Origin: Verrucomicrobium sp. GAS474
GTDB taxonomy: Bacteria; Verrucomicrobiota; Verrucomicrobiia; Methylacidiphilales; GAS474
Length of the DNA: 64,000 nt
Direction: 5' to 3'
NCBI RefSeq assembly: GCF_900105685.1
Contig: NZ_LT629781.1
Coordinates: 1,922,001 to 1,986,000, forward strand
How positions within the stretch are numbered: position 1 is the first letter of the stretch; every line of letters begins with the position of its first letter. Both the position numbers and the translations under genes were made by a program. Shown here piece after piece: positions 1 to 64,000 of this stretch. The notes under the pieces are model-generated. The model had not been told where the DNA came from. It saw nothing but the letters and a program-made list of their open reading frames with translations, and did not search any database.

Positions 1-1061
1 CCCGCAACGACGACCTCCGCACCATGGAGAGCGGGGAGCCGATGGTCGGCGACGTCGAGCAGAAGACTTTCCCCGACGGGCGGATGAGCTGGGCCTCGAC
101 GACGAAGGCCCCGCTGCGCGACCACCTGGGGGAGATCATCGGCATCTGCGGCATCTCCCGCGACGTGACTGCCGCCCACGAGCAGGCGGAGCGGCTGCAG
201 GAGTACGCCGAGGCCCTCGCCGAGAAGCAGAGCCAGATGGAGGGGGAACTCGAACTCGCGCGGCAGGTCCAGCGGGCCCTCCTCCCCAGCCGCTACCCGC
301 TTTTCCCGCCGACGGCGACGGAGGAGGGGAGCGCCCTCGGCTTCTCCTACCGGTATCAGCCGATGGGGAAGGTCGGCGGTGATTTCTTCACCGTCATCCC
401 GATCGGCTCGCGGCAGGCGGGCGTCTTCATCTGCGACGTGATGGGCCACGGCGTCCACGCGGCCCTCATCACCGCGATGCAGCGGACCCTCGTCGATGAC
501 CTCCTCCCCGTCGCCTCCGATCCCGGCGCTTTCCTCTCCGAGGCGAACCGCCGCCTCCATCCCTTCTTCGACCGGATGCGGACCCCGATCTACGTCACCG
601 GCCTCTACGCGACGATCGATTCGGAGACGGGCCGCGTCCGCTTCGCCTCGGCCTCCCATCCGGCCCCCCTCGTCCTCTCGAAGGACGGCGGCGTCCGCCT
701 CCTCGGCTGCCCGCGCAAGGTCCCTTCCTCCGTCCCCCTCGGCTTCATCGACGATTCCTCCTACGTCGTGATCGAGGACACCATCGAGCCGGGCGACCGC
801 CTCCTCTTCTACACCGACGGCCTCCGCGACCTCGGCGACGAGGCCGAGATCGGCCTCAACGACGCGATGTTCCTCTCCCTCGTCGAGAAATGTCCGGCGG
901 GGCCCGGCTTCCTCGACGCCGTCCTCGCGGCAGCGAAGGAGAGCGCCAAGGTCGACACCTTCCTCGACGACGTCTGCCTCGTCGAAGTCGCCTTCCGCGG
1001 CCGCCTCCGCCCGGCGCCCGGGGCCGAGGCGATTCTCTCGAGCGGTCCCTATGGATTGTAA
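1..1061 (+). CDS. PP2C-type (RsbU/SpoIIE) serine phosphatase with PAS domain, 5' end missing
   Basis: The reading frame is open from the first complete codon at position 3, so the gene begins upstream of the window; the ATG at 24 is probably internal. The visible N-terminus is the end of a PAS sensor domain ([16 protein letters not shown], then GISRDVT). A charged helix rich in Glu, Gln and Ala follows (about residues 55-85), then a SpoIIE/RsbU phosphatase domain with [13 protein letters not shown] and FYTDGL, which hold the metal-binding acidic residues. Proteins of this type dephosphorylate anti-sigma-factor antagonists in partner-switching pathways or act as response outputs. The target here is unknown. 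Its stop overlaps the gluQ start by 11 bases. Confidence 0.9.
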
Positions 1062-1938
1062 GGAAGCGCCCGTCGCGCCCCCCTCCGTACCCTATCGCGG
1101 GCGGATCGCCCCGACGCCGACCGGTTTCCTCCACCTCGGCCACGCGGCGACCTTCGGCGCGGCCCACGCGCGGGCCCGCGCCGCCGGAGGGGAGATCGTC
1201 CTCCGGCTCGAGGATATCGACCCCCGCCGCTGCCTTCCCCTCTACGCCGAGGCGGCGATGGAGGACCTCCGCTGGCTGGGCCTCCACTGGGACGGGGAAC
1301 CCCTCTGGCAGAGCCGGAGACGGGAGCGGTACCTCGCCGCCTGGCGGCAACTCCGCGACGGCGGCTGGATCTATCCCTGCACCCGCTCCCGGAAGGAAGT
1401 GGCCGAGGCGGCCCCGTTGACCGTCGGCGCCTTCGATCAGGAGGAACCGCTCTTCCCCGCCGCCTGGCGGACCCCCGTCGAGGCCGCCCGCGCGTGGGAA
1501 ACCCCGGCGGGGGTGAATTGGCGCTTCCGCGTCCCCGACGGGGAGATAGTCGCCTTCGACGACGGCCTCCTCGGAGCCCTCTCTCCCCGGGCCGGGACCG
1601 ATTTCGGCGACTTCCTCGTCTGGAACCGCGACGACGTCCCGGCCTACGAGCTCGCCGTCGTCGTAGACGACGCGGGCGACGGGATCACCGAGGTCGTCCG
1701 GGGGGCCGACCTCCTTCTTTCGACCTCCCGGCAGCTCCTGCTCTACCGCGCCCTCGGCCTCGGCGGGGCGATCCCCGCCTTCCGCCACACGCCGCTGATC
1801 CGGGACGCCTCGGGCCGCCGCCTGGCGAAGCGCGACGCCGCCCTCGCCCTCCGCGCCATGCGCGAGGCCGGGGCCACCCCGGAGACGATCTGGGAGCAGA
1901 TCGACCGGAACGGCCCGTTACCCGGGCAAACGCCTTAG
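1051..1938 (+). CDS. gluQ: Glutamyl-Q tRNA(Asp) synthetase
   Basis: A 295-residue class Ic synthetase catalytic core without an anticodon-binding domain, as expected for GluQRS, which attaches glutamate to queuosine in tRNA(Asp). The ATP-binding HIGH-type motif is [12 protein letters not shown] near residue 30. [10 protein letters not shown] stretch follows, and the KMSKS-like loop is RLAKRD near residue 250. The usual zinc-site cysteines are reduced to a single visible Cys in the YPCTRSRKE region, so the zinc site may be degenerate. The start codon lies inside the end of the phosphatase gene, which suggests co-transcription. Full-length GluRS is much longer, so GluQRS is the better call. Confidence 0.9.
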
Positions 1939-1975
1939 TCCTTTCCCTCGGGAAACGGTTCCCTAGAGAGGAAGG

Positions 1976-1990
1976 GAGCCCGGCGGGCTC
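1976..1990 (+). terminator. Short GC hairpin after gluQ
   Basis: GAGCCC-GGC-GGGCTC forms a perfect 6-bp stem 38 bases after the gluQ stop. It has no T-run behind it, so it is at best a weak terminator. Confidence 0.25.
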
Positions 1991-1992
1991 GA

Positions 1993-2021
1993 TTGACTCG
2001 GGAGTGACCCTCTTTTATCCT
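1993..2021 (+). promoter_or_regulatory. Candidate sigma-70-type promoter for the symporter pair
   Basis: TTGACT (1993-1998) and TATCCT (2016-2021) are separated by 17 bases. The local sequence is clearly more AT-rich than its surroundings. Transcription would start near 2028, giving a leader of about 150 bases before the DUF485 gene. The leader contains an inverted repeat, TTTCGGCA (2070-2077) and TGCCGAAA (2093-2100). The match is by eye only. Confidence 0.4.
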
Positions 2022-2178
2022 AGTGGAAGTCACTTATTTCTATTGCAATAAACAGCTATTTTGAGGATATTTCGGCAGTAACGCCTGGCACTTGCCGAAA
2101 AAGACGGAGCTTTCCTGAGCACGTCTTGAGAGCGCCGGGCCTCGGTCGAAATCCCCAAGGAACCCCCTTCCAAATCTT

Positions 2179-2454
2179 ATGAGCGACTCCGTCTCCCCCT
2201 CCGCCGAAATCCACGATCAGGACCCTGGTGAAATCAAGAATGGCCGCCATGCCTTCCTCTTCTTCTTCATCTACCTCGCCCTCTACCTCGGCTTCGTCGG
2301 CCTGAGCGCCTTCGATCCCGACGCCCTCGCCTGGAATACCCCCATCGGCGGCCTCAACCTGGCGATCGTCTACGGCATGGTGCTGATCTTCGCGGCGATC
2401 GTCCTCGCCTCGCTCTACGCCTTCCTGAACCGCCCGGCGTCCGAGTCGAAGTAA
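2179..2454 (+). CDS. DUF485-type small membrane protein
   Basis: A 91-residue protein with a short charged N-terminus and two hydrophobic helices (about residues 24-45 and 58-82). It ends in a short polar tail. The pattern and the position directly upstream of an acetate-type sodium:solute symporter match the DUF485 (YjcH) family, which accompanies ActP in many bacteria. The role of DUF485 is unclear; it may be an accessory subunit of the transporter. The symporter starts 64 bases downstream, so the two are probably one transcript. Confidence 0.8.
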   Translation: MSDSVSPSAEIHDQDPGEIKNGRHAFLFFFIYLALYLGFVGLSAFDPDALAWNTPIGGLNLAIVYGMVLIFAAIVLASLYAFLNRPASESK

Positions 2455-2518
2455 GACCGGAGAAGACTCCCCCCATCCTAAAATCGTTCCCCCCGCCCCC
2501 ACCCCGATCCCAAGCTCA

Positions 2519-4537
2519 ATGAATACGCCTGTCATCATCTTCTCGATCTTCGTCACCACCGTCCTCCTCCTCTCCTTCTACCTCGGCAGGAAGGCGAAGT
2601 CGGCCAAGGGCTACTACGCCGCCCACGGCGAGATCCATTGGTTCGTCAACGGCATCGCCTTCGCGGGCGATTACCTCTCCGCCGCCTCGTTCCTCGGCAT
2701 CTGCGGCATGATCGCCCTCTTCGGTTACGACGGGTTCCTCTACTCGATCGGCTTCCTCGCCGGCTGGGTCGTCGCGATCTTCCTGATCGCGGAGCCGATC
2801 AAGCGGCTCGGCAAGTTCACCTTCGCCGACGCGCTCGACTCGAAGTTCAACTCCCGCGGCATCAAGCTCTCCGTCGCCATCGGCACCCTCGTCATCTCGA
2901 TCGCCTACCTCATCCCCCAGATGGTCGGCGCCGGGGCGCTGATCAAGCCCCTCCTCGGCATCGACGACAACTACGGCATCATCATCGTCGGCCTCCTCGT
3001 CACGATCATCGTCACCACCGCCGGGATGGTCTCGACGACCTGGGTCCAGTTCATCAAGGGCTCCCTCCTCGTCTTCTTCTGCCTCATCCTCGTCGGCCTC
3101 ATCCTGGCCCGGGGTCTCAGCGTCCGCGAGCTCGCCACGATCCCGATCCCCGTTCCCGCCGAGGTCGCCGCGCCTGCCGCTCCCGCCGCCGCCCCGGCCG
3201 AGGCCTCGGCTCCCGCCGCTTCCTCCGCCGCGCTCGAACCGACGCCCGTCGTCGACTCGAGCGTCCCGATCGCCCCCCCCGAGCCGGCCGCGCCCGCCGT
3301 CGAGGTTCCCAAGGCGATCACTGCCGGCCCCCTCGCCGGGAAGCCCTACTACGGGCTCTACGACGGCGAGAAGCTCGTCACCCTCTACCGCGTGATCGAC
3401 CTCCCCGGCAAGGGCAAGGCCCTCGTCGAGGTCCAGACCTCGACCGCCTTCCCGAAGGAAAAGGACAAGAAGCCCCTCCCGAACGTCCTCGGCGGCGGCA
3501 AGCCCCTCCACCCGATCAACGGCATCTACTCCCTCCCCGACGGCCAGAAGGAGACCGGCGGCGTCAGCCCCTTCGGCTTCCTCACCACCCTCCAGAAGTC
3601 GATCCTCATCCAGTCGGGCAAGGAAGTGATCAAGGACTTCCCGAACGCGAGCGAGGAGACCACCGTCTTCTTCCCGAAGCTCAACTCGGGCGAGAAGCTC
3701 CTCCAGCCCGGCACCCACCCGAACTTCAAGGGCATCCACTCCCAGAAGCTCGCCGACAAGCTCGACTTCATCTCCTTCATGCTCGCCCTCTTCGCCGGGA
3801 CGGCCTCGCTCCCCCACATCCTCATCCGCTACTACACGGTGAAGGACGCGGCGGCGGCGCGGAAGTCGACCGTCGTCGGCATCGGCGCGATCGGCATCTT
3901 CTACGTCCTCACGCTCTTCCTCGGCCTCGCCGCGCTGAGCTACGGCGTCCTCGACCTCTCCGACGCGGGCGGCAACAAGGCGGCGCCGCTCCTGGCGAAG
4001 TCGTTCTCCCCGCTCCTCTTCGCCTTCATCTCGGCGATCGCCTTCACCACCGTGCTGGGGACCGTCTCCGGCCTCATCCTGGCCGGTTCCGGCGCCGTGG
4101 CGCACGACCTGATCGAGAACGTCCTGAAGATCCCGATGAGCGACCACCAGAAGGTCTTCGCGGGGAAGATGGCCGCCATCGTCCTCGGCATCATCGCCAT
4201 GGTCCTCGGCATCGCGTTCAAGCAGATCAACGTCTCCCTCATGGTCGCCTGGGCCTTCAACATCGCCGCCTCGGCCAACCTCCCCTCGCTCCTGATGCTC
4301 CTCTTCTGGAAGAAGACGACGAAGCAGGGCATCACCGCCGCCGTCACCGTCGGCACGCTGACCTCGGTCGGCTGGATCCTGATCTCGGACAAGGTCGTGA
4401 AGGAAGTCTACAAGATGGACCCCTTCTCCAACCTGCCGATGAACTACCCGGCCCTCGTCACCGTCCCCCTCGGCTTCCTCATCCTGATCGTCGTCTCGCT
4501 CCTCACCCAGCCGAAGGCGAAGGCCGACCTCGACTAA
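2519..4537 (+). CDS. Sodium:solute symporter, acetate-permease (ActP) type, with large central insertion
   Basis: An inner-membrane transporter of the SSS family, predicted to import acetate or another short carboxylate with Na+. The first about 200 residues contain the family helices, including [16 protein letters not shown], and the remaining helices resume near residue 415 ([17 protein letters not shown]). Between them sits an insertion of roughly 190 residues: an Ala/Pro-rich stretch (about 215-265) followed by a polar, Lys/Gly-rich segment. ActP is about 550 residues; this protein has 672. The insert contains no evident membrane helix, so it should form a loop. The DUF485 partner immediately upstream supports the ActP-like assignment. 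The substrate is not proven. Confidence 0.85.
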
Positions 4538-4565
4538 CCGCCCCGGCCTCCCCCGGGACCGCCCC

Positions 4566-6002
4566 ATGCGGCTGACACGACATCTCACCCTCGGCCTCGG
4601 CTCCCGCAATGGAGCCGGGGAGGGGGATTCCGAGTCCCTCGGCAAGACCGTCGCCGACCTCGCGGGGAACCTCGGCCTCCAGCTCGCCGACATCACCGGG
4701 GCCGTCGAGACGATCAGCGCCGCCGCCGTCGAGCAGGCCGCCGCCTTCACCCAGCTGAAGGCCGAGAACACCCGGATGGCCGAGGCGACGCGGGAGATCA
4801 CCGAGGCGGCCACCGAGGCCCGCACGGTGGCGACCGCCTCCGAGTCCCGGATGAACGAGTCCCGCGCCGTCCTCGACGGGGCCGTCACCTCGATCGCCGG
4901 GCTGATGGAATCGATCGAGGGCGTCCGGGCCGGGGCCGACCACCTCGGCGCCGCCCTCCAGAACGTCGGCAAGACCGCCGCCAGCATCGAGGGGATCGCC
5001 CTCCAGACCCGCCTCCTCGCCCTCAACGCCTCGGTCGAGGCGGCCCGCGCGGGCGCGGCGGGGAGGGGCTTCGCCGTCGTCGCCGACGAGGTCCGGACCC
5101 TCGCCCTCCGGAGCTCCGAGGCCGCTGTCCTCATGAGCCGGACCCTCTCCACGCTGACCGAGGAGGTGCACCGCCTCCTGGAGAGCGCCTCCCAGGGCAT
5201 CGCCCGCGCCGAGACGGCGAGCCGGGAGACCGCGGAACTCCGCCAGACCGTCACCGCGGTCGGCGAGGCCCTTTCGGGCGTCGGCGGGCGGACCCGCCGC
5301 ATCGCCGACGTCGCCGAGACCGTCGAGCAGAACATCCGCCACCACATCGGGATGGTCGACGGCCTCTCCGCCCGCATCGGGGAGGAGAGCGAGAGCCTCG
5401 AGCAGGCCCGCGACCGGCTCCGCGACGTCGTCGGCTTTTCGGAGCGCCTCGTCTCGACCATCGTCGACAGCGGCGTCGAGACGCGGGACACCCCTTTCAT
5501 CCGCCTCGTTCAGGACGGCGCGCGGAAGATCGGCCACCTCTTCGAAGAGGCGCTCGCCCACGGGGAGATCGCCGAGGCCGACCTTTTCAGCGACCGCTAC
5601 GAGCCGATCCCCCGGACGAACCCCGCGCAGTTCCTCACCCCCTACGTCACCCTCACCGACCGCCTCCTCCCGGCCCTCCAGGAAAAGATCGCGGCGACCC
5701 ACGAGCGGATCGCCTTCTGCGCCGCCGTCGACCGGAACGGCTTCCTCCCGACGCACAACGCGAAGTTCTCCCAGCCCCAGGGGGCCGACCCGGCCTGGAA
5801 CGCCGCCCATTGCCGCAACCGCCGCCTCTTCAACGATCGCGTCGGCCTCGCCTCCGGGCGCAACGTCCGCTCCTTCCTCCTCCAGCACTATCGCCGCGAC
5901 ATGGGCGGCGGCCAGTTCGTCCTCATGAACGACGTCTCCGCGCCGATCACCGTCCGGGGACGCCACTGGGGCGGCCTCCGCATGGGATACCGGGCGGAAT
6001 AG
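4566..6002 (+). CDS. Soluble methyl-accepting chemotaxis protein with C-terminal sensor domain
   Basis: A 478-residue protein without any membrane segment. Residues about 30-290 form the helical MCP signalling region. The hairpin tip ([20 protein letters not shown], then [10 protein letters not shown]) is near residue 160 and would contact CheA/CheW. The C-terminal about 150 residues form a separate domain ending in [20 protein letters not shown], a pattern typical of the sensor end of some cytosolic MCPs (Cache/PAS-like fold inferred). The sensor follows the signalling helices rather than preceding them, and nothing anchors the protein in the membrane. It probably senses an intracellular ligand or redox state. 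No other chemotaxis gene is in the window. Confidence 0.85.
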
Positions 6003-6052
6003 GTCCGGGCCTTGATCCTTGATATCGCGCCGTCTTGGGCGAGAGTATCGGG

Positions 6053-6373
6053 ATGAAATGGGTCTATCTCGCCTTGGCGATCGGGTTTGAAATCGCCGGC
6101 ACCACCTGCATGAAGCTCTCCGACGGCTTCAGCAACCTGAAATGGGCGGCCCTCATGGCCCTCTTCTACTCGGGCTGCTTCATCTTCCTCACGTTCACCG
6201 TGAAGCGGATGGAGGTCAGCCTTGCCTATGCCATCTGGAGCGGCGTCGGCGTCGCCCTCCTCTCCTGCATCGGCATCTTCTTCTTCAAGGAGAGCTTCAA
6301 CGCGATGAAGCTCTTCGGCCTCGTCGCGATCATCGTCGGCGTCGTCGCCCTCCGCCTCAGCGGGGCGAAGTAG
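6053..6373 (+). CDS. Small multidrug resistance (SMR) family transporter
   Basis: A 106-residue protein with four hydrophobic helices and the essential membrane glutamate at residue 13 in the context FEIAGTTCMKLSDG. This is an SMR proton-coupled exporter, which works as a dimer. The ATG at 6053 gives the normal SMR length. A TTG 18 bases upstream would add six residues and is less likely. The sequence could belong to the quaternary-amine (EmrE) or guanidinium (Gdx/SugE) branch; this cannot be decided here. Its last 17 bases overlap, tail to tail, the end of the SGNH-like gene on the other strand. Confidence 0.88.
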   Translation: MKWVYLALAIGFEIAGTTCMKLSDGFSNLKWAALMALFYSGCFIFLTFTVKRMEVSLAYAIWSGVGVALLSCIGIFFFKESFNAMKLFGLVAIIVGVVALRLSGAK

Positions 6374-7391
6374 GGACGGGCGCTTTCTTCAGGGATTCCC
6401 TCAGCCCCTCGGCCAGCCGCTCCGTGGCCACGCTCCGGCTCCCGGCCGTGAGGTGGTGGGCGTCGAAGTAGAGGAGCCCCTCCGGGGCGATCGAGAGAAA
6501 CGGAACGGCATCGGCGGGCAGGCGGGCCAGCTCGGCCCCGGGGAACGGGAGGAGGATGTAGAAGAACCGGGCCTGGGGGAAAGACTCGGCGGGGACTGCG
6601 ACGCGTTGGGCGACGTGGTAATTCGGCTCGTTGCCGAAGCAGGGCTCGCTCTGCGCCGGATGGCCCTCTCCCGACAGGGAATAGAGCAGCGTCTCCCGCG
6701 CCCACGCCCATTCCATGTCGTTTGTTTCCCAGTTCCGGGACTGGGCGGCGAGGAGGAAATGGCGGCGGTAAAAGAAGTAGGGCGGAGCGGTCAGCTTACC
6801 CGTCTGTTTCAGATAAAGGCGGGGGAGGAAGCGGTCGAAGAAATAATCCTGATAGAAGCTGAGCCAGACGTTTTCCACGCTCCAGCAGGCTTCCAGAAGG
6901 GAGATCGAGGACGAAGCGGGTTCCGGCTGGGGATGAATGTTCCACCCGAAGAGATCAAGGATCACCGTCTTTCCCGCCGCATGGGAGTCGAGGAAGTTGC
7001 GGTTGAAGCTTACGTCATCCCCCGTCATCGAGGCATTGAAGCACCGGACGGGCGCACCCGCGGAGGCGGAGAGCTCTTGGCCCAGTTCCCGGGCCGAGAG
7101 CCCGAAGGCGGGGTGCGAGGTGCCGACGAGGAGGAGGTCGGCCGCATCGATCTTCTTTCCGAAACCGAGGAGGCCCGAGTGGAGGAGGTAGAAGGCGGCG
7201 GAATGACGGCTCGCTCCTCCGGCATACTCGGAGACGTAGGCCTGCCCGGGAACGGGAAGGGGAGGGAGCGGAGTGAGCGCGGGCCGGGCCAGGGCGAAGG
7301 CGAGGAAGAGGACCGCCGCCGTCCCGAGGAACGCCGCGACGAAGGGGAGGCGGAAGGCGGTCGGCTCAGGAGGGGAGGGTCGCGGGTCCAT
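6357..7391 (-). CDS. SGNH-like membrane-anchored protein, partner of MBOAT acyltransferase
   Basis: 344 residues. One N-terminal membrane helix (about residues 15-37) is followed by an extracytoplasmic domain. LLLVGTSHPAFG near residue 88 resembles the nucleophile loop of SGNH/AlgJ-AlgX-type proteins, and FDAHHLTAGS near residue 310 resembles their Asp-x-x-His block. It lies 4 bases after the MBOAT gene in the same direction. MBOAT/SGNH pairs transfer acyl groups to exopolysaccharides or wall polymers: the MBOAT moves the acyl group across the membrane and the SGNH protein attaches it. The polymer modified is unknown. The SGNH assignment rests on motif spacing and neighbourhood. Confidence 0.7.
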   Translation of the reverse strand: MDPRPSPPEPTAFRLPFVAAFLGTAAVLFLAFALARPALTPLPPLPVPGQAYVSEYAGGASRHSAAFYLLHSGLLGFGKKIDAADLLLVGTSHPAFGLSARELGQELSASAGAPVRCFNASMTGDDVSFNRNFLDSHAAGKTVILDLFGWNIHPQPEPASSSISLLEACWSVENVWLSFYQDYFFDRFLPRLYLKQTGKLTAPPYFFYRRHFLLAAQSRNWETNDMEWAWARETLLYSLSGEGHPAQSEPCFGNEPNYHVAQRVAVPAESFPQARFFYILLPFPGAELARLPADAVPFLSIAPEGLLYFDAHHLTAGSRSVATERLAEGLRESLKKAPVPTSPR

Positions 7392-7395
7392 GGCG

Positions 7396-8802
7396 TCAGA
7401 AGAGGAAATAGATGAATCCCTTCGCCGGAGAATAGACGATGCAGTTCAGGACGAACAGGACGCCGGTGACAATGCCGAGCGCGAGGCCGAGGCGGCGTCG
7501 CCCGACCCGCTTCAGGAAGAACGGCGCGCCGTGGTGGGCCACGATGGCGAGGGCCGGGAGAAGGGCGAGGAGGGGTCGGTTGCGGACAAACCAGAACGGG
7601 TGCGGGGGATGGAACGCGGGTGCGAGGGTAAGCATCGGACGGGCGAAATCCCACGCTTGCGCGAGGGAAGGGCAGCGGAAGAAGACCCAGGCGAAAACCA
7701 CCCAAAGCTGCGCCGCCGCCCATCCGCCCCAGCGGAAGGAGGGCGAGGCGGCCATCCCGTCCCGGTGGAAGAACCGTTCCGCGACCAACCCCGCCCCGTG
7801 CATCAGCCCCCAGAGGGCGAAGCCCCATCCGGCCCCATGCCAGAGGCCGCAGAGAAAGAAGGCGAAGAGGAGATTGAAGGCGGCCCGGGGTGCGGAGCAG
7901 CGGTTTCCGCCGAGGGGGATGTAGAGATAATCGCGGATCCAGCGGGAGAGGGTGATGTGCCACCGCTGCCAGAATTCCCGCAGGCTGGCGGCGAGCATCG
8001 GCGTCCGGAAATTCGGCGGCAGGCGGTAGCCGAGCATCCGTGCCATGCCGAGGGCCATGAGGCTGTATCCGGCGAAGTCGCCGTAGATTTGGCAATAATA
8101 GAGGAAGGCGACCAGCCAGTGTTCCAGGCAAGTCAGGTCGAACGGAGGAGGCGTCCCCCCGTCGGCCCAGTAGGGATCGATCGCCTGGGCGATATTGTTC
8201 GCCCCGACACATTTCAGGAAGACCCCGACGACGACGAAATGGAACCCCATGAAGAGATCGTTCCGGACGCGGCGGGTGACGCCGATCTGGGGGACGAGCT
8301 GCCAGGCCCGGACGATCGGCCCGGCGATGACGTGAGGGAAGAAGCTGAGGTAAAAGAGATATTGCCGGAACGTCGCCACCCGGACCCGTCCCGCATGGAT
8401 ATCGACGAGGTAGCTGATGAGGTGAAAGACGTAGAAGGAGATCGCGAGCGGGATGCCGAGCGGGAAGGAAGGGAATTCGAGCGGCGAGATCGCCGCCAGC
8501 GTGGTGCCGAGGAAGTTGGCATATTTGAAAAGGGCGAGCGTCGCGAGGTCGAGGCCGATCGTCCCGATCAGCAGCCGCTTCGCCGCCGGAGGGGAGAGCC
8601 GGGGCAGGAGGCGGGCCGAGACGAAGTTCACCGCCAACACCCCGAGGAAAAGGGCGAGATCGTACCATCCCCACGTCGCGATCACCAGGAGGCTGAAGAC
8701 GATCAGGAACCATTCCTTCAACGCAGGCCACGGACGGAGGAGGAACGTCACCCCGCAGACCGCCGCGAACAGGTAGAGGAATCCGATGTCGGTGTAGAGC
8801 AT
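7396..8802 (-). CDS. MBOAT family O-acyltransferase (AlgI/DltB type)
   Basis: A polytopic inner-membrane acyltransferase. The ATG at 8802 is chosen as start because the protein then begins MLYTDIGFLYLF, the usual AlgI-type start; a TTG at 8850 would add 16 residues and run into the lexA promoter region. Family landmarks are FWQRWHITLSRW and LCGLWHGAGWGFALWG, which holds the putative catalytic histidine. It is divergent from lexA with 69 bases between starts and is followed after 4 bases by the SGNH-like gene. The two probably O-acylate a secreted polysaccharide. No alginate or cellulose synthesis genes are in view, so the acceptor is open. Confidence 0.9.
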   Translation of the reverse strand: MLYTDIGFLYLFAAVCGVTFLLRPWPALKEWFLIVFSLLVIATWGWYDLALFLGVLAVNFVSARLLPRLSPPAAKRLLIGTIGLDLATLALFKYANFLGTTLAAISPLEFPSFPLGIPLAISFYVFHLISYLVDIHAGRVRVATFRQYLFYLSFFPHVIAGPIVRAWQLVPQIGVTRRVRNDLFMGFHFVVVGVFLKCVGANNIAQAIDPYWADGGTPPPFDLTCLEHWLVAFLYYCQIYGDFAGYSLMALGMARMLGYRLPPNFRTPMLAASLREFWQRWHITLSRWIRDYLYIPLGGNRCSAPRAAFNLLFAFFLCGLWHGAGWGFALWGLMHGAGLVAERFFHRDGMAASPSFRWGGWAAAQLWVVFAWVFFRCPSLAQAWDFARPMLTLAPAFHPPHPFWFVRNRPLLALLPALAIVAHHGAPFFLKRVGRRRLGLALGIVTGVLFVLNCIVYSPAKGFIYFLF

Positions 8803-8837
8803 GGGCGGAGAGACGAGGGAATCCCAAAAGAGCTTGA

Positions 8838-8865
8838 TTGACAACCGCAAAGGTTATTATACACT
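8838..8865 (+). promoter_or_regulatory. Candidate lexA promoter with internal inverted repeat
   Basis: TTGACA (8838-8843), 16 bases, then TACACT (8860-8865). The inverted repeat AACC-GCAAA-GGTT (8843-8855) lies between the two elements, where a repressor such as LexA itself could block RNA polymerase. The predicted transcription start falls on or next to the ATG at 8872, so that start would be nearly leaderless. Confidence 0.4.
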
Positions 8866-8871
8866 CGTATC

Positions 8872-9555
8872 ATGGTCTTTAATCCCGAGTCGTCGTCGAT
8901 GCCTGCGCCGGTCTTCACCCTCACCGGGTCCCAGCAGAAGGTTCTCGAATTCATCGAGAAGTACAGCGAGACCAACCATCGCCCGCCGACGATCCGGGAA
9001 ATCCAGCGCCATTGCGGCTTCGCCAGCCCCCGCGCCGTCTCCTACATCGTGGAGAAGCTCGAGGCGGCCCAGGTCCTCCTCCGGGAAGCCCGCTCCCGGG
9101 GCCTTTTCTCGACCCGCCGCCCGACGGTCCGCGCCCAGGGTTCCCCCGAGGCGTTCCAGCTCCCGCTCTTCGATTCGATTCCCGCCGGTTTCGCCGATCC
9201 GATCGAGGGCGGGAGCGAGGTCGAGGCCCCCGCCTCCCTTTCCTTCATCCCCAGCACCCTCGGCGTCTCCGATCCCGCCCGCGCCTTCGCGGTGAAGGTG
9301 AAGGGGGAGAGCATGATCGGCGCGGGGATCTTCGACGGCGACGTCGTCGTCCTCGAGCGGAAGCCTGCCGCCCCCGGCGATATCGTCGCTGCCTTGATCG
9401 ACGGCGAGTGCACCCTGAAGCGCCTCCACCAGCGCCGGGGGGCCTATTACCTTCAGGCGGAGAACCCCGCCTATCCCGATCTCGAGCCGGTCGAAGAACT
9501 CAGCGTCCAAGGCGTCGTCGTCGGCGTCCTGCGACGCTACGCGAACGCAGCGTGA
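8872..9555 (+). CDS. lexA: LexA-family SOS repressor (S24 autopeptidase)
   Basis: 227 residues. The N-terminal winged helix (TLTGSQQKVLEFIEKY through about residue 80) includes the recognition-helix region RPPTIREIQRHCGF. The C-terminal half is an S24 self-cleaving peptidase. The Ala-Gly cleavage pair appears in SIPAGFAD near residue 106, the catalytic Ser in KGESMIGAG and the catalytic Lys in CTLKRL. RecA-stimulated cleavage between that Ala and Gly would relieve repression. The ATG at 8899 gives MPAPVFTLTG, closer to typical LexA starts, so the first nine residues may not be translated. It is divergent from the MBOAT gene. A phage-type repressor is possible, but no phage genes are nearby. 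Confidence 0.88.
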   Translation: MVFNPESSSMPAPVFTLTGSQQKVLEFIEKYSETNHRPPTIREIQRHCGFASPRAVSYIVEKLEAAQVLLREARSRGLFSTRRPTVRAQGSPEAFQLPLFDSIPAGFADPIEGGSEVEAPASLSFIPSTLGVSDPARAFAVKVKGESMIGAGIFDGDVVVLERKPAAPGDIVAALIDGECTLKRLHQRRGAYYLQAENPAYPDLEPVEELSVQGVVVGVLRRYANAA

Positions 9556-9693
9556 TTTTCCCAATAGGAGTCAGGGCGTATTGGCCCCGTCTTATAGCAC
9601 GTACCCTCGGGCGCTCCAGGAAGCAGCGGATTTTATCCAGTTAAGAGACGAGACGCCGCCAAAGCGCGTCCGCCTAGTTCAGGCCCTTAGAGC

Positions 9694-9760
9694 AGGAGGT
9701 TCCAGGAGGGGCAAAGCCCCTCTTGGGCTATAAAGCGGATCGCCTCCAGCTGTACAGGGT
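9694..9760 (-). repeat. Dispersed repeat, short copy C (reverse orientation)
   Basis: On the minus strand this segment matches the core of the two longer copies at 26517-26726 and 62046-62256. It shares the palindrome AGAGGGGC-TTT-GCCCCTCC and the flanking CCCTGTACAGCTGGAGGC block. Only about 67 bases are recognisable and the outer parts have diverged or are absent. Confidence 0.7.
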
Positions 9761-9905
9761 TGACCGCGCCAGCCCCGACGGGCCGCCCCGCCCACCAAAC
9801 ATCCGCGAACGCGGCGTAACCAGCATCGCCCGCATCCGTCGCGCCATGGAAATGAGGCCCCTCCTCCCGCCCTCCATTCAAGAATCGCCTCCGGCCTTGA
9901 CGCCG

Positions 9906-9926
9906 CCTTGTCCCGACGGGACAAGG
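9906..9926. promoter_or_regulatory. Perfect 9-bp inverted repeat upstream of mcsB
   Basis: CCTTGTCCC-GAC-GGGACAAGG lies 28 bases before the mcsB start. It has no T-run, so it is not a classical terminator. It matches neither the CIRCE element nor the CtsR tandem site. An operator or a 5'-leader hairpin for the mcsB-clpC operon is possible. Confidence 0.4.
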
Positions 9927-9954
9927 TGGAATTGCCCATTGCCAAGGGCCGGAA

Positions 9955-11100
9955 ATGTCTTACCGTACGGGGGTAGTGAAGATCGCCAATTTACTCCAGA
10001 CCAGCAGCGAGTGGTTGCATGGGGATAGCGGTGGCGCCGGGAACAAGGTAGTGCTTTGCACCCGTGTCCGGCTCGCCCGCAATCTCAACCACCACCCGTT
10101 TCCCGGCTGGGCGAAGAAGGCGGAGCGCGAGCGGATCCTCTCCATCATCCAACCCGCCGTCCTCTCCCTCCCCGAGATGGGCCAGGCGATCGTCTGCGAT
10201 TCGATGGACCATTTCTCCCCGCTCGAAAAGCAGGTCCTCGTCGAGCAGCACCTCATCAGCCGCGAGCACGCCGCGAAGAGCGCCGGCAGCGGCCTCGCGG
10301 TGAACAAGCCCCGCACCCTTTCCGTCATGATCAACGAGGAAGACCACCTCCGCCTCCAGGTCTTCCGCGCCGGGCTCCAGCTGAAGGGCCTCTGGAAGAT
10401 GGCCGACAAGATCGACGGCGAGCTCGACGAGCGGCTCGACTTCGCCTTCTCCCCCCAGATCGGCTATCTCACCGCCTGCCCGACGAACGTCGGCACCGGG
10501 ATGCGCGCCTCGGTCATGATGCACCTCCCGGCCCTCGTGCTGAAGGAGCAGATCGGCCAGATCATCAAGGCGGTGAACCGCATCGGCCTCGCCGTCCGCG
10601 GCCTCTACGGGGAGGGGACCGAGGCCCTCGGCAACCTCTTCCAGGTCTCGAACCAGATGACCCTCGGCGAGAGCGAGACGGCGATCATCGAGCGCCTCCA
10701 GAAGGTGATCTCGCAGATCATCGACCACGAGGAGAACGCCCGCGTCACGCTGCTGCAGGAAAAGGCCCGCGTCGTCGCCGACCAGGTCGGCCGCGCCTAC
10801 GGGATCATGCGCCATTCCTACGCCATGTCGTCGAAGGAGGCGTTGAACCTCCTCTCCCTCCTCCGCTTCGGGGCCGACCTCGGGATGTTCCCCGAGTCGT
10901 GCCGCATGGCGATCGACGAGTGCTTCATCAAGACGCAGCCCGCCCACCTCCAGCTCGATTACGACCGGAAGCTGACCACCGAGGAGCGCGACGGCATCCG
11001 TTCCGATTTCCTCCGCGAGCATTTGAAGGACGTCCCGGCGCCCGACTGCGCCAAGCTCGGCACCTCCACCCCCCCTTCCACCGAAGAAAGCCAATCATGA
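9955..11100 (+). CDS. mcsB: Protein arginine kinase McsB (ATP:guanido phosphotransferase family)
   Basis: 381 residues, the normal length. McsB phosphorylates arginines on proteins and marks them for ClpC degradation in Firmicutes. The guanidino-kinase signature CPTNVGTGMRAS is at residues 175-186 with the catalytic Cys175. The N-terminal nucleotide-binding block reads TRVRLARN near residue 36, and the C-terminal arginine-rich region is also present. The ATG at 9955 is preceded by AAGGG with 6-base spacing. The stop overlaps the clpC start (ATGA), so the two are translationally coupled. The Firmicutes partners CtsR and McsA are not beside it. The enzyme's activity in this lineage is inferred from family membership. 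Confidence 0.93.
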   Translation: MSYRTGVVKIANLLQTSSEWLHGDSGGAGNKVVLCTRVRLARNLNHHPFPGWAKKAERERILSIIQPAVLSLPEMGQAIVCDSMDHFSPLEKQVLVEQHLISREHAAKSAGSGLAVNKPRTLSVMINEEDHLRLQVFRAGLQLKGLWKMADKIDGELDERLDFAFSPQIGYLTACPTNVGTGMRASVMMHLPALVLKEQIGQIIKAVNRIGLAVRGLYGEGTEALGNLFQVSNQMTLGESETAIIERLQKVISQIIDHEENARVTLLQEKARVVADQVGRAYGIMRHSYAMSSKEALNLLSLLRFGADLGMFPESCRMAIDECFIKTQPAHLQLDYDRKLTTEERDGIRSDFLREHLKDVPAPDCAKLGTSTPPSTEESQS

Positions 11101-13691
11101 ATAACTTCACCCCCCGCGCCCAGCAGGTCCTTTCCCTCGCCCGGAAGGAGGCCGACCGTTTCAACCACAACTACGTGGGGACGGAGCACCTCCTCCTCGG
11201 CCTCATCAAGCTCGGCCAGGGTGTCGCCGTCAACGTCCTCCAGAAGATGGGCGTCGACCTCGACACCGTCCGCAACGAGGTGGAAAAGCAGGTCGGCACC
11301 GGCCCCGAATCGAAGGTCTCCGGGAACATCCCCTACACGCCCCGCGTGAAGAAGGTCCTCGCCCTCGCGGGCAAGGAAGCGAAGGCGCTCAACCACAGCT
11401 ACGTCGGCACGGAGCACATCCTCCTCGGCCTCCTGCGCGAGGGGGAGGGCGTCGCCGCCCGCGTCCTCAAGAGCCTCGAGATCGACCTCGAGCGCGCCCG
11501 CAACGAGATCCTGAAGGAACTCGACCCGAACTTCACCGCCCCCGAGTCGGGCGCGGGCCAGGGCGGCGGCGAGGAGGAGCCGGGCGAGGGCGCCACGGCG
11601 GGCGGCCCCGAGACGGGCGGCAAGAAGGAGGTCAAGACTCCCGCGCTGAAGTCGTTCGGTCGCGACCTCACCGAGGTCGCCCGCAAGGGCGAGCTCGACC
11701 CCGTCATCGGGCGGTCGAGCGAGATCGAGCGGGTCATCCAGATCCTCTGCCGCCGCACGAAGAACAACCCCGTCCTCATCGGCGAGGCCGGCGTCGGCAA
11801 GACCGCCATCGTCGAGGGCCTGGCCCAGGAAATCGCCGCCGGGAACGTCCCCGAGCTCCTTCGCGAGAAGAAGGTCATCACCCTCGACCTCGCCCTGATG
11901 GTCGCGGGAACGAAGTATCGCGGCCAGTTCGAGGAACGGATCAAGGCCGTCATGGAGGAGATCCGCAAGGCGAAGAACGTCCTCCTCTTCATCGACGAGC
12001 TCCACACCATCGTCGGCGCCGGCTCGGCCGAGGGCGCGATGGACGCGTCGAACATCATCAAGCCCGCCCTCTCCCGCGGCGAGCTCCAGTGCATCGGCGC
12101 GACGACCCTCACCGAATACCGGAAATACATCGAGAAGGACTCGGCCCTCGAGCGCCGCTTCCAGACCGTCACCGTCGAGGCTCCCAGCGTCGCCGACACC
12201 GTCCTCATCCTCCAGGGGCTGAAGGTCAAGTATGAGGCCCACCATAAGGCCAAGTACACCGACGACGCGATCACCGCCGCCGCGAAGCTCTCCGACCGCT
12301 ACCTCACGGGCCGCTTCCTCCCCGACAAGGCGATCGACGTCATGGACGAGGCCGGTTCCCGCGCCCGGATCGCCGCCACGATGCGCCCGCCCGACGTGAA
12401 GGACATCGAGACCGAGCTCGGCGAGATCCGCAACCGGAAGGATGCCAGCATCAAGGCCCAGGACTTCGAGAAGGCCGCCGCCCTCCGCGACAAGGAGAAG
12501 GAGGCCAAGGAGAAGCTCGAGGCGATCCTCGCCGAATGGCGCCTGAAGCGGGACGAGCAGGAAGTCTCCGTCACCGAGGACGACATCATGCACATCGTCT
12601 CGAAGTGGACCGGCGTCCCGATCTCCCGCGTCACCCAGAAGGACCGCGAGAAGCTCCTCCAGGTCGCCGACGAGCTCAAGGGCAAGGTCATCGGCCAGGA
12701 CGAGGCCGTCGCCGCCCTCGGCAAGGCCCTGCGCCGTTCCCGCGCCGACCTCAAGGACCCGAAGCGTCCCATCGGCTCCTTCGTCTTCCTCGGGCCGACC
12801 GGCGTCGGCAAGACGATGCTGGTGAAGACTCTCGCCGAGCACATGTTCGGCAGTTCGGACGCCCTGATCCAGATCGACATGTCGGAATACATGGAGAAGT
12901 TCAACGTCTCCCGCCTCATCGGCTCGCCTCCCGGCTACGTCGGCTACGAGGAAGGCGGCCAGCTGACGGAACGGGTCCGCCGCCGTCCCTACAGCGTCGT
13001 CCTCTTCGACGAGATCGAGAAGGGCCATCCCGACGTCTGGAACATCCTGCTCCAGATCCTCGAGGACGGCATCGTGACCGACAGTCTCGGCCGGAAGATC
13101 GATTTCCGGAACACGATCATCATCATGACCTCGAACGTCGGGGCCGACACCGGCTTCAACAAGGGTTCCCTCGGCTTCACCGCCAGCAAGGACGAGGCCA
13201 CGTATGACCAGATGAAGGAGCGGATGCTCGAGCAGATGAAGAAGACCTTCAAGCCCGAGTTCCTCAACCGCCTCGACGACCTCATCGTCTTCCGCTCGCT
13301 GAACAAGGCCGACATGGTCAAGATCGTCGAGCTCGAGGTCGGCAAGGTCTCGACCCGCCTGGAGAGCCGCCAGCTCAAGCTGAAGCTCACCCAGGAGGCG
13401 ACCGACTTCCTCATCGAGAAGGGCTACGATCCCGCCTACGGCGCCCGGCCCCTGCGCCGCGCCGTCGAGCGTTACCTCGAAGACCCCCTCGCCGAGGAAC
13501 TCCTCCGTGGGAACATCAAGGAATCGCAGACCGTCGAGGTCTCCTTCAAGCCGAAGGAAATCGCCGCCGAGGCGGTGCAGCGCCGCGACGCCCGCGAGAA
13601 GGACGCGAAGGAAGGCGAGTTGGTCTTCCATCCGATCGACGATCCGGCCCCGGCCTCGACGGAAACGCCGACGACGCCTTCCTCGTCCTGA
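11097..13691 (+). CDS. clpC: ATP-dependent Clp protease ATP-binding subunit ClpC
   Basis: A Hsp100 unfoldase that feeds substrates to ClpP, 864 residues. Two Clp_N repeats occupy residues about 1-145 (each with NHxYVGTEHxLLGL). The first AAA+ domain has Walker A GEAGVGKT near residue 230, and a UVR-type coiled motif lies near 445-480 ([13 protein letters not shown]). The second AAA+ domain has GPTGVGKT near residue 567 and [13 protein letters not shown]. The small C-terminal domain follows, with a short disordered tail. The UVR motif separates ClpC from ClpA/ClpB. It starts inside the mcsB stop, which suggests that phosphoarginine-tagged proteins are its substrates. A strong terminator follows. 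Confidence 0.95.
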
Positions 13692-13708
13692 GCGATTGAT
13701 GAATCAGG

Positions 13709-13744
13709 AAAAGCCCGCCCCGATTTCCGGGGCGGGCTTTTTTT
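13709..13744 (+). terminator. Rho-independent terminator after clpC
   Basis: A perfect 10-bp GC stem, GCCCGCCCCG (13713-13722) with CGGGGCGGGC (13728-13737), has loop ATTTC. It is extended by AAAA/TTTT and followed by a T-run (13738-13744). Confidence 0.95.
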
Positions 13745-13784
13745 GTGGTGTACATCGTCGTCGGGGACTGGCACAAGGACGGCG

Positions 13785-14243
13785 ATGCAGGGCCTCCCAT
13801 TCGCTTCAGCTCTTTCGGCTGACGAGGTGATCGCGCGGCTCGGGATGGCTCCCCATCCCGAAGGGGGCCATTTCATCGAGATCTGGCGCGGACCGAGGAA
13901 AGCCGGGGAGACCCCGGGAGGCCGTCCCCATGCCTCCCTCATCTATTTCCTCCTCCGGGAAGGGGAGGTGTCGCATTGGCACACGATCGACGCCGCCGAA
14001 ATCTGGCTCTGGCACGCGGGCGCCCCGCTCGCCCTTTCCATCGCTCCCGCCGCGGGCGGGGAGCCGGCGGTTCATGAATTGGGAGGCGCCGCTTTTGCCT
14101 TTCAGGCCATCGTCCCGGAGGGGGCCTGGCAGAGCGCTAGGAGCCTCGGGACGTGGTCCCTGGTTAGCTGTGTGGTCGCGCCCGCCTTTCATTACGAGGG
14201 GTTTAGGATGGCTCCCCCCGGTTGGCACCCCTCCCTCGGGTAA
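13785..14243 (+). CDS. Cupin_5 / DUF985 family protein
   Basis: 152 residues with the conserved cupin motifs of this family: HPEGGHFIEIWR near residue 24, the metal-type EVSHWHTIDAAEIWLWHAG near residue 65, and a closing VPEGAWQSAR with CVVAPAFHYEGF. The fold is a small beta barrel; the reaction catalysed by the family is not established. The start at 13785 is supported by AAGGAC at 13775-13780; an upstream frame extension would run into the clpC terminator. It stands alone between the terminator and the porin promoter region. Confidence 0.85.
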   Translation: MQGLPFASALSADEVIARLGMAPHPEGGHFIEIWRGPRKAGETPGGRPHASLIYFLLREGEVSHWHTIDAAEIWLWHAGAPLALSIAPAAGGEPAVHELGGAAFAFQAIVPEGAWQSARSLGTWSLVSCVVAPAFHYEGFRMAPPGWHPSLG

Positions 14244-14275
14244 ATAACTTTTCGTTGCTCCCAAACGTTACGGGA

Positions 14276-14293
14276 GTGTCATCCGATTGTCAC
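14276..14293 (+). promoter_or_regulatory. Candidate Pho box upstream of the porin-pst operon
   Basis: GTGTCAT-CCGA-TTGTCAC gives two 7-base direct repeats whose TGTCA cores (14277-14281 and 14288-14292) are exactly 11 bases apart, as in the PhoB consensus CTGTCAT-N4-CTGTCAY. A weaker third repeat (CGTTA, 14266-14270) keeps the 11-base register. It lies about 120 bases before the porin gene that leads the pst genes. Confidence 0.6.
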
Positions 14294-14413
14294 AATCGGT
14301 CGCCACGCTCTCCCCGTCCAGGTGCCAACGCACCCGGGTAACAACACAATACGATCCGTTGCGAGTGTCCGAGCATCCTCGGCGCAGCGGCGGGTCAAAA
14401 GGAGAAAACAAAC

Positions 14414-15940
14414 GTGAAGAATATCTTTAAGAGCCTGGCTCTTGCCTTCGGGGTTGCCGCCCTGAGCGCGAGCGCGATGGCGCAGGATAGCGGCCCGTTG
14501 CTCGACGCCCTCGTCAAAAAGGGTGTGCTGAGCGACAACGAGGCGGAAGACATCCGTGTCAACCTCGTCAAGGAATACAACACCACGAGCGCCGGCAAGC
14601 TCCAGATCGCCAGCTTCGTCAAGAAGCTCCAGCTCTTCGGAGACGCCCGCCTTCGTTACCAGTACCAGGATCTGCAGAGCCCCCGCGGCGGCGCGGCGAT
14701 CAACGGCGGCGGCCAGATGGTCGACACCATCAACAACCGCTACCGCTACCGCCTCCGGGCCGGTGCGACCTACACGTACGATTCCCATTGGTCGGCCACG
14801 GTCCGTCTCGAGACGGCCGCGCCCAATGACTCGACGAACGCCGACTTCGGCAACTACTGGGACAAGCGCGGCACCGACGGTACCGGCGTCCTCTCGGTCG
14901 GCCAGGTCTTCCTCGACTACAAGACCAAGTTCTCGGTCTTCGACAGCAGCAGCACGGTTCCGAGCGGCAAGAGCTTCACGACCGTCACCGATCCCGGTGT
15001 CGACGTGGGCCTCAACGTCCGTGTCGGTCGCGGTCCGAAGCAGATCTACCTCACCGAGGCGTTCTGGGATAGCGATCTGAACCCCGAAGGTATCGCCACC
15101 GAGTTGACGTTCAACAACGTCGGCTTCGACGGCCTCAGCTTCGCGGCCCGCGGCGCGGCCTACGTCACCGACAACGACAACGTTGCCGCTGGCCAGATCG
15201 CTGCCGACCACAACCAGATCGTCGACGACGACGGCGGCCTCCTCATCGCCCAGATCGAAGGTGCCTATAAGGTCACCGGCGGTTACTTCAAGGGCACCGA
15301 GGTCCGCATCGCTCCCCTTTACCTCCAGGAAACGGGCGGCGACAGCAACGGTTTCGGCGCGGCCGCGACCATCGGCAACGGCAGCTCCGCCCAGGGCGTC
15401 GCTGGCAATGCCAACGGCACCCCCCTGGGTCAGGGCAACCTCAAGGTCATCGCGGTTCCTGCCGAAGTGAACTTCTCGCTCTGGAAGCAGAGCCACAAGG
15501 TCTACGGCACCTACGGCGTCAACCTCGACTCCAACAACCGTCTCCACGAGATGTATGCCCCTGGCATCGCCGGCTTCACTGGCAACCACGGCCAGAACAC
15601 CTTCTGGAACGTCGGTTACGAGCTCGGCAAGCTGAAGAAGCAGGGTGACTGGATGTTCGGCGCCGAATGGCGCTGGATCGAGGCCGCGTCCTACACGGGT
15701 GCGCTCTCCGATTCCGATTGGGCGAACAACGCGCTCAACGTCACCGGCAGCGTCGTCTCGGCCGGGTACAACCTGACCGACGCGATCACGCTGAAGACCA
15801 CCTGGTTCCACTCGACCCCGATCCAGGCCGGCCGCGGCGGGTACAATGCGAACAACACCGTCAGCGCCAACTACACCGGTGTGACGACCAATGCCGGCAC
15901 GCAGGACATCCTCCAGGCCGACATCAGCTGGAAGTTCTAA
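14414..15940 (+). CDS. Outer-membrane porin, probably phosphate-starvation induced
   Basis: 508 residues. A signal peptide (MKNIFKSLALAFGVAALSAS, cleavage after AMA) is followed by a short helical/coiled N-terminal segment (about residues 25-65). The rest has the alternating aromatic/glycine character of an outer-membrane beta barrel and ends in the terminal phenylalanine DISWKF expected for BAM-dependent insertion. It resembles the putative-porin/OprP-like groups. The start is GTG at 14414 with a strong AAAAGGAG ribosome site. The Pho-box-like repeats upstream and pstS downstream suggest that it lets phosphate cross the outer membrane. Codon use is less GC-extreme than its neighbours, as in highly expressed genes. 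Confidence 0.85.
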   Translation: MKNIFKSLALAFGVAALSASAMAQDSGPLLDALVKKGVLSDNEAEDIRVNLVKEYNTTSAGKLQIASFVKKLQLFGDARLRYQYQDLQSPRGGAAINGGGQMVDTINNRYRYRLRAGATYTYDSHWSATVRLETAAPNDSTNADFGNYWDKRGTDGTGVLSVGQVFLDYKTKFSVFDSSSTVPSGKSFTTVTDPGVDVGLNVRVGRGPKQIYLTEAFWDSDLNPEGIATELTFNNVGFDGLSFAARGAAYVTDNDNVAAGQIAADHNQIVDDDGGLLIAQIEGAYKVTGGYFKGTEVRIAPLYLQETGGDSNGFGAAATIGNGSSAQGVAGNANGTPLGQGNLKVIAVPAEVNFSLWKQSHKVYGTYGVNLDSNNRLHEMYAPGIAGFTGNHGQNTFWNVGYELGKLKKQGDWMFGAEWRWIEAASYTGALSDSDWANNALNVTGSVVSAGYNLTDAITLKTTWFHSTPIQAGRGGYNANNTVSANYTGVTTNAGTQDILQADISWKF

Positions 15941-15984
15941 GCGGTTCGCTGTCTTCGTAGCAGTTAGTTAAGATTGCAACAGGG

Positions 15985-16016
15985 GCCCGGGATTCTTTAA
16001 AACAAGAATCCCGGGC
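15985..16016 (+). terminator. Hairpin between porin and pstS (attenuator-like)
   Basis: A perfect 13-bp stem GCCCGGGATTCTT / AAGAATCCCGGGC with loop TAAAAC. A pyrimidine-rich tract with TTTTTT follows only about 20 bases later. It probably ends or reduces transcription after the porin, or protects the porin mRNA 3' end. Confidence 0.7.
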
Positions 16017-16078
16017 ATCCCTCCTCTCTCTCCCCCTTTTTTCGGCTCTCCCATTAACCTACCCTTATAAAACATACC

Positions 16079-16891
16079 ATGAAGCGTCTCCTCCTCTCCA
16101 TGCTGGCCGTCTCGGCGTTCGCCGTCGGCGCCCACGCCCAGAAGATCGTCATCAAGGGCTCCGATACCCTCGGCGCCAAGTTCGTCCCCCAGCTCGCCGA
16201 AGCCTTCAAGGCCTCGCACCCTGGCGTCTCCTTTGAAATCGCCGCCGAAGGCTCGACCACCGGCATCTCCGCGATCATCGACGGCACCGCCGACATCGGC
16301 ATGGCCAGCCGCCGCGCCAAGGACACCGAAATGTCCGCCGGCCAGCTCAACGGCGTCGAGATGAAGCCCGTGATCGTCGCCCTCGACGGCATCGGCGTCG
16401 TCATCAACGCGGGCAACCCCGTCGCGAACCTCAGCAAGGCGCAGGTCGAGCAGATCTTCACCGGCGCGATCACCGATTGGGCCGCCGTCGGCGGCAAGCC
16501 CGGCAAGATCTCGATCTACACCCGGAACACCTCCTCGGGCACCTACAGCGAGTTCAAGGAAATGGCGATGAGCAAGAAGGACTACGCCCCGTCCTCGCAG
16601 AAGCTCGCCGGTAACGAGCAGATCGCCTCCGAAGTCGGCAAGAACGCCAACGGCATCGGCTACGTCGGCATCGCCTACATCGGCGCCCCCGGCATCAAGG
16701 CCGTCGCCGTCAACGGCGCTCCCCTGACCCCCGCCTCGGTCCAGAACCACAGCTGGCCCTACTGGCGCCCCACCTTCTACTACACCAACGGCGCCCCCAA
16801 GGGTGTGGTGAAGGAATTCGTCGATTTCACCACCAGCTCCGCTGGCCAGGCGATCGGCGTCAAGGTCGGCTTCGTCCCGATCAACAAGTAG
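16079..16891 (+). CDS. pstS: Periplasmic phosphate-binding protein of the Pst ABC transporter
   Basis: 270 residues. A signal peptide ends after AHA near residue 20. The mature protein starts QKIVIKGSDTLG and contains EGSTTGISAIIDGTADIGMASR and TRNTSSGTYSEF, the phosphate-contacting loops of the PstS family. It captures phosphate in the periplasm for PstCAB. It lies between the porin and pstC, with hairpins on both sides that could set its expression level separately from the membrane components. No lipobox cysteine is visible, so the protein should be soluble in the periplasm. Confidence 0.92.
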   Translation: MKRLLLSMLAVSAFAVGAHAQKIVIKGSDTLGAKFVPQLAEAFKASHPGVSFEIAAEGSTTGISAIIDGTADIGMASRRAKDTEMSAGQLNGVEMKPVIVALDGIGVVINAGNPVANLSKAQVEQIFTGAITDWAAVGGKPGKISIYTRNTSSGTYSEFKEMAMSKKDYAPSSQKLAGNEQIASEVGKNANGIGYVGIAYIGAPGIKAVAVNGAPLTPASVQNHSWPYWRPTFYYTNGAPKGVVKEFVDFTTSSAGQAIGVKVGFVPINK

Positions 16892-16906
16892 TCGTTTGAG
16901 GTTGAA

Positions 16907-16945
16907 CGGCCTCCGATTCCCGGCTTTGCTGGGGATCGGGGGCCG
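16907..16945 (+). terminator. Hairpin between pstS and pstC
   Basis: A 15-bp stem with two G-T pairs, CGGCCTCCGATTCCC (16907-16921) and GGGGATCGGGGGCCG (16931-16945), and a 9-base loop. No good T-run follows. It may cause partial termination, so that the binding protein is made in excess over the permease. Confidence 0.5.
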
Positions 16946-17047
16946 GTCTTCCCCCTTCGGTCGCTTTTCACCACGGATTCCCTTCAGCCCGACGAGTCGA
17001 CGCCCTAGGTTTCCGTTTTTTCTTTCCCCCCTTTTTCATCCTCTCCC

Positions 17048-18658
17048 ATGAGCGACGCTTCCAAGGTCTCCCCCCTTTCCTTCCGCGAGGCGATTTCCCG
17101 CCGCACGCAAAAGCGCATCATGGGCCGGACCGTCGACGAATGGATCGCCACCTTCTTCGGCAGCAGCGCGACCATCTCGATCCTCATCCTCTTCCTCATC
17201 ATGGCCCTCCTGGTGAAGGAAGGGATCGGCTTCGTCCCCGGCAACGCCTTCAACCTCACGATCTACCGCAAGGCGGGCCTCGAATACGTCGATTACCTCC
17301 GGGAGCAGATCGACCGTCATGACTCCACCGGCCAGGTCCTCCAGTCGATCCGCACCCGGGAAACCACGGTCCTCCTGAACCAGGGCCGGACCCTCGACCA
17401 GATCAACGCCGACCTCGCCCCCTTCGACGCCTACTCCGCCCGCTACGCCGACGCCATCGCGGCCCACCAGGCGATGCTTTCCGACTTCACCGACGCCGCG
17501 ACCTCGACAAAGGACCTCGCCCACATCGCCGAGGAGAAGCGCGACAAGAAGGAGCAGTTCGAGAAGGGCGGCCTGAAGGAAGAGGCCGCGGCGATCAAGA
17601 TCCCCGTCATCGACTTCCGCGCGACGACCGATCCCCTCCGGGCCGCCTTCCCCCATTACAAGGAACTCAACGCCTCCCTCGTCGCCTCTCTCGGCGACCT
17701 CCTGAAGGAGGAACCCGCCCTCCCACTTCCCGAGGACCGCGCCGTCTTCGCGAAGTTCAAGGCCCGGGTCTTCGCCGATCTCTCCGCCCTGCCCGAGACC
17801 GAACGGAAGATGGAACAGTGGAATCCCGACGCCCCGATCTCCTGGTGGCGCAGCGTCGGGGAGTTCGTCGGCGGCACCCGCTGGGTCACCGCCAGCTTCT
17901 GGCAGGATTGGTACGGGGCGCTTCCCCTCGTCATCGGCTCGATCTCGGTCTCCCTCGTCGCCCTCGTCATCGCGGTTCCCCTCTCCCTCGGCGCGGCAGT
18001 CTACATCAACCAGATCGCGACGGCGAAGGAACAATCGTTCATCAAGCCGTGCATCGAGTTCATCGCGGCGATCCCCTCCGTCGTCCTCGGCTTCTTCGGC
18101 ATCGCGATCCTCGGCACCGCGCTGCGGGAGTTCTCGACCCTGCCCTGGCTCTCCTGGGTCCCGGGCTTCCCGATGGCGGAGCGGCTCAACATCTTCACCG
18201 CCGGCTGCCTCCTCGCCCTCATGGCGGTCCCGACGATCTTCACCCTCGCCGAGGACGCGCTGAACAACGTCCCGAAGTCGTTCGTCGAGGCCTCCGTCGC
18301 CCTCGGCGCGACCCGCCTCCAGACGATCACCCGGATCATGGTCCCCGCCGCCCTCTCCGGCATCATCTCGGCAGTCCTGCTCGGCTTCGGCCGCGTCGTC
18401 GGGGAGACGATGGTCGTCCTCCTCTGCGTCGGCGGGCGGACCGAGATCCCCGACTTCATCCACCACGGCCTCGGCGCGTTCTTCGAGCCCGGCCATACGA
18501 TGACCGGCATCATCGCCCAGGAAATGGGCGAGGTCGTCCAGGGCAGCCTCCATTACCAGGCCCTCTTCATGGTCGGCATCCTCCTCTTCCTCCTCTCCCT
18601 CGTCATCAACGGCATGGCCCAGCTCATCGCGCGGCGTTTCAAGATCGTCTCGAACTAA
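17048..18658 (+). CDS. pstC: Phosphate ABC transporter permease PstC with large periplasmic insertion
   Basis: 536 residues against roughly 300-320 for typical PstC. After a first membrane helix (about 38-60), about 200 residues rich in Ala, Glu, Lys and Arg intervene with coiled-coil-like segments. The remaining helices follow from about residue 290 (LPLVIGSISVSLVALVIAVP). The ABC-permease EAA loop, EASVALGATRLQTITRIMVP near residue 413, contacts PstB. The protein ends with a final hydrophobic helix. With PstA it forms the inner-membrane phosphate channel. The insertion should face the periplasm, where it could contact PstS or the wall; no domain is recognised in it. Confidence 0.9.
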   Translation: MSDASKVSPLSFREAISRRTQKRIMGRTVDEWIATFFGSSATISILILFLIMALLVKEGIGFVPGNAFNLTIYRKAGLEYVDYLREQIDRHDSTGQVLQSIRTRETTVLLNQGRTLDQINADLAPFDAYSARYADAIAAHQAMLSDFTDAATSTKDLAHIAEEKRDKKEQFEKGGLKEEAAAIKIPVIDFRATTDPLRAAFPHYKELNASLVASLGDLLKEEPALPLPEDRAVFAKFKARVFADLSALPETERKMEQWNPDAPISWWRSVGEFVGGTRWVTASFWQDWYGALPLVIGSISVSLVALVIAVPLSLGAAVYINQIATAKEQSFIKPCIEFIAAIPSVVLGFFGIAILGTALREFSTLPWLSWVPGFPMAERLNIFTAGCLLALMAVPTIFTLAEDALNNVPKSFVEASVALGATRLQTITRIMVPAALSGIISAVLLGFGRVVGETMVVLLCVGGRTEIPDFIHHGLGAFFEPGHTMTGIIAQEMGEVVQGSLHYQALFMVGILLFLLSLVINGMAQLIARRFKIVSN

Positions 18659-18670
18659 AGGAATCCTCCC

Positions 18671-19717
18671 ATGAGCGCCATGCCCCCCCCCCACAAGTTC
18701 CAGCATCGCCCCACGTTCTCGACCCGCATCGAGGCCGCCTGGTTCGGGATGTTCCGTTTCGTCACCTACCTCGTCCTCTTCTGCGCCCTCGGCATCTTCG
18801 GCACCATCGTCGTGAAGGGCGCGCCGGTCATCTTCAAGACCCACTTCCCCTTCGTCAACGTCGCCTTCCTCACCGAGAAGCCGGAGACCCTCCACGTCAT
18901 CCCGATGGCCGACGGGACGAAGCTCGAACTCGGCGACACTGAATACCGCGCCCGCCTCGACAAGGGCGAGCAGCTCCCCCCCGAGGAGGCGAACTACGTC
19001 TACGCCGCGGGCGGCATCTTCCCCTGCATCGTCGGCACCGTCCTCCTCGTCGTCGGCTCGATGACCATCGCCCTCTTCCTCGGCGTCAGCTCGGCGATCT
19101 TCCTGAGCGAGTACAGCAAGCGGGGGCCGATCATCGCCGCCATCCGGCTCGCGATCCTGAACCTCTCCGGCGTCCCTTCCATCGTCTTCGGCCTCTTCGG
19201 GTACAGCCTCTTCTGCATCACCTTCGGCTGGCACACCTCGCTGATGGCGGGGTGGTTCACCCTCGCCTTCATGGTCCTCCCCGTCGTCATCACGGCGAGC
19301 GAGGAATCGCTCCAGGCCGTGCCTAAGGGCTTCCGCGAAGGCTCCCTCGCCCTCGGCGCGACCCAGTGGCAGACGATCTGGAACAACGTCCTCCCCTACG
19401 CCCTGCCCGGCATCCTCACCTCCTCGATCCTCGGCATCTCCCGCGTCGCCGGGGAGACCGCCCCGATCATGTTCACCGCCGCCTTCATCATGCGGGACAA
19501 GCTTCCCTGGCAGGTCGACCGGGCGATCGATTTCTTCTTCCAGGGCGTCATGGCCCTCCCCTACCACATCTACGTCGTCAGCTCGAAGGTTCCCCAGAAC
19601 GCCTACACGGAGAAGGTCCAATACGGCACGGCTTTCGTCTTCCTCGTGGTCGTCGTCGGCATCGCGATGAGCGCCGTCTGGCTGCGGATCAAAATGCGGA
19701 ATCGCTTTAAATGGTAA
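18671..19717 (+). CDS. pstA: Phosphate ABC transporter permease PstA
   Basis: 348 residues with about six membrane helices and the EAA-type loop REGSLALGATQWQTIWNNVLP near residue 220, which interacts with the ATPase PstB. An extracytoplasmic loop follows helix 1 (about residues 55-115) and is longer than in short PstA proteins. The gene starts 12 bases after pstC. Its stop codon TAA (19715-19717) is followed after one base by the left inverted repeat of a 273-bp element, so the element sits directly at the end of pstA without disrupting it. Confidence 0.92.
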   Translation: MSAMPPPHKFQHRPTFSTRIEAAWFGMFRFVTYLVLFCALGIFGTIVVKGAPVIFKTHFPFVNVAFLTEKPETLHVIPMADGTKLELGDTEYRARLDKGEQLPPEEANYVYAAGGIFPCIVGTVLLVVGSMTIALFLGVSSAIFLSEYSKRGPIIAAIRLAILNLSGVPSIVFGLFGYSLFCITFGWHTSLMAGWFTLAFMVLPVVITASEESLQAVPKGFREGSLALGATQWQTIWNNVLPYALPGILTSSILGISRVAGETAPIMFTAAFIMRDKLPWQVDRAIDFFFQGVMALPYHIYVVSSKVPQNAYTEKVQYGTAFVFLVVVVGIAMSAVWLRIKMRNRFKW

Positions 19718-19718
19718 T

Positions 19719-19991
19719 GAGAACCTGGTTTATGAATAGCCAAGCCCGCGCCGAGAGGAATTTTTCCCTCCACCTAGGCGCGAGCGGCGCCGTGTGTGCC
19801 TACACATCAGCCAGCGAGCAACAACGGGGGAGTGAAAAATCCCTCCGGCCCTGCGGGTTGCGGCGCTTTTGGCCGGCTGGCTTTGTTGCCGAATCTCGAC
19901 AGACCACTGCGGGTATGCCTTCGATTCGGCGTCGCGCCATCCAGCCAAAATCGACGCAACGCGGGCTTTGCTATTCATAAACCAGGTTCTC
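19719..19991. mobile_element. 273-bp element with 32-bp terminal inverted repeats (MITE-like) between pstA and pstB
   Basis: The left end 19719-19750 (GAGAACCTGGTTTATGAATA then GCCAAGCCCGCG) and the right end 19960-19991 are reverse complements at 31 of 32 positions. The interior (19751-19959) encodes no convincing protein and has smaller inverted repeats, such as GCCGAATC/GATTCGGC. Perfect long ends without a transposase fit a non-autonomous insertion (MITE). I see no clear target duplication: the flanks are TAAT and TGCT. It separates pstA from pstB and ends 4 bases before the first pstB start codon. Confidence 0.8.
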
Positions 19992-19995
19992 TGCT

Positions 19996-20847
19996 ATGCC
20001 CTCTTTCACCCCCACCCCCACCAACGCGATGAGCCCCAACCTCACCCCCGCACCCTCCCTCAGCAGCCTCGGCATCGATCCCGCGCCCGCGCGGCCGATC
20101 ATCGAGGTCGACGGCGTCAGCTTCTGCTACGGCTCGAACGAGACCCTGCACGAGATCAGCCTGAACATCCCGGAGAAGCAGGTCACCGCCTTCATCGGGC
20201 CGTCGGGCTGCGGCAAGTCGACCCTCCTCCGCTGCCTCAACCGGATGAACGACCTCATCGACGGCACCCGCGTCTCCAAGGGCGAGATCCGGATCGACGG
20301 GACGAACATCAACGCCGCCGACGTCGACGTGATCGAGCTCCGCAAGCGGGTCGGCATGGTCTTCCAGAAGTCGAATCCCTTCCCGAAATCGATCTACGAG
20401 AACGTCATCTACGGCCTCCGCATCCAGGGGATCAACGACAAGCGCCTCTTCGACGAGACCGTCGAGAAGAGCCTGCGCGGCGCCGCCCTCTGGGACGAAG
20501 TGAAGGACCGGCTCCACGCCAGCGCCCTCGGCCTCTCCGGCGGCCAGATGCAGCGCCTCTGCATCGCCCGCACCATCGCGGTGAACCCCGAGATCATCCT
20601 CATGGACGAGCCCTGCTCCGCCCTCGATCCGATCGCGACGATCAAGGTCGAGGAACTGATCCACGAGCTGAAGAAGCAGTTCACCATCGTCATCGTCACC
20701 CACAACATGCAGCAGGCGGGCCGCTGCTCCGACCGGACGGCCTTCTTCTACCTCGGCAAGCTCATCGAATACGACCGGACCGAGAAGCTCTTCACCAATC
20801 CGACGCAGAAGCAGACGGAAGACTACATCACCGGCCGTTTCGGTTGA
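19996..20847 (+). CDS. pstB: Phosphate ABC transporter ATP-binding protein PstB
   Basis: 283 residues. Walker [10 protein letters not shown] is near residue 72, the ABC signature LSGGQMQRL near residue 178, Walker [14 protein letters not shown] just after, and the switch histidine lies in VTHNMQQA. It energises phosphate uptake by PstCA. The first ATG lies 4 bases after the inverted-repeat element and has no visible ribosome site; the ATG at 20029 ([10 protein letters not shown]) is an alternative that also lacks one. The extra about 35 N-terminal residues are Pro/Thr-rich and not part of the ATPase. The element may therefore have changed how this gene is translated. Confidence 0.93.
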
Positions 20848-20893
20848 TCCTTGACCGTCCGCCCGTTCTCGCCAACCCTCTGCCCCCTTTCCC

Positions 20894-21571
20894 ATGACCC
20901 CGAATTTCGAGACCAATATCACGAAGCTGCGCGAAACCCTCCTCATGATGGCGAGCCTGACCGACCGCAACCTCGGCCTCGCCATGCGCGCCCTCGTGCA
21001 GCGGGAGGAGAAGCTCGCCGACACCGTCGAGTCGACCGACGACGAGATCGACCAGCTCGAGATCTCGATCGACGAGCAGGTCATCGCCTTCATGGCGACC
21101 CAGGCCCCCGTGGCCAAGGATTGCCGCTTCATCCTCGTCGCCTCGAAGATCGGGACGAACCTCGAGCGGATCGCCGACCAGGCCGTCGGGATCGCCCGCC
21201 GCTCCCGCGAGCTCAGCGCCCAGCCCCTCCTGAAGCCCCTCATCGACATTCCCCGGATGGCGACCCTCGCCACCGAGATGCTGCGCGACGCCATCACCGC
21301 CTTCGTCGAGGAGAAGCCCGACCTCGCCCGCGACATCGTGAAGCGCGACAAGCAGATCGACGAGATCAACCGCCAGCTCCAGCGCGAGATGACGAGCTTC
21401 ATGCTCGAAGATCCCTCCACCATCACCCGCGCGATGAACCTGAGCCTCGTCGCCCGGAACATCGAGCGGATCGCCGACCACGCGAAGAACATCGCCGAAG
21501 AGGTCTACTACCTCTACCGCGCCGACGACATCCGCCACAGCCATCAGGGCAAGGGCGAGGCCGTCAAATAA
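20894..21571 (+). CDS. phoU: Phosphate transport regulator PhoU
   Basis: 225 residues, almost all helical, made of two related three-helix bundles. Each carries an E/DxxxD metal-type motif: STDDEIDQLE near residue 53 and KRDKQIDEIN near residue 153. The repeated phrase NLERIADQA / NIERIADHA marks the two halves. PhoU links the Pst transporter to the PhoR/PhoB two-component system and represses the regulon when phosphate is plentiful. It closes the pst block, 46 bases after pstB. No phoB or phoR gene is in the window. Confidence 0.93.
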   Translation: MTPNFETNITKLRETLLMMASLTDRNLGLAMRALVQREEKLADTVESTDDEIDQLEISIDEQVIAFMATQAPVAKDCRFILVASKIGTNLERIADQAVGIARRSRELSAQPLLKPLIDIPRMATLATEMLRDAITAFVEEKPDLARDIVKRDKQIDEINRQLQREMTSFMLEDPSTITRAMNLSLVARNIERIADHAKNIAEEVYYLYRADDIRHSHQGKGEAVK

Positions 21572-21588
21572 CGATTTCCAACCTCCTC

Positions 21589-21609
21589 CCCGGCGATAGG
21601 ATCGCCGGG
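21589..21609 (+). promoter_or_regulatory. Hairpin covering the tlyA translation start
   Basis: CCCGGCGAT-AGG-ATCGCCGGG is a perfect 9-bp stem with a 3-base loop. Its last G is the first base of the tlyA GTG start codon. The AGGA ribosome-binding sequence begins in the loop (21598-21601), so the structure would control access to the start. It may also act as a weak terminator after phoU. Confidence 0.55.
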
Positions 21610-22361
21610 TGAAGAAGGTCCGCCTCGATCAATTCCTCGTGGAGCGGGGGCTCTGCGAATCCCGCGAAAAGGCCCAGCGGGCGATCCTGGCCGGCGAAGT
21701 CTGGATCGGCTGCCATCGCGGCCTGAAGGCCTCCCAGACCGTCCCTCCCGACGCCGTCGTCGAGGTCAGGGGCCGGGACCGCTACGTCGGGCGGGGCGGC
21801 CACAAGCTCGAAGGGGCCCTCGCCCATTTCTCGATCCCGACCGAGGGGGCCCGGTGCCTCGACGTCGGCGCCTCGACCGGGGGGTTCACCGATTGCCTCC
21901 TCCAGCACGGCGCGGTCCGCGTCGTCACCATCGATGTCGGGACCAATCAGCTCCACTGGAAGATTCGCGACGACGCGCGGGTCGAGGCGCGGGAAGGGGT
22001 CAACGCTCGGGGACTGACCCCCGCCGATTTTCCCGGCGATTTCCCCTTCGACCTCGCCGTTGGCGATCTCTCCTTCATCTCCCTGCGGCTGATCCTTCCC
22101 GCCGTGCTTCCGCTCCTCCGTCCCGGTGGCCTCGCCTGTTTCCTGATCAAGCCCCAGTTCGAGGCGGGCCGGGGCGAGGTGGGGAAGGGGGGGATCGTCC
22201 GGGACGACGCCGTCCGGGAGCGGGTCGTCACCGGCCTCCGGGCCTGGGCGGCGGAGACCTTTCCCGGCGTTGTCGACCGGGGCGTCGTCCCCTCCCAGCT
22301 GAAGGGGACCGACGGGAACCAGGAATATCTTTGGGCTTTAGAGACCGGGAAAAACCGGTAG
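21609..22361 (+). CDS. tlyA: TlyA-family rRNA 2'-O-methyltransferase
   Basis: 250 residues. An N-terminal S4 RNA-binding domain (MKKVRLDQFLVERGLCESRE) is followed by a FtsJ/RrmJ-like methyltransferase. Its SAM-binding motif is CLDVGASTGGFTDCLLQ near residue 83. The catalytic K-D-K-E type residues are spread over GVGRGGHK, DLSFISLR and IKPQFEAG. TlyA methylates cytidines in 16S/23S rRNA and is often mislabelled hemolysin. The GTG start gives the canonical N-terminus. Its start codon lies at the base of a perfect hairpin. The gene is followed after 16 bases by nadK. Confidence 0.92.
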   Translation: MKKVRLDQFLVERGLCESREKAQRAILAGEVWIGCHRGLKASQTVPPDAVVEVRGRDRYVGRGGHKLEGALAHFSIPTEGARCLDVGASTGGFTDCLLQHGAVRVVTIDVGTNQLHWKIRDDARVEAREGVNARGLTPADFPGDFPFDLAVGDLSFISLRLILPAVLPLLRPGGLACFLIKPQFEAGRGEVGKGGIVRDDAVRERVVTGLRAWAAETFPGVVDRGVVPSQLKGTDGNQEYLWALETGKNR

Positions 22362-22377
22362 CCTTTTCCTCCATCGC

Positions 22378-23280
22378 ATGAAAATCGGAGTCGTTGCCAA
22401 CCAGACGAAGCCCGGAGCGGCCGCCGTCGTCGTCGAACTCCACGCCCGCGCCGCCGAGCACGGTCTCGCCTTCTTCTACGACGCCGAGACGGCGCGCCTG
22501 TTGAACGGGAAGCTGGGGAAGGCCAGGACCAAGGTGAAGGCCAAGCCGGTGAAGGGCTTCCCCCTCCCGGCGCTCGCCCGGAAGGTCGACCTCCTCCTCG
22601 TCATCGGCGGGGACGGCTCCCTTCTTCGCGTCGTCCACGAGATCTATCCCTCGCCCGTCCCGCTCCTCGGCATCAACCTGGGCCGCCTCGGCTTCCTTAC
22701 CGCCCTGCGGCGGGACGAGCTCGACACCGTTTTCTCCGCCCTCCTGGAGCAGCGCCTCCGGATCTCGCCCCGCCTTCCGCTCCACGTCCGCATCCGGTCG
22801 GGAAAGACGCGGCGGGAGATCCCGTGCGCGTTGAACGAAATCGTCCTGAGCCGGGGCGGCTCCCGGATGGCCCTGATCCGGGTCGAGGCCGACGGGGCGT
22901 TCGTGAACGAATACATCGCCGACGGCCTCATCCTGGCGACGGCGACCGGCTCCACCGCCTATTCCCTCGCCGCCGGAGGGCCGATCCTGACCCCCGAGGC
23001 CGAGGGGATCTTCGTCAACCCGATCTGCCCCCACACCTTGAGCAACCGCGGCCTCCTCCTCTCGGGGAAGGCCGCCGTGAAGGTGACGGTTCCCAATCAG
23101 AACCAACATCTTACGCTCCATTACGACGGCACCGCCGGGGGGGCGATCCGGTCGGGCGACGTGGTCGAGTTGCGGACGGCGGAAAACCCGGTTAACTTTG
23201 CCTTCCTCCGGGAACGCGATTTCTTCCACATTCTGCGGGAGAAATTGCGCTGGAGCGGAGCCGCCCTCTCTGCCGTTTGA
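22378..23280 (+). CDS. nadK: NAD kinase
   Basis: 300 residues. The GGDG motif (VIGGDGSLLRVVHE near residue 80) holds the catalytic aspartate. The second family block is NEIVLSRGG near residue 153, followed by DGLILATATGSTAYSLAAGGP, the NAD-binding loop. It phosphorylates NAD to NADP using ATP. The start codon ATG at 22378 follows tlyA closely, and tlyA-nadK adjacency is common in several phyla, which supports both calls. Confidence 0.94.
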   Translation: MKIGVVANQTKPGAAAVVVELHARAAEHGLAFFYDAETARLLNGKLGKARTKVKAKPVKGFPLPALARKVDLLLVIGGDGSLLRVVHEIYPSPVPLLGINLGRLGFLTALRRDELDTVFSALLEQRLRISPRLPLHVRIRSGKTRREIPCALNEIVLSRGGSRMALIRVEADGAFVNEYIADGLILATATGSTAYSLAAGGPILTPEAEGIFVNPICPHTLSNRGLLLSGKAAVKVTVPNQNQHLTLHYDGTAGGAIRSGDVVELRTAENPVNFAFLRERDFFHILREKLRWSGAALSAV

Positions 23281-23393
23281 CGCATTGACAACGAACCCGG
23301 AACCGCGAGAATTGGACTCTTCCATTCATTGTATGAGTGACCACCCACTGGAAAGCCGCCGTTCGTCAGGGATGACTTGGCTTTCCCTACTCT

Positions 23394-23852
23394 ATGTTGA
23401 TTAGTGACCTACTAAAAACAGGGCAGGTCAACCTTCAGTTGAAAAGCACCGATGGGACGGGTGCGATTAAGGAAGTCGCCGAACTTCTCCGGGACAATCC
23501 CGCCGTCACCTCTTTCGACGGGTTTTACGAGGAGCTGGAGGCCCGCGAACGGGTCGAGACCACCTGCCTCGGCAACGGCATCGCCTTCCCCCACGCGCGG
23601 ACCGACCACATCAAGACGATGGTCCTCGCGGTCGGCCGCAGCGTCGAAGGGATCCACTTCAAGAGCTGCAATCAGATCGTCCACCTCCTCTTCACCATCG
23701 GGACCCCCAAACGGATGGCGACCGACTACCTCAGCGTCGTCGGCGGCCTCGCCCGCATCCTGAAGGACCCGAAGCTCCGCGAAGCCCTGATGAGCGCGAC
23801 CCAGACTTCCGAGTTCGTCGCGATCATCGCCGCCGCCGAGAAGAAAGTCTAA
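23394..23852 (+). CDS. PTS EIIA-type (PtsN-like) phosphocarrier protein
   Basis: 152 residues spanning one PTS fructose/mannitol-type EIIA domain. The phosphorylatable histidine is in IAFPHARTDHI near residue 64, preceded by RERVETTCLGNG. There is no sugar permease nearby, and as a single-domain protein it fits the regulatory nitrogen-PTS role (PtsN) rather than sugar uptake. The upstream 113 bases contain a TTGACA at 23285 but no convincing -10. The downstream dipeptidase begins 15 bases later and may share the transcript. Confidence 0.85.
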   Translation: MLISDLLKTGQVNLQLKSTDGTGAIKEVAELLRDNPAVTSFDGFYEELEARERVETTCLGNGIAFPHARTDHIKTMVLAVGRSVEGIHFKSCNQIVHLLFTIGTPKRMATDYLSVVGGLARILKDPKLREALMSATQTSEFVAIIAAAEKKV

Positions 23853-23867
23853 GGAAGCCTCCCGGAC

Positions 23868-24644
23868 GTGCCCGCCCTCCGTCCGCTTTCCTTCCCGGGC
23901 CTTTCCGCCGTCTCCGCCTTCCTCCTCCTCGTCGTCGGTTTTTTTCTTCCGCTTTCCGCGCCGGGTGCCGAACTGAAGCCGAGGCTCCACATCCTTTCCG
24001 ATCCCGCCGATTACCGGGCCGAGGTCCGGGCCGATCCCTCCCGGCGGCTCGTCGACCTTCGTGAGGCGATCCCCGGCCTCGCCGTCGACCTCCGCTACGC
24101 CACCGAGCGTAACTTCCTCCACGCCATCCTTTACGACGCGGATCGCCCCCTCCTGCGCGCCCCCGCCGCCGCCCGCCTGCGGGAGGTCGAGGACGATCTG
24201 CGGGGCGAGGGCCTCGGGCTGGTGATTTACGACGCCTACCGCCCCTACGCCGTCACCCGCCGGATGTGGCAGGAGCAGTCGGCCCGCTATGCCCTCTACC
24301 TCTCCCCGCCTTCGCTCGGGTCGGACCATAACCGGGGGGTCGCCGTCGACGTCGGGCTGGTCGACCTGAAGTCGGCGAAACGGCTCCCCATGCCGACCGA
24401 TTTCGACGCCTTCACCCCGAAGGCGGCCCACGCCTGGCCTGCCGCGAGGCTCTCCGACGCCGAGGCGGCGAACCGGGCGCGGCTGTTGGCGACGATGACG
24501 CGGCACGGCTTCCACCCCTACGAGGGGGAGTGGTGGCACTACGCCCTGAACGGGGCGAAGGACTACAGCGTCCTCGACCTCCCGCTCTCGACCTTCGAGA
24601 AGGGAGCCGGGATTGCCAAAGCGCCCGAAAAGGCGGCAAAATAA
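23868..24644 (+). CDS. Secreted D-alanyl-D-alanine dipeptidase (VanX/DdpX family)
   Basis: 258 residues with a GTG start and AAGGAAG ribosome site. An N-terminal hydrophobic segment (about residues 10-32) is a signal peptide or anchor. The metallopeptidase core has YDAYRPYAVTRRMW near residue 120, the zinc motif SDHNRGVAVDVG (SxHxxGxAxD) near residue 148 and EWWHY near residue 222, which carries the catalytic Glu and last zinc His. It cleaves D-Ala-D-Ala released from peptidoglycan. Without vanH/vanA neighbours it is probably for recycling or wall turnover rather than vancomycin resistance. Confidence 0.9.
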   Translation: MPALRPLSFPGLSAVSAFLLLVVGFFLPLSAPGAELKPRLHILSDPADYRAEVRADPSRRLVDLREAIPGLAVDLRYATERNFLHAILYDADRPLLRAPAAARLREVEDDLRGEGLGLVIYDAYRPYAVTRRMWQEQSARYALYLSPPSLGSDHNRGVAVDVGLVDLKSAKRLPMPTDFDAFTPKAAHAWPAARLSDAEAANRARLLATMTRHGFHPYEGEWWHYALNGAKDYSVLDLPLSTFEKGAGIAKAPEKAAK

Positions 24645-24680
24645 CCCGGTCTTCCCGATTCCTTTCTTCCCCTTCCAGGC

Positions 24681-25115
24681 ATGAATCCCGCTTCCCTTCC
24701 TCCCGTGCGCGTGTTGCTTGCGGAGGACGATACCATCAGCCGGATGGTCGTGGGGAGAATGGCGGAAACGCTGGGCTGCACCTGTACCCAGGTGGGGAAC
24801 GGGCGGGAGGCCCTTGAAGCCCTTGAGGCGACCAAGGTCTGCCCGTCCGGAACCTACGACCTCCTCCTCCTCGACATCGAGATGCCCGAGATGGACGGCA
24901 TCGAGGCCGCCCAGGCCGTGAAGGCCCACTTCGATGCCCATCCGCCCGCCGGAGGGAAACGGCCCCGCGTCGTCGCGTTGACTGGCGACCTCTGCGAAAC
25001 CAAGCTCCGGGAATACCATCGGGCGGGCTTCGACGAGTGCCTCGGCAAGCCGCTGAAGATCGAACGCCTCCAGGCCCTCCTCGATGCCCTCCCCAGGGTC
25101 GTTCCCGCGGAGTGA
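24681..25115 (+). CDS. Single-domain response regulator (CheY-like receiver), canonical
   Basis: 144 residues making up one receiver domain. All active-site residues are present: acidic pair in LLAEDDT (residues 15-17), phospho-acceptor Asp65 in LLLLDIEMPEMDG, Thr in VALTGD and Lys in CLGKPL. There is no output domain. It probably receives phosphate from a histidine kinase or from the HPt domain encoded next door. It is the first of three consecutive receiver genes; the following two have lost the acceptor aspartate. Confidence 0.9.
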   Translation: MNPASLPPVRVLLAEDDTISRMVVGRMAETLGCTCTQVGNGREALEALEATKVCPSGTYDLLLLDIEMPEMDGIEAAQAVKAHFDAHPPAGGKRPRVVALTGDLCETKLREYHRAGFDECLGKPLKIERLQALLDALPRVVPAE

Positions 25116-25154
25116 TTTTCCCTTCCCCCTTTTTCCTTCCTCCGAATTTTCCCC

Positions 25155-25913
25155 ATGCCCACTCCCTCTCCCCGCCCGGCGATCCTGATCGTCGACGGCA
25201 ACGCCCTGAACCGCCGCCTCGCGGAACAGTTCCTCCTCCAGCTCGGCTGCCGCTGCGGCCTCGTTCCCTCCGGGGCCGAGGCGCTGCAGGCCGTCGTCCG
25301 CGAGAAGTGGGACGCGGTCCTGATCGAGCTCACCCTTCCCGACCAGAGCGGGATGGAGATGGCGCGGCGGCTGCGGAAGCAGGTCGACGAGGCGGGCTAT
25401 CCGCTCCCCCGGCTCGTCGCCCTCGCCGACGGCGGCTCCCCCCGGACGCGGGTCCTCTGCCGCCTCGCGGGAATCCGGGAATTCCTCCTGAGGCCGTTGA
25501 CGCTACCCGGGTTGGAGACCGCCCTCGCGCTGAAGCCGGGCGCCGCCGCGGCGGGGCGGACCTGCGATCCCGTCCTGCTCCAGACCCTCGAGGGGCTCCG
25601 CGACATGGCCGGGAAGAAATTCGTCTTCGACCTGATCGAGATCCTCGCCCGGGAGGGGCCGGAGCGGCTCGCCGAGATTGGCGGGATGCTGGCGACGGGG
25701 AACCTCCCCGTCGCGGGACGCCTCTTCCACAAGATGAAGGGGAGCGCCAGCTCCTTCGGGGCTGTCGAGCTCAACCGCATCTGTGAGGTCGGCGACGACG
25801 CCTGCGCCGAGGGGAACGCCGCGCTGGCCCGGGATTGCCACCGGCTGGCCGGGGAGGAACTAGGCGAGCTCGCGGTCATGTTGAAACAGTGGAAGGAAGG
25901 AGAAACGGAATGA
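25155..25913 (+). CDS. Degenerate receiver domain fused to HPt phosphotransfer domain
   Basis: 252 residues. Residues 8-125 fold as a receiver, but the acceptor Asp is replaced by Glu58 (VLIELTLPDQSG), the Thr by Ala91 (VALADGG) and the Lys by Arg113 (LLRPL). It cannot be phosphorylated in the normal way, and Glu may mimic the phosphorylated state. Residues about 140-245 are a helical HPt domain with the phosphorylatable His192 in LFHKMKGSASSFG. The protein could pass phosphate via His192 while its receiver is locked. Its stop overlaps the next gene's start (ATGA), so the two are coupled. Confidence 0.85.
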   Translation: MPTPSPRPAILIVDGNALNRRLAEQFLLQLGCRCGLVPSGAEALQAVVREKWDAVLIELTLPDQSGMEMARRLRKQVDEAGYPLPRLVALADGGSPRTRVLCRLAGIREFLLRPLTLPGLETALALKPGAAAAGRTCDPVLLQTLEGLRDMAGKKFVFDLIEILAREGPERLAEIGGMLATGNLPVAGRLFHKMKGSASSFGAVELNRICEVGDDACAEGNAALARDCHRLAGEELGELAVMLKQWKEGETE

Positions 25914-26500
25914 GGGTCTTGACCGTCGAGGACGATCCGATCGTCCAGCATGTGCTGAAGGGAATCCTGAGCGCGGCGGGCCACCAGGTGGTCGCCGCGA
26001 AGGACGGGAGCGAGGCGCTCCGCCTCTTCCAGGACCACCCCGTCGACCTCGTCATCAGCGCGTGGCAGCTGCCGGGCGGGATCGACGGGATCGAATTGTG
26101 CGAGGCGATCCGCGCCTTCCGCATCTCGCGGTACGTCTATTTCATCCTCGTCAGCTCCGGCTCGATCACCGCCTCCAGCTACGGCGCCGCCGTTGCCCGG
26201 GGGGTAGACGATTTCCTGCCGAAGCCGCTCGACCGGGAGCAGATCCCCGCGCGCATTCTCGTCGCCGAACGGATCATCCGTTCCTTCACCGAACTCCGCG
26301 AGGTGAAGCAGCTCCTCCCCATCTGCATGTATTGCAAGAAGATCCGCGACGACGCGAACTACTGGAACCAGATCGAGACCTACCTCGCCCAGCAGACCGG
26401 ATCGACCTTCTCCCACGGCGTCTGCCCGACCTGCTATGACGCCGTGGTGTTGCCGGAGATCGATCGGGTGCGGACGGGGGATTTGTTTCCGGATGCGTGA
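25910..26500 (+). CDS. Atypical receiver (Asp replaced by Ala) with C-terminal four-cysteine module
   Basis: 196 residues from the ATG at 25910, which overlaps the previous stop. The acidic pocket (VEDDP), a Ser at the Thr position (LVSSG) and Lys105 (LPKPL) remain. The acceptor site reads VISAWQLPG, with Ala51 where ISDW normally has Asp. Residues 139-175 carry CMYCKKIRDD and CPTCYD, a C-x2-C...C-x2-C pattern often found at the ends of PAS/GGDEF/kinase proteins, where it may bind a metal. Phosphorylation-independent signalling is inferred. It may bind the HPt protein encoded upstream. Confidence 0.85.
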   Translation: MRVLTVEDDPIVQHVLKGILSAAGHQVVAAKDGSEALRLFQDHPVDLVISAWQLPGGIDGIELCEAIRAFRISRYVYFILVSSGSITASSYGAAVARGVDDFLPKPLDREQIPARILVAERIIRSFTELREVKQLLPICMYCKKIRDDANYWNQIETYLAQQTGSTFSHGVCPTCYDAVVLPEIDRVRTGDLFPDA

Positions 26501-26516
26501 GGGGGGGCGCGAAGGG

Positions 26517-26726
26517 GGCGGTGAACGCTCCTTCGGGACCGGGCAGAGACCCTGTGCAGCTGGAGGCAATCCGCACGTGTTTTAAGACGCAAGAGGGGCT
26601 CCGCCCCTCCTGGACCTCCCCGTCAGATGAGCCTGAACTGTTTTGAGCGGCACTGCATTAGGCCATCCTCTTCGGGTAGAGAACGTCCACTAGATCCCTT
26701 GTCCGCTTGGGAGGAACGACGCTTCC
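26517..26726 (+). repeat. Dispersed repeat, copy A (210 bp)
   Basis: About 90% identical by eye (about 20 substitutions, one single-base indel) to 62046-62256 in the same orientation. A shorter relative lies at 9694-9760. It contains the palindrome AGAGGGGC-TCC-GCCCCTCC and AT-richer flanks. It begins 16 bases after the stop of the four-cysteine receiver gene. No open frame is conserved between copies. The remaining bases up to 26777 hold nothing recognisable. Confidence 0.85.
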
Positions 26727-26777
26727 AAAGGCTAGGAGAATCGGGGTGCTATCTCCGTGGAAGGACGGCCCCTTGCC

Positions 26778-27140
26778 TCAAACGTCGTTGTAAGACCCGA
26801 CGTATGCCGTGTTCGTCTCTTCCGCTTCGGCTTCCTGCCCGAGGCCGTACCGTTCCTTCTGGACGTCGGTCAATTCCTCCAGGCGGCGGAAGCGCCAGGC
26901 GGCGAAGCCGAGTTCCCGTCCGTAGACGTGGCGGGGGTCCTTCGGGTTCTTGAGCTCGCGCAGGAGGACGGCGTCGACCGAGTCGGCCGGGTTGCCGCCG
27001 ACGAATTCCATCCGTCCGGGAAAGACCTCGCGGATCGTGTAGACCGTCCCTTCCTTCGGGAGGGCGGCATAGATCTTCTCGACGACTTCGTCGAAGCAGT
27101 CGTTGACGCAGGCGACGCGCTCTCCGGGTTTGAAGCTCAT
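26778..27140 (-). CDS. Conserved-looking hypothetical protein
   Basis: 120 residues from the ATG at 27140 (MSFKPGERVACVND). A TTG 12 bases upstream is a poorer start. I do not recognise the family. The N-terminal half looks like a small beta-rich domain (GERVACVND, GTVYTIREVFPG). The C-terminal half is charged and helical, rich in Arg and Glu (WRFRRLEELTDVQKERYG), with an acidic tail. There is no signal peptide or membrane helix. It is 24 bases downstream of the htrA-type gene on the same strand and may be co-transcribed with it. Confidence 0.7.
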   Translation of the reverse strand: MSFKPGERVACVNDCFDEVVEKIYAALPKEGTVYTIREVFPGRMEFVGGNPADSVDAVLLRELKNPKDPRHVYGRELGFAAWRFRRLEELTDVQKERYGLGQEAEAEETNTAYVGSYNDV

Positions 27141-27164
27141 AGGGAAGGGCAATGTAGCCGAAAC

Positions 27165-28289
27165 TCAGCGGGCCTGCAAGGTCACGGCCTGGCTGCGCCG
27201 GACGCTGAAGGCGCCCTGCTGCTGGAAGACGGCGACGGTGAAGCTGACGGGGTCGCCCTTCTGGACGCGGCGGAGCTGGTGGGGGAGGGAATCCTCGTTG
27301 AGGATCGGGACGTTGCCGATGCCGACGATGACCATCCCCTCGCGCATCTTCGCCGCCTCGGCGGGGCTCCCCTTGGCGACGCCGGAGATGATGAGGCCGC
27401 TGGTCGAGGGGAGGCCGAAGGCCTGGGCGAGGTCGGGAGTGATGTTCTGGAGGCGGAGGCCGAATTTCTCGTCGAGGAGGTCGGGGATCGAGGCGGGGGT
27501 CGGCGGCTTCTTGTCCCCCTTCGCGATGGCGATGGCATCGGCGACCCACGCGGAGACCTTCGCCGCCGGGATGGCGAAGCCGATCCCCTCGACGGCCTGG
27601 CCCGCGAGCTTCGCGTTGCAGATGCCGACGAGCTTCCCCTCGATGTCGACGAGGGCGCCGCCGCTGTTGCCGGGGTTGATCGCGGCGTTCGTCTGGAGGA
27701 GGCCGGTGGTCGTCCCCTCGTTCGTCTTCACCTTGCGGTCGCGGGCGCTGAGGATGCCGGCGCTGACGCTGTTCTGGTAGCCCTGGGGGTTGCCGAGGGC
27801 GGCGACGGTCTCGCCGAGGAGGTTCGGGGAGAGGTCCTCGATGGCGAGGCTGAGGGCGGGGAATTTCTCCTTTCGCTCGATCTTCAGGAGGGCGAGGTCG
27901 GCCTCCTCGTCGGCGTAGAGGAGCTTCGCCGGGAAGTCGGAGCCGTCGGCGAGGGTCACCTGGATCGTCGTCTGGTCGGCGGCGCGGCCGACCACGTGGG
28001 CGCAGGTGACGATGTAGCCGTCGGCATGGATCAGGACGCCGGTGCCGAGGCTGGTCTGCTTCGCGTTCTGGACGCGGTAGTTGTTGAAGAAGACGTTGAA
28101 GGGATCGGTGACGACCTGCTGGACGACTTTCTCCGTGTTGATGTTGACGACGGAGGGGCGGACTTTCTCGACGACCTTCACCAGGGGCTCGTCGGCCGGG
28201 GTGATGGCGCGGACGGGGAGGGGGGCGAGGAAAAAGAGGGTGATGAGAAGGAGGAGACCACGTACGATGCCGAAGCTCATGTCGCCCAT
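27165..28289 (-). CDS. HtrA/DegP-family serine protease with one PDZ domain
   Basis: 374 residues. A signal peptide/anchor (GLLLLITLFFLAPLPVRA) leads into a trypsin-like domain with the catalytic triad His in TCAHVVG near residue 98, Asp in ADLALLKI near residue 130 and Ser in NPGNSGGALV near residue 210. One PDZ domain follows (about 265-365). It should act as a periplasmic quality-control protease or chaperone. The ATG at 28289 is chosen because AAAGGGG lies 10 bases upstream; the ATG at 28280 is an alternative. Its start region overlaps the divergent DUF2851 gene. Confidence 0.9.
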   Translation of the reverse strand: MGDMSFGIVRGLLLLITLFFLAPLPVRAITPADEPLVKVVEKVRPSVVNINTEKVVQQVVTDPFNVFFNNYRVQNAKQTSLGTGVLIHADGYIVTCAHVVGRAADQTTIQVTLADGSDFPAKLLYADEEADLALLKIERKEKFPALSLAIEDLSPNLLGETVAALGNPQGYQNSVSAGILSARDRKVKTNEGTTTGLLQTNAAINPGNSGGALVDIEGKLVGICNAKLAGQAVEGIGFAIPAAKVSAWVADAIAIAKGDKKPPTPASIPDLLDEKFGLRLQNITPDLAQAFGLPSTSGLIISGVAKGSPAEAAKMREGMVIVGIGNVPILNEDSLPHQLRRVQKGDPVSFTVAVFQQQGAFSVRRSQAVTLQAR

Positions 28290-29631
28290 CGAAGCAGAAC
28301 CCCTTTCAAAAGACCAGCCTTCCTCCGGTCGCGACCGCTATGCCGGGGCGCGCGGCACCCGCCCGCCGGAGGAACCGGGCGCGGGCTGGCTGGCGGCGCT
28401 CTGGCTCGACGGCTTTTTCCGCGCCCCGCTGCGGACGGCGGAGGGGAGGGCGGTGGCGGTGCTCCAGCCGGGCCTGCCCGAAAAACCGGGCTCGCTCCGC
28501 CTGATCGAGGCGGTCCTCGCATTCGACGGCGGCCCGGGCCTCCGGGGGGCGGTGACGGTGGGGGCAGTGCAAGAGGAGGGGGAGACCCCGCTGGCCCGGA
28601 TCGTCTGGCGGGGGAAGGCGGGGGATGTGCCCCAGATCGCGCTGGAGGACAACCTCCTCGCCCCGTGGGCCGAGGTCGGCGATTTGATCGATCCCCTGAT
28701 GGACGTGGAAAACGAGGAGGAAAACCGGACGGACGCGCCCGGGGCCGAAGCCATGCCTGCCGACGCGCTGCTGCCGCTGCTGGAAGCGGCGGGGGCCTAT
28801 CGCCTGCGGCGGCGGGCCCGGCGGCTGGCCTGGCGCATCGCGGCGGTGGGGGTGGAACAGGCGGTCTGGGAGGGAGTCGCCGAGGCGCTGGGCTACGGCG
28901 GGAACCAGGTCCCGTTCCGCCATCTGGCCCGGCGGCTTCCGCTCGCCTACCTGACCGCGTTGAGCGAGGGGGAGCGGGAGGCGCTCCTCTTCGGCGTCGC
29001 GGGATTCCTCCCCGACGGCGACGTGGGGAAGCTTCCCCCTCCCGCCCGCGAGGCGTTGAAGCCGCTCTGGGAGGCATGGTGGCCGATGCGGGCGGGGCTC
29101 GATTACGCGGTCCTTCCCGCCGAGGCGTGGAGCCGGTTCCGCATCCGCCCGGCGAACCGGCCGGAGCGCCGTCTGGCCGCCCTCTCCCGGCTCGTCCCGC
29201 AGATTCCCCGGCTGGTCCGGGCGGTCGAACGGCGCGATCCGGCGATCGTCGGGCGGATCTGCGCCGAGTGCCACGACCCGTTCTGGAGCCGTCACGCCGC
29301 GTGGACCGGGAAAACCTCGGCGAAGCCTTCCCGCCTCGTCGGCGACGACCGGGCCGACGACCTGATCCTCAATCTCTTCTGGCCCCTCGTCTCCCTCCGG
29401 GAGCCCCACGGCCCCGCCGAGGCGCTGGCCGCCCTCGCCGCGATGCCGGGCGGGAGCAACCGGGCCGTCCGGGACCGGGCGGCGGCCTGGGGCCTCCCTC
29501 CGAAGGCCTGCCGGAGCGCCCTCGTCCAGCAGGGGATCCTCCAGGTCGGGCGCGATCTGGAGGGGCCGACGCCGTTCCGCCCGCCCGGCGGCCTGGCCGG
29601 GATGGCGGGGAGGCTGCTTTCCGCGGCTTGA
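28279..29631 (+). CDS. DUF2851 family protein
   Basis: 450 residues from the ATG at 28279. The frame stays open upstream, but there it is only the complement of the protease gene. The protein has a mixed alpha/beta, Arg-rich composition and conserved-looking blocks such as WLDGFFRAPLRTAEGRAV near the start and a late ICAECHDPFWSRH segment. The overall pattern matches DUF2851, a family of unknown function common in Bacteroidota and Verrucomicrobiota. There is no signal peptide or membrane helix. The start codon shares two bases, on the opposite strand, with an ATG of the htrA-type gene, so the divergent promoters must lie inside the coding regions. Confidence 0.75.
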   Translation: MSPIEAEPLSKDQPSSGRDRYAGARGTRPPEEPGAGWLAALWLDGFFRAPLRTAEGRAVAVLQPGLPEKPGSLRLIEAVLAFDGGPGLRGAVTVGAVQEEGETPLARIVWRGKAGDVPQIALEDNLLAPWAEVGDLIDPLMDVENEEENRTDAPGAEAMPADALLPLLEAAGAYRLRRRARRLAWRIAAVGVEQAVWEGVAEALGYGGNQVPFRHLARRLPLAYLTALSEGEREALLFGVAGFLPDGDVGKLPPPAREALKPLWEAWWPMRAGLDYAVLPAEAWSRFRIRPANRPERRLAALSRLVPQIPRLVRAVERRDPAIVGRICAECHDPFWSRHAAWTGKTSAKPSRLVGDDRADDLILNLFWPLVSLREPHGPAEALAALAAMPGGSNRAVRDRAAAWGLPPKACRSALVQQGILQVGRDLEGPTPFRPPGGLAGMAGRLLSAA

Positions 29632-29690
29632 ACTTCGCCGAATCCCTGCGAAAGTCGTTACGTCTTCCTTTGGAAAGACACCCCCGCTTC

Positions 29691-30311
29691 ATGACGCCCC
29701 GCATTCCGGCCCTCCTCGCTTCGCTTTTCCTTTCCCTCCTCTCCGCCCACGCCCTCGACGGGGGATTCGAGATCGGGGGAACCCGCATCGCGGCTCCCGC
29801 GGACTGGGTTCCGGTCCCGCCCGAGCCCGCCTCGGCCGCGCGCATCGCCCAATGGAGCCTCCCGCAGGGCGGCGAGGCCGTCGCCTTCTATTTCGGCGAG
29901 GGAAAAGGGGGCGACGTCCAGGCGAACCTCAGCGCGCTCGCCAAGATGATGACGACCGCGACGGGCGGCCCCGCCCCAGTGCTCAACGAAGAGAAGGCGA
30001 GGGCGGGCGCGAGTGCGCCGACCTGGCGCGTCAGCTCCTTCGCCAGTTACGGGATCTACCTGGGCGATCCCCTCCGTTCCGGCATCCCCGCGTTGCCGAA
30101 GCCCGATTGGGGGCTCATTGGCATCGCGGTCGAGTTCCCCGGCGGCCCCCTTTACCTCCGGATCACCGGACCGGCGGCGACGGTCCGCGCCCTGGTCTCC
30201 CGGTTCGGGAAAAAGGACGGGTCGCTGCTTCCCCTTTCGGCCTCCGCCCCGGTCGAGGCCGCCCCGCAAAAAAGCGCCGTCCCCTCCGGCGGTTCCAAGG
30301 CCAGGAAATAG
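29691..30311 (+). CDS. Hypothetical secreted protein
   Basis: 206 residues beginning at the ATG at 29691; a signal peptide runs through LLASLFLSLLSAHA. The mature part starts LDGGFEIGGTRIAAPADW, reads like a small soluble beta-rich domain and ends in a low-complexity Ala/Pro/Ser/Lys tail. No known family or catalytic motif is evident. It lies 15 bases before the phosphatase-RpiB-GlyA fusion gene on the same strand and may be its operon partner. Function unknown. Confidence 0.7.
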   Translation: MTPRIPALLASLFLSLLSAHALDGGFEIGGTRIAAPADWVPVPPEPASAARIAQWSLPQGGEAVAFYFGEGKGGDVQANLSALAKMMTTATGGPAPVLNEEKARAGASAPTWRVSSFASYGIYLGDPLRSGIPALPKPDWGLIGIAVEFPGGPLYLRITGPAATVRALVSRFGKKDGSLLPLSASAPVEAAPQKSAVPSGGSKARK

Positions 30312-30326
30312 CCCGCTTTCCCGTCG

Positions 30327-32537
30327 ATGAAAAACGTCCTCTTTGTCTGCACCGGCAATATCTGCCGCAGCCCGATGGCGGAAGGGCTCTTCCGCGATCT
30401 GGTGAAGGGGAAGAAGGACATCGTCGTCAGCTCCGGCGGGATCGGCGCGGTGAACGGGCAGCCCCCCAGCAGCTACTCCGTCGACGCCGTCTCCGAGATC
30501 GGGGTCGACATCGGCTCGATCCGCAGCCGCTCCATCACCGGGGACATCGTCCGCAAGGCCGACTTCATTTTCTGCATGACCTACGGGCATCTCGACTCGA
30601 TGCTCCTCCTCTTCCCCCACGCGGCGGAGAAGATCTACCTCGTCCGCGAGTTCGAGAACGGCCTCTCGGCCTCCTCCCGGGAGATCTCCGATCCGATCGG
30701 CTGCTCCCGCGAGGTCTACCGCCGCTGCCGGGACCAGATCGCCCGCGCCCTTCCCAGCGTCCTCGATTTCGTCCTCTCGTCCCCCGCCCCGGGGGGAGAC
30801 GGGGACTCGGGCGGCCTGGCGCGGAAGGTCTTCCTCGTCGCCGACCGGAGCCCCTTTTCCCCCCCCATCCGGGAGGCCCTCTACGGGTGGCTCCTCCGGC
30901 AGGGCGTCCCGTTCGAGGACTGCACCCCCCGCCCTGGCAAGGGCGCGGAAGGGGCCGCTTCCGGCTTCATCGACCGGGTCCGTCGCGTCGCCCTCGCGGT
31001 GGCCCAGGGGGAGGCCCGCCTCGGCATCCTGATCGGGGAGGCCCCCGCGAAGCTCGTCGACCTGGCGAACCGCGTCGGCGGCGTCCGGGCCGTGGCGGTC
31101 GGCGACGCCAAATCGGCCGTTTCGGCCGTCCTCGACCGGGAGGCGAACGTACTTTGTCTTGCCGCAAAAGAGGTTAAGCCCCAACGTGCCTTGGAGATCC
31201 TCACCGCCTGGCTCAACGCCGCCAACGCGGAAAACGAGGACGAGAAACCCACTCTTATGGAAGCCGACATCGTGACGAATCCCGCCCCCTCCTTCAATCC
31301 GCCCCCCTCCCTCAAGGAGAGCGATCCCGCCATCGCCGCCCTCATCGCGAAGGAGGCGGGCCGCCAGTTCGAGGGGATCGAGCTGATCGCCTCGGAGAAC
31401 TTCACGAGCCGCGCCGTCATGGAGGCCCAGGGCTCCTGCCTGACGAACAAGTACGCCGAGGGCTACCCCGGCCGCCGCTGGTACGGCGGGTGCGAGTACG
31501 TGGACGAGATCGAGCAGATCGCCATCGACCGGGCGAAGGAGCTCTTCGGTGCCGAATACGTCAACGTCCAGCCCCACTCCGGCTCCCAGGCGAACATGGC
31601 CGTCTACTTCGCCTTCATCAAGCCGGGCGACACCATCCTCACGATGGACCTCTCCCACGGCGGCCACCTGACCCACGGGAACAAGATGAACTTCTCCGGC
31701 CGCTTCTACAACGTCGTCCACTACGGCGTCTCCCAGGAGACCGGCTACATCGATTACGACGCCCTCGCGGAGCAGGCCGCCGAGACGAAGCCGAAGCTGA
31801 TCACGGCGGGGGCCTCGGCCTACCCCCGGATCATCGACTTCGCCCGGATGAGCGAGATCGCGAAGTCGGTCGGCGCCCTCCTCTTCATCGACATGGCCCA
31901 CATCGCCGGCCTCGTCGCCGCCGGGGTCCATCCCTCGCCGATCCCCCATGCCGACTTCGTCACCACGACCACCCACAAGACCCTCCGCGGCCCCCGCGGC
32001 GGCCTCATCATGGCGAAGGCCCAATACGGCAAGGACCTCGACTCCCACGTCTTCCCCGGCATCCAAGGCGGCCCGCTGATGCACGTCATCGCGGCGAAGG
32101 CCGTCTGCTTCGGCGAGGCGCTGAAGCCCGGCTTCAAGGCCTACCAGGAGCAGGTCGTCCGCAACGCGAAGGCCCTCTCCGAGGGGCTGAAGAAGAACGG
32201 CTACAAGATCCTCTCCGGCGGCACCGACAACCACCTCATGCTCGTCGACCTCCGCCCCACGGAGATCACCGGCAAGGAGGCGCAGGAGACCCTCGACAAG
32301 GCTGCCATCACGATCAACAAGAACTCGATCCCCTTCGATACCGTCTCCCCCTTCAAGGGCGGCGGCATCCGCCTCGGCACCCCCGCTGTGACGACGCGCG
32401 GCATGGGTCCCGACGAGATGTTCGACATCGCGAACTGGATCGACGAGGCGCTGAAGAACCGGACCGACGAGGCGAAGCTCGCCGCGATCGCCAAGCGGGT
32501 CCACGAACTCACCGCCCGCTTCCCGCTTCCCTACTAA
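30327..32537 (+). CDS. glyA: Three-part fusion: LMW protein phosphatase + degenerate RpiB-like domain + serine hydroxymethyltransferase
   Basis: 736 residues in one frame. Residues 1-155: LMW phosphatase with the P-loop CTGNICRS (Cys8, Arg14) and general acid Asp122 in SDPIG. Residues 167-305: a RpiB/LacAB-like sugar isomerase fold ([37 protein letters not shown]). The catalytic Cys of the normal ICGTG loop is replaced, so it is probably inactive. Residues 325-736: complete GlyA with PLP lysine Lys551 in [14 protein letters not shown]; it interconverts serine and glycine with tetrahydrofolate. Bacillus has ywlE, rpiB and glyA as near neighbours, so this looks like a fused gene cluster. An ATG at 31257 could yield GlyA alone. 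Confidence 0.9.
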
Positions 32538-32574
32538 GCCAAGCGCGGAATAAAAAGCGGTAACTCGCACGGAG

Positions 32575-32615
32575 GCGGGGCGTCCCTATGAGTCATGGGG
32601 ACGCCCCGCTTTTTT
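32575..32615 (+). terminator. Rho-independent terminator after the glyA fusion
   Basis: The stem GCGGGGCGTCCC (32575-32586) / GGGACGCCCCGC (32598-32609) is followed by TTTTTT. It ends the upstream operon just before the GT9 gene. Confidence 0.92.
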
Positions 32616-32637
32616 GCGTGTTGGAATTGGAACTGAG

Positions 32638-33645
32638 ATGAAAATCCTCCTCGTCAAACCCGACCACCTCGGCGACTTCGCCCTGACGCTCCCCGTCCTG
32701 TGGGAGCTGGCCGGCCGTTTCGGGAAGGAGAACATCGATGTCCTCGTCTACCCGCCGAACGTCGAGTGGGGCACCCTCCTCCCGTGGCTTCCCCCCCTCC
32801 ACCCGGTCTTCCATCCGATCTTCGCCCGGGGATCGAGCGGGACCCTCGACGAGTCGTTCGTCGCCGCCGATGCGCTCGCGGCCCGCGGCATCGACCACGG
32901 CTTCGAGCTGAGCGCGAACCGGCACGACGGGCTGGGGAAGATGTGGCTCGTCCTCGCCAAGGCGAAGCAGCGGACCGGCCTCTCCGGCCAGTGGGATTTC
33001 CTCCTGAGCCACCCGCTCCCCGGACGGCGGACCCATGAGACGCGGCGGATGGCCGAGCTGTTCCCCGCGGAGTGGGGAATCACCGGGGAGAGCGATCCCG
33101 CCCTCTTCATGCCCCCCGCCCTGCGGCACCCGGGGAGAGGAAAAGGACAGGGGATCGTCCTCGTCCCCTATTCGGGGAAGCCGATCAAGGAATGGACCGA
33201 CGCGGCCTGGGCGGTCCTCGTCGCCGAGATCGGGCGGCGCTGGCCGGAGGAGCCGGTCTCCCTCCTCGCCGGGCCGGAGCGGGTCGAGGAGGGCTGGGCG
33301 TTGGCCGCCCGCGCCGGGTTGTCGTCCGAGGCGGTCTTCGTCCCGGGGACGATCGGGAGGGCGCTCGAAAAGCTGGCCGCCTCGCGGGCCGTCGTCTCGG
33401 TCGACACCGGCGCGGCCCACTTCGCCTCGCTGACGGGAACGCCGCTGGTCGAGATCTTTTCGGGCGCGACCGGGATCGACCGATGGATCGCCCGCACCGC
33501 CGAACGGGAAGCGACGGCGCTCTACAACCCCGTGCCCTGCTCCCCGTGCCGCCACGAGGTCTGCCCCGTCCCGGGCCGCCCCTGCATGGAGGCGATCCTT
33601 CCGGAGGAAGTGGCGGCATTGCTGGCGCAGGTGCTCGGGGCTTAG
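32638..33645 (+). CDS. Glycosyltransferase family 9 (heptosyltransferase-like)
   Basis: 335 residues from the ATG at 32638 (MKILLVKPDHLGDFALTLPVL), the typical GT9 start with the acceptor-side GD pair. The C-terminal half has VLVPYSGKPIKEW and SVDTGAAHFASLTGTPLVEIFS, the nucleotide-sugar-binding region of the ADP-heptose:LPS family. It should add a heptose-like sugar to the lipopolysaccharide core. A Cys cluster near the C-terminus (PCSPCRHEVCPVPGRPC) also occurs in many GT9 proteins. The preceding terminator places it in a new transcript together with the two membrane proteins downstream. Confidence 0.88.
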   Translation: MKILLVKPDHLGDFALTLPVLWELAGRFGKENIDVLVYPPNVEWGTLLPWLPPLHPVFHPIFARGSSGTLDESFVAADALAARGIDHGFELSANRHDGLGKMWLVLAKAKQRTGLSGQWDFLLSHPLPGRRTHETRRMAELFPAEWGITGESDPALFMPPALRHPGRGKGQGIVLVPYSGKPIKEWTDAAWAVLVAEIGRRWPEEPVSLLAGPERVEEGWALAARAGLSSEAVFVPGTIGRALEKLAASRAVVSVDTGAAHFASLTGTPLVEIFSGATGIDRWIARTAEREATALYNPVPCSPCRHEVCPVPGRPCMEAILPEEVAALLAQVLGA

Positions 33646-33745
33646 GTCGTGTTGACGAACCCCGGCGGGGCCGAGTTCCCTCTGGAGTTCACAGGGGACT
33701 TCCGATAGACATGAGCCCCAGCCGATCCCTCGGTCCCTCGGAATT

Positions 33746-35212
33746 ATGCCGCGCCACTCCCTCCTGCTGGTCCTTCTTTCCGCCGCCCTGCTTTTCATCG
33801 GCTTCCGCCTCGTCTGCATGCTCTCCGATTTCCCCGTCTTCGCCGGGGACAGCCGGACTTTCCTTCCCGCCGCCGTCGAATTGAAGCGCGACCACCGCTG
33901 GGAGAATCCCGCCTTCCGCCCGCCCCACGTCGTCGACGCCTCGCGCCCCGACCTCTACACCTACCACGGCTTCCTTTCCCCGCTGGTCCTCGCCCTGCTC
34001 AGCCCGTGGCCCGATTACCACGGCATCCGGTTCGCCCTCGGCATCGTGATGCTCGCCTACGCGCTCTGCCTCGCCTTCCTCCTCCACCGCGCCGGGCACG
34101 GGCTGCCGGAAATCGACCCCCGCGCCGGTGCCGTCGGCGTCGCCCTGCTGCTCCTGGCGGTCGGCTACCTGGGCGACCTCGGACGGCCCGAGCTCCTCGC
34201 CACCGCCCTCGTCGCGGCGGGACTGCTCGCCGTCTCGCTCGCTCCTTCGGGCGCGGCTTCCGCCGCGATCCTCGGGGCCACCCTCGGAGGCCTCGCCGCC
34301 GCCGATCCCATTCCCTCCCTCCTCGCCGCCCTGCTGGCCGTCGGCTGGGTCTTCCTCCAGGCCCCGACCTTCCGCGCCGCCCTGGGGCGGACGGCCCTGT
34401 TGGGGGGCCTCGCCGTCCTCGTCCTCGCCTTCCTCCTGCTCTTCTATCCCCATCGCGCCCTGTGGCTCGAGGGGATGCGCCTCCACGCCGAGACCGCCGA
34501 GGCCTTCGATAGCGAATCGGGGATCCTCAAGCCGTGGTTCGCCAGCCCGGGGGCGATGGGCTTCGGTTTCTTCGTTCTGGCCGGGTTCGGCGCGTGCCTC
34601 CATTTCGTCGGCTCGCGCTGGGGCGGGGCGGCGGGGTGGAAGAAGGCGGGCGTGGCCTTCGTCGGATTGCTGTTCCTCGTCCTCTTTTGGCACTACGCCG
34701 TCCGCATCGGCGCGAAATGCTACAACGCCCGTCCGCTCATTCCCCTGTTCGCCTTCGCGCTCGCTTCCCGGTTTTTCCAGACCTCCCGCCCGCGCTGGAA
34801 CCGCTGGCTCCTTCCCGGCTTGTGCGCCGTCGCATGTCTCGCCTGCGCGGTCGATCTTTCGCGGCAGGCGCTCCTCTTCCGCGCCTACCTCGCCTCGGGC
34901 CTCCGCTACGACCGCGCCGCCGCCGAGCTCCAGGCCCTCGCCGACCGTTCCACCGGCATCGAGATCTCTCCCGACCTCTACTCGCTCTTCGTCCGCTACG
35001 ACCACGTCACGGTCCACGATCTCGCTCCCCTGACCGCCCAGACCTACGTCCTCCAGCAGGTCGTCCGGGGCCTGCGCCGCCCGCCTGAGATCGAGGGCTA
35101 CACCCTCGTCTACGAGAACTTCTCCCCGGTCCGTCCCCGATTCTGCGGCATCCCCGTCGGAAACACCGCCGGGGGCTATAACTACGCCATTTACGAAAAG
35201 AACAGGCCCTAG
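33746..35212 (+). CDS. Polytopic membrane protein, GT-C glycosyltransferase-like
   Basis: 488 residues with about ten hydrophobic helices and a soluble C-terminal part (about residues 385-488). After helix 1 a loop carries FAGDSRTFLPAA with an acidic residue where GT-C enzymes place their catalytic Asp. This and the position after a heptosyltransferase-like gene suggest a lipid-linked sugar transferase for LPS or surface glycan. The similarity is architectural rather than a firm family match. The start is the ATG at 33746; an ATG at 33711 is out of frame. Confidence 0.6.
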   Translation: MPRHSLLLVLLSAALLFIGFRLVCMLSDFPVFAGDSRTFLPAAVELKRDHRWENPAFRPPHVVDASRPDLYTYHGFLSPLVLALLSPWPDYHGIRFALGIVMLAYALCLAFLLHRAGHGLPEIDPRAGAVGVALLLLAVGYLGDLGRPELLATALVAAGLLAVSLAPSGAASAAILGATLGGLAAADPIPSLLAALLAVGWVFLQAPTFRAALGRTALLGGLAVLVLAFLLLFYPHRALWLEGMRLHAETAEAFDSESGILKPWFASPGAMGFGFFVLAGFGACLHFVGSRWGGAAGWKKAGVAFVGLLFLVLFWHYAVRIGAKCYNARPLIPLFAFALASRFFQTSRPRWNRWLLPGLCAVACLACAVDLSRQALLFRAYLASGLRYDRAAAELQALADRSTGIEISPDLYSLFVRYDHVTVHDLAPLTAQTYVLQQVVRGLRRPPEIEGYTLVYENFSPVRPRFCGIPVGNTAGGYNYAIYEKNRP

Positions 35213-35227
35213 GACGGGCATGAGACC

Positions 35228-37180
35228 ATGACGCTCCTTCTTTTCCTCGACCGCCATCTCTGGCTCCATTGGGCGCTCGGACTGATCGCGATGGGGGCAG
35301 CCTCGGCGCTGGCCCTCCGCCCGTTCTTTTCTTCGAGGAAAGAGGGACAGGTGGAGCCGGTCCTGTTCGTCCTCTTTCTCTTCCTCACCCTCGCCGCATT
35401 CCAGTATCCGACCGTCCTTTACCCGAAGCCGATCAACACCGACGAGGCGGTCTTCCTCGCCGAGGCGCTGACCTATCGGGACGTGCCCCACGCGGTGCCG
35501 TGGCGGGAGATCGACGGTTACTCCGGCGGGCCGCTGATCCCCTTGCAGCTCCTCTGGACCGCCCCGCTGGGGAAGCCGCTTTTCCCGTTGAATTACGCGA
35601 CGGCCCGGGTGACGGCGCTTTTCGACGCGGGGATGTTCATTCTCTGCCTGTGGCTGGCGTCGCGCCGTCTCTTCGGGGCGCGGACGGCGGGCGTCGCGGT
35701 CCTCCCGTTCCTCGCCCTCTTCGCGCTCAACTCCCGGATCTTCTTCGCCTTTTACTCGAGCGAGCATCTCTTCCTTCCCCTCTTCGGGATGGCGCTGTGG
35801 CTCCTGGCGATCCTCTGGCGCGGGGGGGAGAAGGTGGCGGGGATCGCGACGGTCGGGCTCGGGGTGGTGCTCGGCGCGGTCCCGTTCGTGAAGCTCCAGG
35901 GGGTCCCCGTCGCCCTCTTCCTGGGCGGGACGGGAGTGGTCTTGGCGTGGAGGGGCGGCGGCTGGAAGCGGGCGCTCTCCCTCGCCGCCGCCTCGTGCGT
36001 GCCGTTGCTCCTCTTCCTCATTCCGCTGTGGGCGTGCGGCCGGGTGGGGACGTTCTGGCGGGAGTACGTCGTCTGGGCCTATGCCTATGTCGGGGAACGG
36101 CAGGACTGGGCCGGGCGGCTGCGGACGGGCCTCCTCTTCTTTTTCAATCCGAAGCTGCCGCTTCCCCTCCTTTCGGTCTTCGTCGGCGTCCTCTTTTCGT
36201 GCGCGCTCGTCCCGACGTGGAAGCGGATGGGGGAGAACCGCTGGGGTTGGCTGGCGTGGCTGGGAGGGTTCCTCGGTTTTTCCTTCCTGGCGGTGGCGAT
36301 GTCGGGACGGCCTTATTTTCATTACGCGCTCCTCCTTTTCCCCGCCATCGGCCTCGCCTGGGCGGCGGTCTGCCGGGGGGTGGAGAAGGGGGCGCGGCTG
36401 TCGGACATCGGGCGGTGGGCGGCATGCGGCTGGATCGCCTGGGGGATCGCGATGGCGTTCTCCCTCGCCCGGACGGGAGGGGATGAAGTGGGGGCGACGA
36501 GCGGGTCTTCGACGGCGCTCGGTTGCGGCGTGTTGCTCGCCGTGGCCGGGGCATGGGCCTGGGGCTGGCGGCGCAGGGGGACGTTGGCGTCGATCGGGCT
36601 GGGGCTTTATGCCGGGGTGGTGATCGGGCTGCCCCACTTTTCCCATTTCCTGATCTTGGCCGGAATCCTGGCGGCGCTCGTGGCCTTGGGCGGCGGCGGC
36701 TTGGAATGGCGGCAGGCGCTCTGCCTCGGCGTGGTGTTGCCGCTCGCCTTTTTCTCCCGCTATCACACGGAGTATCTCGGACGGATGGCCGGGGACCGGG
36801 AGCTGCCGCCGCCGCCGTTGGCCCGGCAAGTGCGGGAGCTGGCGCGGAGCGGGGACCGGGTGGCGATCTGGGGCTGGTCGCCCGAAATCGCGGTCGAGGC
36901 CGGGCTCCCCCTCGGCACCTGCGAGCCGGCGACCGACATGGCGATCAAGCCGAACCCGATGAGGGAATGGTACCGCGCCCGTTTCCTGGCGGGACTCCGG
37001 GAGAACCGGCCCCGGTTCTTCGTCGAGGCGATCGGCGACGATTCCCCGTTCTTCTTCGACCGGGAGAGCGAAGGCATCGGTTCCTTTCCCGAACTGGCCC
37101 GCCATGTGGAGGCGCACTACCGCTTCGCGGGGGAGGAGCGCGGCATGCGGCTTTACGTTCTCAGCGAACGCAAGCCCTGA
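35228..37180 (+). CDS. Polytopic membrane protein, GT39/ArnT-like glycosyltransferase
   Basis: 650 residues with 11-13 hydrophobic segments. The loop after the first helices carries INTDEAVFLAEA, matching the DE motif of GT-C transferases of the PMT/ArnT group, which use polyprenyl-phosphate sugars. A C-terminal soluble domain (about residues 530-650) follows. It starts 15 bases after the previous membrane protein and ends 6 bases from the convergent ispD fusion. It probably modifies lipid A or another envelope glycan; donor and acceptor are unknown. Confidence 0.7.
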   Translation: MTLLLFLDRHLWLHWALGLIAMGAASALALRPFFSSRKEGQVEPVLFVLFLFLTLAAFQYPTVLYPKPINTDEAVFLAEALTYRDVPHAVPWREIDGYSGGPLIPLQLLWTAPLGKPLFPLNYATARVTALFDAGMFILCLWLASRRLFGARTAGVAVLPFLALFALNSRIFFAFYSSEHLFLPLFGMALWLLAILWRGGEKVAGIATVGLGVVLGAVPFVKLQGVPVALFLGGTGVVLAWRGGGWKRALSLAAASCVPLLLFLIPLWACGRVGTFWREYVVWAYAYVGERQDWAGRLRTGLLFFFNPKLPLPLLSVFVGVLFSCALVPTWKRMGENRWGWLAWLGGFLGFSFLAVAMSGRPYFHYALLLFPAIGLAWAAVCRGVEKGARLSDIGRWAACGWIAWGIAMAFSLARTGGDEVGATSGSSTALGCGVLLAVAGAWAWGWRRRGTLASIGLGLYAGVVIGLPHFSHFLILAGILAALVALGGGGLEWRQALCLGVVLPLAFFSRYHTEYLGRMAGDRELPPPPLARQVRELARSGDRVAIWGWSPEIAVEAGLPLGTCEPATDMAIKPNPMREWYRARFLAGLRENRPRFFVEAIGDDSPFFFDRESEGIGSFPELARHVEAHYRFAGEERGMRLYVLSERKP

Positions 37181-37186
37181 CGATGA

Positions 37187-38425
37187 TCAGGCCGCGGGGG
37201 GCGGCGGCTGGATCAGCGGGGAGATTGGCGAAGGCGACGCTCCCGGGACCGCCGGATCGATGGGGCTGGCGGGGGGGACGGGATTCACCGGCGAGGCCGG
37301 AGCAAGGGGGGAGACGGCGGCGACCGGGGAAATCGGCGAGCCGAGGGGAGAAATCGCCGGAGCGGGGCTGACCGGGGACATGGGAGAAGCCGCCGCCGCG
37401 CCGCCGCCGAGGGGAGAAAGCGGGGAGACCGGGGCCACGGAAGAGGCCGGAGGGACAACCGGAGCAGGCGGCTGCGGATCGTCCATCACCTGATTGAAGG
37501 CGACCTTCTGGTTGTGGAAATCACGGACTTTCTTCTGGAGGGCGATCGAGATCTCGTGGCACTTCGTCACCGCCTCGTTGATGGCGGTGATGCTGCTCTT
37601 CATCGGGGAGTCCTCGGGGCAGTCGCAATCGAGCAGGTAGGCGAAGCCCATGAGGGAGGTGAGCTGGTTGTTGAAGTCGTGGATCAGCTTCCGCATGTCG
37701 GAGCCGACCTGGACGTCGTCGGAGAAGGGGAAGAGCTTGCGGATGGCGATCTCCCAATCGGCGCGGCGGGTGATCTTGCCGTTGAAGGCGTCGGTCTTGA
37801 CGATGACGACGGGCTGCCCCAGCGCCTCGACGGCGGCGGTGTCGTCGGTCACGAGGCCGCCCTGGGCGGCGACATGGGCGTAGGCCTCGACGAGGAGGGT
37901 GCGGCGGAAGATCTGCGGCGTCTGGACGGCCCAGACGCGGCTCCGGTCGACGGTGTGCTCGACGGCCGCGATCTCGAGGTCGGCCCCGGTGCTCCCCTCG
38001 CCGATGACCTTCAGGGTGTCGTTCGACGGATGGCCGCAGACGGCGGCCCCGTGTTCCCGCGCGGCGGCGAGGACGGCGGAGATGATCCCGGGGGAGACGA
38101 AGGGACGGGCCGCGTCCTGGATCAGGACATATTCCAGGGCGGGATCGAGGGCCTTCAGCCCTTCCATGACCGAGTCCTGCCGCTCGGCCCCGCCGACGAC
38201 GACGGAGATCGGCTTCGCGGCCGAGGCGGGGAGGAGCCCCTGGACGACGGAGACGTTCCCCTCCGAGGTGGCGATGACGATGTGGGCGACGTCGGGGGAG
38301 GCGAGGAGGCCGTCGAGGGTGAACTGGAAGACCGTCTTGCCCAGGACAGGGGTGAAGAGCTTGTCGAAGCCGAGGCGGCGGCTCGATCCGGCGGCGGCGA
38401 GGACGACTCCCAGCGTGGCGCTCAT
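37187..38425 (-). CDS. ispD: IspD cytidylyltransferase fused to a histidine-kinase-type DHp domain and Pro/Ser-rich tail
   Basis: 412 residues. Residues 1-232 are a complete IspD (MEP cytidylyltransferase of isoprenoid synthesis): LAAAGSSRRLGFDK, LIQDAARPFV, QTPQIF, VTDDTAAVE and NGKITRRADW. Residues 243-301 form a helical hairpin with His249 in KLIHDFNNQLTSLMG, the H-box pattern of HisKA domains. No ATPase domain follows, so it resembles a stand-alone phosphotransfer/dimerisation module. Residues about 316-412 are a low-complexity SP-rich tail (SPLSPLG, SPMSPVSP repeats). E. coli IspD has 236 residues. The start overlaps the mlaD stop (ATGA). Confidence 0.9.
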   Translation of the reverse strand: MSATLGVVLAAAGSSRRLGFDKLFTPVLGKTVFQFTLDGLLASPDVAHIVIATSEGNVSVVQGLLPASAAKPISVVVGGAERQDSVMEGLKALDPALEYVLIQDAARPFVSPGIISAVLAAAREHGAAVCGHPSNDTLKVIGEGSTGADLEIAAVEHTVDRSRVWAVQTPQIFRRTLLVEAYAHVAAQGGLVTDDTAAVEALGQPVVIVKTDAFNGKITRRADWEIAIRKLFPFSDDVQVGSDMRKLIHDFNNQLTSLMGFAYLLDCDCPEDSPMKSSITAINEAVTKCHEISIALQKKVRDFHNQKVAFNQVMDDPQPPAPVVPPASSVAPVSPLSPLGGGAAAASPMSPVSPAPAISPLGSPISPVAAVSPLAPASPVNPVPPASPIDPAVPGASPSPISPLIQPPPPAA

Positions 38426-39180
38426 CGGTTTTTATCCCGTTGCCCGTCGTCGTCCTTCGCGGCGACGTCGGAGTAGAAGAGGATCCCCTTTTTGCGGAGG
38501 TTGGTGACGAAGGCCTTGAAGTCGTTGGCGGTCTTCGGGTCCTTCAGCATGACGCCGAGGGTCCCCTTGCCGTTCTGGGCCTCGGCGAGGAGGGCGTCGG
38601 TCCGGGTGAGGACGGAGCGGAGCTGCTTGATCGAGGCGCGGAGGTCGGCAGTGGTCTCCGGGGTCATCACCTCGCGGTTGAACTTGTCGGTGATCTGCTG
38701 CATCTGGGCCAGGATCGGCTGGGCGGCGGAGGCGAGGTTGGAGAGGTCGGAGGTGGTCTTGCCCTGGACGGTGTCGCCGTCGTTGAGGAAGGGGGCCTTC
38801 GAGTCGTAGACCGGCTCGATGGCGACGTTGCGGTCCCCCATCAGGCCGACCTCGGCGATGCGGAAGGTGGCGTCGGAGCGGACCTTCGCCTTGCTGAGGA
38901 GGCGGAGCTGCACCTGGACGCCGCTGCCGTCGTCGAGGGCCTGCGGGGCGGAGCTGACGCGGCCGACGGGGGCCCCGGCGAAGTTGACCGAGGCGCCCTT
39001 GATGAGGCCGCTGGCGTTGGGGAAGTTGACGGTCACGCCGTAGGTATTCGCCCATTTCTCGCCGACGCGCCCGAAGAAGATCATCAGGGCGGCGATCAGG
39101 ACGAGGCCGATGAGGACGAAGAGGCCGACCTTGGTCTCAAGGTTGGTGTCGCGGCGGAGGCTGGAGGCGGTGGAGGCCAT
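38422..39180 (-). CDS. mlaD: MlaD-family MCE lipid-transport protein
   Basis: 252 residues. An N-terminal membrane anchor (VGLFVLIGLVLIAALMIFF) is followed by one MCE domain (about residues 45-125; GLIKGASVNFAGAPVGRV). A helical C-terminal region includes LRSVLTRTDALLAEA. MCE proteins form hexameric rings that carry phospholipids across the periplasm with the MlaFE ABC complex. It lies downstream of mlaE and mlaF after a 125-base gap and is coupled to the ispD fusion by an ATGA overlap. Confidence 0.9.
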   Translation of the reverse strand: MASTASSLRRDTNLETKVGLFVLIGLVLIAALMIFFGRVGEKWANTYGVTVNFPNASGLIKGASVNFAGAPVGRVSSAPQALDDGSGVQVQLRLLSKAKVRSDATFRIAEVGLMGDRNVAIEPVYDSKAPFLNDGDTVQGKTTSDLSNLASAAQPILAQMQQITDKFNREVMTPETTADLRASIKQLRSVLTRTDALLAEAQNGKGTLGVMLKDPKTANDFKAFVTNLRKKGILFYSDVAAKDDDGQRDKNR

Positions 39181-39305
39181 GGGACGATATCAAGTAGGCA
39201 GGGGCGTTTCGCGGAGGTCAATGCGTTTTTCGCTGGCGTGGAGACGTTTCCGAAAGGGGCAGGAGGAGGGATTTTGGAAAACTTTAAGGGGAACGGGGCG
39301 GGAGA

Positions 39306-40046
39306 TCAGAGGATATCCCCCTTGGAGATGCCGTGGAGGAAGTCGTGGAGGACGGGATCGGTCGAAGCCTGGAGCTCGGCGGGGGTGACGAGGGCGTAGA
39401 TCTTCCCCTCGTGGAGCATGGCGATCCGGTCGGCGATCTGGCAGGCGCTCGCCATGTCGTGGGTGACGACGATGGCCGTCATCGAGAGGTCGCGGGAGAG
39501 GCGGGAGATGAGCTTGCTGATGCTGTCGGAGAGGATCGGGTCGAGGCCGGCGGTCGGCTCGTCGTAGAACATGATCTTCGGCTTCCCGATGGCGGCGCGG
39601 GCGAGGGCGGCCCGCTTCCGCATGCCGCCGCTGAGGTCGGAGGGCATCTTGTCCCCGTGGCCGGCGAGGCCGACGAGTTCCAGCGCCCGGTCGACCCGGC
39701 ATTGGAGCTCGGCCTGGGTGAGGTGTTCCCGCTCGACGAGGGGGAAGGCGATGTTCTCCCCGACGGTCATCGAGTCGAAGAGGGCGCCGTTCTGGAAGAC
39801 CATCCCCATCTCGCGGCGGAGGGGGAGGAGCTCCGGCTCGTCGAGCTCGGTGAGGTTCGTCCCGTCGTACCAGACCTCGCCCGCGTCGGGGAGCATGAGG
39901 CCGAGGAGGTGCTTCAGGAGGACGCTCTTCCCGCCGCCGCTCCGGCCGATGACGACGAGGATCTCCCCGGTCCGGATCTCGAGGTCGACGCCCTTGAGGA
40001 TCTCCTGGCCGGAGATGCTTTTGCGGAGTTGTTTGACCTGGATCAT
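39306..40046 (-). CDS. mlaF: MlaF-family ABC transporter ATP-binding protein
   Basis: 246 residues. Walker A is GRSGGGKSVL near residue 36, the signature DLSGGMRKRAALARA near residue 138, Walker B IMFYDEPTAGLDP, and the switch His is in VVTHDM. The Ser-Gly-Gly-Gly form of Walker A is typical of the Mla/Ttg2A group. It powers MlaE-dependent lipid transport between inner and outer membranes. It starts 7 bases after mlaE, in the order mlaE-mlaF-mlaD. Confidence 0.92.
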   Translation of the reverse strand: MIQVKQLRKSISGQEILKGVDLEIRTGEILVVIGRSGGGKSVLLKHLLGLMLPDAGEVWYDGTNLTELDEPELLPLRREMGMVFQNGALFDSMTVGENIAFPLVEREHLTQAELQCRVDRALELVGLAGHGDKMPSDLSGGMRKRAALARAAIGKPKIMFYDEPTAGLDPILSDSISKLISRLSRDLSMTAIVVTHDMASACQIADRIAMLHEGKIYALVTPAELQASTDPVLHDFLHGISKGDIL

Positions 40047-40053
40047 CGGCGAT

Positions 40054-40839
40054 TTAGGCGGGGAAGATCGCGTTGAGGAGGAAGCTGAAGAAGAAGTTCG
40101 AGACCAGGACGATCAGCGAGGCGTGGACGGCGGCGTTCGTCGTCGCCTGGCCGACGCCCTCGGCGCCGTGGCCCGCGTTGAGGCCCTTGTAGATGCCGAC
40201 CAGGGCGATGATGAGGCCGAAGAAGCAGGCCTTGATCAGGCCGATGGCAACGTCCTTCGGCTCCATGTACTGCGTCATGTGGGCGATGTAGTAGGCCCCG
40301 TCGATGTCCATGATCATGACGGCGACGACCCAGCTGGCCGCGATGCCGACGGCCATCGAGAGGCCGACGAGGATCGGGGTGGAGAGGGTGACGGCGAGGA
40401 AGCGGGGGATGAGGAGGTATTCCGTCGGCGGGACGGCGAGGGCGCGGAGGGCGTCGAGCTGCTCCGTGAGGCGCATGGTGGAGAGCTCCGCCGCGATGGA
40501 GGAGCCGACGCGGCCCGCCAGCATCAGGGCGCAGAGGACGGGGCCGAGTTCCCGGCACATCGCCACGGCGACGACGGGGCCGGTGGCCGTCGACATCCCC
40601 ATCTCCCGGAAGCGGAAGAGGATCTGGGCCGTGAAGACCGCCCCGCTGAAGCCGCCCGTGACGAGGATGATCGTCTGCGAGCGGAGGCCGGTGAAATACA
40701 TCTGCCGGAGGAACTGCCGCCACCGGAGGGGCCGGGTGAAGAGGGTCTTCACGAGGTCGGCCAGGAGGAAGCAGATCTCCCCCGTGGCACGGATCAGCCC
40801 GAGGACCATGGCACCGAGATGGAAGACGAAAACGTTCAA
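40054..40839 (-). CDS. mlaE: MlaE-family ABC transporter permease
   Basis: 261 residues with an amphipathic N-terminal segment and five hydrophobic helices. Family blocks include SQTIILVTGGFSGAVFT and the cytoplasmic coupling loop RELGPVLCALMLAGRVGSSI near residue 120, followed by LSTMRLTEQLDALRAL. It forms the membrane part of the lipid transporter with MlaF and MlaD. The gene is the first of the mla group. The receiver-domain gene upstream lies 71 bases away on the same strand. Confidence 0.92.
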   Translation of the reverse strand: MNVFVFHLGAMVLGLIRATGEICFLLADLVKTLFTRPLRWRQFLRQMYFTGLRSQTIILVTGGFSGAVFTAQILFRFREMGMSTATGPVVAVAMCRELGPVLCALMLAGRVGSSIAAELSTMRLTEQLDALRALAVPPTEYLLIPRFLAVTLSTPILVGLSMAVGIAASWVVAVMIMDIDGAYYIAHMTQYMEPKDVAIGLIKACFFGLIIALVGIYKGLNAGHGAEGVGQATTNAAVHASLIVLVSNFFFSFLLNAIFPA

Positions 40840-40910
40840 GGCGGGGAAAGATTAACGCGCCGACCGGGCCGGGGCAAACAGCTTTAACAGCTTTCTAGGG
40901 CAGCATTCTC

Positions 40911-41555
40911 TCAAAGCTGCCGGATCATCTCGCCGAGGCTCTGGAGCTGGAAGGGCTTCGAGAGGATGTGGGAGAAGCCCTCGGCGATGAGTTCCGCGTG
41001 GATCGTGTCGTCGATGTAGCCGCTGCAGGCGACGACCTTCAGGTGCCGTTCCCCGGCGATCCGCAACTGCTGCCAGACGTCCCGGCCGCCGATGCTGCCG
41101 GGGATGATGAGGTCGAAGATCGCGATGTCGAAGGGGTCGCCCGTCTCGACGGCCCGCCGCCAGGCCGTCACCGCGTCGTTCCCCCGGCGGGTGACCACCG
41201 CGCGGTGGCCCAGCCGCTGCAGCATCGTCGAGAGCATGCTGCAGGTGGAGGGATCGTCGTCGAGGATCAGGATCTTCCTCTCCTTGAACTCGCCGACCGA
41301 GGTGCGGGTCGAGACCGAATCGTCCGGGAGGGACTGCGCCCAGTCCTGCTGCATCTCCATCCGCAGGGAGCGGATCTCGGCGATCAGCGTCTGGTTCAGC
41401 GTCACCGTCTGCTGGAGCAGTGGGATCGAGCGGGTCCGGGCCGAGGTGACCTCCTCCCGGATCTTCTCCAGCTTCCGCAGGACCAGCCCCACGAGGACCA
41501 CGGCCCCCGCCCCGAGGAGCGCGCCGAGGATCAGGAGAAAGGAGTGAGTATCCAT
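40911..41555 (-). CDS. Membrane-anchored receiver-domain protein
   Basis: 214 residues. A single N-terminal membrane helix (about 7-26) and a coiled-coil-like linker (about 28-75, ending EIRSLRMEMQQDW) lead to a receiver domain (about 93-214). The active site is intact: LDDDPS acidic pair, Asp in IFDLIIPGSIGG, Ser in VACSGY and Lys in LSKPF. Receivers tethered to the membrane without any output domain are unusual. It could act as a phosphate sink or local dock near an inner-membrane partner. It precedes mlaE in the same direction by 71 bases, so a link with lipid transport is possible but unproven. Confidence 0.85.
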   Translation of the reverse strand: MDTHSFLLILGALLGAGAVVLVGLVLRKLEKIREEVTSARTRSIPLLQQTVTLNQTLIAEIRSLRMEMQQDWAQSLPDDSVSTRTSVGEFKERKILILDDDPSTCSMLSTMLQRLGHRAVVTRRGNDAVTAWRRAVETGDPFDIAIFDLIIPGSIGGRDVWQQLRIAGERHLKVVACSGYIDDTIHAELIAEGFSHILSKPFQLQSLGEMIRQL

Positions 41556-41640
41556 GACGGCTATTGGTATTACAGGAAAGCCCGGAAAAGCAAAGAGGAC
41601 ACTTTTAAGCCTCTTTTTCAGGCCTCTTTGGGGAAATCGC

Positions 41641-42036
41641 TCAGATGTGCTTCGAGTCGTTGTGATCCTTCACCGCGTAGCCCGATTCCTGGCGCTTCAG
41701 GTTCACCTCGTGCTTCTGCTGGTAGGCGGCGAAGATATCGTCGGCCGTCATCCCCAGCACCTGCGCCATCGAGACGAGGAAGTGGAAGAGGTCGACGATC
41801 TCGACCCGGGCATTCTGTTCGTCGAACTTCTGGTACTTCGCCCACCACTTCCACGGGACGCTGTCGATCAGCTCCGCCATCTCCTGGCTCATCGCGCGGG
41901 TGTAATTCAGGATCCACTTCGTCTTCTCCTCCTCGCTCATCGCGGTCGTGTCGACGCCGATCCGCTTGTTCAGCGCCTCCTGGAGGCGGAAGATTTCCTG
42001 GAGCTTATCGACAGACGGGGCGGGGGAATTGGACAT
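41641..42036 (-). CDS. Dimeric dUTPase-like all-alpha NTP pyrophosphatase
   Basis: 131 residues, all helical. The metal-binding pattern of the dimeric dUTPase/MazG superfamily is visible: LSQEMAEL-type ExxE (here SQEMAELIDSVPWKWW near residue 50) and VEIVDLFHFLVSMAQ (ExxxD) near residue 78. The ending YQQKHEVNLKRQESGY matches the dUTPase_2 group. It would hydrolyse dUTP or a related nucleotide to keep uracil out of DNA. It stands between the receiver gene and the DCC gene, both on the same strand. Confidence 0.85.
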   Translation of the reverse strand: MSNSPAPSVDKLQEIFRLQEALNKRIGVDTTAMSEEEKTKWILNYTRAMSQEMAELIDSVPWKWWAKYQKFDEQNARVEIVDLFHFLVSMAQVLGMTADDIFAAYQQKHEVNLKRQESGYAVKDHNDSKHI

Positions 42037-42067
42037 AACGCCCCCCTTCTAAGCGGTACCCTGGTGA

Positions 42068-42493
42068 CTAGTCGAGAAAAAGCGCCCGTTCCTCCGGGGA
42101 GGGGAGGCGGCACGTCTCCCGTTTCCCGAACAGGCGGTAACGGTGGCGGGCGATCAGGCGGTAGAAGAAGTTGCGGATCGGCCGGGGAACGAGCCGCCCA
42201 TAGCGGAGCCACCCCCACCCCCCCGGCAGCCGGGCCAGGACCGCGAAGGTCGCGTCCGACTCGAGGTAAAGGCGCTCCGTCCCGTCGGGCCGGGGCTCCG
42301 CCGCCACCACCGTCTCCGTCCCCGCCGTGAGCCCCGGATGGCGGGCCTTCAGGGCCGCGAAGGCCTGCCCCTGCTGCGAGGCGTAACGGAGGCGCCGCCC
42401 CGTGTCCCGCCGGATGGCGAAATCGACGAAGGCATTGCAGAGAGAGCAAACGCCGTCGAAATAAACCACCATGGGTTCGGGATGATCGGTCAC
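42068..42493 (-). CDS. DCC family (DUF393) thiol-disulfide oxidoreductase-like protein
   Basis: 141 residues. The defining motif is VVYFDGVCSLCNAFVDF near residue 9, with the conserved Asp and the C-x2-C redox pair. A thioredoxin-like fold (RYASQQGQAFAALKA, then a hydrophobic C-terminal helix region with GWLRYGRLVPRPIRNFFYRLIA) is expected. The substrate is unknown. It is the last protein gene before tRNA-Ser and the lower-GC island. Confidence 0.88.
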   Translation of the reverse strand: MTDHPEPMVVYFDGVCSLCNAFVDFAIRRDTGRRLRYASQQGQAFAALKARHPGLTAGTETVVAAEPRPDGTERLYLESDATFAVLARLPGGWGWLRYGRLVPRPIRNFFYRLIARHRYRLFGKRETCRLPSPEERALFLD

Positions 42494-42615
42494 AGGGAAA
42501 ACCTAGCGGCAACGCCCCAAAGGAGCAAGCGGAGCGGGGGGAGCCGAAAAAGAGTGAAGGAAAAGACTTCCTCCCCGTCCCTTCTTTGTTCTATCCTTGC
42601 CCTCCCGCAAGCCCA

Positions 42616-42702
42616 GGACAGGTGGCAGAGTGGTCGATTGTACCTGACTCGAAATCAGGCGTCCCTTCACGGGGACCGGGGGTTCGAATCCCTCCCTGTC
42701 CG
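42616..42702 (+). tRNA. tRNA-Ser (anticodon CGA)
   Basis: The 7-bp acceptor stem GGACAGG/CCTGTCC is perfect. The anticodon arm is CCTGA-CTCGAAA-TCAGG with anticodon CGA. A long variable arm (GTCCC-TTCA-CGGGGAC region) marks a class II tRNA, and the T arm has GGTTCGAATCC. The discriminator is G, as in serine tRNAs. The 3' CCA is not fully encoded (GCA follows). The 3' end is the boundary of a lower-GC island. Confidence 0.95.
42689..42700 (+). repeat. tRNA-Ser 3'-end direct repeat, proximal copy (att-like)
   Basis: TCCCTCCCTGTC within the T-arm/acceptor part of tRNA-Ser is repeated exactly at 45313-45324. Integrases often use this part of tRNA genes as an attachment site. Confidence 0.5.
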
Positions 42703-42942
42703 CAGCGGGACTCCGTCCCGCCAGGACAGGGCGTCCCAAAAAGCCGGGGTGTTGGCGATCGCTGATCCAGCGACAGCTTTTGCATCGGAACCGGCGACAA
42801 ACACCCGGTTTGCTTAAATCGATTCAGCGACAGGCCGCTGAACTTCAGCCGTTTAGACAAATTCGCCGAAGCTCCGTGTCGCTGATTCCATGCGAAAATC
42901 GCCGTGCTGTTGCTCTTACAACGTAAAGGCGACAGCAGGAAT
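42703..42942. other. Intergenic start of the island with short repeats
   Basis: It contains a 7-bp hairpin GCGGGAC-TCC-GTCCCGC (42705-42721). Three 12-13-base related words follow: GATCCAGCGACAG (42764-42776), GATTCAGCGACAG (42821-42833) and, inverted, TGTCGCTGATTC (42877-42888). No protein gene is convincing here. Confidence 0.5.
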
Positions 42943-43347
42943 CTAAAGAAGATAGAAGAGCGCCGGAGTAGATCCTGGCTTGCTCAGACGTTCCTTGGGA
43001 CGCGATCCGACGATATGCTCAAAGAGGGCATCCGCTTCACCCCATGCCTCAACCTCGTTTTCAACCAGCGAGACCATTCCCTGAATCCACAGAAGATCGA
43101 TTTCAGGCTCCTGGCTGGCATGTAGAACAGCTTCGGCAGCCAGGGCAAGGTCGGGGGAAGGGAAGGCGAGAACAACCTGCCATCGTTCCCGCCCAGAGGG
43201 AGCTTCAGGTCGGTGGGTATCGAGAACGAGAATGCAGTCAGAACGAACAATGGAGCAGATATCCTGCTTTCTGAGCGAGTAGGCTTCCTCCATCCCCTGT
43301 ACAGCCAGAGAGACAAGGGAGAGAGAATCTGGCCACAGAGGCTGCAT
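42943..43347 (-). CDS. Hypothetical protein in the island
   Basis: 134 residues with a protein-like sequence (MQPLWPDSLSLVSLAVQGME, then RSDCILVLDTHRPEAPSGRE and WQVVLAFPSPDLALAAEAVL), balanced composition and no low-complexity. I do not recognise a family. There is no signal peptide or membrane helix. The overlapping frame at 42984-43388 gives a less protein-like product rich in Leu/Ser and is taken as the shadow. Base composition is lower in GC than the flanking chromosome, as in the rest of the island. It is divergent from the DUF2188 gene. Confidence 0.55.
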   Translation of the reverse strand: MQPLWPDSLSLVSLAVQGMEEAYSLRKQDICSIVRSDCILVLDTHRPEAPSGRERWQVVLAFPSPDLALAAEAVLHASQEPEIDLLWIQGMVSLVENEVEAWGEADALFEHIVGSRPKERLSKPGSTPALFYLL

Positions 43348-43407
43348 ACCAGAAGACTACCAACATTTTCTAAAAGTCTACATACCAAATGTTGTGCTTA
43401 AGTTGAT

Positions 43408-43435
43408 TTGACTATACCACTGGTTGTGATATTCT
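43408..43435 (+). promoter_or_regulatory. Candidate promoter of the DUF2188 gene
   Basis: TTGACT (43408-43413), 16 bases, TATTCT (43430-43435), in an AT-rich stretch. The predicted transcription start is within a few bases of the ATG at 43446, so the mRNA would be almost leaderless, as for lexA. Confidence 0.45.
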
Positions 43436-43445
43436 GTGGCCTATT

Positions 43446-43652
43446 ATGGCCGATAAACCCTTGTATGTTGAGAGGCGCCCTCAGGGCGACTATGCAGTGA
43501 GAAAACCGAACTCGGAACGGGCGAGTGCCGTTGCTCCGACCCAGGCCGCGGCAATCGCGAAAGCGGGCCAGCTTAATCCGGGTGCCGCGATCCACGTCGA
43601 GCGGGTGCGCGATACGAAGGCGGGTGGCCGGGACAAGTGGCGCACTCCTTAA
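43446..43652 (+). CDS. DUF2188 family protein
   Basis: 68 residues. The pattern YVERRPQGDYAVRKPNSERAS, then PTQAAAIAKAGQL and HVERVRDTKAGGRDKW, matches DUF2188, a small domain that reads like a processivity- or nucleic-acid-associated module. Its function is unknown. It is the first plus-strand gene in the island and lies 57 bases before the nuclease gene, probably in the same transcript. Small DUF2188 genes are frequent in accessory regions. Confidence 0.75.
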   Translation: MADKPLYVERRPQGDYAVRKPNSERASAVAPTQAAAIAKAGQLNPGAAIHVERVRDTKAGGRDKWRTP

Positions 43653-43709
43653 TCATGGCAGAGTTTCCGTTGAGGAAATTCAACGGGGAACGACCCACTA
43701 CACAGACGC

Positions 43710-44936
43710 ATGAGTATCAGTACGAGGGCGCTTTTCACGATCCAACATGGGGGCATCCCTAATCTTCGTGATGCTATTCAGACGGAAGTAGATCAGATTG
43801 AGGGCAATCGACTACTGAATACCGATGTCGAGGCGTTGGTAAAATACTTTGTCGATCGTTTTTCGGTCGATGTACCCGTGCTGAACGAAGCTGCGGTTCA
43901 GGTTCACGAGCCTCAAGAAGTGAGGGTAGATCTCTCAGGAGATCATCGCTTTTCGTTTCGAGGGAATACCCGTGTAATGGGCGACTCCTTCACTATCGAG
44001 GTTCCCTTCACAGGAGACTCTAGCGTATTCAATATTCGGCCCAATCCTTTTTCCTTCAATCCTCCACATGGAGCAGTGAAGGACGGCATTATTTTCTTCT
44101 ACAGAGAAGGAGTCGGTTTGCGACCCGAAGAGGTAAGAAGCGAATACCAAAACTGGATCGCTTCTGTGCGTCAGAATCTCGCGATTTTGGCTGATAACTT
44201 CAAAGAATACGCTGCTCAGATTGAAGGCATTGCCCGGGAAATCATCGAGAGACGAAGAAAGAAATTACTCGCGGCCCAGAATGTCGCAGCAAGCCTAGGT
44301 CTCCCAATGAAGCCGAGACAAGGAGCCACACCGACTTACACTGTTCCCGCGGTGAAAAAGAAGATCGCTCCCACTCTGCCTCCGTCTTCTAGTGCCGCCT
44401 TCAAGCCCGAACCCGCCATCGACGAAAATATCTACCAGCACATTCTCGGGGTCATCGAAAGCATGGTGCATGTGATGGAACGGAGTCCGCGTGATTTTCA
44501 AAATATCGGGGAGGAGACGTTGAGAAGTCACTTTCTGGTTGCTCTCAATAGCCATTATGAGGGGCGTGCTTCTGGTGAAACATTCAACGGCGCGGGAAAG
44601 ACCGACATTTTGATCAGGGAGAACGACAGAAATGTCTTCATTGCGGAGTGCAAGTTCTGGGGTGGCCCACAGCAGTTGACCGAGACCATCGACCAGCTTC
44701 TCGGCTATTTGGTTTGGCGGGATTCAAAGGCGGCAATCCTTCTCTTTAACCGGAACAAAGACTTTAGCAAGGTGCTGGCGAGTATTGAGGGAGTGGTCGA
44801 GGCACACCCCAATTTTGTGAAGAATGAAGGGAAACAAGGGAGCACACGGTTTCGCTATCGGCTCCGGCACAAGGACGACCCGTCGAAGACGTTGCATGTC
44901 ACCATCCTCGCCTTCGATATTCCGCGGACGGAGTAA
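43710..44936 (+). CDS. PD-(D/E)XK nuclease-domain protein
   Basis: 408 residues. The N-terminal about 230 residues are a mixed domain of unknown type with a long helical arm (IAREIIERRRKKLLAAQNVA). The C-terminal part carries a PD-(D/E)XK nuclease core: acidic residues in EETLRSHFLVAL, GAGKTDILIRE with the metal Asp, and VFIAECKFW with the E-x-K pair, followed by TETIDQLLGYLVWRDSKAAIL. This suggests a restriction-like or repair nuclease, and the island context favours a defence role. No methyltransferase or obvious partner accompanies it. GC content and codon use are visibly lower than in flanking chromosomal genes. Confidence 0.8.
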   Translation: MSISTRALFTIQHGGIPNLRDAIQTEVDQIEGNRLLNTDVEALVKYFVDRFSVDVPVLNEAAVQVHEPQEVRVDLSGDHRFSFRGNTRVMGDSFTIEVPFTGDSSVFNIRPNPFSFNPPHGAVKDGIIFFYREGVGLRPEEVRSEYQNWIASVRQNLAILADNFKEYAAQIEGIAREIIERRRKKLLAAQNVAASLGLPMKPRQGATPTYTVPAVKKKIAPTLPPSSSAAFKPEPAIDENIYQHILGVIESMVHVMERSPRDFQNIGEETLRSHFLVALNSHYEGRASGETFNGAGKTDILIRENDRNVFIAECKFWGGPQQLTETIDQLLGYLVWRDSKAAILLFNRNKDFSKVLASIEGVVEAHPNFVKNEGKQGSTRFRYRLRHKDDPSKTLHVTILAFDIPRTE

Positions 44937-44937
44937 G

Positions 44938-45282
44938 TTAAGGGCGATCTAAGTCTCGTAGCTGAATCTGAGAATAGGGAAGTCCCGCGGATTTCTGGGA
45001 GACTGCAAAAGCTAGAAGTTTCTTTTGGCTTCGATCCCAATCGGTCAGGTCAGAGTCGGGAACTTGAGAGAGAAGAGAGTCAATGGTCTCGATAGGATAG
45101 AAGCCATCAATAGATTCGCCGAAAAGCAACGGCTCCTCGCGACCGTCTGCCCATCTTACTCTACCAGCAAAGCATCGAATAAAGGTGAGTGCATTCTCGG
45201 GAGTAACGAGAAATTTTGAGACCCATTCTTGAACCTCTTCCTTTGTCCCCCAATCCACCCATCGAAGAAGATATTCTCCCCT
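44938..45282 (-). pseudogene. C-terminal remnant of a KAP-type P-loop NTPase gene
   Basis: The open frame gives about 114 residues (GEYLLRWVDWGTKEEVQEW onward) that look like the C-terminal end of KAP-family NTPases. It is cut at a stop codon (45283-45285), and no P-loop or N-terminal region is present. A GTG at 45258 could start a 106-residue product, but a fragment of a larger gene is more likely. The truncation point is 30 bases from the att-like repeat at 45313, as if the rest was lost when the island was inserted or excised. KAP NTPases are often phage-defence-related. The family match is by pattern and not certain. Confidence 0.5.
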
Positions 45283-45312
45283 TTACGAAGAGTTGCGCTA
45301 ACGCGCAGGCAG

Positions 45313-45324
45313 TCCCTCCCTGTC
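45313..45324 (+). repeat. Distal copy of tRNA-Ser 3' end (att-like)
   Basis: TCCCTCCCTGTC is identical to 42689-42700 in the tRNA and in the same orientation. It would mark the far boundary of a 2.6-kb integrated segment. Only 12 bases match, so chance is possible. Confidence 0.45.
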
Positions 45325-45460
45325 TATTCTAGAGCGATCCTCCGCTTCCTTATCGCAACGAATAAGTTTCCTCTCGCAAGACTAGGCGATTGCAGATTAA
45401 TCAGCCGCCGCGATCTTTCGCGGTCCCTCTTCCTGTCGCTGGCGGACGATGACCGCACCT

Positions 45461-46336
45461 TCAAAAAGAGAGCGGGGAGGGGGAGGCGATTTCGGTGACG
45501 TAGAGGTCGACGGTCGATCTCACGAAATCGCGCTGGGTTCCGAAGTAGGTGCCGGAGATGGGCGGGACGTGCTCGGGATGCCGGGAGACGGCGACGGGGA
45601 CGTATTGGGCCGAGGCGAGGAGGCCCCAGCTGGGGTCGAAGCCGATCCATCCCGCGCCGGGAAGGTAGACCTCGGCCCATCCGTGCATCGACATCCGGCC
45701 CTCGATTTCGGCGGAGTGCATGTAGCCGCTGACGAACCGGGCGGCCAGGCCGAGGAAGCGGCAGGTCTCGACGAAGAGGGTGGCGAAATCGCGGCACGAT
45801 CCGCTGTTGTTTTCGATGGTCTCCGCCGGGGATTGGACTCCTTTCTCCATCCGCCGCCGGTAGGTGAAGGTGGTGAAGATGGCCGTGTTGATCCGCTGGA
45901 GGAGGGGGAGGGTCTCCGTTCTTTTTCCGGGGTGCCAGAAGGGATGAAGCCATCGTCCGATCCGATTCCCGTCCCGCGCGTAGAGGTTGAGGGAGAGCGG
46001 GAGGAGTTCCGCGAGGAGTTCGGGCTCGTAGGAGAAGGGGTATTCGACGGCCTCGGGCGGGATGACGAAGTCGAAGGGATTCCGGTCGGCGGAATCGACG
46101 GTGCATTCGCTGTCGACCACCAGCTCGGTCGAGGATTGGGTGAAGTCGACGAGGCCGACGTTGTTCTCCTGGGGGTCGCGCATCCATCGGAAGCGGTGGG
46201 AGGGGGAGAGGCGGATGGAGCTCTTCACGATGCGGAGGCCGTGGCTTTCCCGGGGCCGCACCAGGAGCCTGTGGGGGCCGAAGGCGACCGGGGAGGCGTA
46301 CTGGTAGGTCGTCCGATGATGGATGTGCAGTTGCAT
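45461..46336 (-). CDS. Transglutaminase-like cysteine protease family protein (second of pair)
   Basis: 291 residues from the ATG at 46336 (MQLHIHHRTTYQYASPVAFG), the standard start of the bacterial transglutaminase_N domain (about 1-85). The transglutaminase core follows with Cys in NSGSCRDFATLF near residue 175, His in MHGWAEVYLPGAGW near residue 215 and Asp in GFDPSWG. Such proteins cleave or cross-link peptides; in this arrangement their substrates are unknown. It starts 7 bases after the other transglutaminase-like gene and is the last gene of that operon. Extending the frame upstream gives a Ser/Pro-rich shadow of the neighbouring gene. Confidence 0.88.
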   Translation of the reverse strand: MQLHIHHRTTYQYASPVAFGPHRLLVRPRESHGLRIVKSSIRLSPSHRFRWMRDPQENNVGLVDFTQSSTELVVDSECTVDSADRNPFDFVIPPEAVEYPFSYEPELLAELLPLSLNLYARDGNRIGRWLHPFWHPGKRTETLPLLQRINTAIFTTFTYRRRMEKGVQSPAETIENNSGSCRDFATLFVETCRFLGLAARFVSGYMHSAEIEGRMSMHGWAEVYLPGAGWIGFDPSWGLLASAQYVPVAVSRHPEHVPPISGTYFGTQRDFVRSTVDLYVTEIASPSPLSF

Positions 46337-46343
46337 GGGGGCT

Positions 46344-47267
46344 CTAGCGGAAACGGATCCGGGGGGTGCCGTCGAGCCGCTTGGAGAGATCGATCGGGTC
46401 GCCGAGGGAAACGGTCCCCGGCTTGACCTGGTAGGCCCAGACCTCGAAGAAGGTGAGCTGGGCTTCCCCGTAGGTGGTCGCGAAGGAGCCGTCGACGGCG
46501 TCGAGGCCGTGGGAGATCTTGATCCGCCCGATGCGGGGGATGTTGAAGCGGGCGTCGAAGGGCCGCCATTGGTGTTCGAGGTAGACCTCGAAATAGGCGT
46601 GGAAATCCATGGCTCCTCCGGCATCGCGAAAGCCGATGTCGGGCATGTGTCCCGAGACGTAGCGGGCGGGCAGGTTCACGGCCCGGCAGAGGGCGATGGC
46701 CACGTGGGCGAAATCCCGGCACACGCCGTAGCCGCGGGCCATCACCTCGGAGGCCGAAAGATCGGGGCGGCCGGAGCAGGTGACGTAGCGGATGTTCCGG
46801 TGGGTCCAGTTGCAGATGGCGATGACCCGGTCGATCCCGTTGATGAGGTGGCCGAACTGGGTGGCGGCGAAGCGGAGCATCTTGTCGGAGTCGCAGTAGC
46901 GGCTCGGCAGGGTGTAGCGCAGGATGTCGAGCGAGAGCTCCGCGACGGGAACCGAATGGGTCTTCGGCTCGAAATTATCGGGCCGGGAGGAGATCTCGAC
47001 CAGGGCGTCATGGACGATGGTGGTCCGGCCTGGCGGCAGCGTCCAGCGATGGGTGATGTTCCCGTTCGCATCGCGGGCGGCGTCCGATTTTCGGACGGAG
47101 GGGATCGACAGCTTTTCCCGAAGGATGCGGTGGGGGCGCTCGAGGCGGGGGCGGATGAGGAGGAGGATGGGCGTCGGCAGCGGCGCTTCGTAAACGAGGC
47201 GGCATCCGACGCGCACCGTCATGTCGGGCGGCGCGGCGTCGGAGGCCTTGGGGCGGCGGGTGCTCAA
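46344..47267 (-). CDS. Transglutaminase-like cysteine protease family protein (first of pair)
   Basis: 307 residues if the TTG at 47267 is used, 292 from the ATG at 47222 (MTVRVGCRLVYEAPLP). The TTG overlaps the stop of a small upstream frame (TTGA), which supports coupling; neither start has a clear ribosome site. The N-terminal beta domain is followed by a transglutaminase core with Cys in GYGVCRDFAHVAIALCR near residue 195, His in MDFHAYFEVYLEHQW near residue 235 and Asp in PFDAR. The paired arrangement with a second transglutaminase gene is common in environmental bacteria, often near proteasome-like or circularly permuted ATP-grasp genes, none of which are present here. Confidence 0.85.
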   Translation of the reverse strand: MSTRRPKASDAAPPDMTVRVGCRLVYEAPLPTPILLLIRPRLERPHRILREKLSIPSVRKSDAARDANGNITHRWTLPPGRTTIVHDALVEISSRPDNFEPKTHSVPVAELSLDILRYTLPSRYCDSDKMLRFAATQFGHLINGIDRVIAICNWTHRNIRYVTCSGRPDLSASEVMARGYGVCRDFAHVAIALCRAVNLPARYVSGHMPDIGFRDAGGAMDFHAYFEVYLEHQWRPFDARFNIPRIGRIKISHGLDAVDGSFATTYGEAQLTFFEVWAYQVKPGTVSLGDPIDLSKRLDGTPRIRFR

Positions 47268-47407
47268 GCGGAGACGGTCGATTGTGCCCGGGAGACGGTC
47301 TTCTGCCGGGCGTTCCTGTTTTCTTCGGAGGCCTTCTGGAGCGCCAGGAAGCGTGCCTCGCGGGAGGCTTCCTGCGGGGAGGGCGGGGCGGCGGTGTCGC
47401 TGTTCAC
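47264..47407 (-). CDS. Possible small protein coupled to DUF5069 and transglutaminase genes
   Basis: A 47-codon frame starting GTG at 47407, which overlaps the DUF5069 stop (GTGA), and ending in TGA, which overlaps the TTG start of the next gene (TTGA). The product would be polar and helical: SPQEASREARFLALQKASEE, then NRNARQKTVSRAQSTV. It fills the gap between its neighbours exactly. It is too short for family assignment. The exact double overlap argues for real translation, but no homolog check was possible. Confidence 0.45.
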   Translation of the reverse strand: MNSDTAAPPSPQEASREARFLALQKASEENRNARQKTVSRAQSTVSA

Positions 47408-47883
47408 GGATTGAAGATCAGGCGGGTGTGTTCGGCCTTGGGGCGGAAGGTGGCGATGTCATCGGCCTCGAGCCAGTCGAAGAGGGTGCTCGTCTCGGGG
47501 TTGATCCCGACCTTGCCGCAGTTCGCGATGAAGTCGGCCCGCCGCTCGGGGTTCTCGATCGGGCGGGCGTTTTCCATCGAATCGGACCAGGCCGCGGTTT
47601 CCAGGGGCGTCTTGGAGATCCCGTTGGTGGTCAGCCAGAGGCCGATCTCCTCGTCGTTCCGCGGGGCGTGGACGGCGGCCTTGAACTGGTCGCCGGTGAT
47701 CCCCTTGAAGGCGAAGAGCATCTTGTCGAGGGGGCAGTCGTAATGGTATTCGCCCGGGGTTCCGGCGAGGGCGGAGCGGCACTTGTCGGCGGAGCGGAGG
47801 GCGAGGGCGAATCCGGCGATGCGGACGCGCGGGCTGCGGGGGGCGGTTTTGGAAAGATCGAGGGGGGCGGGAGGCGTGGTCAT
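47404..47883 (-). CDS. DUF5069 family protein
   Basis: 159 residues. The hallmark GEYHYDCPLDKMLFAFKGI near residue 43 and TLFDWLEADDIATF near the C-terminus match DUF5069, a family of unknown function common in Verrucomicrobiota and Planctomycetota. It begins LDLSKTAPRSPRVRIAGF, also typical. There is no signal peptide or membrane helix. It heads the minus-strand group with the small coupled frame and two transglutaminase-like genes. Confidence 0.85.
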   Translation of the reverse strand: MTTPPAPLDLSKTAPRSPRVRIAGFALALRSADKCRSALAGTPGEYHYDCPLDKMLFAFKGITGDQFKAAVHAPRNDEEIGLWLTTNGISKTPLETAAWSDSMENARPIENPERRADFIANCGKVGINPETSTLFDWLEADDIATFRPKAEHTRLIFNP

Positions 47884-47939
47884 GGGATGGGTTTGAAGGG
47901 CGGGAGGCGGGGTTGGACGAAGGTCTGAAGATTCGATGG

Positions 47940-48095
47940 TCAGATTTTTCCGAGGAGGAACAGGAGGAGCAGGATCACGACGATCAGGCCGAGTCCGCCG
48001 CTCGGGTAGTAGCCCCAGCTGCGGCTGTGCGGCCAGGTCGGCAGGGCGCCGAGCAGCATGAGGATGAGAACGACGAGCAGAACGGTGCCTAACAT
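47940..48095 (-). CDS. DUF3309 family small membrane protein
   Basis: 51 residues from the ATG at 48095, which has a strong GAAAGGA ribosome site 9 bases upstream. Two hydrophobic segments (MLGTVLLVVLILMLLGALP and GLIVVILLLLFLLG) flank a short loop with the family pattern PTWPHSRSWGYYPSGG. DUF3309 proteins are tiny predicted inner-membrane proteins, often near stress-response genes; their function is unknown. The longer frame upstream to 48395 is not supported. Confidence 0.88.
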   Translation of the reverse strand: MLGTVLLVVLILMLLGALPTWPHSRSWGYYPSGGLGLIVVILLLLFLLGKI

Positions 48096-48221
48096 AATGA
48101 TGATCCTTTCAAAGGGGCGGGCGCCGTCCGCCGATGGGGCGCGAATCGAGCCGGTTGGGCCATCGGGCCGACGACTCTGAAATTCATGGAGGAAGAGTAA
48201 GGGGCCGGACGGGAAGCGGCT

Positions 48222-48267
48222 ATGGGGTCTTACCCTACTGGCGTCGGGCGTGGGGTGAAGACCCCAT
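48222..48267. promoter_or_regulatory. 10-bp inverted repeat in the DUF3309/cbpA divergent region
   Basis: ATGGGGTCTT (48222-48231) and AAGACCCCAT (48258-48267) are perfect reverse complements 26 bases apart. ACCC/GGGT pairs just inside can extend the structure. The divergent intergenic region (48096-48387) otherwise shows no gene, so this may be a regulator-binding site for one or both sides. Confidence 0.4.
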
Positions 48268-48387
48268 GGTTTCCCCGGAAGGGGTTCCCATACTGCTTCC
48301 GTAGAAGGATCGGAGGACACCCTCGATCCGAAATGGCCCGGCCCATCGGGGTCGAGGGTCGAACGGCGCTCGGGAGGAAGTAATCGC

Positions 48388-49386
48388 ATGGCCATCCAAT
48401 TCCAAAACTACTACGAGAAGCTGGAGGTGCCACGCTCGGCTTCGGCGGAGGAAATCAAGAAGGCGTTCCGCAAGCTGGCCCGCATTCACCACCCCGATGT
48501 CGCCAAGAACAAGGCCGCGGGCGAGGCCAGGTTCAAGGAAATCAACGAGGCATATGAAGTCCTGGGCGATCCCGAGAAGCGGCGTCGTTACGATGAGTTG
48601 GGCGAGAATGGGCAGGCGGAGGCGGGACCGGAGCCCTCGTCCCGTGGGGGAGCGCGCGGTTCGGCCGCGGCGTCGGATTTCGAATTCGGCGGGACGGGAT
48701 TCAGCGATTTCTTCGAGTCGATGTTCGGCGGCGGGCGCGACGGCTACGGCACCCCCCGGCACTCGACGGCGTACGGCCCTGGCGGAGGGGCCGGGATGGC
48801 TGCTCGGGGCCACGACGTCGAGGCCGATCTCCTGGTCACGCTCGAGGAAGTCTTGCGAGGATCGGTGCGCCAGGTGACGCTGCGCCGACCGGGAAGCCCG
48901 GGCGTGGCCGATCGGGTCGACAGCTATCAGGTGCGGATCCCTTCCGGGGTGCGCGAAGGCCAGCGAATCCGCCTGGCCGGGCAAGGGGGAGGCGGCAGTG
49001 GCGCGGGTCCTGCGGGCGATCTTTTTCTCCGGGTCCGCCTGGCGCGGCATCCCGATTTTCGGATGAACGGAGCAGGGGAGGAGGGCGGGGCCGATCTCCA
49101 ATGCGATCTCGACCTCGCGCCGTGGGATGCGGTTCTAGGCGTGCAGGCGACGATTCCGACGCTCGATGGCGCGACCTCGCTCCGCGTCCCCCCGGGGACC
49201 GCCCCGGGAAGTCGGTTACGGCTGCGGGGAATCGGGCTGCCCAAGGAGGGAGGCCTTCGTGGCGACCTCTATGCGGTCGCGCGGATCCGCATGCCGGAGA
49301 CGGTTTCGCCCGAGGAACGGATTCTCTGGGAGCAATTACGGACGAAGGCGGAAATCCCCCGCACCCAACCCGAAGGAAAAATATGA
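48388..49386 (+). CDS. cbpA: DnaJ-class co-chaperone CbpA (curved-DNA-binding protein)
   Basis: 332 residues. The N-terminal J domain (about 5-72) has HPD in [10 protein letters not shown], which stimulates the DnaK ATPase. A Gly/Phe-rich linker ([17 protein letters not shown]) is followed by the two C-terminal substrate-binding beta domains ([36 protein letters not shown]). No zinc-finger Cys repeats are present, which separates CbpA from DnaJ. Its stop overlaps the cbpM start (ATGA). GC content is lower than its neighbours in part, but the family is chromosomal and widespread. Confidence 0.9.
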
Positions 49387-49718
49387 ATCAGCCGACATCC
49401 CGCGAAAGCCATTCCCTCGCCCTGGTCTGGGTGGGGGAGGCGCAGCCCGCCTCCTACTCGCTCGAAACCGCCGCCCGCCTCGGGGGCGTGCATCCCGAGA
49501 TGTTGCGGCACTATTGTCGGCTCGGCCTCTTCGGCGACCGCTGGAAGGGAACCGGGGCGGAGCCGGTCTTCGACGATGACGCGCTCTACGAGTTGCGCCG
49601 CTTCGAGCATTACCGCCTCCATCACGGCGTGAGTCGGAGGACCTTGCGGATGATCTGCGGCTTGTGGCGGGAGTTGGATCGCCTGCAAGGCGAGCTCCGC
49701 CTCCTGCGCAGGCAATAG
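49383..49718 (+). CDS. cbpM: CbpM-like chaperone modulator (MerR-type fold)
   Basis: 111 residues from the ATG at 49383, overlapping the cbpA stop. A helix-turn-helix-like segment ([27 protein letters not shown]) and a helical end ([22 protein letters not shown]) match CbpM, which binds and inhibits the J domain of CbpA in enterobacteria. It is longer at the N-terminus than E. coli CbpM. The cbpA-cbpM pairing makes the call secure even though sequence identity is likely low. Confidence 0.85.
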
Positions 49719-49764
49719 GTCCTGCCTCCCCTGGGGGTCGCCAACTTCCGCTTCTTCTTATTCT

Positions 49765-50184
49765 TTAGCGGGCGAGGATGATCTTCCCCGAGGCGACGAC
49801 GGCATCGCCTTCCGCGATCTCGACGGCGAACTGGGCGAGGGGGCCGAAGTCCCGTTCGAGGCGGGCGTGGACGAGGATCGTCTGGCCGGGGAGGACGGGG
49901 CGCTGGATCTTGAAGCTGACGACCTGGGCGAGGCTGAAGCGGGCCTGGCTCTCCAGGGCGAGGAGGTCGCCCCACAGGATGCCCGCCGCCTGGGCTCCGC
50001 TCTCGATGAGGAGGACGCCGGGCATGAGGGGGGCGCCGGGGAAGTGGTCGGCGAAGAAGGGGAGCTGCGGGTCGAGCCATTTCTTCGCCCGGATGCGGCG
50101 CGTCTCCCCGTCGTTCTCGATCTGCTCGACGGCGTCGATGAAGGAGAAGTCGGGGCCGTGGGGGGTGAGGGGGGGGAGGTTCAT
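49765..50184 (-). CDS. FabZ-like hotdog dehydratase of the polyene cluster
   Basis: 139 residues from the ATG at 50184, which overlaps the stop of the acyltransferase gene (ATGA). The hotdog signature is ADHFPGAPLMPGVLLIES near residue 45, with the catalytic His in HFPG and the Glu in LLIES. It would dehydrate beta-hydroxyacyl-ACP intermediates to create double bonds. It is the last gene of the minus-strand biosynthesis block. A fatty-acid housekeeping role is less likely because the other genes beside it are specialised. Confidence 0.85.
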   Translation of the reverse strand: MNLPPLTPHGPDFSFIDAVEQIENDGETRRIRAKKWLDPQLPFFADHFPGAPLMPGVLLIESGAQAAGILWGDLLALESQARFSLAQVVSFKIQRPVLPGQTILVHARLERDFGPLAQFAVEIAEGDAVVASGKIILAR

Positions 50185-51092
50185 GGGGTGGCTTCGTCGG
50201 TCGGCGCGGCGGGGGAAACGGCTTCGAGGGAGGCGAATTGGAACCACTGCTCGGGATGCCGCGAGAGGGTGGGGAGGAGGGCGTCGGCGAGGACCTGGGT
50301 GTAGTGGCGGAGGGTCTCGGCGGAGGAGCCCCGCCGCTCGACGATGATGGGGGGATGAGCTTCGAGGCGGTAGCGGCCGTTCGGCTTCGCGACGACGGTG
50401 ACGGGGATGACGGGGCACTTCGCGAGCAGGGCGAGGAGGAGGATGCCGCTGGAGCAGGGGAGGGCCCCGCCCGGGAGCTGCGCGGCGAAGCTCTGCGTGG
50501 GGTGGGGGCGGTCGAAGAGGGCGGCGACGAATTGCCCGGCCTCGATCTGTTTCTTGATCTCGATGAACTGGAAGGGGTCGGCGCTGACGACGAGGGTTTC
50601 CACGCCCCAGCGGCGGCGGTAGGCGGCGCGCCAGGCGGTGAACTCGGGCGAGGGCTCGGGCAGGGTGAGGGCGGTCATGGGGTAGCCGAGGTCCCGCATG
50701 ATGAGGCCGCCGAGCTCGAAGAAGCTGAAGTGGGGGGTGAGGAGGAGGGCGCCCCGGCCGCTGGCATGGACGGCCCGGAGGTGCTCGATCCCGAGGCGCT
50801 CCTCGACCAGCCCGATGGCCTGCGGCAGGGGATGGGCCCCGGCATAGAAGTAATCGACCATGACGCGGGCGAATTCCATGTAGGTCCGCGTCGGGTTGGG
50901 CCGGGGGGTGGCGCCGAGGAGGTCGAGGTTCCGCTGGAGGAGGGCGGCCTTCTTCGGGTGGCTCCAGGCGAAGAGGAGGCCCCAGAGGGCGGCGAGGGGC
51001 CGGAGGAGGCGGCGGGGGAAGAGGCGGGAGACCGTGTTCGCCAGCCGGAACCAGCCGGTGTTGTAGGTGAACTCCATCCGGTGGGAGCTCAT
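50181..51092 (-). CDS. LpxL/HtrB-like lipid acyltransferase of the polyene cluster
   Basis: 303 residues from the ATG at 51092, overlapping the flavoprotein stop (ATGA). An N-terminal amphipathic/hydrophobic segment (about 10-45) anchors it to the membrane. LLTPHFSFFELGG near residue 105 is the H-x4-(D/E) acyltransferase motif, here His and Glu. PCSSGILLLALLAKCPVIPV near residue 215 resembles the conserved block of the LpxL/HtrB family. In aryl-polyene clusters an enzyme of this type joins the polyene acid to a lipid or glycolipid. It is coupled to both neighbours. Confidence 0.85.
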   Translation of the reverse strand: MSSHRMEFTYNTGWFRLANTVSRLFPRRLLRPLAALWGLLFAWSHPKKAALLQRNLDLLGATPRPNPTRTYMEFARVMVDYFYAGAHPLPQAIGLVEERLGIEHLRAVHASGRGALLLTPHFSFFELGGLIMRDLGYPMTALTLPEPSPEFTAWRAAYRRRWGVETLVVSADPFQFIEIKKQIEAGQFVAALFDRPHPTQSFAAQLPGGALPCSSGILLLALLAKCPVIPVTVVAKPNGRYRLEAHPPIIVERRGSSAETLRHYTQVLADALLPTLSRHPEQWFQFASLEAVSPAAPTDEATP

Positions 51093-52411
51093 GCGCCCTC
51101 TTTTTCCGCGGCGCGGCCGTCGAGTAGGGTGAGGCGCGGGGCGATGGCCCGGTGCCGCTGGAGGCGGCAGAGGGCGTAGAAGGCCCGGACGCGCCAGCGG
51201 ATCGGCCACGAGAGGTTCGTGTCCCCGGCGACGAGGTGGAGGACGGCGCGGAGGAGCCCGGCGGGGGCGCGGGGGGCCATGAAGACCTCGAAGGAGGAGC
51301 GGTCGTAGAACATGCGGATCATGTTCAGGAAGGTGGTGGTCATCTTCTTCACCTCGCGGGTGTAGCGGCGCTGCTCGCCGCCGGTGAGCCCGCGCGGGAC
51401 GGCATCGGCATCGGCTTTCAGGATCGCCTTGGCGGCGAGCTGGCTGGAGCGGAGGGCGACCATGACGCCGGAGGAGAAGATCGGGTCGATGAATCCCGCC
51501 GCGTCGCCCGCCAGGAGCCAGCGGGGCCCGGCGGCGCGGTCGAAGCGGAAGGTGTATTCCCCCTCGGTATGGAAGTCGCGGAGCCGCGCGGCGTCCTTCA
51601 GCCGGAAGCGGAGTTCGGTGTGGGCGGAGACGGCGTGATGGAAGCTCTCCTCGGGCGTCCGGCCCGCGGCCTTGAAGGCGTCGAGGTATTGGACGAGGCC
51701 GACCGAGGTTTTCTCCGCGTCGAGGGGAATGAACCAGCACCAGGCGTCCTCGAGGCGGACGATGGTGATGTGGCCCGCGGCCTCGCCCTCGTTGCGGTAG
51801 ACGCCCTTGAAGTGGGAGAAGACGGCGATCTTCTTCCGCATGCCGAGGTCGTCCTTCGGGAGCTTCAGCGCGTTGCCGAGGAGGGCGGTCCGTCCGCTGG
51901 CGTCGAGGAGCCAGGAGGCGGTGACGGTGGCGGAGGCTCCCTCCCGCTCGTAGGTGACGGTGGCCCCGGACTCGGTCGTGGCGAGGGAGGTGACCTTCGA
52001 CTGCTGGAGGACGACGGCTCCCTTTTCCTCGGCGTTTTGGAGGAGGAGGTGGTCGAACTTCGCCCGTTCCACCTGGAAGGTCTGGCCGTATTCGGGGGCG
52101 AGGTTCCGGCGGAAGAGGAAACGCTGGATGCCCGCCGCGTTGCCGAGGGTGAACTCGGCCCCGTACTTTGGCATGAAGCCCCCGGCATGGAGTTTTTCCC
52201 AGAGGCCGAGTTCCTTCAGGACGTCGTTCCCGTAGGGGAGGAGCGATTCGCCGATGTGGAACCGGGGGAAGGCTTCCCGCTCCAGGACGAGGACTTTCTT
52301 CCCCGCCGCTGCGAGGAGGGCCGCGGCGGTGCTCCCGGCGGGGCCGCCGCCGATGACGACGAGGTCCCAGTGGGCGGGGGCTGGCGAGGGGGCGGCGGAA
52401 GCGGAACTCAC
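51089..52411 (-). CDS. FAD-dependent halogenase-like oxidoreductase
   Basis: 440 residues from a GTG at 52411 that overlaps the ACP stop (GTGA). The FAD-binding GGGPAGSTAAALLA is at about residue 17 and FPRFHIGESLLP at about 45. The flavin-dependent halogenase signature W-x-W-x-I-P appears in DAWCWFIPLD near residue 210. GDAAGFIDPIFSSGV closes the FAD site. A lysine in MPKYGAEF matches the catalytic region of phenolic halogenases. Xanthomonadin clusters carry such an enzyme and make brominated polyenes. A non-halogenating flavin oxidase remains possible. Confidence 0.8.
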   Translation of the reverse strand: MSSASAAPSPAPAHWDLVVIGGGPAGSTAAALLAAAGKKVLVLEREAFPRFHIGESLLPYGNDVLKELGLWEKLHAGGFMPKYGAEFTLGNAAGIQRFLFRRNLAPEYGQTFQVERAKFDHLLLQNAEEKGAVVLQQSKVTSLATTESGATVTYEREGASATVTASWLLDASGRTALLGNALKLPKDDLGMRKKIAVFSHFKGVYRNEGEAAGHITIVRLEDAWCWFIPLDAEKTSVGLVQYLDAFKAAGRTPEESFHHAVSAHTELRFRLKDAARLRDFHTEGEYTFRFDRAAGPRWLLAGDAAGFIDPIFSSGVMVALRSSQLAAKAILKADADAVPRGLTGGEQRRYTREVKKMTTTFLNMIRMFYDRSSFEVFMAPRAPAGLLRAVLHLVAGDTNLSWPIRWRVRAFYALCRLQRHRAIAPRLTLLDGRAAEKEGA

Positions 52412-52674
52412 GAGGAGAGGGCCTGTTGCCGCTCGACCCAATGCCGGATGGTGCCCGGCGTCTGGAGGATCTGCTTCGCGAGGGCGGGGTCCTTGATCGG
52501 CGTCTGGAAGGCGGCCTCGATGGCGACGGTCAGCTGGAGGGCGTCGAGGGAGTCGAGCCCCAGGCCGTCGGGCCCGAGGAGGGGGGTGTCCTCCTCGATG
52601 GTGGAGGGGTCGACTTTCAACATGCAGTTTTCGACGAGCATGGTGCGGATCTGTTCAAGGCTGACGGGTTGCAT
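52408..52674 (-). CDS. Acyl carrier protein of the polyene cluster
   Basis: 88 residues, all helical. The phosphopantetheine serine is in GLGLDSLDALQL (DSL motif) near residue 42. The length and the acidic helix II fit type II ACPs. It sits between the second ketosynthase and the flavoprotein gene, whose start overlaps its stop, so it probably carries the growing polyene chain and may present it to the halogenase. It differs from a housekeeping AcpP in its long polar end (RHWVERQQALSS). Confidence 0.9.
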   Translation of the reverse strand: MQPVSLEQIRTMLVENCMLKVDPSTIEEDTPLLGPDGLGLDSLDALQLTVAIEAAFQTPIKDPALAKQILQTPGTIRHWVERQQALSS

Positions 52675-52742
52675 GGGCGGAATGGGAACAGTCTAGCAAG
52701 CATCCCGGAGGAAGCAAATCAAGCTGAGGTCAGGTGGACGAA

Positions 52743-53738
52743 CTAGAGGAAGGAAACAGCGCTGACGGCGGTATTCGTTCCCGGGACGAGGAGGTGGAAG
52801 GGGCCGTGCCCGGGTTCTCCGCGTTCCTTCAGGGCCTGAAGGAAACTCCAGGCTGTCGAGGCGGTGAAGGCGAGGCCGGGAGCGGGGGGGAGGAGGACCG
52901 CCCCGGTTCCCTCCGGGCCGTTCCGAGGGGTGAGGGCCGCCGTGGAACGGAGGGGGAGGGCGGGATCGAGGGAGGCCAGCAGGGTCTGCCACGCCGCCTG
53001 CCGCTCGGGCTTCGTGCGGAAGGCGGGGGAGATCGGGTGGGGATGGATCGCCGGGGCCTCCTTGGAAGAGGGGCGGCGCACCAGGATCGCTCCGGCCCCC
53101 TCGGTCGCCACCACGCCGCGGCGGACCCAGCCGGTGCAATGGAACCCCTCCAGCGCGAGGGCGTCGAGTTCCTCCCCGCCGATCACGAGGACGGCGTCGG
53201 CGGTCTCCCGCGCGAGCCACACCTGGGCGACGCGGAGGGCGTCGACCCACGCCGTCTCGTCGCCGACGAGGGTCGAGCAGGCCCCGCAGAGGCGGTGGAC
53301 GGCGGCGACGTGGCTGACGGGGGAGTTGTAGACCGTTTCGGGGAAGAGGGCCGGGCTGGCGAGGCGGCGGCCTTGGCGCAGGGTGTCGGCGAAGAACTTC
53401 CGGCTGTAGACGACGCTGCCGGTGCTCACCGCGCAGACGAGGCCGATCCGCTCCCGGGGGAGGTCGGTCCCGGCGAGGGCTTGGGCCGCCGCCTCGACGA
53501 GGAAGTAGGAGAGGGGGCTGGCGCGGCGGAGGCGGGGCTCCTTCTGCCAGCGGAGGAGGGCCTCCTCCTTCATGTTGACGCGGCGGACGGGGATCGTCGG
53601 CTCGGTCCGGGAGAGGAGCGGCTCGAGGGTGGGGGCCGGGGGCGGGGCGTCGAGAAAGGCGACGCCGCATCCGGCGGGGCCGACGGCGCCGGTGCCGATG
53701 ACTTCGAGGAGGTGGTCGGGGGACGTGTTCGCGCTCAT
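52743..53738 (-). CDS. Beta-ketoacyl synthase-like protein (chain-length-factor type)
   Basis: 331 residues from the ATG at 53738. It has a thiolase-like fold but is shorter than FabF (about 410). LCGACSTLVGDETAWVDALRVA near residue 140 is the nucleophile-elbow region and retains a Cys. VIGGEELDALALEGFHC and ATEGAGAILV follow. The usual HGTGT histidine block is not evident and the C-terminal half is shortened. It may be a ketosynthase partner (KS-beta/CLF-like) that pairs with the FabF-type protein encoded 26 bases upstream. Confidence 0.75.
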   Translation of the reverse strand: MSANTSPDHLLEVIGTGAVGPAGCGVAFLDAPPPAPTLEPLLSRTEPTIPVRRVNMKEEALLRWQKEPRLRRASPLSYFLVEAAAQALAGTDLPRERIGLVCAVSTGSVVYSRKFFADTLRQGRRLASPALFPETVYNSPVSHVAAVHRLCGACSTLVGDETAWVDALRVAQVWLARETADAVLVIGGEELDALALEGFHCTGWVRRGVVATEGAGAILVRRPSSKEAPAIHPHPISPAFRTKPERQAAWQTLLASLDPALPLRSTAALTPRNGPEGTGAVLLPPAPGLAFTASTAWSFLQALKERGEPGHGPFHLLVPGTNTAVSAVSFL

Positions 53739-53764
53739 CTCGTCTTGCTTTGCTTTTTTGCCGA

Positions 53765-54967
53765 TCAGGGGCCGAGGACCAGGGCGGCGTTGGAGCCGCC
53801 GAAGCCGAGGTTGACGCTCATCACCGGTCCCGGCTTCAGCGGGGCGGAGGCGTGGGTGAGGGCGAGGGAGGCCGCCATTTCGGGGAGGGGGGTCTCGTTG
53901 AAAAGCTGGGGCGGGGGCGTCCCGTCCCGGGCGGTGAGCAGGGCGAGGCACGCCTCGATCGAGCCCGCCGCGCCGAGGGTGTGGCCGATGGCGGCCTTGG
54001 TCGAGCTGACGGCGATCCGGGCCAACGCGGGGCCGAAGACCTCGGCGTAGGCGGCGGCCTCGGAGCCGTCGTTCATCGGCGTCCCGGTGCCGTGGGCGTT
54101 GACGTAGCTGATCGCTTCGGGCGGGAGCGAGGCCCCTTTGAGGGCGGACCGCATCGCCGCGATCAGCGCCGTCCCGGCGGGGGCGGGCTGGGTCAGGTGA
54201 TGGAGGTCGAGCGCCTGACCGTAACCGAGAATCGAGCCGATCCGGGCCGCCCCCCGGGCCAGCGCGTGGGCCTCGCTCTCCAGGACGAGGAAGGCCGCCC
54301 CCTCGCCGAGCATGAGGCCGTCCCGGTTCAGGTCGAAGGGGCGGCAGCGGGTGCCGCTGAGGGACTGGAGGCAATCGAAGCCGACGAAGATGAGCTCCGC
54401 CAGCGCCTCGTAGCCGCCGACGAGGACGCACTCGGCCATGCCGCACTGGATCAGGTCGAAGCCGTGGCCGATGGCGTTCGCCCCGCTCGCGCAGGCGTTG
54501 GCCATGAGGGTCGAGGGGCCGCCGAGGCCGAAGGCCTGCCGGAGGTCGAGGACCTGCTGCTGGGGCTGGTAGCGGGCGAGTTGGGCGAGCTTCCGGGTCC
54601 GGCTCCCGGCGAGCGCCCGGCGGAGGAAGTGTTCCCCCCACTCCATCGCCCCGCCGGTGGTGCTCAGGGAGAGGGGTATGGCGGCGGCGACCGGCGCGGG
54701 AAGGGCGGCGTGGCGGAGCGCCTCTCCCGCCGCGAGGAGGGCGAGGCGGGAGGCGCGGCTGAGGCGCTGCTCCTTTTTGCTGCCCGGCGCAGGCGGGGGG
54801 AGTGAGAGCGGGACCTGGGCGGCCTCCCGGCAACGGCACCCCTCGGTCTCGAAGAGGTCGACGGGCCCCCGCGCGGAGGCCCCGGAAAGGATCGCCCGCC
54901 AGGTGGTTTCCGTGTCGGGACCGAGCGGGCTCACCATCCCCATGCCCGTGACGACCACCTTTTTCAT
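53765..54967 (-). CDS. FabF-type beta-ketoacyl-ACP synthase of the polyene cluster
   Basis: 400 residues from the ATG at 54967 (MKKVVVTGMGMVSPLGPDTE), the canonical KS start. The catalytic triad is complete: Cys in MANACASGANAIGHG near residue 168, His in VNAHGTGTPMND near residue 300 and His in AAIGHTLGAAGSIE near residue 335. It should elongate the ACP-bound chain with malonyl units. It is the first gene of the minus-strand block and divergent from the HydE-like gene across 160 bases. The specialised neighbours favour polyene synthesis over housekeeping fatty-acid synthesis. Confidence 0.88.
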   Translation of the reverse strand: MKKVVVTGMGMVSPLGPDTETTWRAILSGASARGPVDLFETEGCRCREAAQVPLSLPPPAPGSKKEQRLSRASRLALLAAGEALRHAALPAPVAAAIPLSLSTTGGAMEWGEHFLRRALAGSRTRKLAQLARYQPQQQVLDLRQAFGLGGPSTLMANACASGANAIGHGFDLIQCGMAECVLVGGYEALAELIFVGFDCLQSLSGTRCRPFDLNRDGLMLGEGAAFLVLESEAHALARGAARIGSILGYGQALDLHHLTQPAPAGTALIAAMRSALKGASLPPEAISYVNAHGTGTPMNDGSEAAAYAEVFGPALARIAVSSTKAAIGHTLGAAGSIEACLALLTARDGTPPPQLFNETPLPEMAASLALTHASAPLKPGPVMSVNLGFGGSNAALVLGP

Positions 54968-55127
54968 TCTGGGTCCGAAGGTAGATGCCGAAAGGCCGAA
55001 AAAGAAAGGCTCGATTTCTCGAATTTGCGACCCATGTTTCGGGGAGGAACGCCGGTCCGGTAAATATCGGCTGGCGGCCCGGCGGTTCCTGCGGGAACTT
55101 AGGCCACGCTTTTGAGACAAGACTACC

Positions 55128-56144
55128 ATGGATGAGACGCCCGAAATGCTGCGGAGGATCGACGCCCGGGGCGAGGCCCAGGCCGCGTGGCATGCCCGCG
55201 GCGCGGCCCTCCGGGACGAGGTCTTCGGCCGGGAGGTCTTCGTCCGCGCCGTCGTCGAGATCTCCAATTATTGCCGCCAGAACTGCTCCTACTGCGGCAT
55301 GCGCCGGGACAACCGGGAACTCTCCCGCTACCGGATGGAGCGGGAAACCCTGCGCGAGGTGATCTTCGACGGCCTCCCCGCGAGCGTCACCGACATCAAT
55401 TTCCAGACCGGCGAGGATCCCGTCGCCGTCCGCGAGATCCTGATCCCGCTGATCGACGAGGTCCGCCGGACGACGACCCTCGGGATCAGCGTCTGCCTCG
55501 GCATCCTCGAGGAGAAGCTCTACCGCGAGCTCTACGACGCGGGCGCCCGCTTCTACATCATCAAGCTGGAGACCGGGAACGAGGCCCATTACCGCGAGGT
55601 CCAGGCCCCCGGGACCTTCCAATCGCGCCTCGACGCGATCGAGCGGCTCGCGGCCGGGGGCTGGCGGGTCTCCTCCGGCTTCATCCACGGCCTCCCAGGC
55701 CAGACGCGGGAACGGCTCGGCGAGACCCTGCGGCGGCTCGCCGACCTCCCCCTCGTCGGGAACAGCGTCAGCCCCTTCATCCCCGGGGCCGAGACGCCGA
55801 CGGGCGGCCATCCCGCCGCCGACCTGGAGGAGACGCTGAACCTCGTCACCGCGATGCGCCTCATGAGCCCCCGGCGGATCATCCCGGCGGTCAGCGCCAT
55901 GGGCATCCTCGAGGCGCGGGGATACGAGCGGGCCCTCCGCGCCGGGGCCAACCTGGCGACGATCAACCTCACCCCCGACGCCTCGCGCGACCGCTACCGG
56001 CTCTACACGAAAGACCGCGTCATCATGAGCGAGCAGCGGGTCCTCTCCGCCATCGCCGCCGCCGGGCTCGAGCCGAGCCGGAAGGGCATCCTAAGCGTCG
56101 CCATCGCCGCCGCAGCCGAAGCCCCGGCGGCGGTCGCCCCCTAG
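55128..56144 (+). CDS. Radical SAM protein of the HydE/PylB/BioB-like group
   Basis: 338 residues. The [4Fe-4S] motif is CRQNCSYCGM (C-x3-C-x2-C) in the context VEISNYCRQNCSYCGMRRDN near residue 43. INFQTGEDP, KLETGNEAHYREVQAPGTF and GFIHGLPGQTRE follow, the pattern of HydE/PylB. HydE takes part in [FeFe]-hydrogenase cofactor assembly, PylB in pyrrolysine synthesis; neither HydF/HydG nor pyl genes are near, so the substrate is unclear. A Kef-type antiporter gene follows closely on the same strand. The C-terminal end is Ala/Pro-rich. Confidence 0.8.
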   Translation: MDETPEMLRRIDARGEAQAAWHARGAALRDEVFGREVFVRAVVEISNYCRQNCSYCGMRRDNRELSRYRMERETLREVIFDGLPASVTDINFQTGEDPVAVREILIPLIDEVRRTTTLGISVCLGILEEKLYRELYDAGARFYIIKLETGNEAHYREVQAPGTFQSRLDAIERLAAGGWRVSSGFIHGLPGQTRERLGETLRRLADLPLVGNSVSPFIPGAETPTGGHPAADLEETLNLVTAMRLMSPRRIIPAVSAMGILEARGYERALRAGANLATINLTPDASRDRYRLYTKDRVIMSEQRVLSAIAAAGLEPSRKGILSVAIAAAAEAPAAVAP

Positions 56145-56171
56145 GCGGGCGGCGCATCGCCCCCTCCGCCG

Positions 56172-57446
56172 ATGTCCTTCCTGGCCGCCGCCCCAGAATC
56201 CGCCGACGCGGCCTTGTCCCATTTCCTCCTCCAGCTGAGCCTGATCCTCGTGGTGGCGCGGGCGGCGGGCAAGGCGGCCCGCCTCGTCGGCCAGCCCCAG
56301 GTCGTGGGGGAGATGGTCGCGGGGATCCTGCTGGGGCCGACCTGCTTCGGAAGCCTGATGCCGGGGACATTCCATGCTCTTTTTGAAACGGCTTCGCCCC
56401 TGCCGCTCTCGATCCTCAGCCAGATCGGGCTGATCCTCATCCTCTTCCAGATCGGCCTCGAGTTCGACTTCGGCCACCTCCGGGAAGGGGGCAACCGCCG
56501 GGCGGTCCGGTGGGTCGCGGCGGTCGGCATCGTCTTCCCGGCCCTGCTCGGGGCGGGCTTCGGCTGGCTCTCCCGCGGGACGTTCGCCCCCCGGGTGCCG
56601 GGGCCGACCTATGTTTCCTTCATGGCCGTCGCCCTCTGCATCACGGCGATGCCGGTGCTCGGACGGATCCTCCTCGAGCTCGGCATCGGGCGGAGCCGGG
56701 TCGGCGTCCTCGCGATCACCTGCGCGGCGGTCGGTGACGTCGCCGGCTGGCTGATGCTGGCGGCGGTGACCGCCCTCGCCCAGGCCCGGCTCGACGGCGG
56801 TTTCCTGGCGCTCCGCTTCGGGGCGGTCGCGCTCTTCGTCGCCGGGACGTGGTTCGCGGTCCGCCCCCTCCTGCGGCGGCTCGCGCGGCGGGCGGTCTCG
56901 ACCGACGGGGCGGCGGCGGTCGGCCTCCTTCTCGCGGCGCTTTTCGTCTTCGGCTGGGCCACCCAGGAGATCGGCATCCACGTCATCTTCGGCGGCTTCT
57001 GGTGCGGCGTCCTGCTTCACGAGGAGCTCGCCTTCGTCGCCTGGTGGCGGGAGAGGGCCTCGCTCCTCGTCGGGGTCTTCTTCCTCCCGATCTTCTTCAC
57101 CTACACCGGCCTCCACACCGACGTGAACGGACTGACGGCGGCCTCGCTGTGGGGGTGGTGCGCCCTCCTCCTCGTCGTCGCCGTCGTCGGGAAATTCGGC
57201 GGCTGCTGGGCGGCGGGACGGGTGGCGGGCCTTCCCCCGGCCGAGGCCCGCTGCCTCGCGATCCTCATGAACACGCGGGGCCTCCTCGAACTCGTCGTCG
57301 CCGCCGTCGGCTACCAGCTGGGGATCATCCCGCAGACTCTCTTCACGATGCTCGTCCTCATGGCCCTCGCCAGCACCTTCCTCACCACGCCCTGCCTGCG
57401 GGCGTGGCTGCCCGCAACCCGTCCCGGAGAACCCCAACCTCAATGA
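56172..57446 (+). CDS. Cation:proton antiporter (CPA2/Kef-type)
   Basis: 424 residues with about 12 hydrophobic helices and no TrkA-type cytoplasmic domain. Family landmarks are GQPQVVGEMVAGILLGPTCFG near residue 35, the ion-binding region AITCAAVGDVAGWLMLA near residue 185 (with the conserved Asp) and LAILMNTRGLLELVVAAVGYQLG near residue 360. It should exchange Na+ or K+ for protons at the inner membrane. It begins 27 bases after the HydE-like gene, and its stop overlaps the next gene's start (ATGA). Confidence 0.88.
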   Translation: MSFLAAAPESADAALSHFLLQLSLILVVARAAGKAARLVGQPQVVGEMVAGILLGPTCFGSLMPGTFHALFETASPLPLSILSQIGLILILFQIGLEFDFGHLREGGNRRAVRWVAAVGIVFPALLGAGFGWLSRGTFAPRVPGPTYVSFMAVALCITAMPVLGRILLELGIGRSRVGVLAITCAAVGDVAGWLMLAAVTALAQARLDGGFLALRFGAVALFVAGTWFAVRPLLRRLARRAVSTDGAAAVGLLLAALFVFGWATQEIGIHVIFGGFWCGVLLHEELAFVAWWRERASLLVGVFFLPIFFTYTGLHTDVNGLTAASLWGWCALLLVVAVVGKFGGCWAAGRVAGLPPAEARCLAILMNTRGLLELVVAAVGYQLGIIPQTLFTMLVLMALASTFLTTPCLRAWLPATRPGEPQPQ

Positions 57447-58147
57447 ATCGTTCCCTCGCCTTCCTCGGTTTAGCCCTCGCCTTCGTCGTGGTCCTCCCCC
57501 TCCGGGCCGATGAAAAGGCCGAGGTCCTCGTCCACAAGATGGTGGAACGGGACAAGGAGCTGGAGCGGCACCGGGCCGCCTATTTCTACACGGTGAAGGA
57601 GACGCGCCAGAAGCTCGACGGCGAGGGGAAGGTCGTCGATTCGAGCGTCGAGACCGTCACGCTGCGGGGGACCGAATCGTCCGATCACGGCACGGCGAAG
57701 AAGATGGAGATCGAGGCCGGGGCCGAGCAGGCGGCCCACGAGGAGCCGTTCAGCATCCTGAAGATCGTCGACCATTACCAGTACACCCTCGAAGGCGACG
57801 AGGTGATCGACGGGGTCCCCTGCTACAAGGTCCGGTTCTCCCCGAAGAAGGACCAGCCCTTCCGCAACCGCGAGGAGAAGGTCGCGAACGGGCTCGCCGG
57901 GTATCTCTGGTTCGCGAAGAGCGACTACACGCTGATCCGCAACGAGGGGAAGCTCCTCCAGCCAGTCTCGGTCGCCTGGTTCTTCGCCACCCTGCGGGAG
58001 GTCGATTTCCTCTTCAAGGCCGCGCCGCTGCCGAACGGCGAATGGGGACCGGCCCTCATCCAATACCGGTTTCGCGTCCAGATTCCCCTCTCCGAGATCC
58101 ACGAGCGGCATATCCGGGTGATGAAGGACTACCGGAAGGCGCGCTAG
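57443..58147 (+). CDS. Secreted protein, LolA-like beta-fold suspected
   Basis: 234 residues from the ATG at 57443, overlapping the antiporter stop. A signal peptide (MNRSLAFLGLALAFVVVLPL, cleaved near RAD) precedes a charged helix (KAEVLVHKMVERDKELERHR). A beta-rich remainder follows, with YFYTVKETRQKL, YQYTLEGDEVIDGVPCYKV and LWFAKSDYTLIRNEGK. This order resembles LolA/LppX-type lipoprotein-carrier folds. LolA-like proteins are regular members of aryl-polyene clusters, which is why it may belong to the pathway flanking it; the match is structural guesswork. Confidence 0.55.
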   Translation: MNRSLAFLGLALAFVVVLPLRADEKAEVLVHKMVERDKELERHRAAYFYTVKETRQKLDGEGKVVDSSVETVTLRGTESSDHGTAKKMEIEAGAEQAAHEEPFSILKIVDHYQYTLEGDEVIDGVPCYKVRFSPKKDQPFRNREEKVANGLAGYLWFAKSDYTLIRNEGKLLQPVSVAWFFATLREVDFLFKAAPLPNGEWGPALIQYRFRVQIPLSEIHERHIRVMKDYRKAR

Positions 58148-58150
58148 GCC

Positions 58151-58960
58151 TTATCCCTGCCGGTCGTCGTTGGGAAGAGTCGGAATCACTGTCCGGTAGC
58201 CCTGGGCGGCGAGGCCGAGAAGGACGGCCTCCAAGGTCCGCGCCCGGGTCCCCGGCGCGAGGCCCTTTAGCGGCCCCTCATGGAGGAGGATGATCGCGCC
58301 GGGGCGGACGGCGCGGAGGATCTTCGCGACGACCCGCTCGGGATCGTGGGCGATGCCGTCGTTGCCGCTCGCCGACCAGCCGATCATCCGCAGTCCCGCT
58401 CGCTCGCACGCGGCGTGGACAAAGGGGTTGGCGAGCCCCGCCGGGGCGCGGAAGGAGGTGGGAGCCGTCCCGACGGCCCGGGCGATCGCGGCGCTGCCCC
58501 GCTCGATCTCCCGCCCCGCGTGCGGCGGGAGGGCCGCCCAGTAGGAGGCGGCCCGGTGGCGAAAGGTGTGGTTCTCCACCCGATGCCCGGCAGCGACGAC
58601 GGCCCGGGCGAGGTCGGGCCACCGGTCGACTTTCTCCCCGATCGTGAAGAAGGTCGCCTGCGCCCCGTGCCGCGCTAGGACGTCGAGAATTGCCGGGGTC
58701 TCGACCGGGTCGGGGCCGTCGTCGATCGTCAGCCAGACCTCGCGCCGGAGCGTCGGGAAGCGGGTGACGACCGGGCCGAACCATCCCGCATTCCGGACCA
58801 GCGTGGGGACCAGGAGAGCCGCCGCCGCCGCCAGCGTCCAATTGTGGGCGATCAGGAGCGATCCCGAGGGGGAGAGCAGCTCCCCCACGGCCCGGGAGCC
58901 GAGGCCCCCGGCGAGGGCGAAGGAAAGGAGGCGGCGGGCGCGGGGAGGGGGGAGGGGCAT
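58151..58960 (-). CDS. Polysaccharide deacetylase (NodB-homology, CE4) with membrane anchor
   Basis: 269 residues. An N-terminal hydrophobic stretch (about 8-55) includes one or two membrane segments. The NodB domain starts VWLTIDDGPDPVETP near residue 78, with the catalytic/metal Asp pair. The metal histidines are in VENHTFRHRA near residue 130, FRAPAGLANP holds the Arg/Pro block, and IILLHEGP near the end has the last His. It would remove acetyl groups from an N-acetylated polysaccharide or peptidoglycan. It is convergent with the LolA-like gene (3-base gap). The region 58961-59132 upstream holds no gene. Confidence 0.88.
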   Translation of the reverse strand: MPLPPPRARRLLSFALAGGLGSRAVGELLSPSGSLLIAHNWTLAAAAALLVPTLVRNAGWFGPVVTRFPTLRREVWLTIDDGPDPVETPAILDVLARHGAQATFFTIGEKVDRWPDLARAVVAAGHRVENHTFRHRAASYWAALPPHAGREIERGSAAIARAVGTAPTSFRAPAGLANPFVHAACERAGLRMIGWSASGNDGIAHDPERVVAKILRAVRPGAIILLHEGPLKGLAPGTRARTLEAVLLGLAAQGYRTVIPTLPNDDRQG

Positions 58961-59132
58961 GGGGATTCCGGGAAGGGAGCCTGCCGGAAGGCGGCGGGGA
59001 AGTCGATCCCGGGGGAGGGGAAGGGGCCGCTTCCCCCGGCGTTGACGTTCGCGCCGGTTTGCTCAATATCCCCCCTGACCGTTTTCCCCGCGTGGGGCAA
59101 GGGTCGAATCGAGTGCGTGGGGTTTCTTTTTC

Positions 59133-59918
59133 GTGTCATCAATCCGCTTTTCTCAAACCGGCCGGAGCGTCGCCCAGCGGGCGGCCTTTCTCTCCGCCTG
59201 CCTGTGCGGCCTCCTCGGCTGCGTGCTCTGCTTCCTCGCGAGCCTCGTCTCGCTCTGCCTGCCCGCCTCGGTCCGCGAGCGGGGATTGCGCCGCGTCGTC
59301 GGACGCCTCTGCCGGGGCTTCGTCGCCTACCTCCTCTGGAGCGGGGTGGCGGTGATCGACTTCGGTACGCTGCCCGAGCTGGCGCGCCGTTCCGGCGTGA
59401 TCGTGGCGATGAACCATCCCACCTTCATCGACGCCCTCCTGGCGCTCTCCCGCCTTCCCCCCGCCTTCTGCATCGCGAAGGAGAGCCTCTTCTGCAACCC
59501 CCTCATCGCCCCCATCGCCCGGGGGGCGGGCTACGAGAGCAACGTCGATTCGACGATCCTGATCCGCAACTGCGTCGACCGGCTCCGCCGGGGGGAGGTC
59601 CTCCTCGTCTTCCCCGAGGGAACCCGGACCACCGTCCCCCCCGTCGGCGAGCTGAAGCGGGGCTTCGTCTTCATGGCCGACGGGGCCTCGGTTCCCGTCG
59701 TCGCGGTGACCGTCGAGGCGTTCAACGGCTCCTTCCTCCGCAAGGGGTCGCCGCTCTTTTCGTTTCCCGTCTCCCTTCCGCTCCGTTATCGTTTCGTCGT
59801 CGGCCCCGACTTCGTCCGCGCCCCGGACGAATCGCTGAACGCCTTCCGCGACCGGATCGAGTCCCACTTCCGCCTTTCCCTTTCCTCCCATGACCTGCCC
59901 GCCGACTCCCCCGCCTGA
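59133..59918 (+). CDS. PlsC-type 1-acyl-glycerol-phosphate acyltransferase-like protein
   Basis: 261 residues with a GTG start. An N-terminal helix pair (LSACLCGLLGCVLCFLASLV) is followed by the acyltransferase motifs NHPTFIDAL (NHx4D) near residue 95, KESLFCNPLIAP, and the phosphate-binding FPEGTRT near residue 160. In this setting it may acylate a glycolipid of the polyene pathway; aryl-polyene clusters include an acyltransferase of this type. It overlaps the GT2 gene by 29 bases. Confidence 0.85.
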   Translation: MSSIRFSQTGRSVAQRAAFLSACLCGLLGCVLCFLASLVSLCLPASVRERGLRRVVGRLCRGFVAYLLWSGVAVIDFGTLPELARRSGVIVAMNHPTFIDALLALSRLPPAFCIAKESLFCNPLIAPIARGAGYESNVDSTILIRNCVDRLRRGEVLLVFPEGTRTTVPPVGELKRGFVFMADGASVPVVAVTVEAFNGSFLRKGSPLFSFPVSLPLRYRFVVGPDFVRAPDESLNAFRDRIESHFRLSLSSHDLPADSPA

Positions 59919-60711
59919 TTCTGATTTCGACACGAGCAAGACGGGCCTGATCCTTCTCCCCAGTTACAACAGCGGGCGGAAGCTCCTTTCCACCGTCGAG
60001 GCCGCCCTGGCCGTGTGGAAGCCGGTCTGGGTCGTGGTCGACGCCAGCACCGACGGGAGCGAGGCCCCGCTCCTCGAGTGGGCGGCGAAGGAGCCCGCCC
60101 TCCGCGTCTTCGTCCGCGGGGTGAACGGCGGGAAGGGGGCGGCCGTCCTCGACGGGTTGCGGGAGGCCGGGAAAGAGGGGTTCCGCCACGCCCTCGTCAT
60201 GGATGCCGACGGCCAGCATCCCGCCGACCGGATCGTCGAGTTCATGAACCTCGCCCACGCCCACGAGCGGACGCTGATCCTCGGCGTCCCGGCCTTCGGC
60301 CCCGACGCCCCGAAGGCCCGCGTCTACGGGCGGCTGGGCGGGAACACCTTCACCGAGATCGCGACCCTCTGGGGCGGCATCCGCGATTCCCTCTTCGGCT
60401 TCCGCGTCTATCCCGTCGCCGAGACCGTCGCGGTGATGGACCGGATCAAGACGGCGCGACGGTACGACTTCGACACCGAGGTCGCCGTGCGGCTCTATTG
60501 GGAGGGGTTCCGCACGATCAACATCGCCGTCCCCGTCCTCTACCCCTCGCGGGAAGAGGGCGGCGTCTCCTACTTCCATTACCTGCGGGACAACCTCCTC
60601 CTCGTCCGCACCCACGCGCGGCTCTTCTTCGGCATGCTGCGGCGGTTCCCGAGGCTCCTGAAATGGCGGCTCTTCCGCCCGAATCCCGTCCCCGCTCCTC
60701 CCTCCGCATGA
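59890..60711 (+). CDS. Glycosyltransferase family 2 protein of the polyene cluster
   Basis: 273 residues. GT2 landmarks: LLPSYNSGRKL near residue 23, VVDASTDGSEAP (nucleotide-binding DxS) near residue 50, VNGGKGAAVLDGL, and the DxD metal site MDADGQHPAD near residue 103. There is no membrane helix apart from a possible C-terminal hydrophobic/basic segment. In aryl-polyene clusters a GT2 of this kind often adds a sugar to the lipid anchor. It starts within the PlsC-like gene and overlaps the AMP-ligase gene by 4 bases (ATGA). Confidence 0.88.
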   Translation: MTCPPTPPPDSDFDTSKTGLILLPSYNSGRKLLSTVEAALAVWKPVWVVVDASTDGSEAPLLEWAAKEPALRVFVRGVNGGKGAAVLDGLREAGKEGFRHALVMDADGQHPADRIVEFMNLAHAHERTLILGVPAFGPDAPKARVYGRLGGNTFTEIATLWGGIRDSLFGFRVYPVAETVAVMDRIKTARRYDFDTEVAVRLYWEGFRTINIAVPVLYPSREEGGVSYFHYLRDNLLLVRTHARLFFGMLRRFPRLLKWRLFRPNPVPAPPSA

Positions 60712-62042
60712 ACGCGAACGGATCCGACCAGACCCCCTCCGCCCTCTGGACGACGTGGGAAAAAGTCGTCGCCGCCGGGCCGACCCGCGTGGCGATGATC
60801 GACGCGGCGACGGGGGAGACGTGGACGCGGCGCGAGCTCCATCGCCTCGCGCTCGAGCTTTCCGCCGGACGCCTCGCCGACGTGCGGGGACGGCGGGTCG
60901 CCCTCTGCCATCCGAATTCGGCCGCCTGGGTCGCCTCCTTCCTCGCGATCCAGAAGGCGGGGGCCTCGGCCATTCCCCTCGACGCAGGCATCCCGGAGCA
61001 GGCCCTCGAATCGGCCGCCGCGAAGGCCGGGGCCGACTGGCTCGACAGCCGGGACCTCGGCCTCGTGAAGCTGCGGATGCGGCGGAGCGCGGCGGAGGCG
61101 TGCGTGAAGCTCACCTCGGGCTCGACCGGCATGCCGAAGAAGATCCGGTGCCGCGCGGAGCACCTCCTCGCCGACGGGCGGCAGGTGACGGCGACGATGG
61201 GGATCAAGGCCGACGACCGGAACCTCGGCCTGATCCCCTTCGCCCATTCCTACGGCCTCGGGAACCTCGTCCTGCCGCTGATCCTCCAGGGGACGTCGAT
61301 CGTCTTCGCCGCGGCCTTCCTTCCCGGCCAGATCCCCGCGTGGATCGCGGAGCATGGCGTCACCCTTTTCCCCACCGTCCCGCCGGTGCTGAAGATGCTG
61401 GCCCAGCTGCCCGGCGAGGTCTCGCTCGAGCCCCTCCGCATGGCGATCTCGGCGGGAGCGCCGCTCTCCCCGCAGATCGCGACCCAGTTCGCGGAAAAGT
61501 TCGGCATCCGGGCCCACAACTTCTACGGCTCCTCGGAAACGGGCGGCATCTGCTTCGACGAGACGGGAGCCGATTCCCTCGAGGGGGGCGCGCTGGGGAA
61601 GCCGCTGCGCGGCGTGACGGTCCGGATCCTCCGCAACGGACGCCTCCGGGTCGAGAGCCCGGCGGTGGCGACCCCCTCCGGCTCCTTCCTTCTGACCGAC
61701 CTCGGGGAGTGGACCGCCCTGGGGACGATCCGCCTCCTGGGCCGCGCCAGCCAGGTGGCGAACCTCGGCGGGCGGAAGCTCCGCGCCTCGGAGATCGAGA
61801 CGGCGCTCCGGGGCGTCGCCGACGTCCGGGACGCCTGGGTCGGGATCGGAACCCGCTCGGGGGCCGACTTCCTCGCCGCCGTCGTCGAGACGGAAATGGA
61901 TGAGCGGACCTTGCGGCAGCGGCTCGCGACCGTCCTGCCGCCGTGGAAGGTGCCGCGTCTTTTCAAGTGCCTCCCGTCTCTTCCGAGGACGGAACGGGGA
62001 AAAGTGGACGGGGCGGTTCTGAAGAAGGAACTGGGGATTTAA
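60708..62042 (+). CDS. AMP-dependent acyl/aryl-acid ligase of the polyene cluster
   Basis: 444 residues from the ATG at 60708. ANL-superfamily motifs are A3 LTSGSTGMPKKI near residue 128, A5 NFYGSSETGG near residue 267, A7-like LTDLGEW near residue 325, A8 GRASQVANLGGRKLRASEIE near residue 342 and A10 RTERGKVDGAVLKKEL at the end. It should activate an aromatic or fatty acid as an acyl-adenylate and load CoA or ACP; in aryl-polyene pathways it primes synthesis. It is shorter than typical acyl-CoA ligases (about 550). A dispersed repeat follows 3 bases after its stop. Confidence 0.88.
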   Translation: MNANGSDQTPSALWTTWEKVVAAGPTRVAMIDAATGETWTRRELHRLALELSAGRLADVRGRRVALCHPNSAAWVASFLAIQKAGASAIPLDAGIPEQALESAAAKAGADWLDSRDLGLVKLRMRRSAAEACVKLTSGSTGMPKKIRCRAEHLLADGRQVTATMGIKADDRNLGLIPFAHSYGLGNLVLPLILQGTSIVFAAAFLPGQIPAWIAEHGVTLFPTVPPVLKMLAQLPGEVSLEPLRMAISAGAPLSPQIATQFAEKFGIRAHNFYGSSETGGICFDETGADSLEGGALGKPLRGVTVRILRNGRLRVESPAVATPSGSFLLTDLGEWTALGTIRLLGRASQVANLGGRKLRASEIETALRGVADVRDAWVGIGTRSGADFLAAVVETEMDERTLRQRLATVLPPWKVPRLFKCLPSLPRTERGKVDGAVLKKELGI

Positions 62043-62045
62043 GGA

Positions 62046-62256
62046 GGCGGTGAACGCTCCTTCGGGACCGGGCAGATGACCCTGTACAGGTGGAGGCCAT
62101 CCGCACGTGTTTTAAGACGCAAGAGGGGCTTTGCCCCTCCTGGACCTCCCCGTCAGATAGGCCTGAACTGTTTTTAGCCGCACCGCATTAGGCTGTCTGC
62201 TTCGGGTAGAGAACGTCTGCTAGATCTCTTGTCCGCTTGGGAGGAATCACGCGTCC
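62046..62256 (+). repeat. Dispersed repeat, copy B (211 bp)
   Basis: Same orientation and about 90% identity to 26517-26726. It begins just after the AMP-ligase stop codon. It contains the palindrome AGAGGGGC-TTT-GCCCCTCC (about 62122-62141) and shares the ending GGGAGGAA(N2)ACGC(N)TCC. It reaches nearly to the end of the truncated FAD-oxidoreductase gene. No protein-coding frame is conserved with the other copies. Confidence 0.85.
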
Positions 62257-62285
62257 GAGTGCGGGCGGAGCCGAAGGGGCTTTAG

Positions 62286-64000
62286 CTAGACCTTTTTCGC
62301 GGGAGCGTACACCCGGATCTCGAAGAGCCGCGCCTCGGCCGCGCCGTGAGTGGTGAGCACCTCGACCCGGATCGACTTCGCCCGGACCGGCTTCGCGAGG
62401 GTGTGGACCCGTTTGCGGAGGTAGTTGTCGGGCTCCTCGACGATCACGACGCCGTCGGCGTGGATCCGGTAGCTCTTCACGGTCTCGGGCTGGGGGCCGC
62501 GGACGACCTTCGAGGTCATGTAGTCGCTGGGGGTGAGGAGGAGTTCCCGGCCGAAGCCGCTGTCGAAGGTGAGGTGGATGGCGCCGATCTCGACGGCTTC
62601 GGGGAACGCGAGGTCGAGCGAGGCGGGAAGCCCGCTCGATTGCCAGTGGTGGGGCTGGTGGTCGATCCACGGCCCGAGGCCGTGGCCGTTCCAGCCCTCG
62701 GCCTGGACGAGGTCGCGGCCGATCCCGTCGAGGACGCGGGCCGCCCCGTGCTTCGGAGCCTCGGAGGAGGCCGAGACGGCGACGTTCTTCCCCTGCGCCA
62801 GGTCGGCGGGGTCCTCGTTGCGCGCCATCGGGATGAAGGCGTCGTCCTTGAGGAGCCGTTGCTGGAGGTCCTTCACGGCCTCGCTTCCGGCGAGGGTCTT
62901 CAGGGAGACCTTCTTTTCGAGCGCCACGGCGGCGGCGGTCCCGATCGCCTGCCCCATGACGGCGCAGGTCGCCATCACGCGGGTGCTGGCGAAGGCGACG
63001 TGGCTGGCGCTGATGTTCCGCCCGGCGAAGAGGAGGTTCGGCACGTTCCGCGAGAAGAGGGAGCGGAGCGGGATCGTGTAGAGGCCGTCGAGGTAGGTCG
63101 GCGTGAAGGGGGGCTCGTCCTTCTCGTCGATGCCGCGCGGGGGATGGAGGTCGATCGCCCAGCCGCCGTAGGCGACGGCGTCGGGGAAGAACCGCCCGGA
63201 CTGGAGGTCGGACTGGGTCAGGATGTGGTCGCCGAGGAGGCGGCGGGACTCGCGCTTGGCGGGCATCGGGCCGACCCAGTCGAGGCTCCAGTTCGCCGCG
63301 TCGGGATGGTCGCCGGAGTTCTTCACGTAGTCCCAGATGCCGAGGACGATGCGGAGGAGCTCGTGGCGGATCGTCTCGTTGTCGGTGATCGTGTCGAGGT
63401 GGCCGCCCCACTCGAACCACCAGTAGCCGTACTCGAAGCTGTGGATCGGGCGGTGGTTGAGGTCGGCCTTGGTGAACTTGCGGATCCACGAGGGGGCACG
63501 GAACGGCTGGGGCGTCGCGTGCTTCTTCCCCGTCAGGAGGATCGAGCTGCCGAGGGTCCAGTCGTCGCTCGTCTCCTCGGCGAGGCTCTCCCCGTGTTCC
63601 TGGCGGTTTTCCCGCCCCATCCGGGCGTCGGCCCCGGCCTCGCGGCCCAGGCGGCTGTCGCCGGAGCAGTCGGCGAAGAAGGCGGCCGAGATCTCGAAGA
63701 TCTCCTCGGTCGAGTTCCGGAGCGCGGTGACGGAACGGATCGCCCCGGTCGCCGGATCGGTCGTCGCCCCGATGCAGGCGGTGTCGAGGAGGAGGGTGAT
63801 GTTCGGCTCCAGCTTCACCTTCTCGTAGAGGAGGAGGTCCCACTGGGCGTAGCTGCGGTAGGGATTCCGGACGGCGTCCTCCAGCTTGAACTCCTCGATC
63901 AGCCCGGCCTCGCGGGCGCCGGGCCGGGCGCCGTGGCAGTCGGCGCCGACGATGTGCATCTTCACCTCGCTCGAGGCGTTGCCGCCGAGGACGGAGCGGT
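62286..64000 (-). CDS. FAD-dependent oxidoreductase with C-terminal carbohydrate-binding-like domain, 5' end outside the window
   Basis: The frame is open from the window end (LGGNASSEV at 63967-63989), so the start and the N-terminal Rossmann GxGxxG are missing. The GGNAS loop and FFADCSGDSRLGREAGADARMG followed by LLFAGRNISASHVAFASTRVM and AVMGQAIGTAAA match the FAD_oxidored group of secreted or cytosolic flavoproteins, often carbohydrate-related. The C-terminal about 140 residues look like an F5/8-type or related beta-sandwich (NVAVSASSEAPKHGAARVLDG; a SKSIRVEVL-type close). It may act on sugars or glycosides. The substrate is unknown. Confidence 0.85.
   Translation of the reverse strand, partial: RSVLGGNASSEVKMHIVGADCHGARPGAREAGLIEEFKLEDAVRNPYRSYAQWDLLLYEKVKLEPNITLLLDTACIGATTDPATGAIRSVTALRNSTEEIFEISAAFFADCSGDSRLGREAGADARMGRENRQEHGESLAEETSDDWTLGSSILLTGKKHATPQPFRAPSWIRKFTKADLNHRPIHSFEYGYWWFEWGGHLDTITDNETIRHELLRIVLGIWDYVKNSGDHPDAANWSLDWVGPMPAKRESRRLLGDHILTQSDLQSGRFFPDAVAYGGWAIDLHPPRGIDEKDEPPFTPTYLDGLYTIPLRSLFSRNVPNLLFAGRNISASHVAFASTRVMATCAVMGQAIGTAAAVALEKKVSLKTLAGSEAVKDLQQRLLKDDAFIPMARNEDPADLAQGKNVAVSASSEAPKHGAARVLDGIGRDLVQAEGWNGHGLGPWIDHQPHHWQSSGLPASLDLAFPEAVEIGAIHLTFDSGFGRELLLTPSDYMTSKVVRGPQPETVKSYRIHADGVVIVEEPDNYLRKRVHTLAKPVRAKSIRVEVLTTHGAAEARLFEIRVYAPAKKV

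Follow-up and report, generated by a model that had tools for sequence, protein, structure and literature searches.

How can an operon relay a signal when two of its three receiver domains lack the aspartate that accepts phosphate and no histidine kinase lies beside it? The question is raised by a locus of Verrucomicrobium sp. GAS474. The window, that is, the whole stretch of DNA that was analyzed, comprises 64,000 nucleotides (G000:C1:1922001-1986000, where G000 denotes GAS474) of a genome of 3,763,444 bases. Translations and Pfam searches identified three co-directional open reading frames in it as real genes, here named P1, P2, and P3. Response_reg scored above the cut-off in all three and Hpt in P2. 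In window coordinates, the features are as follows:

23868..24644, plus strand: VanX-like D-Ala-D-Ala dipeptidase gene (PF01427), 36 bp upstream of P1
24681..25115, plus strand: P1, free canonical receiver, 144 amino acids (PF00072, E 2.3e-17)
25155..25913, plus strand: P2, pseudo-receiver plus HPt, 252 amino acids (PF00072, PF01627)
25182..25523, plus strand: pseudo-receiver domain of P2 (Pfam span 10-123; Glu58 codon 25326-25328)
25629..25871, plus strand: HPt domain of P2 (Pfam span 159-239; His192 codon 25728-25730)
25910..26500, plus strand: P3, pseudo-receiver plus four-Cys module, 196 amino acids (PF00072, E 2.7e-20; Ala51 codon 26060-26062)
26318..26440, plus strand: four-Cys module of P3 (C-x2-C ... 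H-x2-C-P-x-C; Cys139, Cys142, His169, Cys172, Cys175)

The dipeptidase gene may be a putative operon member at most. Together with a PTS EIIA gene (PF00359), this gene (PF01427) occupies window positions 23394-24644, with short gaps leading into the operon.

An earlier note on this DNA had described the first protein as a canonical receiver, and the translation confirmed every residue of the set (Glu15/Asp16, acceptor Asp65, Thr101, and Lys123). For P2, the note had listed Glu58, Ala91, Arg113, and an HPt with His192. These residues are all present, but Gly15 had been overlooked. The P2 receiver has therefore lost four of five receiver residues (Gly15 at DD2, Glu58 at the acceptor site, Ala91 for Thr, and Arg113 for Lys) and keeps only Asp14. 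The phosphorylatable His192 of its HPt lies in an H-K-M-K-G motif, and His192 and Gly196 were invariant in all six aligned HPts. P3 reads as previously described, with Ala51, a C-x2-C...C-x2-C end, and a start codon that overlaps the P2 stop in the sequence ATGA. Its receiver has lost the acceptor Asp only, retaining Glu7/Asp8, Ser82, and Lys105. Both P2 and P3 are thus pseudo-receivers in the sense of Pfam receivers from which D, T, K, or an acidic residue is absent. Known replacements of the acceptor Asp include Glu (26%) and Ala (9%), and Glu at this site is not in itself “always on” (PMC4395418, in part).

P2 and P3 are two of the five Asp-less receivers among the 101 receivers of GAS474, a fraction in line with the approximately 4 to 6% of receivers that are generally Asp-less or pseudo-receivers (PMC12632262, in part). 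When five Asp-less receivers were placed randomly, a comparable neighbor pair arose in 7% of draws. The clustering alone is therefore not striking and proves little, and we dropped it as evidence (p ~0.07). The conservation of Ala51 in a sister genome, described below, is the better evidence that the change in P3 is evidently real.

The observation that no histidine kinase is adjacent also held, as all 54 HisKA matches of GAS474 lie outside the window. Like a hybrid-kinase phosphorelay (HK-REC-HPt-REC), the operon combines a canonical receiver, an HPt, and a receiver-bearing output protein, and the complete set is present in some P3 relatives. Unlike such a relay, which would supply a kinase and an Asp on the terminal regulator in addition to the intact receiver set found in P1 and the HPt His found in P2, the GAS474 locus has no kinase, and its terminal receiver, P3, has no acceptor Asp. 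P2 and P3 resemble described Asp-less receivers (PMC4395418 and PMC12632262, both in part) in being recognized receivers without phosphotransfer residues. The GAS474 case differs in that a single operon combines two of them with a canonical receiver and an HPt, and in that the loss is polarized by an intact congener. Clostridioides difficile CmrRST likewise has a canonical and an atypical response regulator in one operon, but there the kinase is retained, and the section of the review on this system mentions no HPt (PMC12632262, in part). Both CmrRST regulators belong to the OmpR family. In Caulobacter crescentus PleD, as could be the case here, a phosphorylated receiver acts via contact with a pseudo-receiver; the PleD domains, however, lie in one protein with a cyclase, whereas those of the GAS474 operon lie in separate proteins (PMC12632262, in part).

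The sister genome bin-317 (G002), a MAG that is 82% complete and consists of 590 contigs, carries orthologs of P1, P2, and P3. The dipeptidase gene, which also precedes P1 there (loci L072/L245), P1, and the start of P2 end one contig, and the rest of P2 and P3 begin another. The P1 ortholog is 56% identical, with every receiver residue intact. The P2 ortholog (71%) has Asp at position 58, yet the same Gly15, Ala91, and Arg113, while the P3 ortholog (82%) shares both Ala51 and a one-residue insertion with GAS474. The open reading frames are intact in both species, and both keep P2 and P3 adjacent with the start/stop overlap. Because bin-317 P2 has Asp58 but shares the other three substitutions, Glu58 appears to have come last in P2. 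Being private to GAS474, it would represent a late extra step, DD2, Thr, and Lys having already been lost, and the emphasis that the earlier note placed on the Asp-to-Glu change was misplaced. For Glu58, seen in one genome only, a sequencing error is conceivable, although PacBio sequencing of the GAS474 genome at 178x (PMC5786674) makes it less likely. For Ala51 of P3 we rejected a sequencing error, since the two species use different codons (GCG and GCC) and share the insertion.

We then compared selection on the operon between GAS474 and bin-317. pN/pS was 0.23 for the P3 receiver (85% identical) and 0.16 for the four-Cys core, compared with 0.37 for the P2 HPt, 0.46 for the P2 receiver, 0.45 for the P1 receiver, and 0.38 for the neighboring dipeptidase. 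Among the receivers of the operon, that of P3 is the most constrained, and the four-Cys core is tighter still. Constraint of this strength makes it unlikely that the pseudo-receiver is debris. Ala51, found in both species within a constrained domain, therefore represents a fixed lineage-specific change. In the tree of P3 receivers, the stem leading to GAS474 and bin-317 was long (0.69) and the tips were short (0.08 and 0.14), as expected of a change followed by renewed constraint.

In the congener G001, the third genome examined of this genus, the P2 and P3 genes are neighbors and encode the full set of receiver residues; P1 is missing beside them, and no kinase match lies within 12 kb. Conservation of the trio, which the earlier note had proposed to check, is thus confined to GAS474 and, across two contig ends, bin-317; G001 has the P2-P3 pair, and the trio was found nowhere else among the relatives examined. 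The note had also held that intact Asp at both sites in relatives would suggest local mutation, and G001 shows that arrangement. The two substitutions differ in this respect: Glu58 of P2 is private, whereas Ala51 of P3 is a constrained feature of two species. Elsewhere in the order, a sensor-HK-REC-REC-HPt gene lies directly upstream of P3 in G032. In G007, the stop of an HK-REC-HPt gene, which has a second, degenerate receiver unrecognized by Pfam, overlaps the P3 start. In G045, a free HPt is followed by P3, and an HK-REC-REC gene is divergent on the opposite strand. Nine other P3-clade loci were covered in the order; four of them (G029, G003, G008, and G024) had no HPt or kinase match next to P3. 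Among the best 30 phylum-wide four-Cys loci (L247-L276, 1.5-kb flanks), eight had upstream same-strand kinase, receiver, or HPt matches (L247, L248, L254, L255, and L258-L261), and five had a downstream kinase match (L267 and L269-L272).

To place Ala51 in the P3 family, we assembled 51 sequences, 21 from the genus and order and 30 from the phylum-wide search; the latter are best-scoring loci and hence biased towards P3-like proteins. Four were left out, namely, the duplicate L247 and three without a receiver motif, L268 and L274 (both PAS-like by inspection) and L273. The acceptor Asp, in a DW motif, is kept in 45 of the 47 distinct receiver/four-Cys proteins, and the exceptions, both with Ala, are GAS474 and bin-317. 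P3 itself belongs to this family, having a receiver followed by C-x2-C ... H-x2-CP-x-C. The core of the module (Cys139, Cys142, His169, Cys172, and Cys175) was invariant in all 15 aligned sequences, as were Trp152, Glu156, Tyr158, Phe167, and Pro173, and the Cys/His spacing suggests that the module binds metal. It terminates PAS-like proteins as well as receivers. Of the 288 Verrucomicrobiota genomes sampled, 103 encode it; one viral contig carries it too, and our search did not find it on plasmids. No curated cut-off match was obtained in Pfam or NCBIfam, where scattered zinc-finger-like matches lay below threshold, and comparison with the PDB gave nothing convincing (best E 0.12). The module thus matched neither a curated model nor a solved structure of the known zinc ribbon or treble-clef families. 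In a structural model of P3 built from seven sequences, the receiver fold was confident and the four-Cys module had a pLDDT of ~50; two sequences gave a poor model of P2 (mean 50.3). Neither the operon nor the module is named in the literature found, subscription papers being mostly outside reach, and the module could be proposed as a new domain entry.

Three further loci with this module deserve mention. A second four-Cys locus of GAS474 (L062, G000:C1:1384000-1398000, approximately 7465-11683, minus strand) encodes a histidine kinase, two single receivers, and a receiver/four-Cys protein, with every Asp intact. At a third (L068, G000:C1:2116000-2130000, 4363-7718), the receiver/four-Cys gene begins before its own histidine kinase gene has ended, which is the simple kinase-plus-output form. 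One relative carries a tandem pair of receiver/four-Cys genes (L259, reverse strand, 858-2428), which suggests local duplication of the output protein.

We next considered where the kinase went and where P1 came from. A common sensor, PF21623, is present in the kinases of G032 (two copies), G045, and G001. Protein, profile, and Pfam searches did not find a sensor of this type in GAS474 or bin-317, and the profile did not find it in G007 or G029, so the shared sensor is not universal to P3. Because the positive genomes themselves supplied the profile, it is informative for absences only, and the absence from bin-317 is weak given the incompleteness and fragmentation of that MAG. In a tree of 120 receivers, 98 of them from GAS474, P1 grouped with the terminal receivers of the L277, L278, and G045 kinases (support 0.93) and with none of the other GAS474 receivers; the P2 receiver was placed without support. 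L278 and G045 are HK-REC-REC proteins with the shared sensor, while the sensor of L277 differs. With a grouping supported at 0.93, P1 is most simply a split-off terminal receiver of the HK-REC-REC class, and given that the node joining P1 and L277 alone had a support of 0.59, it could derive from another kinase of the same class. The gain of P1, the loss of the sensor, and the loss of phospho-acceptors fall on one branch only.

The comparison indicates that in several relatives a predicted kinase with one or two receivers, and sometimes its own HPt, adjoins or precedes the P3-family protein. In the GAS474 lineage, by the same comparison, the locus lacks a kinase, a receiver of the apparent terminal-kinase type is free as P1, and the predicted HPt is on P2. 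Based on these sequences, we favor, with moderate confidence, the reading that the operon is a remnant of a hybrid-kinase phosphorelay that was taken apart, with a contact-controlled P3. P1 would be the receiver split off from the kinase, and P2 would supply the HPt. Phosphate would pass between this HPt and P1, and also between it and hybrid kinases encoded at other loci. Neither the P2 nor the P3 receiver would be phosphorylated, and both would act as binding modules. P3, probably an output protein turned pseudo-receiver under purifying selection, would answer through its four-Cys module to contact with P1 or the HPt and not to its own phosphorylation. A relay between P1 and the HPt is plausible, and P3 may well be controlled by contacts, for which PleD and proposals for CmrRST are precedents (PMC12632262, in part). 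The relay proposed in the earlier note thus survives in part: P1 beside an HPt without a kinase fits it, and some P3 relatives in the order are tied to HPts or hybrid kinases, but the intact Asp at both sites in G001 is largely what that note had named as evidence against it. The locus is real, unusual, and explicable as a disassembled phosphorelay with two lineage-specific pseudo-receivers. A more specific version, which we regard as rather unlikely, is that upon kinase loss P1 became the operon's sole phosphate acceptor and P3, instead of being phosphorylated itself, came to sense via its pseudo-receiver which state P1 or the HPt is in, which would amount to a PleD-like pairing made from separate proteins with a widespread, uncatalogued four-Cys output.

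Other readings account for parts of these data. P3 could be locked in one output state that is set by the amount made, with P1 and the P2 HPt forming a separate small relay that shares the operon by chance. Constitutively active, expression-controlled pseudo-receivers are known (PMC12632262, in part), and P3 loses its Asp only, the acidic pair, Ser82, and Lys105 remaining. We nevertheless consider this somewhat unlikely, because the adjacent and overlapping P2 and P3 genes of GAS474 and bin-317 and the adjacency of HPt and P3 in several relatives suggest a shared pathway. That the P2 and P3 receivers are instead degenerating after kinase loss, with nothing phosphorylating them, would agree with the sensor kinase not having been found and with the stepwise loss of four of five residues in P2, Glu58 last. 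Decay is distinctly unlikely, however, for a P3 receiver whose pN/pS lies below that of the dipeptidase, in an operon whose reading frames are intact in both species and whose four-Cys residues and HPt His are kept.

It is also conceivable, but very improbable, that phosphorylation has been replaced as input by metal, redox, or ligand sensing, either in the four-Cys module or in a pseudo-receiver. The four Cys and one His are invariant, and redox and ligand control of pseudo-receivers is known in other systems (PMC12632262, in part). Yet the module is conserved to the same degree in relatives that keep the Asp and in PAS proteins, where it is terminal, which argues against a replacement for phosphorylation, and its predicted structure is of low confidence.

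The switching of bacterial pseudo-receivers has been termed a mystery in a 2025 review (PMC12632262, in part). The GAS474 operon offers a natural example of the rewiring of receiver switches and a polarized case, with two species carrying pseudo-receivers, an intact congener, and a kinase-linked arrangement in several relatives. Swapping parts among the orthologs would provide a direct test of the effect of Asp loss.

Possible partners for the P2 HPt lie elsewhere in the genome. Approximately 25 of the HisKA matches of GAS474 have an in-frame downstream receiver and are thus hybrids. The genome encodes five HPts: CheA (labeled by inspection), P2, another receiver-HPt, an apparently free HPt, and a receiver-HPt with a long N-terminal extension. 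Setting CheA aside, four HPts, P2 among them, are available to the ~25 hybrids. Judged by receiver type only, candidate phosphate sources may include an HK-REC-REC protein (C1:3144977-3146521) and an HK-REC protein (C1:1647405-1648529). A further open frame of 1936 amino acids (G000:C1:2029534-2032044) contains HisKA and several receivers, one of them without Asp and Lys.

What the first reader, a model, noticed from the sequence alone, without database searches (positions are those of the whole stretch)
37187..38425. IspD fused to a histidine-kinase-type dimerisation/phosphotransfer hairpin and an SP-repeat tail
Seen: a full IspD (1-232) continues in frame into KLIHDFNNQLTSLMG, a clear H-box, with no ATPase domain, then about 95 residues of Ser-Pro-rich low complexity. 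I know of no described link between MEP-pathway IspD and two-component phosphotransfer. The domain might dimerise the enzyme, accept phosphate on His249, or dock a receiver such as the membrane-anchored one encoded at 40911-41555.
Basis: partly seen in the sequence, partly recalled or inferred. Interest (0 to 1): 0.72.

Follow-up and report, generated by a model that had tools for sequence, protein, structure and literature searches.

The report
Isoprenoid enzyme carrying a kinase-derived hairpin
In many bacteria of one verrucomicrobial order, the isoprenoid-making enzyme IspD carries at its end a conserved helical hairpin borrowed from signalling kinases but without the kinase part, which suggests that an essential metabolic enzyme is wired into two-component signalling in a way not described before.

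Summary
Window 37187-38425 (-) encodes an intact IspD (residues 1-232) fused in frame to a HisKA-type DHp hairpin (about 233-315, His249 in helix 1). There is no ATPase domain, and a Pro/Ser-rich tail follows. The hairpin is under purifying selection and occurs at the IspD C-terminus in 22 of 62 genomes of the order (Methylacidiphilales) across six families. I found it nowhere else in the class or phylum samples. Five residues are invariant in 18 sequences: R245, H249, N253, G260, R301. The H+1 acid needed for kinase activity is not invariant (D, R, A or Q); the H+4 Asn needed for receiver-phosphatase activity is. Genomes with the hairpin hold 21-62+ receivers, and genomes without it 2-12, even inside one genus, while an ABC-transporter control overlaps. 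The DHp of a DHp-receiver protein in one relative is most similar to the IspD hairpin. I conclude that this is a receiver-docking, phosphatase- or phosphotransfer-competent DHp module that couples IspD to two-component signalling. The direction of information flow and the partner are unknown. The neighbouring membrane receiver is a plausible partner only in this genus. The tail is genus-specific low complexity.

The parts
37187..38425 (-). ispD-DHp fusion gene (412 aa)
   Evidence: ORF and family matches
37730..38425 (-). IspD cytidylyltransferase domain, residues 1-232; columns invariant among relatives include R17, K22, D104, R107, D136, K139, D160, R161, K217
   Evidence: Pfam and NCBIfam; alignment A3; Foldseek to IspD structures, best E 5e-22
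37481..37729 (-). DHp-like hairpin, residues 233-315 (helix 233-268, helix 276-315)
   Evidence: AF2 models; conserved in 22 genomes; HisKA homology
37679..37681 (-). codon of His249, invariant candidate phospho-acceptor
37667..37669 (-). codon of Asn253 (H+4), invariant; equivalent of the HisKA phosphatase Thr/Asn
   Evidence: PMC3510030
37187..37480 (-). Pro/Ser-rich low-complexity tail, only in the genus
38422..39180 (-). mlaD-like gene, overlaps the ispD start by 4 bases
39306..40046 (-). mlaF-like ABC ATPase of the same gene cluster
   Evidence: ORF, conserved order; name from sequence similarity by eye
40054..40839 (-). mlaE-like permease of the same gene cluster
   Evidence: ORF, conserved order; name from sequence similarity by eye
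40911..41555 (-). membrane-anchored stand-alone receiver; possible partner in this genus only
   Evidence: Response_reg 1.3e-13; neighbour only in G260

Best explanation
The IspD of this order acquired once, and several lineages later lost, a DHp hairpin of HPK4/HisKA ancestry without a catalytic (CA) domain. The hairpin probably dimerises as a four-helix bundle and docks phosphorylated receiver domains at the His249/Asn253 face. There it dephosphorylates them or exchanges the phosphoryl group, and so couples IspD to two-component signalling. IspD sits N-terminal of DHp helix 1, where kinases carry their sensor or input domain. Either receiver docking tunes IspD (DivL-like reversed flow), or IspD substrate occupancy tunes the fate of the phosphorylated receiver (trigger-enzyme-like). 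Shown here: fusion, conservation, invariant residues, fold prediction, co-occurrence with two-component systems. Inferred: dimerisation, docking, phosphochemistry, coupling and its direction.
For: 1) In-frame fusion in 22 of 62 genomes of the order and six families, with a profile score gap of at least 83 bits against at most 45 for true kinases. 2) Homology to HisKA: 13 of 18 members match PF00512, best 1.9e-7; the same profile finds the genomes' own kinases. 3) AF2 hairpin at pLDDT about 78-92 in the full model and 93-97 over most of the hairpin alone; Foldseek's top hits for the hairpin are kinases and DHp domains (ZraS, 6lgq, RetS/GacS, CpxA; probability up to 1.00, E about 0.1). 4) H249 and N253 invariant, with R245, G260, R301 and nearly Q297. 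The H+1 acid is lost in some lineages but is D/E in every kinase DHp seen in the same order and class. In HisKA proteins the acid is needed for kinase, the Thr/Asn for phosphatase, and a DHp alone suffices for phosphatase in NtrB and EnvZ (PMC3510030). 5) Receivers per genome: 21-62+ with the hairpin, 2-12 without; HATPase 12-64 against 3-11; ABC control 28-54 against 16-40, overlapping. Inside genus g9: 21 receivers against 4, 4, 7, 7, ABC 39 against 32-40. 6) A DHp-receiver protein without CA in G080 (L092) has its closest DHp matches among IspD-fused hairpins, E about 8e-7.
Against: No partner gene is conserved next to the fusion. The window's own hairpin does not match HisKA by itself. The co-occurrence rests on about three or four independent losses and could reflect general genome simplification. 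No biochemistry exists. Several lineages live with IspD lacking the hairpin, so it is not needed for catalysis.
Confidence: 0.5

Rival explanations
1. The hairpin is only a structural dimerisation or stabilising tail of IspD; the H-box is inherited sequence without phosphochemistry.
For: DHp hairpins dimerise, IspD is itself dimeric (established knowledge), no ATPase domain, no conserved partner gene.
Against: The invariant residues are polar (R245, H249, N253, R301, nearly Q297) rather than the hydrophobic core. The hairpin vanishes in genomes poor in two-component systems, which a structural tail would not explain.
Confidence: 0.22
2. The hairpin is a true phosphotransfer intermediate (Spo0B/ChpT-like): it takes phosphate from one receiver on His249 and passes it to another, with IspD as mere carrier or regulated output.
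For: Invariant His, no CA domain, receiver-rich genomes; a DHp-receiver protein in G080.
Against: Known CA-less relays (Spo0B, ChpT) keep a CA-like fold; here none is present. No second receiver gene is linked in other families.
Confidence: 0.18
3. A histidine kinase in trans (for example with its CA domain) phosphorylates His249 directly to switch IspD.
For: The genome has about 62 HATPase domains; His249 invariant.
Against: The acidic H+1 residue that supports kinase-type phosphorylation is lost in several lineages; trans phosphorylation of a foreign DHp is rare.
Confidence: 0.07

Closest known systems
HisKA DHp domain of HPK4-type histidine kinases (Pfam PF00512)
   Same: helical hairpin, H-D-x-N-N-x-L H-box, Gly at H+11, Arg near the end of helix 2; profile homology
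   Different: no CA/ATPase domain; Arg instead of Gly at H-4; H+1 acid not kept in all; attached to a biosynthetic enzyme
DivL pseudokinase of Caulobacter (PMC4211667)
   Same: precedent for a DHp used as a docking sensor for a phosphorylated receiver, with reversed information flow
   Different: DivL keeps a CA-like domain and has Tyr for His; here His is invariant and the output or input is an enzyme
Spo0B and ChpT histidine phosphotransferases
   Same: DHp-type phosphotransfer without autokinase (own knowledge; ChpT also PMC3433190, abstract)
   Different: they keep a degenerate CA domain and carry no metabolic enzyme
IspD and IspDF
   Same: IspD domain with the residues conserved among relatives intact; C-terminal fusions to IspD are known as IspDF (NF006899)
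   Different: fused to a signalling hairpin, not to IspF

Membership tests
IspD (TIGR00453 / PF01128) | score above curated cut-off and conserved residues of the family | tested here: met
   194.4 bits against 181.3 cut-off; PF01128 169.7 against 27; invariant columns in A3
IspD (TIGR00453 / PF01128) | CTP:MEP cytidylyltransferase activity | not testable with these tools
   needs an enzyme assay
HisKA DHp domain | profile match to PF00512 | tested here: inconclusive
   13 of 18 family members match, best 1.9e-7, but the window's own hairpin alone does not
HisKA DHp domain | two-helix antiparallel hairpin with His in helix 1 | tested here: met
   AF2 models; DHp structures top Foldseek by probability, E about 0.1
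HisKA DHp domain | invariant His and Thr/Asn at H+4 | tested here: met
   H249 and N253 in 18 of 18
HisKA DHp domain | acidic residue at H+1 | tested here: inconclusive
   D in the window and most relatives, R/A/Q in others
HisKA DHp domain | dimeric four-helix bundle | not testable with these tools
   no complex prediction on hand
Histidine kinase | HATPase_c (CA) domain after the DHp | tested here: not met
   no match in the protein; convergent gene follows
Spo0B/ChpT-type phosphotransferase | degenerate CA domain after the DHp | tested here: not met
   only a low-complexity tail or a stop follows the hairpin
DivL-type receiver sensor | specific binding of a phosphorylated receiver | not testable with these tools
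   binding assay needed

The most novel reading that the evidence does not exclude
An essential isoprenoid-pathway enzyme doubles as a two-component transmitter: IspD occupies the sensor position of a kinase-less DHp that dephosphorylates a receiver according to MEP or CTP supply (or is itself switched by that receiver), giving a direct link between the MEP pathway and two-component signalling.
Probability: 0.4. Interest if true: 0.85.

Novelty: new variant of a known kind. Interest (0 to 1): 0.66.

Why it matters
I found no paper linking IspD to a DHp or receiver. An order-wide fusion with invariant phosphochemistry residues, lost together with two-component systems, would be a clear case of a kinase-derived module moved onto a core metabolic enzyme. 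It would make testable whether MEP flux reads from or writes to two-component signalling.

Tried and rejected
Membrane receiver at 40911-41555 as the conserved partner: rejected as general, because it lies next to ispD only in this species and G260. Frame error or chance ORF: rejected (22 genomes, purifying selection). Split gene in relatives that lack the hairpin: in G107 and G212 nothing remains downstream. Ser-Pro tail as a functional module: no other copy in the genome, no tandem array except a short GCC run, absent outside the genus. Viral contigs: no relatives. Two-helix comparison by VIA-align was uninformative: many unrelated coiled coils scored alike and kinases did not stand out. The genome-contig scan worked only with the closer subset A2 and found 12 loci, most of which seem to be contigs already found by the genome search; it is too narrow to prove absence elsewhere. 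A literature search on Methylacidiphilales with histidine kinase gave nothing.

Full report
What is there. Window 37187-38425 (-) is one open frame of 412 aa. Residues 7-227 are IspD (PF01128 1e-49, TIGR00453 above its curated cut-off) and the only ispD of this 3.76 Mb genome. The residues that are invariant in relatives with and without the extension are intact (R17, K22, D104, R107, D136, K139, D160, R161, K217 among them). The model matches IspD crystal structures (Foldseek E 5e-22). Residues 233-315 follow as a helical hairpin (helices 233-268 and 276-315) with His249 in the first helix. Residues 313-412 are low complexity (32 Pro, 16 Ser and 14 SP in 100 residues).

Distribution. In the class sample (384 genomes) and the order sample (62 genomes) the hairpin follows IspD in 22 genomes, all in the window's order: families f1 (3 of 3), f4 (11 of 12; the twelfth, 66% complete, has no ispD in its assembly), f7 (3), f5 (1), f9 (1) and f3 (3 of 7). 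Public records of some of the same contigs are named Candidatus Methylacidiphilales or UBA1321. It is absent in f2, f6, f8 and in four genomes of genus g9. Outside the order the best matches are ordinary kinases of 400-1500 aa, at 45 bits or less against 83-119 bits for the fusions. In the IspD tree the trait needs three changes. With the shared signature residues this reads best as one gain with losses in f2, f8 and part of g9; f6 was not in that tree, and the root was not fixed. In G107 and G212 the hairpin is cleanly gone.

Is it a DHp? By single-sequence Pfam search the window's own hairpin has no HisKA match, but 13 of 18 family members do, best 1.9e-7. A profile of the family finds kinases in the same genome at 4.6e-7 and weaker. 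In the PDB the first hits by sequence are a kinase (LvrB) and a DHp domain, not significant alone (0.05-0.08). Foldseek with the hairpin alone ranks kinases and DHp domains first (probability 0.97-1.00, E 0.1-0.5). VIA-align could not tell it from generic coiled coils. Together I accept a diverged HPK4-type HisKA origin.

Which residues are kept? In 18 sequences R245, H249, N253, G260 and R301 are invariant, Q297 and L264 nearly so. R245, H249, N253 and G260 are spaced i, i+4, i+8, i+15, so they lie along one face of helix 1 (own reasoning). The residue at H+1 is D in f1, f4, f7 and one f3 member, but R, A or Q elsewhere. In the kinases read from the same order and class it is always D or E, and position H-4 is mostly Gly. 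[quoted passage not shown]). The pattern (His and Asn fixed, acid free to change, no ATPase domain) fits a receiver-facing phosphatase, phosphotransfer or docking function, not an autokinase.

Link to two-component systems. Counting Pfam domains in the order, genomes with the hairpin hold 21-62 receivers (62 is the scoring cap) and 12-64 HATPase domains; those without hold 2-12 and 3-11. There is no overlap in either. The ABC-transporter control overlaps (28-54 against 16-40). In genomes of 2.2-3.3 Mb the receiver counts are 21-62 against 4-12. In genus g9 the one member with the hairpin has 21 receivers and 39 ABC domains; the four without have 4-7 and 32-40. The genome G289, in which no ispD was found, was left out of this comparison. 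This is a correlation over about three or four independent changes, so it is suggestive rather than proof; I ran no phylogenetic test. In G080 a 212-aa protein joins a DHp to a complete receiver without a CA domain. Searched across the order, its DHp is closest to the IspD-fused hairpins of f1 (E about 8e-7), ahead of the kinases. That is a fusion hint that this DHp type works with receivers.

Neighbourhood. ispD follows mlaE-mlaF-mlaD-like genes in most loci read, with and without the hairpin, and overlaps mlaD by 4 bases in the window. The membrane-anchored receiver upstream is shared only with G260. By eye it keeps the acidic pair, the phospho-Asp, Ser and Lys of receivers, so it is a candidate partner in this genus only.

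Mechanism. I favour a receiver-docking DHp that couples IspD to two-component signalling. Shown: fusion, selection, residues, predicted fold, co-occurrence. Inferred: dimerisation, docking, dephosphorylation or exchange, and the effect on or from IspD. DivL shows that a kinase core can be turned into a sensor for a phosphorylated receiver (PMC4211667). No paper found joins IspD and two-component proteins.

Noticed in passing
window 38422-40839 and loci L032-L050: An mlaE-mlaF-mlaD-ispD gene order is kept across several families of the order, also where IspD lacks the hairpin; ispD start overlaps mlaD stop. Possible link of envelope lipid transport and isoprenoid supply.
   Followed up: partly
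L092:1474-2112 (+): 212-aa protein joining a DHp without ATPase domain to a complete receiver; its DHp is closest to the IspD-fused hairpin.
   Followed up: partly
window 40911-41555 (-): Membrane-anchored stand-alone receiver with no output domain, found next to this operon only in two species of the genus; a second copy-like receiver lies at G000:C1:1664449-1665000.
   Followed up: partly
window 37187-37480 (-): Ser-Pro-rich tail present in the genus (G260 also), fast changing and with no other copy in the genome.
   Followed up: partly
L024, L027 (genus g9): Loss of most two-component genes (4-7 receivers in about 2-3 Mb) in close relatives of a genome with 21.
   Followed up: no
window 41641-42036 and 42068-42493 (-): dUTPase_2-like and DCC1-like thiol oxidoreductase genes lie upstream; both are next to the operon in G260, and some 5-8 kb away on the other strand in G102.
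   Followed up: no
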